40,013 nt of DNA from positions 1 to 40,013 of the forward strand of contig JAFMDS010000017.1 in the NCBI GenBank assembly GCA_017857175.1, in the 5' to 3' direction. Origin of the DNA: Candidatus Nanopelagicales bacterium (lineage in GTDB: Bacteria; Actinomycetota; Actinomycetes; S36-B12). Under the pieces are notes generated by a model. The model saw only the letters and a list, made by a program, of their open reading frames with translations, did no database searches and was not told the origin of the DNA. Positions 1 to 40,013 of this stretch are shown piece after piece. How positions within the stretch are numbered: the stretch's first letter is position 1; every line of letters begins with the position of its first letter. The position numbers were made by a program, and so were the translations under genes.

Positions 1-108
1 GATTCCCGGCACCTCCACAGAAGTTGGTTCTCGAAACTGACTGGAAATGATAGCCGGGTGATTGGAATACTCCGATTACCCGGTTTCATGTTTTCGAAAG
101 GATGTGAC

Positions 109-453
109 ATGGCGCAGTACTTGATCTATTTCAATCAGCAGTGGGTTGGAGACCATCCTGCAGAGTGGTATGACTCACGAGGAGTATTGGCCCGTGCCCT
201 TATGCAGGAGATGAATGATGCTGGGGTCCTCGTTTTTGCGGAGGGACTGACCGAAAGGATTGAAAACACGGTCACTGCAGATGCAACTAGTGGCACTCTT
301 ACATTTATCGAAGGCCGATACAGCGAGACCCCGGAGTATCTGGGCGGCATGACTATTGTCAATGTGTCGAGTGACGAAGAGGCCCGCATGTGGGCAGGAA
401 AGATCGCCGAGGCATGCGGCTGGCCACAGGAAATCCGTCGATTCAAGGAATAG
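109..453 (+). CDS. YciI-like (YCII/DGPF family) small protein
   Basis: ORF MAQYLIYFNQQWVGDHPAEW...RFKE; YCII-like layout (EGRYSETPEYLGGMTIVNVSSDEEARMWAGKIAEACG); GAAAGGA Shine-Dalgarno upstream of ATG at 109, so the longer start at 58 is less likely. Confidence 0.65.
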   Translation: MAQYLIYFNQQWVGDHPAEWYDSRGVLARALMQEMNDAGVLVFAEGLTERIENTVTADATSGTLTFIEGRYSETPEYLGGMTIVNVSSDEEARMWAGKIAEACGWPQEIRRFKE

Positions 454-564
454 CGCACGTGGGGTTCTCCTCTCACTCAATAGCGCGATGTGGGGACCCA
501 ACCCTCGACTACTGCTTGCGCGCCGCTACACAGAATTGCGCATGGGTGCATTTAGCCTGACAGA

Positions 565-903
565 GTGCCTTCGAAGTCCCCTCTACGCTTAAATTCACGC
601 GACGGGCGCATGGGCGCCCTTGCTGTTGCTGTGTTGGCAGTTGTCATTGCAGTCGTGATCTTTATTCGTCAAGAAAACACAGAAGTTCCAAGTGCAACGC
701 AGGAGTGCGGCTGGGAATTGACTGAGCCTGAAGGTGTACAAGCCCACAATCAATATATGACACAGACCGCACTGTGGCTAGGGAACCGTGATCCGTCATC
801 GCTTGAGAAGCCTCCGACGCCTGACTCCCCATATTGGCTCGGCGACTGCCCAATTGATCCAGACTCTGATGGAGAGCCGCCGATTCACGAGGACGATCAC
901 TGA
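565..903 (+). CDS. hypothetical protein with one N-terminal transmembrane helix
   Basis: GTG start; hydrophobic segment ALAVAVLAVVIAVVIFI followed by an acidic, Pro-rich exported part. Confidence 0.5.
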   Translation: MPSKSPLRLNSRDGRMGALAVAVLAVVIAVVIFIRQENTEVPSATQECGWELTEPEGVQAHNQYMTQTALWLGNRDPSSLEKPPTPDSPYWLGDCPIDPDSDGEPPIHEDDH

Positions 904-1000
904 CTTGGTTCACTTCTGTCTGAGCGAAGGGTGCTCTCAAAATGCGATGTTCCCGGCACGCCGTGGGTGTTAAGACCAGTTCCCGTGGGACACTGGATCA

Positions 1001-1168
1001 ATGAGCAACAATGAGGACATCAAAGAGCGCATGAGATTAGCGCTCGAAGCCAAAAACAAGTCCTCGGCAAAGGGCACACCGCATGGCAGCGCTCATGCAG
1101 AAGGAAAGGTTCACGACCAATCCGACAAGGCCGGTGGGAAGCGGGAACACCGTCGCAAATCGGGGTAA
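1001..1168 (+). CDS. DUF5302-like small actinobacterial protein (55 aa)
   Basis: ATG at 1001 reads MSNNEDIKERMRLALEAKNKSSAKGTPHGSAHAEGKVHDQSDKAGGKREHRRKSG*; resembles DUF5302 (KVHG...GGKRxxRRKSG tail). Not in the supplied ORF track. Confidence 0.7.
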   Translation: MSNNEDIKERMRLALEAKNKSSAKGTPHGSAHAEGKVHDQSDKAGGKREHRRKSG

Positions 1169-1413
1169 ATGCAAAGTTCGAGTTCAATCAAGAAGCGCTG
1201 TCGAGACAAAGGCGCAGAAAAATCTGCCACACCCCATTACCCATGGTGATCATGACATTGGCGCTTGTCCACCCACTTGACTGTCCGCTGCCAGCGAGGC
1301 GGTTGAGCTCAGTGATTGATTCTCTTTAGGTGAGACTAATTATCAAATGACGACTCATTCATGAGTGAATCGGTGATATTCCTTGTGACGTTATGACCTG
1401 TGGCTCAAGGCCC

Positions 1414-2301
1414 TCAAAGGGATTGCATCGCATTAACAGCAGCATGGACCCGAGAAACCTCGTGAGTTCGCATCAGGTTGACGCCACCGAGTTGCGCAAC
1501 GACTGCAAAGAATCCCTCGGCCGTTCTGAATTCGTCTCCAAAAAGATCAAATGCGTGGGGGAGTGCTTGGCAAATGGGTAGGCCCAGCTCACGCAAGCGA
1601 AATGAATTGAGAATCACATTGGTTTGATGCCGTACCCGCACCAAGGGATCCACCAAGTTGCCGTAATAGAAGCCCATTCCTGGATCGAGAATGATATTTG
1701 CTACGCCACATGACCTGGCGGTCTCAACACGTTTGCCAAAATAGTCCAGAAGTTGGGGGATTGGATCATTGTCAATTGTTAGGTCCGTGATCTCGCGAAC
1801 ATTGGCTCCTCCGACGTAACACAGAATGACTGATGCATCGGCGGTGGCGACAAGTTCAAAAATTTCTTTTTCATGTTCGGCACCAGTGAAGTTCAGGACA
1901 CGTGCGCCTGCGTCCAGTCCGACTTTTGCAACTTCAGGTTCATAGGTCTCAATGGACACTGGGATGTTGAAATTTGTGAGTTGCTCAATGATTGGTACGA
2001 GAGTTTTTGCTTGATCGTGGGCAGAGACTCGGCTGGCTTTTGCTGTGCTGGATTCAGCACCAATATCGATCAATGCTGCACCTTGAGCAAATGCCACGCG
2101 CGACTTTCTCACTGCTGACTCAGTATTTGTTGCAATACTTTCCCGATATGTCGAATCTCGAGAAAGGTTGACAGTTCCCATGATGACAGGGCCATCCTTG
2201 GAGGTAAATTTCTGATCACCGATAACAATGGGTTGGACAGGTGCATCCATCAAATCTGAATACTGGTTATGGAGAATGGCAAGTTCTCGAAGCGAGAGCA
2301 T
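1414..2301 (-). CDS. dihydropteroate synthase-like (pterin-binding domain) protein
   Basis: MGTVNLSRDS, DIGAESS, LDPGMGFYYG motifs of the DHPS family; -10-like TAGTAT exactly 6 nt before ATG 2301. Confidence 0.75.
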   Translation of the reverse strand: MLSLRELAILHNQYSDLMDAPVQPIVIGDQKFTSKDGPVIMGTVNLSRDSTYRESIATNTESAVRKSRVAFAQGAALIDIGAESSTAKASRVSAHDQAKTLVPIIEQLTNFNIPVSIETYEPEVAKVGLDAGARVLNFTGAEHEKEIFELVATADASVILCYVGGANVREITDLTIDNDPIPQLLDYFGKRVETARSCGVANIILDPGMGFYYGNLVDPLVRVRHQTNVILNSFRLRELGLPICQALPHAFDLFGDEFRTAEGFFAVVAQLGGVNLMRTHEVSRVHAAVNAMQSL

Positions 2302-2358
2302 CACCTGATACTAAAGCGTGATTGTTCAGTCGTCTACCGGCACAGGGGCGCAAATGCG

Positions 2359-3096
2359 TTAGCGTCGAATGAAACTGAAGTCTGTAATTGTTCGATATTC
2401 AGTCAGGGCGCGTTGTTCATAGTGCGTGAGTGGGCGTTCGGGACGTGAAGTGATCCCGCCGGACCAAGAATCTTGCTGAGCTTCAAATTGCTCTGAAATT
2501 GATTCCGCGTATTCCTGCCAATCCGTTGCTAGCTGCCAAAAGCCGCCGGGAACAAGCCTGCTGTGAATGAGGTGCATGATTGATGGCTGCACAATTCGAC
2601 GCTTGTGGTGTCTGGCTTTGGGCCAGGGATCAGGAAAGAGGGTGAAAACCCCGGAGACACTTTCAGGTTCGATCATGTTTTCCAATACCGCAATGGCATC
2701 TGATTCCATGACGCGAATATTGGTCATGCCATGCACTTGAATCTCGTGGAGGAGATCACCAACCCCAGGGGTGTGAACATCAATAGCGAGATAAGAGTTG
2801 CAAGGATTTTTTCTCGCAAGGTCCAGTGTTGTGATGCCATTGCCAAAACCGATGTCGATGAATAGTTTCGTTTCAGTGGGGGGCCAATCGTTGATTGTGG
2901 CAAGTGGCTCAGGTGCATATTCAATTAATAAATCGAGTGGGTTATCAATCGCGTGCTGTTGGGACTTGGTGATTCTGCTACGCCGCGGTTTAAAAGTTCT
3001 AATGCTCCTGCCCAGCACGCTATTTGTTGGGAGGGGTGGTCGACGTTCTTGACCTGTGTCATCCACGTGAGTCCACCAAGAGTTCAACCGACCCAT
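2359..3096 (-). CDS. trmB: tRNA (guanine-N7-)-methyltransferase
   Basis: DIGFGNGITTLDLARKNP SAM motif, FPDPWPKARHHKRRIV signature. Long N-terminal ORF extension overlaps the peptidase gene, so the real start is near 3096 or GTG 3066. Confidence 0.8.
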   Translation of the reverse strand: MGRLNSWWTHVDDTGQERRPPLPTNSVLGRSIRTFKPRRSRITKSQQHAIDNPLDLLIEYAPEPLATINDWPPTETKLFIDIGFGNGITTLDLARKNPCNSYLAIDVHTPGVGDLLHEIQVHGMTNIRVMESDAIAVLENMIEPESVSGVFTLFPDPWPKARHHKRRIVQPSIMHLIHSRLVPGGFWQLATDWQEYAESISEQFEAQQDSWSGGITSRPERPLTHYEQRALTEYRTITDFSFIRR

Positions 3097-3784
3097 TGAT
3101 TCGATACTTTCGGTCGGGTTCAATGCGCCAACTGGATCCTGTTCCACGACTGCGAAATTCCCATTCACGGTTGTGATTAGCGGTGGTGCCATCACTGACC
3201 AATGCGGTGTTTTCATCGATACCAAGGACCATGTTTCCCTCAGTGATGAGTGGTTTGAGGGCGAAGTCTGGAATGAATCGGGTGTAGCGGTCAAAGTGCG
3301 GGATTACTCGAGCATTCATGACCAAACCCAGGCCCTCTTCCCCTCCGGCTTTGGGGTGACGAAAATCTGGCACGTAGCCACACAAAGCCATGGCGCCCGC
3401 ACTGCAGCCGGCTACCGAGGCTCCATTTCGCCACTGCTGCAAGATTGCGGCCCATACTTTTGTGCCACGCAATGTCTTGGCCAGGTGTCCAGGGTTGCCA
3501 CCCGAGAGGTAGATCAAGCCGGCGTCCTCCAGTGCTTGTACATAGCGGTCATCGTCGGCATCGGCGCGCGTGCGAATATCCAAGACGATTTGTTTCGCGC
3601 CAAGTCGCTCGGCAGACTCCTTGCCCAAATGGTGCCACTTCGAAAGACTTCGGTCACCTTCAAGGGATGCCGCTGTGGCGATTTGAACAAAATTGTGTGG
3701 ACGACCCTCGAGCAGCCACTCTTCGACGTCTTGCATGATGGGCAGATACTCGCCACTTCCCACGAGGGCGATGCGACCACTCAT
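3059..3784 (-). CDS. peptidase S51 / cyanophycinase-like protein
   Basis: GCSAGAMAL nucleophile elbow, LSGGNPGHL, IPHFDRYTRF; peptidase E/cyanophycinase fold motifs. Confidence 0.75.
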   Translation of the reverse strand: MSGRIALVGSGEYLPIMQDVEEWLLEGRPHNFVQIATAASLEGDRSLSKWHHLGKESAERLGAKQIVLDIRTRADADDDRYVQALEDAGLIYLSGGNPGHLAKTLRGTKVWAAILQQWRNGASVAGCSAGAMALCGYVPDFRHPKAGGEEGLGLVMNARVIPHFDRYTRFIPDFALKPLITEGNMVLGIDENTALVSDGTTANHNREWEFRSRGTGSSWRIEPDRKYRINGSVELLVDSRG

Positions 3785-3793
3785 GCAAATGCG

Positions 3794-4156
3794 CTATCCG
3801 TTGGCGGCGTCAAAAAACTCACAGAACGCAGAGTAAGCCCGCGGGCCGTAGACCGTAGCAGGACCGCCTGCCATGAGGAAGGTGACACCTATGGCCTCGG
3901 CGACTTCTTCCTTGGTGGCCCCCCGACGTGCTGCGCCCCGAGCATGGGCGGCAATGCACCCGTCGCACTGCTCAACCACAGCAATGGCCAACGCGATGAG
4001 TTCTTTGGTTTTACTGGGTACGGCACCTTCGGCCATCGCATCTTTATGGAGGGCAGCAAATCCGGCGTAGGTGTCAGGAATCATTTGGCGCAGTTCTCGA
4101 GCCATGGGCGCGAGTTCGTCTTGAACGGCTTTTCCGTGTGAATGCGTCACATCCAC
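3794..4156 (-). CDS. AhpD-like carboxymuconolactone decarboxylase family protein
   Basis: EQCDGCIAAHARGAARRGATKEEVAEAIGVTFLMAGGPA; CxxC-xxxH AhpD-like motif. GAGGAG SD 6 nt before GTG 4156. Confidence 0.8.
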   Translation of the reverse strand: MDVTHSHGKAVQDELAPMARELRQMIPDTYAGFAALHKDAMAEGAVPSKTKELIALAIAVVEQCDGCIAAHARGAARRGATKEEVAEAIGVTFLMAGGPATVYGPRAYSAFCEFFDAANG

Positions 4157-4176
4157 ATCGTACTCCTCGTCCGCGC

Positions 4177-4192
4177 ATACCCCTGTGGGTAT
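4177..4192. promoter_or_regulatory. CsoR-family operator-like inverted repeat ATACCC-CTGT-GGGTAT
   Basis: Perfect 6-bp arms, 4-nt spacer, located between the divergent AhpD-like gene and csoR-like gene. Confidence 0.7.
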
Positions 4193-4202
4193 CTTGGGGT
4201 AG

Positions 4203-4472
<270 letters not shown>

Positions 4473-4479
4473 TAGGACC

Positions 4480-5103
4480 ATGCTTCCCTCGACTTCCCCG
4501 TCCCGAGGCGTTGCCGTTGCAGGGCTCGGTGTCGCCAGCTCAATCCTGATAATCGCCTCACTGCTCTTCGGGTCATCTCCCGCGAGCGCGAAATCTTCCG
4601 ACCTATCCGCTGTTGCTATCGGGGACTCCGTCATGCTCGGTGCTCGCTGGGAACTCCAAAAGCGTGGCGTCAATAAAGTTGACGCGAAGGTCAGCAGGCA
4701 GGCCAGCACAGGACCGGACTTAGTTCGAAAGCTTGCTGCCAACCCAGACATTAAATATGTCGTTGTGCACCTGGGCACCAATGGAACCTATTCGGTGGAC
4801 ACCTGCAAGGAAATCGTGAAGGCCGCGGGTCAGGACCGCACGGTTTTCCTGATCACTCTGAAGGTTCCGCGCCCGTGGGAGACGTTGAACAACAGACTCA
4901 TGAGCAAATGCGCGTCAGCCTTCGATGCACAGCGAGTGCGGCTGGTGAACTGGAATGAGGCCTCTCAGGCCACATCGGGATTGCTTTATTCGGACGGTAT
5001 GCACTTGACCCCACGAGGCGCCAAGAAATTTGCTCGAATGATTGTTACGGCGATCAAGCAAGCGATTACATTGCAAGGCCCTTCAATGGTCGGGCATCTC
5101 TAG
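4480..5103 (+). CDS. secreted SGNH/GDSL-type hydrolase or acyltransferase-tail-like protein
   Basis: Signal-like N-terminus; AIGDSVMLGARWEL, HLGTNGTYS, DGMHLTPRG SGNH blocks. Confidence 0.65.
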   Translation: MLPSTSPSRGVAVAGLGVASSILIIASLLFGSSPASAKSSDLSAVAIGDSVMLGARWELQKRGVNKVDAKVSRQASTGPDLVRKLAANPDIKYVVVHLGTNGTYSVDTCKEIVKAAGQDRTVFLITLKVPRPWETLNNRLMSKCASAFDAQRVRLVNWNEASQATSGLLYSDGMHLTPRGAKKFARMIVTAIKQAITLQGPSMVGHL

Positions 5104-5228
5104 ATCATGTGCGCAGTCTCACACTTGGGATAGATCACATGGTTTCCGGTAGAAAAATCCTTGATATGGGTGCATATTTGGGCAATTAGGATTCCCAGAT
5201 CTGGCTCACCAACAAAGGACGTGATCGC

Positions 5229-7058
5229 ATGGCCGCTCGAGTAGATTTTTCCCAAGCTCCAACGAGTAACAAGCAACTGCTCGAGTGGGTTGATGAGATG
5301 GCCATGTTGACCGAGCCGGACTCAATTGTTTGGTGTGATGGCAGCGAAGACGAGTGGAATCGCCTGACCCAAGAAATGGTCAATGCGGGCACCATGATTC
5401 GCCTGAATGAAGATATTCGACCAAACTCATTCCTAGCTCGATCCAATCCAAGTGACGTAGCACGAGTTGAGAATCGAACTTTCATTTGCTCGCAAAGGGA
5501 GCTCGATGCGGGACCCACCAATAATTGGGCCGAACCGAGTGAAATGCGCGCCACGCTCAATGGCCTTATGGCAGGGTCCATGCGGGGTCGCACCATGTTT
5601 GTTGTGCCTTTTTCCATGGGTCCGCTCGGATCACGCATAGCGCAACTCGGTGTTGAACTCACCGACTCTCCCTACGTCGTTGTCAGTATGAAGGTCATGA
5701 CACGCATGGGCCAGGCAGCATTGGATGAAATCGGCGAATTCGGTGAGTTTGTCCCTGCGATTCACACTGTTGGTTACCCATTGGTCGACGAATCAGGAGA
5801 AGTCCGCCCCGACGTTTCTTGGCCATGCAATGACACGAAGTACATAGTTCACTTTCCGGAGACACGCGAAATCTGGTCATACGGTTCTGGGTATGGCGGT
5901 AATGCACTCCTGGGTAAGAAGTGCTTCGCGCTGCGCATCGCATCAGCCATGGCTCGCGATGAAGGCTGGCTCGCCGAGCACATGTTGGTGCTGAAACTTA
6001 CGTCACCCAAGAACGTGGTCAAGTACGTGACCGCCGCATTCCCTTCAGCGTGCGGCAAAACAAACCTTGCAATGTTGGAGCCCACTGTCCCTGGCTGGAA
6101 AGTGGAAACTATCGGTGACGACATTGCATGGATGCGCTTTGGTGACGACGGTCGTCTCTATGCAATTAATCCAGAGGCTGGGTTCTTTGGAGTTGCCCCC
6201 GGTACGGGTATGAGCACAAACATGAACGCTGTCAAGTCACTGAACGCCAATTGCATTTTCACCAACGTTGCATTAACCGACGATGGCGATATCTGGTGGG
6301 AAGGTTTGACCGATGAAGCTCCCGCTCATTTGATCGATTGGAAAGGCAACGACTGGACCCCCGCATCGAGTGAACCATCAAGCCATCCCAATGCTCGATT
6401 CACAACTCCCGCCGAACAATGCCCATCAATTGCGGCTAACTGGGAAGACCCAGCTGGAGTTCCCATTGATGCGATTCTCTTTGGTGGACGTCGGGCAACG
6501 AATGTGCCATTGGTTTCTGAGTCGTTTGACTGGGAGCACGGTGTCTTCGTTGGCTCCTCTGTGTCGAGTGAGAAGACAGCCGCTGCAGAAGGTTCCGTTG
6601 GTGAATTGCGTCGCGATCCTTTCGCCATGCTTCCATTTTGTGGATACAACATGGCGGACTACTGGGGTCACTGGCTCAAGGTGGGAAGTTTCACGACACC
6701 TGAAAAACTGCCTCGAATCTATTCTGTGAACTGGTTCCGCAAGGGTGCTGATGGAAACTTCATCTGGCCAGGCTTTGGTGAAAACTCGCGGGTCCTCGAA
6801 TGGATCGTCAACAGGCTTTCTGGTGATGCGGATGCCGTGGACACTCCTATTGGTCGTATCCCGGCACCCGGTGCACTCAATGTTGAGGGCCTTGATGTCT
6901 CCGAGGCGGGCATGGATGAACTTTTCGCCATCGATGCGGATTCATGGTTGGCTGAAGCGGACCTGACTGAGGAATACTATGCTGAGTTTGGAGACCGAGT
7001 ACCTGCTCAAATGACGACACAATTGCAGGGATTGCGTGAGCGCCTGCGCTCTAGTTAG
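5229..7058 (+). CDS. pckG: phosphoenolpyruvate carboxykinase (GTP)
   Basis: 609 aa; [43 protein letters not shown] motifs; AAAGGA SD. Confidence 0.97.
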
Positions 7059-7066
7059 TTTTCTTG

Positions 7067-8098
7067 TCAAGCAAGAGTTGACACAAGTATTGCTTTGATC
7101 GTGTGCATTCGGTTTTCCGCTTGATCAAAGGCAATGTTTGCAGGTGAGTCAAAAACGCTCCTTGTGACTTCTACTCCTTCTGGGAAGTTGAAATCGCGCG
7201 CAATGTCAGCACCGACCTGTGTTTTGGTGTCGTGGTACGCAGGCAGGCAATGCATGAATTTTGTGTGTGCTCCGGCCATTGACATGAGTTCCGGATTTAC
7301 TTGATAAGGACGCAATAATTCAATTCGCTCGGCCCAGCGTTCCTTAGCTTCGCCCATGGAAACCCATACGTCGGTGTGGATGAACTCGGCTCCAGGGACT
7401 CCTTCCTGGGGGTTGTCAGAGACTGTGATCATTGCGCCGGACTGGGTAGCAGCTTGGTTGGCTGCGGCAATGACGTCTTTGTCTGGCCAAAGCGATTGCG
7501 GGGCGATTATGCGGACATCGGAACCCATAATGGCACCCATAATGAGAAGGGAATTGCCCATATTGCTGCGTGCATCACCCAGGTAGCAGTAGGTCAAGCG
7601 ATCCGGATCGCGAGCATGCTCGCGCATGGTGAGGAAGTCGGCCAGCATTTGGGTCGGGTGCCACTCGTCGGTAAGTCCGTTGTAGACCGGAACATCTGAA
7701 TACTCGGCGAGCTCTGTAACTATGTGTTGCCCAGAGCCTCGGTATTCAATGGCATCGAAAATTCGTGAGAGGACTCGGGCAGTGTCGGCTGGGGACTCTT
7801 TGTGGCCAATTTGGCTCGAACTTGCATCAAGGAAAGTCGTTGACCCGCCTTGATTCTTCATTGCAACATCAAATGAAATCCTAGTTCGAGTGGATGTTTT
7901 CTCAAAAATCGCAGCAAGGTTCTTACCCTGAAGGAATTGTGGTTCCTGTCCATCTGCCCGCAACGCTTTGAGGCGTGCCGCTAACTCGATCAGTGAATGC
8001 AATTCCAACGGGGTGAAATCCAATTCTCGCAGGAAGTCACGCCCAGTAAGGCCAAGGGAGTGAACATCATCACGACTAAGACTGCGAGCAGAACTCAT
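7067..8098 (-). CDS. argF: ornithine carbamoyltransferase
   Basis: [41 protein letters not shown] motifs. Confidence 0.95.
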
Positions 8099-8112
8099 TG
8101 CAGGAGTCTAGT

Positions 8113-8487
8113 TCAGGCACCCAATCCCAGTGCATCGCGGGAAATCGCCCGATTAATTACGTCCCCAGCAAGATGCAAACCATTGCCTACCGGGCCAGCG
8201 ACATATCTGGAGTCAAGGCGACGATAAATCGCCTCGCGTTCGTCTTCACTCAAGCCACCCCACACGCCATAGGGCTCACGAGCTCGAATCGCGTAGTCCG
8301 CACACTCAAGGCGAACCGGACACGACGCACATATGCGTTTGGCGGACTGATCTCTACGAACGCGAGAGGACCCACGCTCATTTTGTGGGTGAAAAAAGAG
8401 TAGGGGGTCAGCACTGCGGCACAGACCTCGTTCTTGCCAGTGCCAGCGGGAATCAAGTGGTACCTGAGCTAATGGCTGCTGTGGCAT
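8113..8487 (-). CDS. WhiB-family Fe-S transcriptional regulator
   Basis: Four-Cys pattern GLCRSADP...RICASCPVRLECADYA, GVWGGLSEDER; GGAAAGGA SD. Confidence 0.93.
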   Translation of the reverse strand: MPQQPLAQVPLDSRWHWQERGLCRSADPLLFFHPQNERGSSRVRRDQSAKRICASCPVRLECADYAIRAREPYGVWGGLSEDEREAIYRRLDSRYVAGPVGNGLHLAGDVINRAISRDALGLGA

Positions 8488-8643
8488 GTGGATTTTCCTT
8501 TCCGAGCGCGTGAACCCAGCGCAACTTCGCTGAGTGTCAGGTGAGACTGAACTCCTTTAAATGTAACTCGGATTTGTGTGGTAGATAGCAGGACCAAAGT
8601 CCTGAGCTGAGTGAAACAGTCACTGAGCTATTTATGAGAAGCC

Positions 8644-9033
8644 CTACTTGGATTCGCCATTTTCTGGTTCGCCACTTTCAGATTTGGCAATTTCAGCCCG
8701 AACTTCTTCCATATTTACATCACGAACGGCTTGCACCAAATTGTTCAAGGCATCTTGAGGGAGTGCTCCCGCTTGTGAGTAGAGCACCACGCCATCGCGG
8801 ATAGCCATCAAAGTCGGGATAGAAGTGATCTGAAAGCTTCCTGCCAATGCCTGCTCGGTTTCAGTATCTACTTTGGCAAATACGATGTCGGGGTTAGCTT
8901 CAGAAGCTTTTTCGTAGACCGGCGCGAAGTTGCGGCAAGGGCCGCACCATTCCGCCCAGAAATCAACAAAGACAATCGAATTTCCTTTGATCGTCTCAGA
9001 GAACATATTTTCGGTGAGATTCACGGTAGTCAT
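8644..9033 (-). CDS. thioredoxin
   Basis: VDFWAEWCGPCRNFAPVYEKAS; ITSIPTL cis-Pro. Confidence 0.95.
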   Translation of the reverse strand: MTTVNLTENMFSETIKGNSIVFVDFWAEWCGPCRNFAPVYEKASEANPDIVFAKVDTETEQALAGSFQITSIPTLMAIRDGVVLYSQAGALPQDALNNLVQAVRDVNMEEVRAEIAKSESGEPENGESK

Positions 9034-9037
9034 GTAT

Positions 9038-9053
9038 ATACCCTAGGGGGTAT
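9038..9053. promoter_or_regulatory. CsoR-family operator-like inverted repeat ATACCC-TAGG-GGGTAT overlapping the thioredoxin -10 element
   Basis: Arms identical to the 4177-4192 site; overlaps TAGGGT, which lies 6 nt before the thioredoxin ATG. Confidence 0.65.
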
Positions 9054-9104
9054 AAGTCTTGAGCGTAAAATTGGGGTCACTCGACAGGAATATAGGCTGA
9101 CCAC

Positions 9105-9419
9105 ATGAGTACTCCATTAGATTTCCCAGGCTTGGATGAACCCTCACTGGATGAACCCTCATTGGATAGATCGGGAAGCACGCTCACCAAGGAGCGAGAA
9201 TCGAATTTCGATGATGGAGACCATGAGAAGTTTGCGCATTATGTGGAAAAAGACAAGATCGTGGAAAGCGCCGTAACTGGCTCACCTGTTGAAGCGCTCT
9301 GCGGAAAGAAGTGGATTCCCAATCGCGATCCATCCAAATTCCCCATCTGCCCGGATTGTCAGGCCATCCATGCAGGTCTTTCTAAAGGAAAAGGTTCGGG
9401 CTCAGGCAACGACAAGTAG
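9105..9419 (+). CDS. DUF3039-type actinobacterial protein
   Basis: DDGDHEKFAHYVEKDKIVESAVTGSPVEALCGKKWIPNRDPSKFPICPDCQAIH. Confidence 0.85.
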   Translation: MSTPLDFPGLDEPSLDEPSLDRSGSTLTKERESNFDDGDHEKFAHYVEKDKIVESAVTGSPVEALCGKKWIPNRDPSKFPICPDCQAIHAGLSKGKGSGSGNDK

Positions 9420-9515
9420 TAACGCAATACCGCGTAAACAATTTTCAACGGGGAGTGAAAGAATTCGCCTGCGCAACCCCGCGCAACGAACTACATTGAT
9501 AGGAATCAATAGCTC

Positions 9516-10421
9516 ATGCATAGGAAGTCATTCCGAATAGCAAGTGTCGCTTCAATCGCAGCCGCAGGACTTCTCCTTGCCGGCTGCTCATCAAGCAGCG
9601 ATTCAACAACAGAGACCAGTGCGGCAGAAACAAGCGCAACCGAGTCCGAGAGCGAATCAGCGGTCGCTGATGAGTGCGCGATGGAAAATCTGACCACGAT
9701 GACACCAGGTGTCCTGACAATCGGAACCGATACCCCTGCATATCCGCCATATTTCTCGGATGATGACCCCAGCAACGGCGAGGGCTTTGAGTCAGCAGTG
9801 GCATATGCCGTTGCCAATCAACTGGGATTTGCTCCAGCAGATGTTCAGTGGGAAATTGTGCCTTTCAACTCCTCCTATGCACCCGGTGACAAAAACTTTG
9901 ATTTCGACATCAATCAAATTTCAATCACACCAGAGCGCGCAGAGGTCGTTGACTTCTCCGATGGGTACTACACGGTGAACCAAGCGGTTGTTGCATTCAA
10001 TGACTCCCCAATCGCTGGAGCAACCACAATCACTGAACTCAAGGATGCAAAGCTCGGCGCTCAGGTCGGCACCACCAGCCTTGATTTTGTCACCGAGGTT
10101 GTTCAGCCCACCACTGAACCTTATGTTTTCAATGACACGAATGACGCAAAAAGCGCTCTGCAAAATGGTCAGATTGACGGCATCGTTGTTGACCTTCCCA
10201 CCGCCTACTACGTCACCGCTGTGGAGTTTGATGACAGCAAGATTGTCGGTCAATTTGAAGCTCAGGCCGGTGGCGAGGAATTCGGCATGCTGTTCCAGAA
10301 GGGCAATCCATTGGTCACATGCGTGAACCGTGCGCTTGCGGAGCTTGAGGCATCCGGTGAATTGCAACAAATTCAAGATACCTGGTTGGCTGGAACAACT
10401 GCTCCCTACTTCACCGAATAA
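9516..10421 (+). CDS. amino-acid ABC transporter substrate-binding lipoprotein
   Basis: Lipobox LLLAGCSSS; SBP_bac_3 features (LTIGTDTPAYPPYF, DFDINQISITPERAEVVDFSDGYY). Confidence 0.9.
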   Translation: MHRKSFRIASVASIAAAGLLLAGCSSSSDSTTETSAAETSATESESESAVADECAMENLTTMTPGVLTIGTDTPAYPPYFSDDDPSNGEGFESAVAYAVANQLGFAPADVQWEIVPFNSSYAPGDKNFDFDINQISITPERAEVVDFSDGYYTVNQAVVAFNDSPIAGATTITELKDAKLGAQVGTTSLDFVTEVVQPTTEPYVFNDTNDAKSALQNGQIDGIVVDLPTAYYVTAVEFDDSKIVGQFEAQAGGEEFGMLFQKGNPLVTCVNRALAELEASGELQQIQDTWLAGTTAPYFTE

Positions 10422-10457
10422 TCAAGAGTCTTAGTTCTCAGTTACTGAGGAATTCAT

Positions 10458-11321
10458 TTGAGTATCCCTGCTCCTGGCGCTGACATGGTCTTCAAAGACC
10501 CAATGCGCCAGGAGCAGTCTCGTAAGAAGGCCAGGCGTGATGCGCTGATTGGCATGGCCAGCTTGATCACTTTCGTTATTGTGTGCGTTGTTCTTGTCAC
10601 CAATAGTTCAGGCTGGTCAACTTTTCAAGAAACTTTTTTTAATGGGGATCAGTTTGTCGAGTCTTTTCCCACATTGCTACAAGCTTTTTGGCTAAATGTT
10701 CGAATATTCTTGATCGCTGAACCCATCATTCTCATCCTCGGGCTCTTAGTCGCCCTCGCGAGAACTTTGCGTGCACCGGTATTTCTTCCATTGCGCATGA
10801 TCGCGACCCTCTATGTTGATGTTTTTCGGGGAGTCCCAACAATTTTGGTGATTTTTCTGCTCGGATTCGGCATGCCCGCACTGCAGCTTCAGGGCGTTCC
10901 GAGTGATGCAATTTTTTGGGGAACAGCAGCATTAGTTCTTTCTTATGGTGCATATGTCGCTGAAGTATTTCGAGCGGGAATTGGCTCGGTTCACCCCAGT
11001 CAAACTATGGCCGCGCGTTCATTGGGCCTTAGCTCGTTCCAGACCAACCGATACGTGGTGTTGCCCCAAGCGATCCGAAACGTCATGCCCCCACTGCTCA
11101 ATGACTTCATCTCTTTGCAAAAGGACACAGCCTTGGTCGCCGTCCTCGGTCCTATTGAGGTGTTGCGTCGAGCCCAGATTGATACCTCATCGAATTTCAA
11201 CTACACGCCCTATGTAGGAGCGGCGCTGATCTTTATTGCGCTGACCATCCCCATGACGCGCTTTGCAGACTGGGTGCAGCGACGTACGGCAAAGAAGCGT
11301 CGAGCGGGGGGTGTGGCCTGA
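10458..11321 (+). CDS. amino-acid ABC transporter permease
   Basis: VDVFRGVPTILVIF, YGAYVAEVFRAGIGSVHPSQTMAARSLGLSSFQTNRYVVLPQAIRNVMPPLLNDFISLQKDTALV. Confidence 0.93.
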   Translation: MSIPAPGADMVFKDPMRQEQSRKKARRDALIGMASLITFVIVCVVLVTNSSGWSTFQETFFNGDQFVESFPTLLQAFWLNVRIFLIAEPIILILGLLVALARTLRAPVFLPLRMIATLYVDVFRGVPTILVIFLLGFGMPALQLQGVPSDAIFWGTAALVLSYGAYVAEVFRAGIGSVHPSQTMAARSLGLSSFQTNRYVVLPQAIRNVMPPLLNDFISLQKDTALVAVLGPIEVLRRAQIDTSSNFNYTPYVGAALIFIALTIPMTRFADWVQRRTAKKRRAGGVA

Positions 11322-12061
11322 TGGCCAACGATTCGTATTTGAACGTTCTGGGTGTGTGGAAGTCATTCGATGGGCATCCTGTGCTTCGCGGAATTGATCT
11401 TGAAGTTCCAGCGCATTCGGCCACAGTGCTTATTGGTGCATCAGGATCAGGCAAGTCCACGCTTCTGCGCTGCGTCAACGGACTAGAAGCGGTTGATGCA
11501 GGGTCAGTGACCATCGATGGTGAACTGGAGGTGACTGACTTCAACACGGATCTTGACGCAGTCCGCCGCAGAGTAGGAATCGTTTTCCAGTCGTACAACC
11601 TCTTTCCGCATATGAAAGTTCTGGACAACATCACCCTGGGACCCGTAAAAGTTTTGAAAAGGAATGTGCGGCAGGCTCGGGATCAAGCCATGGAACTCTT
11701 GAAGCGTTTCGGCCTTGACTCCAAAGCTCAGGATTACCCGGACCGGTTATCAGGTGGGCAGGCGCAAAGGGTCGCAATCGTTCGAGCCCTTGCCATGGAA
11801 CCCGAAATCATGCTGTTCGACGAAATCACGTCGGCGCTCGATCCAATGCTCGTTGGAGAAGTACTCGACTCTGTGCGCGAACTCAGGGACTCAGGAATGA
11901 CGATTGTCATGGCAACACATGAGATGAACTTTGCTCGAGAAGTCGCTGACACCGTGTGCTTTCTTAACAATGGAATTGTGTGGGAGCAGGGTGCTCCGGA
12001 GGAATTATTTGGCAATCCGAAGCAGGCAGAGACAAGAAATTTCCTTTCACGAGTGCGCTGA
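11321..12061 (+). CDS. amino-acid ABC transporter ATP-binding protein
   Basis: Walker A GASGSGKST, LSGGQAQRVAIVRAL, Walker B IMLFDEITSALDP. Confidence 0.95.
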   Translation: MANDSYLNVLGVWKSFDGHPVLRGIDLEVPAHSATVLIGASGSGKSTLLRCVNGLEAVDAGSVTIDGELEVTDFNTDLDAVRRRVGIVFQSYNLFPHMKVLDNITLGPVKVLKRNVRQARDQAMELLKRFGLDSKAQDYPDRLSGGQAQRVAIVRALAMEPEIMLFDEITSALDPMLVGEVLDSVRELRDSGMTIVMATHEMNFAREVADTVCFLNNGIVWEQGAPEELFGNPKQAETRNFLSRVR

Positions 12062-12149
12062 CATGCCGCGTGTCGCTTGATAGATCTCCCATTTGTCCCA
12101 ATTGCGGTTCTAGTATTGGAAAGTCAGATTCACTTATATGGAGGTAATT

Positions 12150-12722
12150 ATGTCAAGCCAAATGGATGTTGAAGTCGACAACGACTTCCTTGCTGCAGTT
12201 GGTCGCAGCTGGTGGGTGTTGCTCTTCGGCGGGATCATCAGCTTGGGCGTCGGCATTATGGCGCTCGTATGGCCGGGTGCCACAATCATCGTGGTAGCAA
12301 TTCTCTTTGCAATCTACTTGATTGTCTCGGGTATCTTTGAACTTGTTCGTTCTTTCGCACATGGACTCACGGGTGGTACACGCGTGCTGCTTTTGATCAC
12401 CGGCGTGCTTTCCATCATTCTCGGAGTTTTTGCTATTCGCAGTGCCATTAACGCGGCAGAGCTCCTTGCCATCTTCATTGGTATCGCATTCCTGTTCCGC
12501 GGATTTGCAACCCTGTTCCTTGGATTTGATTCACCAGTCGGACGCGGTTGGAACATCTTCTTTGGAATTATCCTGCTGATTGGTGGCATTGTGATTCTGG
12601 TTCAGCCAGCAATTTCACTGGTCACCCTCGCACTTGTTGTGGGAATTTGGCTGGTCATTATCGGAATCTATGAAATCATCGCAGCATTCATGGTGCGTAG
12701 CAGGCTCAAAGCACTGGTTTAA
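12150..12722 (+). CDS. HdeD/DUF308-family membrane protein
   Basis: Six hydrophobic segments, ILFAIYLIVSGIFELVRSF repeat; GGAGG SD before ATG 12150. Confidence 0.85.
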   Translation: MSSQMDVEVDNDFLAAVGRSWWVLLFGGIISLGVGIMALVWPGATIIVVAILFAIYLIVSGIFELVRSFAHGLTGGTRVLLLITGVLSIILGVFAIRSAINAAELLAIFIGIAFLFRGFATLFLGFDSPVGRGWNIFFGIILLIGGIVILVQPAISLVTLALVVGIWLVIIGIYEIIAAFMVRSRLKALV

Positions 12723-12749
12723 TCTGCAGTTCGCTTACTAGCACTTTTG

Positions 12750-12785
12750 AGGTGCCCCTCCATGATTATGGAGGGGCACCTTTTT
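12750..12785 (+). terminator. Rho-independent terminator
   Basis: Perfect 14-bp stem AGGTGCCCCTCCAT-GATT-ATGGAGGGGCACCT followed by a T run. Confidence 0.93.
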
Positions 12786-12839
12786 GTATCTGACGCTTCT
12801 CTTTGCCATCGAGTGCTAGATAGTGGTTAAGTTGGCTCT

Positions 12840-13481
12840 GTGCCAGCGGAAACCTCACAAACACTTGATCGGGGACTTAATGTCCTTGAAATTCTGGCTG
12901 AGCACCCAGAAGGTTTGACCGTCACGGAATTGGGTCACAAGCTCGATGTGGGTCGAACTGTGGTGTATCGCTTGGTCGTGACTCTGGAAAGCCACGGCTT
13001 ATTGCGGCGCTCTGGTGATGGGCGGTGTCGTCTGGGCATGGGACTCTTAACTTTGGCTCGAGTTATTCAGCCACTGGTTCGTGACGCATCAGGCCCCGCA
13101 CTGCGCATGTTGACCGAGGCATTGGGCTGCACTTCCTATCTCTTGATCGCGGACGCAAATGATGGCCTCGTGGCGGTTGTGTCAGAGCCGAATCGTTCTG
13201 ACATGCATGTGGCATTGAGAGTCGGGACACGAACACCGTTGGAGGGGAGCGCGGGAGGCCGCGCCATTTTGGCTGCCCGCACTGCAGCAGGTCGAACTCT
13301 GGACCCAGTTTGGGTCATGGCCAGTCTCGAAGGTGGGACACACGGCATGGCGGTCCCCATCACGGGCGTACCTGGTTTGGAAGCAAGTGTTGGGATTATT
13401 TCCGCCAGGGAGATTCCTGAGGCCGAATATGGACCGAGGTTGGCGCGCAGCGCTGCAGAGATCACCAGAATGCTGAAGTGA
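12840..13481 (+). CDS. IclR-family transcriptional regulator
   Basis: TLDRGLNVLEILAEHPEGLTVTELGHKLDVGRTVVYRLVVTLESHGLL wHTH; TAAGTT 6 nt before GTG. Confidence 0.88.
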   Translation: MPAETSQTLDRGLNVLEILAEHPEGLTVTELGHKLDVGRTVVYRLVVTLESHGLLRRSGDGRCRLGMGLLTLARVIQPLVRDASGPALRMLTEALGCTSYLLIADANDGLVAVVSEPNRSDMHVALRVGTRTPLEGSAGGRAILAARTAAGRTLDPVWVMASLEGGTHGMAVPITGVPGLEASVGIISAREIPEAEYGPRLARSAAEITRMLK

Positions 13482-13536
13482 CACGCCCACGTCAGGGCTG
13501 ATTTGAGTCCTAGGACCAGGTGACGCACAATGGGGT

Positions 13537-15363
13537 GTGGCTTCCCCCAGGTATTTTCGTCGACTTTCCATTGGTGCATCAGCCCTCTTGAGCATTTCTC
13601 TAGTTGCTGGCGCGGTTGCTCCTGCAGCAAGTGCAGATAATCCCCCTTCAAAAATCGTGAGCGGCTGGATCCCATACTGGATGTCCTCTCAGAAAATTCC
13701 CACGGGAATAAATAATGCGGTGGCCAATGCTGATTTGTTCACTGATGTTTCCCCATTCTGGTACTCGGCTACGAAAACAAGCGGTGGAAATGTCACCGTG
13801 GGTTTCAATAAAAACTATGGCAGTTCAGCTGCGAATTCCGCATGGGCCGTTGCCCAACTTCGCGCGGCCGGAATCCCCGTTATCCCCTCAATCGCTGATG
13901 CATCTGGAGCCAAGACCATGGCGAAAGTCCTGGCTGATCCTGCCAAGCGAACGGCGCATGTTAATGAGATCGTCAATATTGTGATGTCCAATAATTATGA
14001 CGGCATTGATTTGGATTATGAAGCCTTTGCGTTCTCTGATGGAAGTTCATCATGGAATGCTACAAAACCAAACTGGACCGCATTCGTTCAAGAATTGGGC
14101 AACGCACTTCACGCCCAAGGCAAAAAACTTGTGGTGACCATCCCACCGGCATGCTCAATGGGTGGATCATGCGGCGTCAATACCGGATACCACGTGTACA
14201 ACATGGAAGTAATCGCACCATCTGTCGATTTGATCAGGATCATGGCTTATGACTACAGCGTTTCTGGGGCGGGCCCGATCGCTCCATACAACTGGGTTCG
14301 CAGCATTGTGGCTCATGCGGCTTCGATTACTGACCCTCAAAAAATTCAAATCGGCGTGCCAACCTACGCGCGGTATTGGACCCAGAAAAAATCTGGCGGA
14401 GCACCCAAGTTAACAGGCACATGTCCGAGCAGCTCCAGTTCAGGCGCGCAGAAAGCTGCATACAATTCGCTCACTTCCCGCGGATCTATGACTGAAGTGG
14501 ATATTCCAGCCTTCATCGCGTCTCAGGGAGGCGAGCCGCAATGGGATGACGAAAAGAAGGAGTACTTCTTCGAGTACCAGAAAGTTGTAAATTGGAATGA
14601 CTCGAATGGTGCGAGCCAAACTTGCACTGCATCACGCATCATGTGGTTTCTGGGAGATAGCGGTGTGTTGACACGAACTCAGTTGGTGGGGGAGTTCGGT
14701 ATCAATGCCGCCGCCTACTGGACCATTGGTGGGGAGAATTCCAGTCAGTGGCCATTGATTCGCGCCTATGCACAATCACTCGCCCCGGCAATTCCCGAGG
14801 TCGCCGTGGCTGCTCCGCCAACCATTGTTTTCGGTCAGCCCAGCAGCGTGACAACCTCGGGGCAATTCAATGGAGCGCCAATAATTGGAGCCAATGCAAT
14901 CCTGCAACAAAAATCAGGGGAGAGTTGGATTGACATTGTTGGTGGCTTGACTGGTGAGGATGGCGCAATCGGCCTTCCCATCGCTTTGACGTCGGGTGGA
15001 ACGTTCCGAATAGTCATGGGTGCGACGGCTACATCACCAGAGGTTGTATCCGCGGAGTTCGCCATATCGATTGCCCCAGCAGTGACGGCGAAAGCAAAAA
15101 CAAAGAAAGTGAAAGCTGGCAAGATCCTGAAAGTTTCGTTGATTTCTCGGCCCGGGATTAAAGGGCAGAGGGTGACTTTGCAGGTTCAGCGCGGTGCCAA
15201 GTGGAAGAACGCTGCAATAGCGAAGACTAAAGCCAATGGCAGAGTAGTGATCAAAGACAAGGCGCCCAAAAAGAAGGGTAAATATGTTTATCGGGTTCTC
15301 ACGGCCCAGACCGACGGTGTGCTCGCAGGAGTCTCAAACTCCATAACAATCAAGATTAAGTAG
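13537..15363 (+). CDS. secreted glycoside hydrolase family 18 protein
   Basis: Signal peptide; SGWIPYW, DGIDLDYEAFAF catalytic region, IMAYDYS; Lys-rich C-terminal domain. Confidence 0.85.
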   Translation: MASPRYFRRLSIGASALLSISLVAGAVAPAASADNPPSKIVSGWIPYWMSSQKIPTGINNAVANADLFTDVSPFWYSATKTSGGNVTVGFNKNYGSSAANSAWAVAQLRAAGIPVIPSIADASGAKTMAKVLADPAKRTAHVNEIVNIVMSNNYDGIDLDYEAFAFSDGSSSWNATKPNWTAFVQELGNALHAQGKKLVVTIPPACSMGGSCGVNTGYHVYNMEVIAPSVDLIRIMAYDYSVSGAGPIAPYNWVRSIVAHAASITDPQKIQIGVPTYARYWTQKKSGGAPKLTGTCPSSSSSGAQKAAYNSLTSRGSMTEVDIPAFIASQGGEPQWDDEKKEYFFEYQKVVNWNDSNGASQTCTASRIMWFLGDSGVLTRTQLVGEFGINAAAYWTIGGENSSQWPLIRAYAQSLAPAIPEVAVAAPPTIVFGQPSSVTTSGQFNGAPIIGANAILQQKSGESWIDIVGGLTGEDGAIGLPIALTSGGTFRIVMGATATSPEVVSAEFAISIAPAVTAKAKTKKVKAGKILKVSLISRPGIKGQRVTLQVQRGAKWKNAAIAKTKANGRVVIKDKAPKKKGKYVYRVLTAQTDGVLAGVSNSITIKIK

Positions 15364-17068
15364 TAACCGAAAGATCAAACCACCGCAACGAGTCAAAGTC
15401 AGCGCTCACTCCCGTTTCTGAACCCACAAGTATGGGTTCGGGTAATGAACCAAAAAGTTCCCGCGCGGCATCCAGATACTCCTCAAGGGCACTCTCTGGA
15501 GCTTGATCATGTGCAGCTGGATAATTGAGTTGGCCATGTTCGTTGTAGGTAAGCATTGACAAGCGCAACGGAGGCTCCACCGCACCGTCCTTGTGATGCC
15601 AACGACCAGATTGAGCATCGAAACGGTACGAAGGAAGTAATGACCAGCCATGGTCAGCGATCAATTCAACTGCTTGAACAATGTAGGTAAAGACAGCCTC
15701 AGAGATAAAGTAATTGAAATTAACCCGAACCCAGCCTGGCTTGATTCCTTCACAGCCGGTAGAGATTTCCCGTTCGTATTCATGTGATGTATCAAGATCA
15801 ATTCCCAATAGTCGGTGTCCATAGGGACCCGCACATGAACATCCACCCCGCGATTGAATGCCAAAGAGATCATTGAGCACTGCCACGACAAAATTGTGGT
15901 GCAGGTACATGCCACCAGGTTTCTTAATTACAAACGAAACAATACTTAAGCGTTCCGCATCTAGATTTCCCAAGATCTGAATATTGGGGTGTTGTGACCA
16001 GCTGCCAATTGCTCGCTGCACAAGGTCGTGTTCATGTGACCTAATGGTTTCAACACCAACTGCATTTTTCAATTGGAATACAAGTCCCGCTCTAATTGCC
16101 TCGATGATCGCAGGCGTACCACCTTCTTCACGGTGTTCTAGATCTTGCAAGTACAGATGCTCTTCGGCATTGACGTATGCCACTGTGCCACCGCCAACAA
16201 CATCAGGCACCGAGTTGGTGAGAAGATCTTTGCGCACTATGAGGACTCCCGGTGTGCCCGGTCCTCCAATGAATTTGTGCGGTGAAATGAAGACAGCGTC
16301 CTTGTAGGCGCTGGGGTGTGATGAGCAACGTGGGTTCATCTCAATATCGACATAGGGTGCTGCGGCCGCAAAATCCCAAAACGCCAAGGCGCCATATTTG
16401 TGAACCAACTGGGTAACAGCATGTGTATCGCTGATGATTCCCGTGACATTACTTGCGGCGGAGAACGATGCAATGCGTAGAGGTCGATCTTGGTACTTGA
16501 TTAGTTCAGCTTCAAGTTGTTGAACGTCGATGAGGCCATTGGCGTCCTCGCGGATCGTGACGACGTCCGCGATGGACTCTCTCCACGGCAATTCGTTGCT
16601 GTGGTGCTCAAAGGGTCCAATGAACACAACGGGGCGTTCATGTGTAGGTATGTGCTCGAGGAGGCCATATTTCTTGTCCAGGTCCGCGGGGAGCCGAAGG
16701 TTAAGAATCCCGATCAGTTTATTGATTGCCCCCGTGGAACCCGAGCCACAGAAAATCACTCGGGTGGTGTCATCTCCGTTGACGGATTCTTTAATGATTG
16801 AGCGCGCATCTTCGCGCAAACGAGTTGTTTGTAGTCCTGTACCACTGGATTCAGTGTGGGTATTGGCATAACGGGGGAGAACTTCCTGTCGAATAAAGTC
16901 TTCAATGAATCCGACACTGCGCCCACTTGCCGTGTAGTCAGCGTAGGTGACACGGCGAGGGCCAAATGGCCCCCACATGATTTGATCGTCACCGATGACG
17001 CTCTCACGAATTGCCCCAAGGATCTCCGGCTCAGGAAGATCGGAAGCTGCGGGCGGGATCGTGGTCAC
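15356..17068 (-). CDS. class V aminotransferase (cysteine desulfurase-like PLP enzyme)
   Basis: [20 protein letters not shown] lysine, [24 protein letters not shown] 6 nt before GTG. Confidence 0.85.
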
Positions 17069-17151
17069 TCCATAAGACTAGTTCATGGAAATTACAAATC
17101 TGGGTCGTTATGCGGTTAGGTACCACCGCCAGCGCATGTCACAATGAGGTC

Positions 17152-17436
17152 GTGACAACGGCCCCTGCGCTCCCTGACGTCGAATGGGACCTCCACACGC
17201 AAACGGATAAGCCGTGGGCGACGACGGTATGGGATGACCCCATCAACCTGATGTCCTATGTCACCTATGTTTTTATGGAGTATTTCAAGTACCCCAAAGA
17301 GCGGGCCGATCACCTCATGCTCCTTGTTCACAATGAGGGTCGTGCTGTTGTTTCCACGGGGACCCGTGAGGAAATGGAGCGTGATGTTGCGGCGCTGCAC
17401 GGATACGGTCTCTGGGCAACATTGGCCAAGGATTGA
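17152..17436 (+). CDS. clpS: ATP-dependent Clp protease adaptor ClpS
   Basis: [21 protein letters not shown]...[40 protein letters not shown]. Confidence 0.93.
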
Positions 17437-17440
17437 GCAC

Positions 17441-17980
17441 ATGAAAATAGAGCGCGAAGGACCAGGGGTCGTCCTCTCCTTAGAGGAAATTGAGTTCCAC
17501 CTGCTGCGTGACTTGGTCGATCAACTGGTCACGTTGGCCACACCGGACGTGGATTCTGACAAGCAAGAAGACGAACTTGCCATTCTTGTGGGGATCGATT
17601 CTGATGCGAGTAAACCTTCGGATCCTGTCCTGACCAGGCTGTATCCAGATGCCTATCCAGAGGACGCTGAAGCTTCTCTGGAGTTCAGGAGGTTCACAGA
17701 GCGTTCGTTACGCACGGCGAGCATTGATCGAGCAGCGCGAGTGCGTGCCCGTCTCGTTCCCCAACAAGATATATCCCTCGACCAAGAAGGTTGGGCCGAT
17801 TGGGTTGGACTTGTCAATGATTTACGTTTGGCCTTGGGCACTCGGCTGGATATCTCTGAATCCCTTGAGGAGTCAGAAATGGCTGAGGATGATCCAAGGG
17901 CGCCGCTCTTTGACCTGTATGGCTGGCTGACCTGGATGCAGGACACCTTGATCAACGAAGGATATTTCCATGAAGATTAA
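17441..17980 (+). CDS. DUF2017-type protein
   Basis: Directly downstream of clpS; RLYPDAYPEDAEASLEFRRFTERSLR, WLTWMQDTLINE. Confidence 0.85.
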   Translation: MKIEREGPGVVLSLEEIEFHLLRDLVDQLVTLATPDVDSDKQEDELAILVGIDSDASKPSDPVLTRLYPDAYPEDAEASLEFRRFTERSLRTASIDRAARVRARLVPQQDISLDQEGWADWVGLVNDLRLALGTRLDISESLEESEMAEDDPRAPLFDLYGWLTWMQDTLINEGYFHED

Positions 17981-18239
17981 TCTCTACACACCACAATCGG
18001 GTGACCCGCAAATATTTCATGTCGGAAACGTCGAGGTAGTGGGAGACTGCTTTGCTGGGTTGGATCACGCTGTGCAGGAAGCGATCCTTGACTCCAGTGG
18101 TGTTCGTCGGTTTGTCAGTGTCTACCTCGGTGTTCCAGGTCAAGGCGTGCGCAATGTCAAGACAGAGCAAGGATTAGAAACGGCGATCAAGAGTGGTGAA
18201 GAACTCACCGTCTTGATCGCCGATCCCTTCAAAGGCTAA
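17970..18239 (+). CDS. MoaD/ThiS/CysO-like beta-grasp protein with non-canonical C-terminus
   Basis: RRFVSVYLGVPGQGVRNVKTEQGLETAIKSGEELTVLIADPFKG; position equals cysO in actinobacterial clpS loci; lacks terminal GG. Confidence 0.7.
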   Translation: MKINLYTPQSGDPQIFHVGNVEVVGDCFAGLDHAVQEAILDSSGVRRFVSVYLGVPGQGVRNVKTEQGLETAIKSGEELTVLIADPFKG

Positions 18240-18263
18240 ATACTAATGAATGAAAACTACTAA

Positions 18264-18677
18264 CTAATTCGTTTGACGGAACCACTGTGTGGCGCTCGCC
18301 CCGCTGACGAGCAGCAGGATTATCACGCTCAGCAGCATCGTGTACCAGCCGTAAGGCAAGTTGAAGATTGCAAAGACGATGTTGATCACTGCAAGCATCT
18401 GGATGATGAATTGTGCTGTTGCTGAGCCAATCGCTGTCATTTTGATCAGCCAGAAGTACATGAAGCCGAGCACGATGGAAATAAGACCGTTGAAGATTAA
18501 CCAGCCGCCGCCCACTTCACGAGTTGTGCCAAATGGGTCGGTGAACGTGGGGTTATCACCAAAGATAGAGAACACCAGCAGGGTTCCAACGACGATGTTC
18601 AGAATTGCGGCCACGCCGATGACGACCATTACGAGTGTGACGCCAAAAGGGCGGCGCATTGAGCCAGAGCTAGACAT
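18264..18677 (-). CDS. hypothetical multi-pass membrane protein
   Basis: About four hydrophobic segments from MSSSGSMRRPFGVTLVMVVIG; GAGGAGAAAAATG SD. Confidence 0.65.
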   Translation of the reverse strand: MSSSGSMRRPFGVTLVMVVIGVAAILNIVVGTLLVFSIFGDNPTFTDPFGTTREVGGGWLIFNGLISIVLGFMYFWLIKMTAIGSATAQFIIQMLAVINIVFAIFNLPYGWYTMLLSVIILLLVSGASATQWFRQTN

Positions 18678-18775
18678 TTTTCTCCTCATTATGTGAGCAC
18701 CAATCTGGTGAAGCCACACACTAACGCCGCTAAGGGATAAATCCGCGCATATTGCTCTAGTAGACTGTGCACACC

Positions 18776-19576
18776 ATGAATCTTTCTGCTCCCATAGGGG
18801 TCTTTGACTCCGGTTTCGGCGGTTTGACCGTCGCGCGAGCAATCATTGATCAGTTGCCTCACGAGTCAATTCGCTACATCGGCGATACAGCAAGGGGTCC
18901 TTATGGCCCGCGACCACTTGCGCAGGTGCGTGAATATTCCCTTGAGATTCTTGATCACCTAGTAGACACGGGAGTGAAGGCTCTCGTGATTGCTTGTAAT
19001 TCCGCAAGTGCTGCAACGTTGCGCGATGCAAGGGAGCGCTACTCGGTGCCAGTTGTAGAAGTTATTCATCCGGCTGCCCGTCGGGCTGCTGCAGCGAGTC
19101 GCAATGGGCATGTCGCAGTCATTGGCACCGAAGCAACCATTACTTCTCAGGCCTATGACGATGCATTTAGTGCCAGCAGTGTCACCCTCTCATCTGTTGC
19201 CTGCCCTCTGTTTGTTGAGCTCGTGGAACGCGGAATTACAACGGGGGCTGAAGCCCTTGAAGTGGCTCACGGTTATCTCGATGGAATTCGTGACTCCGAT
19301 GTTGACACTGTTGTTCTTGGCTGCACGCATTACCCGTTACTCATGGGTCCCATTTCTTATGTACTGGGTGAGGGCGTCACGTTGGTGAACAGTGCTGATG
19401 AAACGGCAAAAGATCTCTATCGAGTGCTAATGGCCAAAGATTCACTCGCGCCCGTGGACGGACCGCCCCCCATCTACGAGTTTATGGTGACCGGCAACTC
19501 TGAGCACTTTGCTGAATTCGGTCAACGATTTTTGGGACCCGAACTGGTTTCCGTGGAGACCGTGACACTGCATTAA
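18776..19576 (+). CDS. murI: glutamate racemase
   Basis: [36 protein letters not shown]. Confidence 0.95.
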
Positions 19577-19600
19577 TCAACGCCCGATAACCTGCTCCGC

Positions 19601-20320
19601 ATGACACGTAGCGATGGACGGCAAGCAGATCAACTCAGACAAGTCACCTTCCAGCGGGGTTGGCTCGAACAGGCTGAAGGTTCAACCCTTGTGACTTTTG
19701 GCCGCACTAGGGTTTTGTGCACTGCGTCCTTTACGGCGGGGGTCCCACGGTGGTTGTCAGGTTCAGGCAAAGGTTGGGTGACCGCGGAATACAGCATGCT
19801 GCCGCGCGCTACCAACACCAGAAATCAACGGGAATCGGTCAAGGGGAAACTGTCGGGTCGAACCCAGGAGATCAGTCGGCTAATCGGTCGCAGTTTGCGG
19901 GCTGCGGTGGACATGGAAAAACTTGGTGAGAACTCAATCTTGATTGACTGCGATGTTTTGCAGGCCGATGGTGGTACGCGCACTGCCGCGATTACCGGTG
20001 CCTATCTCGCACTTGTTGATTCCATTAATTGGGCAAAAGAGCAAGGTTTAGTTGCGGGCGATCCCCTCATCGATTCAATTGCGGCGATTAGTGTTGGAAT
20101 TGTCAGCGGCGAACCTCGGCTTGATTTGCATTATGACGATGATGTTTCCGCTGACACGGACATGAATGTTGTGATGACGGGTAGTGGCAAATTTATTGAA
20201 GTGCAGGGCACCGCTGAACAAGAGGCCTTTGATCGGGATCTGCTCAACCAGCTATTGGATCTTGCATCAAATGGCTGCGCTCAACTCACCGCCCTTCAGC
20301 AGCAAGCGCTCGCCCAATAA
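19601..20320 (+). CDS. rph: ribonuclease PH
   Basis: [55 protein letters not shown]. Confidence 0.97.
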
Positions 20321-20322
20321 AA

Positions 20323-20928
20323 ATGCTGCCGAAAAAAATCGTGATCGCATCACACAATGCAAAGAAGATCACCGAGATGCGTCGCATTCTCGAGCAAGCG
20401 AATCTTGAAGTTGAAATTGTGGGAACCGATCAGTTCCCCGAATTGACCGATGTTGAAGAAACGGGCGCAACGTTTGCTGACAATGCCATGTTGAAAGCTC
20501 GGGCTGTCAGTGAGGCGACAGGGTTTGCCGCAGTGGGAGATGACTCAGGTCTCTGTGTTGATGCTCTCAATGGAATGCCGGGGATTCTCTCGGCTCGTTG
20601 GGCTGGCACCCATGGCAATGATCAGGCCAATCTTGATCTGGTTCTGGCGCAGATCAGCCATGTCCCTGACACTCGACGCGGTGCATCTTTCGTGTGTGCT
20701 GTGGCCTACGCCGATCCGCAGGGCAATGAATTCATCGTTGAAGGCAGCATGAGTGGCACATTGATTGACCATCCTCGTGGCACAAATGGTTTTGGCTATG
20801 ATCCCATATTTGTCCCAACAGGTCACGCCATCACATCCGCTGAAATGGATTCTGATGCCAAGGACGCGATTAGTCACAGAGGCAAGGCGCTCAAGAAGTT
20901 TGTTGCCCAATTGGTGGCCGGTAAATAA
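20323..20928 (+). CDS. rdgB: non-canonical purine NTP pyrophosphatase (XTP/dITP diphosphatase)
   Basis: VIASHNAKKITEMRRIL, ETGATFADNAMLKA, GDDSGLCVDALNGMPGILSARWAG, GFGYDPIF, ISHRGKALKKF. Confidence 0.95.
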   Translation: MLPKKIVIASHNAKKITEMRRILEQANLEVEIVGTDQFPELTDVEETGATFADNAMLKARAVSEATGFAAVGDDSGLCVDALNGMPGILSARWAGTHGNDQANLDLVLAQISHVPDTRRGASFVCAVAYADPQGNEFIVEGSMSGTLIDHPRGTNGFGYDPIFVPTGHAITSAEMDSDAKDAISHRGKALKKFVAQLVAGK

Positions 20929-20948
20929 ATCCCTCGAGGACACAAAAG

Positions 20949-21030
20949 TGCGGGAGGCGGGACTTGAACCCGCACGTCCGAAGACACAGGTACCTAAAAC
21001 CTGCATGTCTGCCAATTCCATCACTCCCGC
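20949..21030 (-). tRNA. tRNA-Leu (TAG)
   Basis: Reverse strand GCGGGAG...TGGCAGA...CAGGT-TTTAGGT-ACCTG...long variable arm TGTCTTCGGACGT...GCGGGTTCAAGTCCCGC...CTCCCGCA. Confidence 0.93.
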
Positions 21031-21115
21031 GAGAGCGACCCGAGTCTAGGGGAGATGACACACTTGATGTGTGGAGGGTGAGTGCTCAGGAAGTCCATAT
21101 GCGTAAGGTTGCCCC

Positions 21116-21382
21116 GTGAGTGAAAAAGAGACGACCCCCGCGGGTACCAGTATTGCGGCCATGCAGGCTGATATTGCCAGCGCTCGCGCCGACTTCCTCG
21201 CATCCCTAACGGAATTGCGCGAACAAACCGCCCCCGCTGCCTTAGCCCAGCGTGGACTGCGCGCTGCCGGAGGCTGGTTCACTGACGAGTTTGGTGGAGT
21301 GCGCCCTGAGAGAGTTGCCATCGCGGGAGCTGTGGTTGTCGGCATTGTCGCCATCAAACTGCTCCGGCGCCGTGGTCGATAA
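21116..21382 (+). CDS. DUF3618-type small membrane-associated protein
   Basis: MQADIASARADFLASLTELREQTAP...VAIAGAVVVGIVAIKLLRRRGR; TAAGGT 6 nt before GTG. Confidence 0.75.
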   Translation: MSEKETTPAGTSIAAMQADIASARADFLASLTELREQTAPAALAQRGLRAAGGWFTDEFGGVRPERVAIAGAVVVGIVAIKLLRRRGR

Positions 21383-22247
21383 CAATCAAACTCCCATCTT
21401 TGTTGGTGGGACGGGACGCAGTGGTTCGACCATTGTGGGCCATTTGCTCGATCATCATCCGCGAGTGACGCTGACTCGACCGATGGAAGTTCGCTTCATC
21501 ACAGGCAACGACGGATTTATCGATGCACTTGTCAAGGCGGACTCCAAACGAGCAAAGAAGGCGGCCGAACTGGCTGTCGATCGATTGCTCAATCGCTGGT
21601 TTGAACGTGCAGAGAATGTTGGGCTACACACATCCATGTCGCGAGAGTTTGTTGAGAATGCGGCGACGGCTTATTTGGCAGAATTTCACGCACATCCACA
21701 GCAGGCAACTCAATCCTTGGTGTTCGCATTGATGGAACAAGTGGCACAAGGGTGTGGGGCACATCGGTGGGTGGATACAACGCCAGCCAATGCTCGCAAG
21801 GCCGATAGGTTGGAATTGATCTATCCGCATTCGCGGGTAATCGTGGTGACTCGGGACGGGCGCGATGTTGCGGCCTCATTCGTTCACCAGAATTTTGGTC
21901 CGAGTGATGTCTTCGCTGCCATAGAGCTCTGGGAAAGTCGAATGATTAAGTCCCATAATGCCGCTCTTAAAGCTAGCCCAGGTCACGTACTGACCATTGA
22001 GTTATTTGATCTGGTTGAGGCCAATAGAGATCTGACGGTGAATCGAATTCTTGATCACCTCGATCTTGAGCCATCGTCCGAGATGCTTGAGTGGTTCAAC
22101 TCCACGGTGACGACTCAGGGTTCACATGCGGGTCGCTGGCGTCGAGACTTTGATGATCGAACTGCTGCGGCAATTGATGAGTGCTACGCCGCTGCATGCG
22201 AGCGACTCAAGGCCCAAGGGATCGAAATCCCAGCATCAGGGGAGTAA
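21372..22247 (+). CDS. sulfotransferase family protein
   Basis: TPIFVGGTGRSGSTIVGHLLDHHPRVTL (PAPS 5' phosphosulfate loop-like), VVTRDGRDVAASF; GTG 21372 overlaps the DUF3618 stop. Track start 21252 lies inside the upstream CDS. Confidence 0.83.
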   Translation: MVDNNQTPIFVGGTGRSGSTIVGHLLDHHPRVTLTRPMEVRFITGNDGFIDALVKADSKRAKKAAELAVDRLLNRWFERAENVGLHTSMSREFVENAATAYLAEFHAHPQQATQSLVFALMEQVAQGCGAHRWVDTTPANARKADRLELIYPHSRVIVVTRDGRDVAASFVHQNFGPSDVFAAIELWESRMIKSHNAALKASPGHVLTIELFDLVEANRDLTVNRILDHLDLEPSSEMLEWFNSTVTTQGSHAGRWRRDFDDRTAAAIDECYAAACERLKAQGIEIPASGE

Positions 22248-22252
22248 TTGCG

Positions 22253-23800
22253 ATGGTTGATTTCGACGATATTGTGATTGGAGCCGGCCATAACGGTCTT
22301 GTGGCGGCTTCCTACCTCGCGCAAGCGGGGCGCTCTGTGCTTGTACTTGAGGCATCTGATCATGTTGGGGGTGCCGCCATCTCTGCTGACGTGTTTCCTG
22401 GAGTTGCGGCACGGTTGAGCAAATATTCCTATCTCGTTTCCCTGTTGCCAGAGAAAGTGCGAACCGATCTGGGCATGACTTTGGAGACTGTCAAGCGTTC
22501 AGTGTCGAGTTTCACCCCCGATCCCCGAAACCCGGAGCGCGCCATCGCCATTCCTCAGGATGACCCAGACGAGTTGAGAAAACGCATCATTGAGTTCACC
22601 GGAAGTGAGGCTGATGCGCAAGGATGGGTGGATTTTTATGAGCGCACTGCACGTGTTGCCCGTAAAGTTTTCCCCACATTGACCCAGCCCCTGCGTTCCC
22701 GAGAGCAATTGCGCGAAATCGTGGGCGACGATGATGACTGGAATGATTTCTTTATACGTCCACTGGGTGAGGTCATCGAGCGCACTATTTCTAATGACAC
22801 TCTGCGCGGCGTTATTCTCACCGATGCATTAATCGGCACCTTCGCAGACTCACACGAAGAAAGCTTGCGACAGAACATTTGCTTTCTGTATCACGTGATT
22901 GGCAATTGCATGGGAACGTGGGATGTTCCCGTTGGAGGTATGGGTCAGGTTACGGGCCAGCTTGCCGCGATTGCCACCGGCTTGGGTGTCCGTATTCAGA
23001 CAGGCACAAAAGTTTTATCAATAGCACCAACTGATTCAGGGGCCGCCGTTTGTTCATCGGACCAAACGTTTACGGCTACCAATGTTCTGGTTAATGCAAC
23101 CCCAAGTGTGATGGCGCAATTGATGGGCCAGGAGCCCGAACGTATCGACATGGCCTCGGGCGGTGCACAAATAAAAGTGAACATGTTGCTAAGCCGTTTG
23201 CCTAAACTGCAAAGCGGGGAGTCACTTGAAGCTTTTAACGGCACCTTTCACATCAATGAGGGCTACGACCAGTTGTCACAAGCTTTCGACCTAGCAAGTG
23301 GTGGCGAGCTGCCTGATCCACTTCCCGCTGAAATTTATTGTCATAGTTTGACGGACCCAAGCATCCTGTCCAAGGAACTCCAAGCAGAAGGTGTTCAGAC
23401 ATTAACTCTCTTTGCTCTACACACGCCGCATGAACTCTTTGCTCGATCCGATCAACCGATCACTAAAGAACAAGCCCAGGCTGCAGTCATGGCCACATTA
23501 AATTCGGTGCTTGCCGAGCCAATTGAAGAGTGTCTCTACATTGGCCCCGAAGGCAATCCCTGTATTGAGGTGAACACCACGGTTGACATCGAAAATAATC
23601 TCGGGATTGCCACCGGCAATATATTTCACACCCCATTGGATTGGCCTTGGGCACACACCGACAAAGAAATTGGCACCTGGGGAGTGGAGACCGCGGACCC
23701 TCACATCTATCTGTGCGGTAGTGGCGCAGCTCGTGGAGGCGGCGTCTCAGGTATCCCAGGACACAATGCTGCGATGGCGATTTTGAATGTGACAAAGTGA
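22253..23800 (+). CDS. FAD-dependent phytoene desaturase-like oxidoreductase
   Basis: DIVIGAGHNGLVAASYLAQAGRSVLVLEASDHVGGAA; C-terminal YLCGSGAARGGGVSGIPGHNAA. Confidence 0.9.
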   Translation: MVDFDDIVIGAGHNGLVAASYLAQAGRSVLVLEASDHVGGAAISADVFPGVAARLSKYSYLVSLLPEKVRTDLGMTLETVKRSVSSFTPDPRNPERAIAIPQDDPDELRKRIIEFTGSEADAQGWVDFYERTARVARKVFPTLTQPLRSREQLREIVGDDDDWNDFFIRPLGEVIERTISNDTLRGVILTDALIGTFADSHEESLRQNICFLYHVIGNCMGTWDVPVGGMGQVTGQLAAIATGLGVRIQTGTKVLSIAPTDSGAAVCSSDQTFTATNVLVNATPSVMAQLMGQEPERIDMASGGAQIKVNMLLSRLPKLQSGESLEAFNGTFHINEGYDQLSQAFDLASGGELPDPLPAEIYCHSLTDPSILSKELQAEGVQTLTLFALHTPHELFARSDQPITKEQAQAAVMATLNSVLAEPIEECLYIGPEGNPCIEVNTTVDIENNLGIATGNIFHTPLDWPWAHTDKEIGTWGVETADPHIYLCGSGAARGGGVSGIPGHNAAMAILNVTK

Positions 23801-23832
23801 TTGACCGACCACCAAAAAGTGATGGCGAAATG

Positions 23833-23908
<76 letters not shown>

Positions 23909-23953
23909 GCGACGTGCAGAAGAACATCCCAGAGATTAGCAGTATGGCCTTGT

Positions 23954-25501
23954 TTAGAAACCAGAGGCTTTGACCTGAGCCTTGATTCCCTTTCCAATCT
24001 CAATTTGACCCTGCGGATTCGGATGGAATGACCCGCTGGTGAAGCCGGAAAAGCCGGTGAGACCGAATACCCACGCCTGGGATCCAGCACAGACACCGTG
24101 GCCAACCGTTGAGTCTCCCGATGCGCCCCAGATCCCCATGACAGGCTGCCAGCCGAGATTAATTGTTGAATTTATTTGGCCATTAAGTGAGCTTGAGGCC
24201 GCACTCAAATCGACTACTTGGTTGCGCGTGGTGGTGTAAGCGAATGGGTTAGGTGGCGAGGGGTTAAGAATTGTATTTCGCGCCCAATCGAAGTCGGCCT
24301 CCGTGATTGTTAAATAACTACAGATCGAGCCATTGGCATTGCGCGTCACATCAGGATAGGAGTTGAGAAAGACTTTTCCGCGCGGTGCCAAACTCAGGCT
24401 CGCAATATTGGCTCCCTGCGGTGTTTGACAATTGCCACCGTTGAAACATTCATTGATCGACTGATAGGCCGTTGCTAGATTTGCTGTTTGAGCCTGAATT
24501 CCATCTTGGATTGTTGGATAACTTGAGAGTGGTCCCGACGTGGCACGTGCGAGTGGGCAATTCGCATTGAGCGCGCATGTTGTCAGAACTGAAGCAAATC
24601 CAACATCATTACCACCGACGGTGAGTGACAGGACATCAATCAGTGAATCACCGATGATCGCTGCAACCTGCTCAACTTGCGAGGGAAGTCCGGAGTATTG
24701 GGATCCGAGGATCCCGCGATTCACGGTGGCTCCAGAGCAGGAAACATTGACCAGTGTGACTGAGTTCTTGGCAGAAGCTTTTTCAAGTAGTAAGGCAGCT
24801 TGGGCTGGACCACCACGTGTGCTGCGATTACATTGATCGTTATCCCAATATGGAGAAAAATAGGTGCTGCGATTATTGAGCCAGGCATCCACATTGCGCG
24901 GATTTCCTTCACCCGATGCATAGGAATCGCCCATGACCACCATGAGGGTGTTGGACACATTGGCCACCATGGACTCCCGCTTGATTTTTGGTCCACCGCG
25001 CACCGTGAGTTTGAGACTATGCAGACCTTCGGGCAGGGTGACAGATTGGCGGCAGGTCTTCTTGGTCAATTTGATGGGGCGGGTGGTTTTCACCACTGTC
25101 CCACCACGCTGAATGGTCCAGGTGTAGGAATCGCCCTTGGACTTGCACGCATTGAGGGAAACGGGAAATCCCTCCGGGTTGAGATACCACGAGAGGGCTC
25201 CGCCGATCAGGCGCTCATTAGGTTGAGCAATGTAGTTACCTTCGCCTTTGAAGGTAGTGCTCGGTTGCAAAGACAAAGCCCCTGTTTGTGGTACGCCACC
25301 ATCGCCATCGATAAACCCATCGCCATTGGCATCTTTGCTTTGGGGGACCATGGACCAGCTGCCCACGGCAACTGGGTTTTGAGCGGCCTGCGCTGGAGTC
25401 GTCGCAAAAATCAAAGCAAGAACACCTAGAGCGCTTATGAGCGCAGCTGGCCCGAGTGTGCGAGGGTGGGGAAGTCGGTTCACCCTGACACCGTAAGCCA
25501 T
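23954..25501 (-). CDS. large secreted SGNH-hydrolase family protein
   Basis: Signal peptide; VMGDSYASGEGNP, LTVGGNDVGFASVL, SFHPNPQGQ. Confidence 0.85.
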   Translation of the reverse strand: MAYGVRVNRLPHPRTLGPAALISALGVLALIFATTPAQAAQNPVAVGSWSMVPQSKDANGDGFIDGDGGVPQTGALSLQPSTTFKGEGNYIAQPNERLIGGALSWYLNPEGFPVSLNACKSKGDSYTWTIQRGGTVVKTTRPIKLTKKTCRQSVTLPEGLHSLKLTVRGGPKIKRESMVANVSNTLMVVMGDSYASGEGNPRNVDAWLNNRSTYFSPYWDNDQCNRSTRGGPAQAALLLEKASAKNSVTLVNVSCSGATVNRGILGSQYSGLPSQVEQVAAIIGDSLIDVLSLTVGGNDVGFASVLTTCALNANCPLARATSGPLSSYPTIQDGIQAQTANLATAYQSINECFNGGNCQTPQGANIASLSLAPRGKVFLNSYPDVTRNANGSICSYLTITEADFDWARNTILNPSPPNPFAYTTTRNQVVDLSAASSSLNGQINSTINLGWQPVMGIWGASGDSTVGHGVCAGSQAWVFGLTGFSGFTSGSFHPNPQGQIEIGKGIKAQVKASGF

Positions 25502-25534
25502 GGACGGTTGTGGTGGTCGAGCGCAAGGTCCACG

Positions 25535-25768
25535 TTAGGCAAATGGGCAGTGTCGGCAGCCGCGACCGCAACACCAACCACGTTCCATGTGATGGTCCGC
25601 GGTCATGACAAAAAGTCCGGTAAACGGATCCAAATAGCCAGCATTGTGGGTTGTTTGCGCAGCAGCATGGGCTGCCATGATCGCTGAGTAATTGGGGTCC
25701 CTCGGGTCGAGCCTTTCAGGTCGTGGGATCTGAGGTTCCGCGCGCAACTCGGTGTCACCCTTATGCAT
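25535..25768 (-). CDS. DUF5522-like cysteine-containing small protein
   Basis: GYLDPFTGLFVMTADHHMERGWCCGRGCRHCPF. Confidence 0.75.
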   Translation of the reverse strand: MHKGDTELRAEPQIPRPERLDPRDPNYSAIMAAHAAAQTTHNAGYLDPFTGLFVMTADHHMERGWCCGRGCRHCPFA

Positions 25769-25786
25769 GAGTGTTTCTGTTCTGCA

Positions 25787-26788
25787 TTAGAGAACAAATC
25801 CTTCAGGGAACGGATCATCTGGTGCAAGCATGTGAATGGATGTCCCGGTAATCCAGGCCCGACCCGTGATCTCTGGGACTATCGCGTCAATCCCGGCCAC
25901 GGTTGTGGTGTCTTTGACTCGCCCGAGAAAGTGAGTGCCAATGATGGATTCGTTGGTGAGCGTTGCACCGGGTGCAAGCATGCCTCGTGCGGTGAGTTGG
26001 GCAACTCGCGCGCTCGTTCCGGTGCCGCACGGTGAACGATCAAACCATCCAGGGTAGATAGCCATGGCGTGCCGCGAATGTGCAGCAGTGCTACCCGGTG
26101 CAACAAGTTGCACATGGTGAACATGATCAATTGCAGGATTCTCAGGGTGGACCGGTGGCTGCGACTCATTGATGGCATTCATAATCGCAAGGCCAGCAGC
26201 GAGGAGTTCGTCCTTGTGTTCCACACCGAATGGAATACCGATTTCCTCGAGCTCAACGATTGCATAGAAGTTGCCGCCGTAGGCCATGTCATAGCGCACG
26301 GATCCAATACCTGGGACTTCAACAACTGCATCGAGTTCAGTCACAAACGACGGTACGTTCTCGAGGGTCACCGACATTGCCCGTCCATTGGCAACAGCAA
26401 CTCGCGCGATGACCAGGCCCGCGGGGGTGTCGAGGCGAATCACTGTCTCAGGTTCGACAACAGGAACCATTCCAGTTTCCACCATGACTGTTGCTGTACC
26501 AATTGTTCCGTGACCGCACATGGGCAAACACCCTGAAACCTCAATATAAACAACACCCCAGTCACAATCTGGTCGCGTTGGTGGTTGCAGGATCGCGCCG
26601 CTCATGGCTCCATGGCCATGGGGCTCCAACATGAGCCATCGCCGCAAATGATCCGCCTCGTTCATCACATACTGGCGTCGTTCCTCCATGGTCGAACCTG
26701 GCAATGTTCCGACGCCACCAATAACCACGCGAGTGGGCATGCCTTCGGTGTGCGAGTCAACGCAGTGCCAAGCTCTGCTGGTTTCCAC
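25787..26788 (-). CDS. proline racemase family protein, probable 4-hydroxyproline 2-epimerase
   Basis: Both catalytic Cys present (CLPMCGHGTIG and DRSPCGTGTSA); genomic context with D-amino-acid dehydrogenase and DHDPS-like gene. Confidence 0.85.
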   Translation of the reverse strand: METSRAWHCVDSHTEGMPTRVVIGGVGTLPGSTMEERRQYVMNEADHLRRWLMLEPHGHGAMSGAILQPPTRPDCDWGVVYIEVSGCLPMCGHGTIGTATVMVETGMVPVVEPETVIRLDTPAGLVIARVAVANGRAMSVTLENVPSFVTELDAVVEVPGIGSVRYDMAYGGNFYAIVELEEIGIPFGVEHKDELLAAGLAIMNAINESQPPVHPENPAIDHVHHVQLVAPGSTAAHSRHAMAIYPGWFDRSPCGTGTSARVAQLTARGMLAPGATLTNESIIGTHFLGRVKDTTTVAGIDAIVPEITGRAWITGTSIHMLAPDDPFPEGFVL

Positions 26789-26795
26789 GGTTCCC

Positions 26796-28022
26796 CTAGC
26801 GGTTAGGTGTGAGCGCTAATTCTGCAGTGGTAATTGAACCCCCGCGAATATATCGGGCAACGAGATCGGCAGTTCCCATTGCACTCGACGTACCGATCAT
26901 TCCGTGGCCTGAAGCCACCACAACGTGCGGCATTCCCCGTAATGGACCGATAAATGGCGCACCGTCAGCGCTAGCGGGGCGCACTCCTGTCCAGGGCGCC
27001 AGCGACTCCAGAGATTGAGGTAAATTAGGCAGATCAACCACGGTCTTGGCTTGCGCATACATGTGTCTGATCTGTTGAGGATCAATGCTGCGGTCATTGG
27101 CACGCGTCAACTCAAAGCGGGAACTAATACGCAGCGAATTGCCCAATGGGTTTACCACAAATTTTTCATCGGCGAAAATCATTGGGTGCTGCACATTTGT
27201 CTCTAGATCTGGAACCGTGATTGAGTAGCCCTTCGCGGCAATGATGGGCAGAGACACCCCGAGAAGTCTGGTGAGGTTTGGGGTCCAGGCACCGGCGGCA
27301 ATCACAATTGTGGGTGCGCTCAAAGTTGTTGAGCCTAGGTGCACCCGAACACTGTCTGGTGAAGCGTCAATTCCGCTAACAGTGTGATTGGTAAGGAATG
27401 TGGCTTGATCATTTGTAACTTTGAGTGTTTCCCAGAGTAGTTGCGGATCAACACCAAAGTCCTCCCGCAATTCCACGACAGACAAATTGCGTGGAAGTAG
27501 AAGTGGTTCCGCCTCGCTCACAAGCTCTGGATCAATGAGCGCTGTGTCAATTCCAAGGTCGCGCATGTGATCTGCTTCGTGAGTTGCCCGGTCCTGGGAG
27601 CCATGACCCGTGAAAACTTCCCAGATTGGGTGCGAGGATGTGGGAATTCCTAGGGAGCGCACTCCGGAAGCGGAATTGCGCAGCAGGGACAACATTCCAG
27701 GGGTTAACGTCTCGGCATTACTCGATGTGCAGTGCGAAGTAAAACGTGCGAGCCATGTCAGACCAGAGAGTGGAAGCCGTGGGGACAGTGCAAAAGCGCC
27801 GTCTCGGGCAAGGAGTGATCTGATTCCTTGTCCGACCATGCCGGGTGCGGCGAAAGGAGTCGCATGGCTAACAACAATGTGACCGGCGTTTGCGCTGGAG
27901 GTTCCAAACTCGGGAGACCCAGAATCCACAACAAGTACAGACTGCCCTCGCAGTGCTGCGGCTACCGCAACTCCGATGATTCCACCACCGACGACTATGA
28001 CATCGGCATCAAAATTAGACAT
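26796..28022 (-). CDS. FAD-dependent D-amino-acid dehydrogenase/oxidase (DadA-like), probable D-hydroxyproline dehydrogenase
   Basis: DVIVVGGGIIGVAVAAAL; C-terminal GVRPASADGAPFIGPLRGMPHVVVASGHGMIGTSSAMGTADLVA. Confidence 0.85.
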   Translation of the reverse strand: MSNFDADVIVVGGGIIGVAVAAALRGQSVLVVDSGSPEFGTSSANAGHIVVSHATPFAAPGMVGQGIRSLLARDGAFALSPRLPLSGLTWLARFTSHCTSSNAETLTPGMLSLLRNSASGVRSLGIPTSSHPIWEVFTGHGSQDRATHEADHMRDLGIDTALIDPELVSEAEPLLLPRNLSVVELREDFGVDPQLLWETLKVTNDQATFLTNHTVSGIDASPDSVRVHLGSTTLSAPTIVIAAGAWTPNLTRLLGVSLPIIAAKGYSITVPDLETNVQHPMIFADEKFVVNPLGNSLRISSRFELTRANDRSIDPQQIRHMYAQAKTVVDLPNLPQSLESLAPWTGVRPASADGAPFIGPLRGMPHVVVASGHGMIGTSSAMGTADLVARYIRGGSITTAELALTPNR

Positions 28023-28055
28023 GTTCAGACATGGACTCGACGGAGATGAACTCGA

Positions 28056-28940
28056 CTAGGACTGTAATGTCGGGGCCCATTCGCCCGCCTGATCGAGTGC
28101 GTTTGAGAGGAGTTCGGCGGTTTCTGCATTGATGGCTGCAAGTGGTGACCGGGGCGCGCCAACAATGAGCCCTCGCAGTGCCATTCCCGCTTTAACCTTG
28201 GCGTTGTAATCGCCGGACTCTATGAACCTCAAAGTGGGAAGAATCTGTGAATACACGGTGGAACGTTTATCTGCATCCAACATTGCAACGTGAGCGGCAG
28301 GGAGCAGGTTTGCAATTCCGCCAATCCAACAATTGACGCCACTTTCTAGGAAAGAAATTGAGTCAACGTCAGCACCACAAATGATTATCAAGGCCGAACC
28401 AAAGTCCGCGGTGAGCCATCCAATGCGAGAAAGATCACCTGAGGCTTCTTTGATGCCGACCACCAAGTCAAGGGGAGTCACTTGTTCAAGAACCTCGTGA
28501 GAGAATGAAACACCGGTACGTGCTGGGTAGTCATAAAGAACAGTGGGGAGATCAACTGCTCCCACGACCGTCATGACATGTGATGCCAACTCATTCGGAG
28601 TGGGGAGGCAGTAGGAGGGTGCTGCCAACATCAGACCAGAAACTCCCGCACGTTTAGCCAGCACGGCTTGATCTATGGCCTCATGGGTGGACATCCCGCC
28701 GACTCCGGCAAGGACTGGGACGGCGCCATCGACTTCGGAGACAATCACCTGCATGACATGGCGGCGCTCATCAAAGCTCAGGGCGTAGCCCTCACCGGTG
28801 GTTCCCGCCGCAACCAAGCCATGGACGCCAGATGCCAGCATGACGTGGACAGCCTTGCGGAGTGTCTCGGTGTCAACTGCGCCCGTTGGGTCAAATGGTG
28901 TGACGAGGGGAACGTAGATTCCTTGTGGCGAAAGTGGCAT
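28056..28940 (-). CDS. DapA/DHDPS-family lyase, possible pyrroline-4-hydroxy-2-carboxylate deaminase
   Basis: GIYVPLVTPFDPTGAVD, AAGTTGEGYALSFDER, YDYPARTG, GIKEASGD; context suggests the deaminase role. Confidence 0.82.
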   Translation of the reverse strand: MPLSPQGIYVPLVTPFDPTGAVDTETLRKAVHVMLASGVHGLVAAGTTGEGYALSFDERRHVMQVIVSEVDGAVPVLAGVGGMSTHEAIDQAVLAKRAGVSGLMLAAPSYCLPTPNELASHVMTVVGAVDLPTVLYDYPARTGVSFSHEVLEQVTPLDLVVGIKEASGDLSRIGWLTADFGSALIIICGADVDSISFLESGVNCWIGGIANLLPAAHVAMLDADKRSTVYSQILPTLRFIESGDYNAKVKAGMALRGLIVGAPRSPLAAINAETAELLSNALDQAGEWAPTLQS

Positions 28941-28975
28941 CGCTCCAGCATAGTTCACGCTGAGGTCTTCGGAGG

Positions 28976-30208
28976 TTACTCCGCGGAACTCAATTCAGGT
29001 TCCACTTCAATCTCATTAGTAACCACCCGAACGCATTTGAACAGCAATGCGCCGATGACCGCCGCTAATCCCAGTGAGCCGGCAATGCTAAAAGCGATTA
29101 CGGCGCCGGCTCCGCTGATGAGTGGTCCGGCGAGTGCGAGGCCGATAGGACCAAACATGAGTGAGCCCATAGCGTCGTATGACGTAACGCGCGATAGGGA
29201 TTCGCGCGGAACCTTGCGTTGTAGTGCGGTAATCCAGACAACATAAAAAATGTCCAAACCGATACCGAAAACAAATGCGGCGAGAGCCGCAATGAGTAGC
29301 GGCGCTTGGGCGGCAAGGACAAACATGAACATGGGGATGGACAGCGTGACCAACATGCCGAACAGCATGGGCCTGCGCGGATTAATTTTTCCACCGAGAT
29401 ATGCGCCGACAAGGAGACCAACTGATTGCGCGGACAGAATGACAGCCCAGCCGGATGCTCCGCCGTATATCTCAAGTGCAAGGACGGGCCCCATGACTTC
29501 TTCGGAGCCGCGCCAGACCATCACGATGACGGAGAACGCGGCCACGATCACCACGATCCATTTGTAGCTCGTGAAAACTTTCCAACCGTGGACCAAGCCT
29601 TCCAGCATCGAATCCGTTGATGTTGATGGTTTGGACACTTCTCTGAAACTAAAAACCAGGAAACCGGCAACAAGAAAAGTGAGCGAGTCAACGGCAATGG
29701 CCCAGCCTGAACCCACGGTGGCAACCAGAATGCCGCCGAGAGCGCTGCCTCCAATGAGCCCACCATTTTGAGCGACAGCGACGTATCCGTTGGCAGATTG
29801 CAAGTGTTCGTCTGGAACAACTTCCGGTGGCAATGCGCTCATTGCCGGGTACCAGAAAGCAGCAAGAGTTCCATTGACCACACCAAGGAGAGCCAAAAGT
29901 GGCACTGTCGCATTCCCAGTCAGAAATAACACTGCAATGGTCATGACAGAAATGCTCATGATCATGTCGGCGATACCAATAACCCGTGCTCGACCCAATT
30001 TGTCGGCCAGTACGCCACCGATGGGAAGCATGATCACAAGTGGTACTGCTTGTGCGGCCAACACAATACTGAGAGATGTCGGTGTGGTGCCGGGTAAGTG
30101 CAAAACGCCAAATGCCAAAGCAATCGGTGCAATACCGTTGCCAATATTGCTAATGGTGCGAGAAACAATCAGTTTCTTGAAATGCTGCGTGCGCCACAGC
30201 GTTGACAC
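28976..30208 (-). CDS. MFS transporter
   Basis: About 12 hydrophobic segments; PIGGVLADKLGRARVIGIADM; AGGA SD before GTG. Confidence 0.88.
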   Translation of the reverse strand: MSTLWRTQHFKKLIVSRTISNIGNGIAPIALAFGVLHLPGTTPTSLSIVLAAQAVPLVIMLPIGGVLADKLGRARVIGIADMIMSISVMTIAVLFLTGNATVPLLALLGVVNGTLAAFWYPAMSALPPEVVPDEHLQSANGYVAVAQNGGLIGGSALGGILVATVGSGWAIAVDSLTFLVAGFLVFSFREVSKPSTSTDSMLEGLVHGWKVFTSYKWIVVIVAAFSVIVMVWRGSEEVMGPVLALEIYGGASGWAVILSAQSVGLLVGAYLGGKINPRRPMLFGMLVTLSIPMFMFVLAAQAPLLIAALAAFVFGIGLDIFYVVWITALQRKVPRESLSRVTSYDAMGSLMFGPIGLALAGPLISGAGAVIAFSIAGSLGLAAVIGALLFKCVRVVTNEIEVEPELSSAE

Positions 30209-30317
30209 GATTCCTCAACTTTACATTTTTCTGGGACCGGTCTAGTGCCGCCGGCCAAGAGCATAAAGATTCTCCTTTACTGCTCCAAAGTCAAATCAGG
30301 CGCGATAACAAATTGGT

Positions 30318-31286
30318 CTAGTTCATGCGATGCGGCTGAATAGCATCGGCAGGAATGTGACCAAAGCGGCCTGCTTGGAAGTCTTCCATCGCCTCGATGA
30401 CTTCAGCTTTAGTGCTCATGACAAACGGTCCGTATTGAAACACTGGTTGGCGCAGTGGGACTCCACCAATGAGGAACACATCGAAGTTGGGGGAGCGTGA
30501 CTCTTGTGAGTCTGCTGCGCGCAGCTTCACGGTGTCACCATCTACCAGTACCGCCATTTGCCCGGTGGACACGGGGCGCAGGTCACCTCCCACGAAACCC
30601 GAACCCGACAGGACATATGCCAGCGCATTGAAATCAGTGCGCCACGGAATTTCAACTTCGGCTCCAGGTGCCACGGTGACGTGCGTGATGGCAAGCGGCG
30701 TGTGGGAAATACCGGGTCCGGCAAATGAATCAACTGTTCCGGCTAGAACTCGAACGAGTGCTCCACCATCGGTGCTGGACACCATGGTGGAGTCCAAGCC
30801 CTGCAAGTCTTGATACTGCGGTGCAATGCGTTTTTTGTCTTTGGGCAGGTTAATCCACAGCTGTACGCCGTGAAATAGGCCACCAGAAACAACTAGGTGC
30901 TCGGGCGGAGTCTCAATGTGCAGAATTCCATCACCAGCGGTCATGTACTGCGTGCCACCTGAGTCGATCACGCCGCCTCCGCCGTTGGAGTCTTGGTGCA
31001 GGAACTGGCCATCGATTAGATATGTGAAAGTTTCGAAGCCACGGTGTGGGTGCCAAGGAGTTCCTTTGGGTTCACCCGGCGCATATTCCACCTCACCCAT
31101 TTGATCCATGTGGATGAATGGGTCGAGGTCATTTTGGTCGATCATGGCAAATGCCCGGCGAACGGGGAATCCTTCACCCTCATGTCCCTGGGGTGCAGTT
31201 GTTACCCGCTTGACCGAGCGCGGGCGTGCGTCCAGAGGCACGGTGAATCGAGGAAGGGTTAACGTGTCGGCGGTCACGGCAGGCAT
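30318..31286 (-). CDS. pirin family protein
   Basis: WHPHRGFETFTYLIDGQFLHQDSNGGGGVIDSGGTQYMTAGDGILHIE. Confidence 0.93.
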   Translation of the reverse strand: MPAVTADTLTLPRFTVPLDARPRSVKRVTTAPQGHEGEGFPVRRAFAMIDQNDLDPFIHMDQMGEVEYAPGEPKGTPWHPHRGFETFTYLIDGQFLHQDSNGGGGVIDSGGTQYMTAGDGILHIETPPEHLVVSGGLFHGVQLWINLPKDKKRIAPQYQDLQGLDSTMVSSTDGGALVRVLAGTVDSFAGPGISHTPLAITHVTVAPGAEVEIPWRTDFNALAYVLSGSGFVGGDLRPVSTGQMAVLVDGDTVKLRAADSQESRSPNFDVFLIGGVPLRQPVFQYGPFVMSTKAEVIEAMEDFQAGRFGHIPADAIQPHRMN

Positions 31287-31345
31287 GTGGTCTCCATTCG
31301 CTGAAAGTATTAATAGTTTAACATTCAACCAGTGATCGAGCAACC

Positions 31346-32119
31346 TCAACCTTTGTGCTGCATTGCCCCGGTGTCGAGCCCATCGAGAGCAGCATTTCGC
31401 TTGGAGTGCGCATTGGTTCGAGACTTATCGGGGTGCTCGGCGAGAAGTGCAATGATTTCCGGGAAATCAAAACCAGGACTGTTTGCATATAACTGCGAAT
31501 AAACCCAATCCACAAATTCAAAATCCTCATGGGAGTCCACCGTCCAGCGCAAGTCCGAATAGTCCGGGCTTCCAGAAAAATTCTTAACGTCGAACTCATC
31601 AGGTCGGCGATAAACGCCCAGTGTCACGTGCTCGCGTTCTGCAGGATCAGTGGAACTTTTATCAATGGCCAATAACGCGGATGCACGAACAACTTCAACA
31701 TCAACACCATCGGGAAAACTGGGGACCAGTGTGTTGGAAATGTAGTCGACATCAGATTCAAAAAAACTACTAACGACTGCGTCGATAACTTCGGGTGACA
31801 TCAGTGGACAGTCGGCCGTGATGCGCACGACAACATCAGCCTGTGTCACATTGATCGCACCAACGAATCGGGCGAGGACATCGCTCTCACTACCGCGATA
31901 AACATCAACACCCAGAGATTCACATAACGCAACAATCGGATCATCACCCGACAAATCTGTTGTCGCCACAATGATGCGAGTGAGGGTCTGCGCCCGCAAC
32001 ACGCGTTCAAGTTGACGCTGCAGCATTGGTGCCCCAGCAAGTGGCTGCATAACCTTGCCGGGCATCCGAGTTGAACCCATGCGAGCTTGAACAATGGCGA
32101 TAACGCTTAACTCGCTCAT
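31346..32119 (-). CDS. SpsF-like cytidylyltransferase (CMP-NeuAc/CMP-KDO synthetase family)
   Basis: AIVQARMGSTRMPGKVMQPLAGAPML, VRITADCPLMSPEVID, RWTVDSHEDFEFV. Confidence 0.87.
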   Translation of the reverse strand: MSELSVIAIVQARMGSTRMPGKVMQPLAGAPMLQRQLERVLRAQTLTRIIVATTDLSGDDPIVALCESLGVDVYRGSESDVLARFVGAINVTQADVVVRITADCPLMSPEVIDAVVSSFFESDVDYISNTLVPSFPDGVDVEVVRASALLAIDKSSTDPAEREHVTLGVYRRPDEFDVKNFSGSPDYSDLRWTVDSHEDFEFVDWVYSQLYANSPGFDFPEIIALLAEHPDKSRTNAHSKRNAALDGLDTGAMQHKG

Positions 32120-32247
32120 GGCAGGCTCACGATCCATGACGACAGCCTTCCACAGACTCCGGCTCAACAGCTCAATAAGGTAATTCCATCACGAAATGTC
32201 AAACTTTCGACCTCTATCGGTCCCGAGCGTGCCAGCTCACTGTTTCA

Positions 32248-32290
32248 GCCATCAAAGGATTGAAACACTCAATGTTTTGATGGCCTTTTT
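32248..32290 (+). terminator. terminator-like hairpin oriented to the + strand
   Basis: GCCATCAAA...TTTGATGGC (9-bp arms) followed by CTTTTTACC; lies between two minus-strand genes. Confidence 0.5.
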
Positions 32291-32299
32291 ACCCCTTGT

Positions 32300-33286
32300 T
32301 CAAGTGAGTGTGCGTTTTAGGAACTGCGAGACCTTCTTGATCGAGTCGTTCCATTCCCCATACATGTAGTGCTTGGCGCCTGGATACTCAACAAGGGTTG
32401 CATCTTTTCCATTGCGTTGGAGGGCTTTATGTGTTGCCCGTGCCCAATTAATGTCACAACTTTCATCCTTGGTGCCGTGAATCATCAGGACGGGTTCTGT
32501 GATTCGGGAAAAGAAATAGCGGCTGGACATGTCGCGCCAAACGGATGGGTTGTCCTTGGGGGTGCCATAGGCCTTCAGTATTTGATTTCCAATTGGATAG
32601 TCGTTGCGCTGCCATTTGTTGAAGTTATCTGCTGCGCGAGTACTCGTGGATGCATAGGTAATGGCGGAGTCAAACACTCCCGGTTTAAGCACCAACGCTT
32701 GAAAAGCAACACCCCCACCCATTGATCTGCCGAGTAGTGCGACCTTGTTCTTATCAAGATAAGAAAGCTGTGAGTCTTTCACAGCGAGTGCTGCGCCAAT
32801 GACATCCTCGGCATAGCCCAAACGCATGGACACATCACTGTTGGGATCCTTGTCAGAACCGGCATGATTGCGGTAATCAACATGCAGGGCAACATAATCA
32901 TTATTGCCAAGCCAGTCTTGTTCGCGACGGAATCCTTGACCACTCCAATAATTCTTTGGATCGATATAGCCATGAGCAAGAACGACCACGGGGAATGGAC
33001 CTTTGCCCCGAGGTTTGATCATGATTCCTGTGATGGTGAGGCCGCCGGATTCATAGGAAATTTTATGTCTTGTGTAGTTGGGGGCCGAGCCAATGACTTT
33101 TCCAACGGTGAGGTCGGTTCCTGTGAATTCTCGTTGCATTGCGTCGGGTATTGATCCGGTTGCGATGGTCTTGGTCGCAACAGTGTTTGCATGTGAGGAC
33201 TGTGACAGTGCAGTGGTGAATGATGCAACTGTCATGGTTGCCAGCATGATTGATATCAATTGTCGCGGTGAGGCAAGTGTTTGCAC
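32300..33286 (-). CDS. secreted alpha/beta hydrolase (prolyl-oligopeptidase/dienelactone-hydrolase type)
   Basis: Signal peptide; VVLAHGYIDP, LLGRSMGGGVAF, MIHGTKDESCD, PGAKHYMY. Confidence 0.88.
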   Translation of the reverse strand: MQTLASPRQLISIMLATMTVASFTTALSQSSHANTVATKTIATGSIPDAMQREFTGTDLTVGKVIGSAPNYTRHKISYESGGLTITGIMIKPRGKGPFPVVVLAHGYIDPKNYWSGQGFRREQDWLGNNDYVALHVDYRNHAGSDKDPNSDVSMRLGYAEDVIGAALAVKDSQLSYLDKNKVALLGRSMGGGVAFQALVLKPGVFDSAITYASTSTRAADNFNKWQRNDYPIGNQILKAYGTPKDNPSVWRDMSSRYFFSRITEPVLMIHGTKDESCDINWARATHKALQRNGKDATLVEYPGAKHYMYGEWNDSIKKVSQFLKRTLT

Positions 33287-33347
33287 ACTCCGAGACTAAT
33301 TCGATTTGCTAAATAGTGCACGGTGGATGGCAGTGCGCCCCCTGTGA

Positions 33348-33464
33348 TCAACTCAATTCGCTGCCGACCCGGTGATGCACGCGAAAGAAGTTGTCAGGAT
33401 CGTATTTCCGCTTGGCGCGCAATACGGCCGACGCGGGAAATACCGTGAAAACACGGGAGTTGGG
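33348..33464 (-). pseudogene. C-terminal remnant of an FAD-linked oxidase with berberine-bridge (BBE) domain
   Basis: Minus strand reads PNSRVFTVFPASAVLRAKRKYDPDNFFRVHHRVGSELS*; KYDPDNxFR is the BBE C-terminal signature; an in-frame stop upstream and no FAD domain. Confidence 0.7.
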
Positions 33465-33477
33465 TTAGTTGGAAAGT

Positions 33478-33765
33478 CTAGGCTCTCAGGTGGTGTGGGA
33501 GCACCTTGTAGGTGACCCAATGGGTTAGCCAGTCCGGTGCGGCCACCTTGAGTTTGTATTCGTTAATCGGATCGCCGTCATCGGGCATCCAGGTAATGAT
33601 CGTTGAGCCTTCTCCAAGGTGAATGTCGCTGGCTGTTGACCATGCTGCCAAGCGAAGGAATGACCTTCTGCGGGCGTCGTCAGCGTTTAATGCTTTGTCA
33701 TGGATCACAGCTCGAAATGTCACCGAGGTCGGACTCAGCCGGATAACGGGAATGCAACCGCGCAC
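33478..33765 (-). CDS. uncharacterised ORF, possibly N-terminally truncated
   Basis: GTG start possible, but the reading frame extends upstream as EPADSFVLYVDDQ to the TAG stop of the ABC gene with no other start. Confidence 0.4.
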   Translation of the reverse strand: MRGCIPVIRLSPTSVTFRAVIHDKALNADDARRRSFLRLAAWSTASDIHLGEGSTIITWMPDDGDPINEYKLKVAAPDWLTHWVTYKVLPHHLRA

Positions 33766-33804
33766 CTGATCGTCGACATAAAGTACAAACGAATCTGCTG
33801 GTTC

Positions 33805-36711
33805 CTAGACCACTTGACGTTGAACGAGATCTGCGAAGTGACCGGGTTGTGAGACAAGTTCTTCAAAGGTTCCCTGTTGGGCGACTCGGCCGCCTGCGAT
33901 CACAATAATTCGGTCGGCGCCTTGGATGGTTGTGAGTCGGTGCGCGATCAGTATTCGGGTTAACCGCAGGTTTTCAAGGTGTTCAACAATGCTTCCTTGT
34001 GTGAGATTGTCCAGGGCGCTCGTGGCTTCATCGAGTATCAGCATGCGTGGGTTGCTCGCTAATGCCCGAGCGAGAAGAATCCGTTGGCGCTGACCGCCGG
34101 ACACGGTGCCACCACCATCAACGACGGGTGTGTCAAGGCCCATGCCCATTGCGCGCACTTCGTCTGCGACACACGCCCACTCGAGTGCCTGCCAGATCTC
34201 TGTGCTGGTGAGGCCGCGGCCCATGTCGACATTGTCGCGAATAGGGCCTGGGAGAAGTGTTGATGATTGCAGCACGCTGCCCACTTGTCGGCGAAAGGAA
34301 GGGAGATCGAGCACAGCCAGGTCCTGGCCATCAACTGTGACGACCCCGGACTCCGGTTCCTCCAGGCCCAAAAGTATTCGCATGAGAGTGGTTTTGCCGC
34401 AGCCAGAGGGGCCAACAATTGCAACTTGTTCACCCGGGCTAATACTGAAACTCACACCATCAAGGACCGGCCGTGACCCCGATTCGTAACGGAAAACAAT
34501 GTCGTTGAAAGTGACTCCACCACTGATCCGGCCTGGGTCAACACCATCATTGCCACCTTCGGGAATTGCCGCAAGCACGGGTTCCACCTTGCTGATCACG
34601 GCACGGCCATTGAACAGGGCACTTGCAGAGAATGCAGTGACAGCCAAGGTGGTTGTCGCGATGGCCACGGCTGCCTGTGCTGTGACGAAGTCACCGAATG
34701 TTGCACCAGTAGCACCGGTGACAGCCACGATCACCATGAGTCCGAGAACGGGCCAGGCACTGATGATCACCACTTGCACCATGGCAATCTGACGAACCGA
34801 AAGATCAGCACGAGTGAGTTTTGCCTGTAGAACCGCCCAACGCTTGAAAGCCCGCGACTCCGCACCTGACACCCGAAGTCGGTTGACCGCTTGCAGGGTT
34901 TCCAATAGGCGCCCCTGAGCTGCCGACTGAGCGGTAACTCGAGCGAGGGTCCGGCGGGCACTTTCGCGGGTGAGCCAGAGATTGACAAGCAATTGAATGG
35001 ACAGCAAGAGGATGGCGGCGATCAGCAGCGGTGTGCTGGTGGTGGCGATGGCTGCAAGCCCACCAAGGATCGCAACCGTGTCAAGGAGCCCGACAATAAT
35101 CGCATCGGGAACAGCGGTGGACGCCATCCCGACAGCTGAAGATTGCGTCATGCGTTCACCCATTGAGTATTTGTCATGCCACGTTGTGCGCAAGCGCATA
35201 ATTCGATCCCAAACGGCACCGCTGGTGAGTGCGGTGCCTCGGACGCGAATTCGGAGTAGCGCGACGCTTCGCACGTATTGCCAAGAAACGCTTACAAGCA
35301 AAAGGATGAACAGGGTGAGTAATGCCGCAAGAACAGAGCGGATATCAGTGTTCGTAACCGCACCGGCAACCTTGCCCAGAATGAACGGGGTGAAAAAGGC
35401 GAGCGCCGCGAGACCCGCCGTAAGGATCGCGATCAGCGAGAGGTCCCGACCAGAGCGCCTGAATCCAAGTCGAAAAAGTGAACTCAAACCGAGTGAGGTG
35501 GAGGGAAGTATAGGAACAAATTCCCATGCTCTTCCGGTCAGTCGCTCACGCCACTCCTGGCTCAGGGGCTGCTGAACTCCAGGAAGTTGTGGATCGGTCA
35601 CAGACCAACTGCGACCCTGCCAGGTGAGGGAGACGAAGTGGCCCTCGCGAGTCGCGGCGACGAGTGGTGGGCCGTCCTGGGTGAACCACAATGGGGCTAG
35701 GTCAATAGCGCGAGCGCGAGCACCGCACGCAGCACCCGCCGCCGTGAACGGGTCACGTCCGGTGAAGACATGGGCTTGTGCCCGATCACGGTCGGTTTCA
35801 TCGATTGCCAACCCCGACGACTCCACTGTGGTGAATGCTGCAGCCAGCGCTGCAGAACTCGTATCGCGCAGCACCCGAGGCCGAGCAATTGGTCCGACTA
35901 CCGCACCTGCGAGAAGGTCAATTCCCTGAAGGGTTTCGGCTTGCGCGAGTTCCTGGGCCACGACCCGTCGCTCGATCGAGGAGAGATTCTGATCCGCATC
36001 AATTGCCCGAACCGCCTCCAAGGTAAGGCGAGCCATGAGGTCAAGTGATTGTGACCATCCTTGTGAATCTACGGGTTCTGGCGCGTGTCCAATCTGGCAC
36101 CGAAGTCCACTGGTTAGCCATACGCCACGGGTAATAGGAACGGGAGCATCCAGCACACCCACCTGCGCATCACGCCACCCGCACATTGCGGCAGAGCCAG
36201 ATGTCACCTTGAGCCAACCCAGCACTGAATGATTCGATGGGGGGACAGGCACTGCAATTGGCACGACAGCTTCACCGGGTGCCAAACGAAGTGATCCGAG
36301 TCCTTCCGGTGCGACTACTTTGGTTGCCCAGCCTCCATTGAGGGCGGCCTGACTCAGTGCATAGATCCAGTGATCAAAGGGACGGATAGCGCGGGGCTGA
36401 TCGGTATCGGAGGTCGCATCAGGTTGTGGCACCGGTGCATCGAGTTCCTGCGCATCGAGCATTTCCGCGATCGTTGACTCCCGAAGGCTGGTGCCCTGTT
36501 GCGCTGTGACGAGTAGACGCGTCCGGGAATCGGTTATTGCGCACCCGGCCATGATGGCACCACTTCGCAGAGTGGTGATGGGAAGTCGACGTCCGTCGGC
36601 CAGTTCGGCAAACACGAGTAACTCACCGGTGAGTACTTCAAAGGTTTTTCCAGCGGCAGGATAGATGGCTGTGGCACCGGTGAATTCTTGGATTTGGGTT
36701 GGAGAGGTCAT
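33805..36711 (-). CDS. NHLP/NHPM-type bacteriocin export ABC transporter, ATP-binding/permease (second subunit)
   Basis: About 968 aa; long N-terminal non-peptidase region, TM segments, VGPSGCGKTTLM, VSGGQRQRILLARAL, LDEATSALD; start overlaps upstream stop by 4 nt. Confidence 0.85.
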   Translation of the reverse strand: MTSPTQIQEFTGATAIYPAAGKTFEVLTGELLVFAELADGRRLPITTLRSGAIMAGCAITDSRTRLLVTAQQGTSLRESTIAEMLDAQELDAPVPQPDATSDTDQPRAIRPFDHWIYALSQAALNGGWATKVVAPEGLGSLRLAPGEAVVPIAVPVPPSNHSVLGWLKVTSGSAAMCGWRDAQVGVLDAPVPITRGVWLTSGLRCQIGHAPEPVDSQGWSQSLDLMARLTLEAVRAIDADQNLSSIERRVVAQELAQAETLQGIDLLAGAVVGPIARPRVLRDTSSAALAAAFTTVESSGLAIDETDRDRAQAHVFTGRDPFTAAGAACGARARAIDLAPLWFTQDGPPLVAATREGHFVSLTWQGRSWSVTDPQLPGVQQPLSQEWRERLTGRAWEFVPILPSTSLGLSSLFRLGFRRSGRDLSLIAILTAGLAALAFFTPFILGKVAGAVTNTDIRSVLAALLTLFILLLVSVSWQYVRSVALLRIRVRGTALTSGAVWDRIMRLRTTWHDKYSMGERMTQSSAVGMASTAVPDAIIVGLLDTVAILGGLAAIATTSTPLLIAAILLLSIQLLVNLWLTRESARRTLARVTAQSAAQGRLLETLQAVNRLRVSGAESRAFKRWAVLQAKLTRADLSVRQIAMVQVVIISAWPVLGLMVIVAVTGATGATFGDFVTAQAAVAIATTTLAVTAFSASALFNGRAVISKVEPVLAAIPEGGNDGVDPGRISGGVTFNDIVFRYESGSRPVLDGVSFSISPGEQVAIVGPSGCGKTTLMRILLGLEEPESGVVTVDGQDLAVLDLPSFRRQVGSVLQSSTLLPGPIRDNVDMGRGLTSTEIWQALEWACVADEVRAMGMGLDTPVVDGGGTVSGGQRQRILLARALASNPRMLILDEATSALDNLTQGSIVEHLENLRLTRILIAHRLTTIQGADRIIVIAGGRVAQQGTFEELVSQPGHFADLVQRQVV

Positions 36712-38915
36712 CCGGCATTTACCAACCGGGAATAGGCTCCCTGCTCGGCCACCAGAGATTCATGTGTTCCGCGCTCGACGACAACTCCCCGCTCGAGCAC
36801 CACAATTTCATCGCTGTCACGAATAGTGGACAATCGATGCGCGATCACCAGGCAAGTGATTCCGCGCCGCCGAATAGCTTGATCAATGAGTGCCTCGGTT
36901 GGTGGGTCGAGTGCACTCGTTGCTTCATCGAGGACAAGAATTCTTGGATTGCGGGCCAATGCGCGCGCAATTTCCAGCCGTTGGCGCTGGCCACCGGACA
37001 GATCCGAACCACCCTCGGAGAGCACAGCTTCCAATCCACCCGGTCGCGCTGCGACATCTTTAGCTAACTGGGCGTCCTCGAGTGCCTTGTGAACATCGGT
37101 GTCACGAATATTTGGATCCCAAAGTGTGACGTTGTCTCTGATTGAACCTGAAAAAATGGTGACATCTTGGTCAACGAGCGCGATTCCATCGGTCAGCACC
37201 ACGGGTGCATGTTTGTGCCGTGGGAGTCCGTCCACGAGGATCTCGCCTCCCCATGGTTGATATAAGCCGGTGACCAGTCGAGAGATGGTCGACTTTCCGC
37301 AGCCGGATGGACCTACCAGAGCAACGCGTCCACCCGGTTGAAGGTGCAGATCCAGATCGGTGAGGATCGGCGGAGCGAGACGGCTGTAGCCGAAGGTGAC
37401 ATTGCTGGCACGAATTTCCCCGATCAGAGCACCAGGTGCATCAACTTCAGTATTTGACTGGCGATCGTTGTCAACGTCAGACGGTTCACCGTCATCAAGG
37501 GGCGCTTGCAGGATGTCATCAATTTGATCAAGTGTTGGCCGCAGGAGTTGAACTTGTCCCATAAGCCCGGTGAGTTGGGCGAGCGGGCCAATCATGACAC
37601 CGGCGATTGCTAACACTGCAAGAAGTGATCCTGGTTCGATCTGGCCATTAACAATCTGTAACAGGGCCATCCCGGTAATTGCGATGGTGGCAAAGCCGGT
37701 GAGAAATGTTGGAATTGCGTCGACAACGAGCATTCGTAAATTGACGCGCTGCTCTGATTCCACTTGCCTGTTGATCGCGGCAACACCTCGCGCAATGATC
37801 GCATCTTCTGAGCCAGCTGCCTTAACGGATTCAATCTGTGACAATGCTGATGCCATGGTGGAGCCAGCCTCAATCGTGTCTACCAGAACTTTCGCAGCTT
37901 CGTCCTTAGCCTTGAGGAGGGAGATGTGAAGTGCAATGCCGGTAAGAATGACAATGACAATGGCTGTGAGACCAATCAGTGGATCAATAATGACTAAAGC
38001 AATCGCTGCGACGATACCCGTAATCGCTGCGACACCAACATTTAAAGCGAGTGTCGAGACACTCACACTGAGGGCATCAATGATCAGAGCGCGTTGAGCA
38101 ATGGATGCTGCACCGCGTTGGGCGTGAAATGCTGCGGGGAGTCTGAGTAATCGGTCCACAACACTCGCGGTCATGCGCACGGTGATTCGCGTGGAAAGTC
38201 GAATACTCAAAATACCTTGGATTATGTACAACACAGTTTGCACCCCAAGGGCAACGATCAATCCCGTGACTGTGGCCGCGGCTGCCAGCCCAGCGAGATT
38301 GTTCAAGCCATTACCAAACAGGGTCATGAGCGCTGGCGTCAGCAGGGTTGGAACCAAGAGAAGGAGCCCAACAATTGCTGCGGCCAACATGGCGGAACCG
38401 ACTGTGCCGGCTGAGGCGAAAAGTCGACCTAGAACGCCAGCACGTTTCCCGCCCGGCTCGAATTCATCACCCGGCTGTAGCGAAAGAACAACCCCGGTGA
38501 AGGAAGTATCGAATTCTTCGTCGGGACACTTGCGGGGGCCGCCGCCGGGGTCATTGAGATACCAACCTCCCGGGTACCAACCTTCCACCACTAGGTAGTG
38601 GTAGAACTTCCAGTGGATCACTAAAGGAAAGGGGAGGTTCTTGAGTTCTTCGGGTTCTCGTTTTACCGCCCGGGTTTTCAGGCCGTAATTGCGGGCCGCC
38701 ACCAAAATATTTCTAGCGGTAGCACCATCGCGGGAGACACCGCATGCTGCGCGCAATTCATCGAGGTCCACAAATCTGCCGTTTCGGGCTAAGACCATGC
38801 CCAAGCTTGCGGCTCCGCACTCAGTTGCTTCCATCTGCAGGATTGAGGGCACCTTGACGCGGTGGCGCGAGCGGGGTTTTTGTTCCGCTGTTGCGGGTGC
38901 AATCGTGGTTGACAT
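36708..38915 (-). CDS. NHLP/NHPM-type bacteriocin export ABC transporter with C39 peptidase domain
   Basis: LQMEATECGAASLGMVLARNG (catalytic Cys), HWKFYHYLVVEGW (His), LNDPGGGPR (Asp); VGPSGCGKST, LSGGQRQRLEIARAL. Confidence 0.93.
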   Translation of the reverse strand: MSTTIAPATAEQKPRSRHRVKVPSILQMEATECGAASLGMVLARNGRFVDLDELRAACGVSRDGATARNILVAARNYGLKTRAVKREPEELKNLPFPLVIHWKFYHYLVVEGWYPGGWYLNDPGGGPRKCPDEEFDTSFTGVVLSLQPGDEFEPGGKRAGVLGRLFASAGTVGSAMLAAAIVGLLLLVPTLLTPALMTLFGNGLNNLAGLAAAATVTGLIVALGVQTVLYIIQGILSIRLSTRITVRMTASVVDRLLRLPAAFHAQRGAASIAQRALIIDALSVSVSTLALNVGVAAITGIVAAIALVIIDPLIGLTAIVIVILTGIALHISLLKAKDEAAKVLVDTIEAGSTMASALSQIESVKAAGSEDAIIARGVAAINRQVESEQRVNLRMLVVDAIPTFLTGFATIAITGMALLQIVNGQIEPGSLLAVLAIAGVMIGPLAQLTGLMGQVQLLRPTLDQIDDILQAPLDDGEPSDVDNDRQSNTEVDAPGALIGEIRASNVTFGYSRLAPPILTDLDLHLQPGGRVALVGPSGCGKSTISRLVTGLYQPWGGEILVDGLPRHKHAPVVLTDGIALVDQDVTIFSGSIRDNVTLWDPNIRDTDVHKALEDAQLAKDVAARPGGLEAVLSEGGSDLSGGQRQRLEIARALARNPRILVLDEATSALDPPTEALIDQAIRRRGITCLVIAHRLSTIRDSDEIVVLERGVVVERGTHESLVAEQGAYSRLVNAG

Positions 38916-38922
38916 GTCAGGG

Positions 38923-39753
38923 TTAACCGACGTTGACGAGTTCGCGCAGGACTGTGGATTCAGACTCAATGATCTCTACGGTGACTTGCGCCCCGGGAGT
39001 TATCATTTCGTCGATTGCAATGGAGACATATATATAGGTGTCTGCAGGGTTCAGAGTCAGACTCGTGAGGGCGGCTGCTCGATCAGAGGGTAATGGTGTT
39101 TCAGATACAGCCGACACGGTGCCACTCACCGCGAAGTTAGCACCAAGAACCTGTGCACTCTGGCCAACCTGCACTCCACTTGATGCACCTTGTGGCACGG
39201 GAACAAAGACGTGAGTATCGCTTCCTGTCGGCAGGATCGTGAGCACCGCCGCTCCACCGGAAAGCACTTGCCCTTGGGAAGCAAGGATTTGCCAGATGGT
39301 TCCGTCGGCTGGTGCCGTGAGGGTAACTGTCGCGCCGTCGGCGCCAGTTCCTTCCGCGAGGAGTGTTCCTTGGCGCACTTCAATTCCTTCAGTGACTTCC
39401 ATCCTGTTGAGAACGAATTCATCGATGGTCCCCACCGTCACCACGCCCGACTCGGCCACAGCACGACCCGTTGTCGTCACAGAGGTGACCTGGGGCGTGC
39501 CAGCCGCATAAATAATTGCTGCGAACAATACGCCTGCAACACCCGCAATTGCTATCCAGATTTTCGGTGAGGTGATGGGAAGTAGGTTGTCAATCTGTTT
39601 GGGAATGTCTATCTGAGCGAGAGCCTTGGCGCGAAATAGGTGCGATGAAGGTGTTGATGCGTCTGTGGGTTTTTCCTCAACCACCTCGAAAATAGCATCG
39701 AGAACATCGGATCGTCGTCGACCACTCTCTGGTGGGGATCCGGGAGTCTCCAT
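38923..39753 (-). CDS. HlyD-like secretion adaptor of bacteriocin export system
   Basis: One TM helix (IWIAIAGVAGVLFAAIIYAAG), biotinyl-lipoyl-like GTLLAEGTGADGATVTLTAPADGTIWQILASQGQVLSGGAAVLTI; operon with C39-ABC. Confidence 0.83.
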   Translation of the reverse strand: METPGSPPESGRRRSDVLDAIFEVVEEKPTDASTPSSHLFRAKALAQIDIPKQIDNLLPITSPKIWIAIAGVAGVLFAAIIYAAGTPQVTSVTTTGRAVAESGVVTVGTIDEFVLNRMEVTEGIEVRQGTLLAEGTGADGATVTLTAPADGTIWQILASQGQVLSGGAAVLTILPTGSDTHVFVPVPQGASSGVQVGQSAQVLGANFAVSGTVSAVSETPLPSDRAAALTSLTLNPADTYIYVSIAIDEMITPGAQVTVEIIESESTVLRELVNVG

Positions 39754-39758
39754 GAGCC

Positions 39759-39869
39759 TTAGCCTACTTTCAGCGGTTTGTGGTTCTTGTGAGGTAGAGG
39801 AGATTGCCCTAGTGCGGCCTGCGGGTCGAGCCCCAACTTTCCCAGGGTTGTGATCAGTTCCGCCGACAA
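39759..39869 (-). CDS. candidate 36-aa ORF (TTG start) ending 5 nt upstream of the hlyD-like ATG
   Basis: Reads LSAELITTLGKLGLDPQAALGQSPLPHKNHKPLKVG*; codon-like composition; weak start. Confidence 0.3.
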   Translation of the reverse strand: MSAELITTLGKLGLDPQAALGQSPLPHKNHKPLKVG

Positions 39870-39882
39870 CTCCGATCAGTTC

Positions 39883-39933
39883 TTAGCCGGTGACGTCGGG
39901 TACGTCCTTTGCCTCCATCTCTTCAGGGTTCAT
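39883..39933 (-). CDS. candidate 16-aa acidic ORF MNPEEMEAKDVPDVTG, leaderless
   Basis: ATG 39933 preceded at exactly 6 nt by TAGAGT, the same geometry as several annotated genes here. Confidence 0.4.
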   Translation of the reverse strand: MNPEEMEAKDVPDVTG

Positions 39934-39945
39934 GACATTACTCTA
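39934..39945 (-). promoter_or_regulatory. predicted leaderless promoter -10 (TAGAGT-N6-ATG) of the export operon
   Basis: TAGAGT AATGTC ATG on the minus strand. Confidence 0.5.
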
Positions 39946-40013
39946 ACGACATCACGAATGAACCTGCCGTGAAAAGACTCGGTGGTGAAGGTGGGAAGTC
40001 GATCTCGCGGGAG

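What the first reader, a model, noticed from the sequence alone, without database searches (positions are those of the whole stretch)
39759..39945. Unusual leader region of the export operon: leaderless 16-codon ORF, in-frame stop, GG-like motif and overlapping 36-codon ORF
On the minus strand, TAGAGT-N6-ATG starts MNPEEMEAKDVPDVTG (net about -4), then TAA. The same frame continues open as ELIGVVGGTDHNPGKVGARPAGRT... directly into the hlyD-like start; ELxxVVGG resembles a double-glycine C39 leader end. The +1 frame after a TGA reads (TTG)LSAELITTLGKLGLDPQAALGQSPLPHKNHKPLKVG*, ending 5 nt before the hlyD-like ATG. An acidic leader-like start followed by a GG motif immediately upstream of a C39 exporter is what a RiPP precursor looks like, but it is broken by a stop. 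Options: (a) decayed precursor, (b) recoding or assembly error, (c) a regulatory uORF plus a separate small peptide, (d) coincidence.
Basis: partly seen in the sequence, partly recalled or inferred. Interest (0 to 1): 0.72.

Follow-up and report, generated by a model that had tools for sequence, protein, structure and literature searches.

The report
Dead copy of an exported-peptide gene
In front of a peptide-export operon in an aquatic actinobacterium sits a broken duplicate of a small peptide-precursor gene, recognisable because a related genome still carries an intact copy next to an equally broken one; it is a gene relic, not a new kind of leader.

Summary
In the genome of an aquatic Candidatus Nanopelagicales-type actinobacterium, a 16-codon ORF with an in-frame TAA, an ELIGVVGG continuation and an overlapping 36-codon ORF lie upstream of an hlyD / C39-ABC / ABC operon. 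Its explanation is in another genus of the same family (G083). There an MftF-family glycosyltransferase gene is followed by an intact precursor, MNPEEMDAKDVPDVTDEELDSVVGG|GDFGTGGGGGC, and then by a tandem copy, MDPEEMEAKDVPDVTG*ELIGVVGGTDYKP*, with the same TAA as the window. The window stretch is about 93% identical to that second copy. The window contig ends exactly at the left edge of this repeat unit, and so does its closest relative's, which explains why the locus sits at a contig end. The 36-codon ORF is most likely a by-product: a 1-nt indel breaks its frame in G083, its stop codon borrows the hlyD promoter, and its wobble bias is weak (P about 0.09). Four other exporter-bearing relatives (76-85% HlyD identity) lack the region entirely. 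An intact GG-type precursor candidate lies elsewhere in the same genome (C41). Ordinary; low to moderate interest.

The parts
39930..40013 (-). 3' tail of an MftF-family glycosyltransferase frame (LPRDRLPTFTTESFHGRFIRDVVRVMS*), carried as the left edge of the duplicated unit; its stop overlaps the next ATG (ATGA)
   Evidence: 88% DNA match over 51 nt to the end of the G007:C5 glycosyltransferase gene; left edge of the tandem unit in G083; the G083 glycosyltransferase passes TIGR03965
39940..39945 (-). possible -10 element (TAGAGT, 6 nt before ATG) for a leaderless transcript
   Evidence: direct sequence; TAAAGT at the same place in the G083 second copy; function inferred
39883..39933 (-). 5' part of a disabled GG-leader precursor: MNPEEMEAKDVPDVTG then TAA (16-codon ORF)
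   Evidence: aligned to intact G083 copy 1 MNPEEMDAKDVPDVTDEELDSVVGG; the same TAA in G012 and in G083 copy 2
39859..39882 (-). remnant of the leader end, ELIGVVGG (double-glycine site), now behind the stop
   Evidence: profile hit E = 5.7e-5 with one TAA; agrees with the published NHLP/Nif11 cleavage logo (PMC2887384)
39767..39858 (-). former core region; no frame conserved across the three genomes
   Evidence: three-way alignment with a 1-nt indel in G083; substitution tests
39759..39869 (-). 36-codon ORF (TTG start) overlapping the relic; most likely fortuitous
   Evidence: open in window and G012; frame broken and stop absent in G083; P = 0.09 for excess synonymous changes
39761..39766 (-). 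possible hlyD -10 (TAGGCT), 7 nt before the start codon
   Evidence: TANNNT-N7-start in window, G012, G011, G006, G003 and L105; function inferred
38923..39753 (-). HlyD-like membrane-fusion protein
   Evidence: Pfam HlyD_3 48.5 bits; TIGR03794 below its cut-off
36708..38969 (-). C39 peptidase / permease / ATPase exporter (NHLM_micro_ABC1-like)
   Evidence: TIGR03796 768 bits, full length, cut-off 853; Pfam Peptidase_C39 112 bits
33805..36711 (-). second permease / ATPase (NHLM_micro_ABC2-like)
   Evidence: TIGR03797 529 bits, cut-off 709

Best explanation
The region is a pseudogene. A cassette made of the end of an MftF-family glycosyltransferase gene plus a short double-glycine-leader peptide precursor was tandemly duplicated, and the second copy lost function (duplication and relationship shown by homology; loss of function inferred). 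In that copy the leader has a TAA at position -9 from the GG site, its near-invariant acidic residue before the stop is now Gly, and the core frame is lost. A ribosome starting at the ATG makes a 16-residue peptide without the GG site, so the C39 peptidase cannot recognise or export it (inferred from published C39 specificity). In this lineage the broken copy lies directly against the hlyD promoter, by rearrangement or transfer (inferred). hlyD is read from its own promoter (inferred). The exporter is likely fed by other GG or Nif11-type precursors elsewhere in the genome, such as C41 (inferred).
For: Intact and broken copies lie in tandem in G083:C367, another genus, with the same TAA. The window stretch 39769-40013 matches that second copy at 93%. 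The window and G012 contigs both start exactly at the unit's left edge, as expected for a repeat. A Lys or Glu codon stands at the stop position in intact homologues (AAA in G007:C74, GAA in G083 copy 1). The near-invariant Asp of the leader is Gly here. Downstream frames are not conserved: the GG frame stops after TDYKP and the 36-codon frame is shifted in G083. Relatives G011, G006, G003 and L105 keep the exporter but have unrelated DNA upstream. An intact GG-type precursor candidate is on G000:C41. C39 recognition needs about the last 13 leader residues, with hydrophobic -4, -7 and -12 (PMC6363468); the stop falls inside that stretch.
Against: The same TAA persists in two genera, and the first 148 nt are identical between window and G012 while the rest differs by about 13%, so something keeps or spreads this version. 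The cassette may simply have moved recently: the neighbouring glycosyltransferase DNA is 96.5% identical across genera. Eight of 11 changes after GG fall at wobble positions of the 36-codon frame (P = 0.009 before allowing for three frames). The upstream DNA of the window genome is unassembled, so an intact first copy there is inferred, not seen.
Confidence: 0.85

Rival explanations
1. The 36-codon ORF encodes a separate small exported or regulatory peptide, translated from TTG just before hlyD.
For: Open in window and G012; 8 of 11 differences after GG are at its wobble position.
Against: In G083 a 1-nt indel breaks the frame and the stop is absent. No usable ribosome-binding spacing before TTG. 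The stop codon lies in the conserved TANNNT-N7 element before hlyD. The simulation gives only P = 0.09 for excess synonymous changes. No family match.
Confidence: 0.06
2. The 16-codon ORF is a functional leader-peptide attenuator or uORF controlling the export operon.
For: Leaderless-type start; the stop is shared by three genomes.
Against: It is a truncated copy of a coding leader. It is no more conserved than its flank against G083 (2 differences in 51 nt against 3 in 80; alignment). It is absent in other exporter-bearing relatives. hlyD has its own conserved -10-like element. No Rfam family reaches its gathering score in this stretch.
Confidence: 0.04
3. The gene is recoded: stop readthrough and then a frameshift at GG give a full precursor.
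For: The leader lies in one frame and the possibly constrained 36-mer in another. The sibling copy on G000:C69 also changes frame exactly at a G run after GG.
Against: It would need two separate recoding events. The downstream frame is disrupted in G083. No recoding signal or conserved structure was found.
Confidence: 0.02
4. Assembly or sequencing error at the contig end.
For: The region is 68 nt from a contig edge that coincides with the repeat boundary and with the G012 contig edge.
Against: The same TAA occurs in G083, a different genus, inside a 12.5 kb contig. The leader also carries further non-consensus changes.
Confidence: 0.03

Closest known systems
NHLP/Nif11 (N11P) precursor and export system of Haft, Basu and Mitchell 2010 (TIGR03793, 03798, 03794, 03796, 03797)
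   Same: Three-gene exporter of HlyD-like, C39-ABC and ABC proteins; double-glycine leaders with acidic, Leu and Val positions; many precursors per genome with variable cores (PMC2887384).
   Different: The exporter scores below the curated cut-offs. This precursor's leader is short (25 aa), with no nitrile-hydratase or Nif11 domain. The window copy is broken.
Double-glycine bacteriocin leader (TIGR01847-type) and C39 / PCAT substrates such as LahA and ProcA
   Same: E-L-x-x-V-x-G-G leader end with hydrophobic -4, -7 and -12 (PMC6363468).
   Different: The stop codon lies at -9, so the recognised segment is not translated from the leader start.
Mycofactocin glycosyltransferase MftF (TIGR03965)
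   Same: The gene upstream of the cassette in G083 passes the MftF cut-off (289.8 against 280).
   Different: In G083 it neighbours GG-type precursors and a second NHLM-like exporter; no MftC or MftD was seen on that contig. In the window only its 3' tail is present.

Membership tests
Double-glycine RiPP / bacteriocin precursor (intact gene) | One open reading frame from start codon through the GG site into a core | tested here: not met
   TAA at 39883-39885 before ELIGVVGG
Double-glycine RiPP / bacteriocin precursor (ancestry) | Homology to intact GG-leader precursors | tested here: met
   E = 1.4e-8 from the intact G083 precursor; E = 5.7e-5 from a leader profile
Double-glycine RiPP / bacteriocin precursor (activity) | Peptide made, cleaved after GG and exported | not testable with these tools
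   needs peptidomics or a cleavage assay
NHLP (TIGR03793) or Nif11 (TIGR03798) precursor | Leader domain match at the curated cut-off | tested here: not met
   the intact homologue from G083 matches neither model
NHLM export system | ABC1 with C39 peptidase domain | tested here: met
   Pfam PF03412 111.9 bits
NHLM export system | TIGR03796, TIGR03797 and TIGR03794 at curated cut-offs | tested here: not met
   768 of 853, 529 of 709 and 32 of 156 bits; best or near-best models but below cut-off
NHLM export system | Gene order hlyD - ABC1 - ABC2 | tested here: met
   33805-39753, minus strand
Mycofactocin system | MftC radical SAM and MftD next to MftF | tested here: not met
   none seen among the ORFs listed in G083:C367; the window carries only a tail of the glycosyltransferase frame

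The most novel reading that the evidence does not exclude
The stop-containing copy is kept on purpose. The truncated leader and the shifted downstream frame would form a recoded or regulatory element of the export operon, spread between genera as a unit with an MftF-type glycosyltransferase.
Probability: 0.06. Interest if true: 0.7.

Novelty: new member of a known kind. Interest (0 to 1): 0.3.

Why it matters
It settles an odd-looking leader as a relic of a duplicated precursor gene and shows that short GG-precursor cassettes are duplicated, lost and exchanged between genera of aquatic actinobacteria. It also points to a less expected association: MftF-family glycosyltransferases beside GG-leader precursors and NHLM-like exporters, which may define glycosylated exported peptides.

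Tried and rejected
Rfam covariance search of the region: nothing near a gathering score. tRNA search at loci sharing short matches with the 36-mer region: no shared tRNA context. Viral-contig scan for the leader DNA: no match. The 36-mer hit in G003:C119 (E = 0.005 in one of 86 genomes) falls outside any evident gene and is not significant over the whole search. Short matches in G105, G104 and G131 (20-22 nt) were treated as chance; only the G131 one was read. Literature search for Nanopelagicales with bacteriocin: none held. Codon-position test for either frame: inconclusive. My attempt to list differences against G083 copy 2 was off by one base and is disregarded; the alignment is used instead.

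Full report
What was checked. The window is a complete 40,013-nt contig (G000:C45) of a 2.0 Mb, 98% complete genome. Named relatives of its HlyD are Candidatus Nanopelagicales and other aquatic actinobacterial MAGs. The operon downstream is hlyD (38923-39753), a C39-peptidase ABC exporter (36708-38969) and a second ABC protein (33805-36711). The two ABC proteins match the NHLM export models over nearly the full length of the models, but score below the curated cut-offs; the C39 domain itself is clear.

Relatives. G012, with a 95% identical C39-ABC protein, has the same region including the TAA, and its contig begins at exactly the same base as the window's end. The first 148 nt are identical while the remainder up to the end of the compared stretch differs by about 13%. 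Because the two contigs share their end point, G012 is not fully independent evidence. Four other relatives with 76-85% identical HlyD (G011, G006, G003, L105) have unrelated DNA before hlyD. The region is therefore not a conserved part of the export operon.

The key locus. In G083, a different genus of the same family, contig C367 carries an MftF-family glycosyltransferase (60-1520; TIGR03965 289.8 bits, cut-off 280). It is followed by an intact 36-residue precursor at 1553-1663, MNPEEMDAKDVPDVTDEELDSVVGG|GDFGTGGGGGC, and then by a second copy of the unit starting at about 1672, MDPEEMEAKDVPDVTG*ELIGVVGGTDYKP*. The second copy carries the same TAA. Window 39769-40013 matches it at 93%. The unit's left boundary, CTCCCGCGAG, is the first base of the window contig read on the minus strand. 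A contig that ends exactly at a repeat boundary is what an assembler leaves when the unit is present more than once, so a further copy upstream is likely but not seen. The G083 contig's own exporter is only 49-69% identical to those of the window's genus, whereas its glycosyltransferase block is 96.5% identical in DNA to that of G007. The cassette has thus probably moved between genera recently.

Why it is a relic. Compared with intact leaders, the window copy has lost the near-invariant Asp (now Gly), has a stop where others have Glu or Lys, and has Ile-Gly in place of Asp-Ser. The published C39 recognition segment is the last 13 leader residues, with hydrophobic -4, -7 and -12 (PMC6363468); the stop is at -9. 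Behind GG, the frame stops after TDYKP in G083, and the 36-codon frame is shifted there by one base and lacks the same stop. Against G012, the 36-codon frame shows 8 of 11 changes at wobble positions after GG (P = 0.009 uncorrected), but the count of synonymous codons is not convincing (6 of 12, P = 0.09), and the GG frame shows no excess (P = 0.62). The 36-codon stop overlaps TAGGCT, one of the TANNNT elements that lie 7 nt before the hlyD start in six genomes. I read these as hlyD's own -10 for a leaderless transcript (inference).

Where the real substrates may be. A profile of leaders from other loci finds several candidates in the genus. In the window's own genome, C41 encodes an intact GG-type peptide ending ...DLTDTDLEGVAGG|TGVGGGCEPSTQNANENPISCG. 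C69 holds a second relative of the G083 precursor, in which an extra G in a G6 run puts the GDFGTGGGGGC core out of frame. G012 has a 99-residue GG-type precursor on C19, and G007 has a Nif11-type precursor directly before its hlyD.

Verdict. It is a decayed tandem duplicate of a GG-leader precursor cassette that now abuts the exporter operon. Shown: homology, the shared stop, the tandem arrangement in G083, and absence in other exporter-bearing relatives. Inferred: loss of function, promoter assignment, and the missing upstream copy. Interest 0.3.

Noticed in passing
G000:C69:1464-1576 (L167): Sibling precursor MNIEPKDEIDADDVTDEDLDSVVGG whose conserved core GDFGTGGGGGC is one base out of frame after a G6 run, with only silent differences in the core against G083; frameshift, phase variation, +1 recoding at GGG-GGG-TGA, or error.
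   Followed up: partly
L161 (G083:C367:60-1520), L047 (G007:C5), L116 (G003:C8:5825-7264): MftF-family glycosyltransferases next to small GG-motif peptides and, in G083 and G003, an NHLM-like exporter, without MftC/MftD seen nearby; two upstream peptides (...DEDLGGVSGGGWPY in G007, ...DEDLDQVTGGWQRI in G003) have GG followed by a tiny core with an aromatic residue. Possible glycosylated RiPP type.
   Followed up: partly
L161 1501-1518, 2043-2060, 2357-2374, 2858-2875; L047; window 33442-33457: Dispersed hairpin CCACCGTGNTTTCACGGT around glycosyltransferase and precursor cassettes; one near-match lies downstream of the window's export operon (0.04 expected by chance).
   Followed up: partly
L161 1534-1998 compared with L047 1561: Both precursor copies are absent as one block of about 465 nt in G007, whose flanking DNA is 96.5% identical; the cassette is gained or lost as a unit.
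   Followed up: partly
L114 (G012:C9) and L112 (G000:C18:2024-2295): G012 has what looks like a canonical mycofactocin cluster (MftC, MftD, MftE, MftF by inspection); the window's own genome has only frame-broken MftF fragments on C18.
   Followed up: partly
L113 (G000:C16): A second NHLM-like exporter (HlyD, C39-ABC, ABC) followed by a periplasmic solute-binding-like protein, also present in several relatives.
   Followed up: no
window 25787-28958: Cluster that looks like hydroxyproline / D-amino-acid catabolism: proline-racemase-like, FAD oxidoreductase, DapA-like; read by eye only.
   Followed up: no
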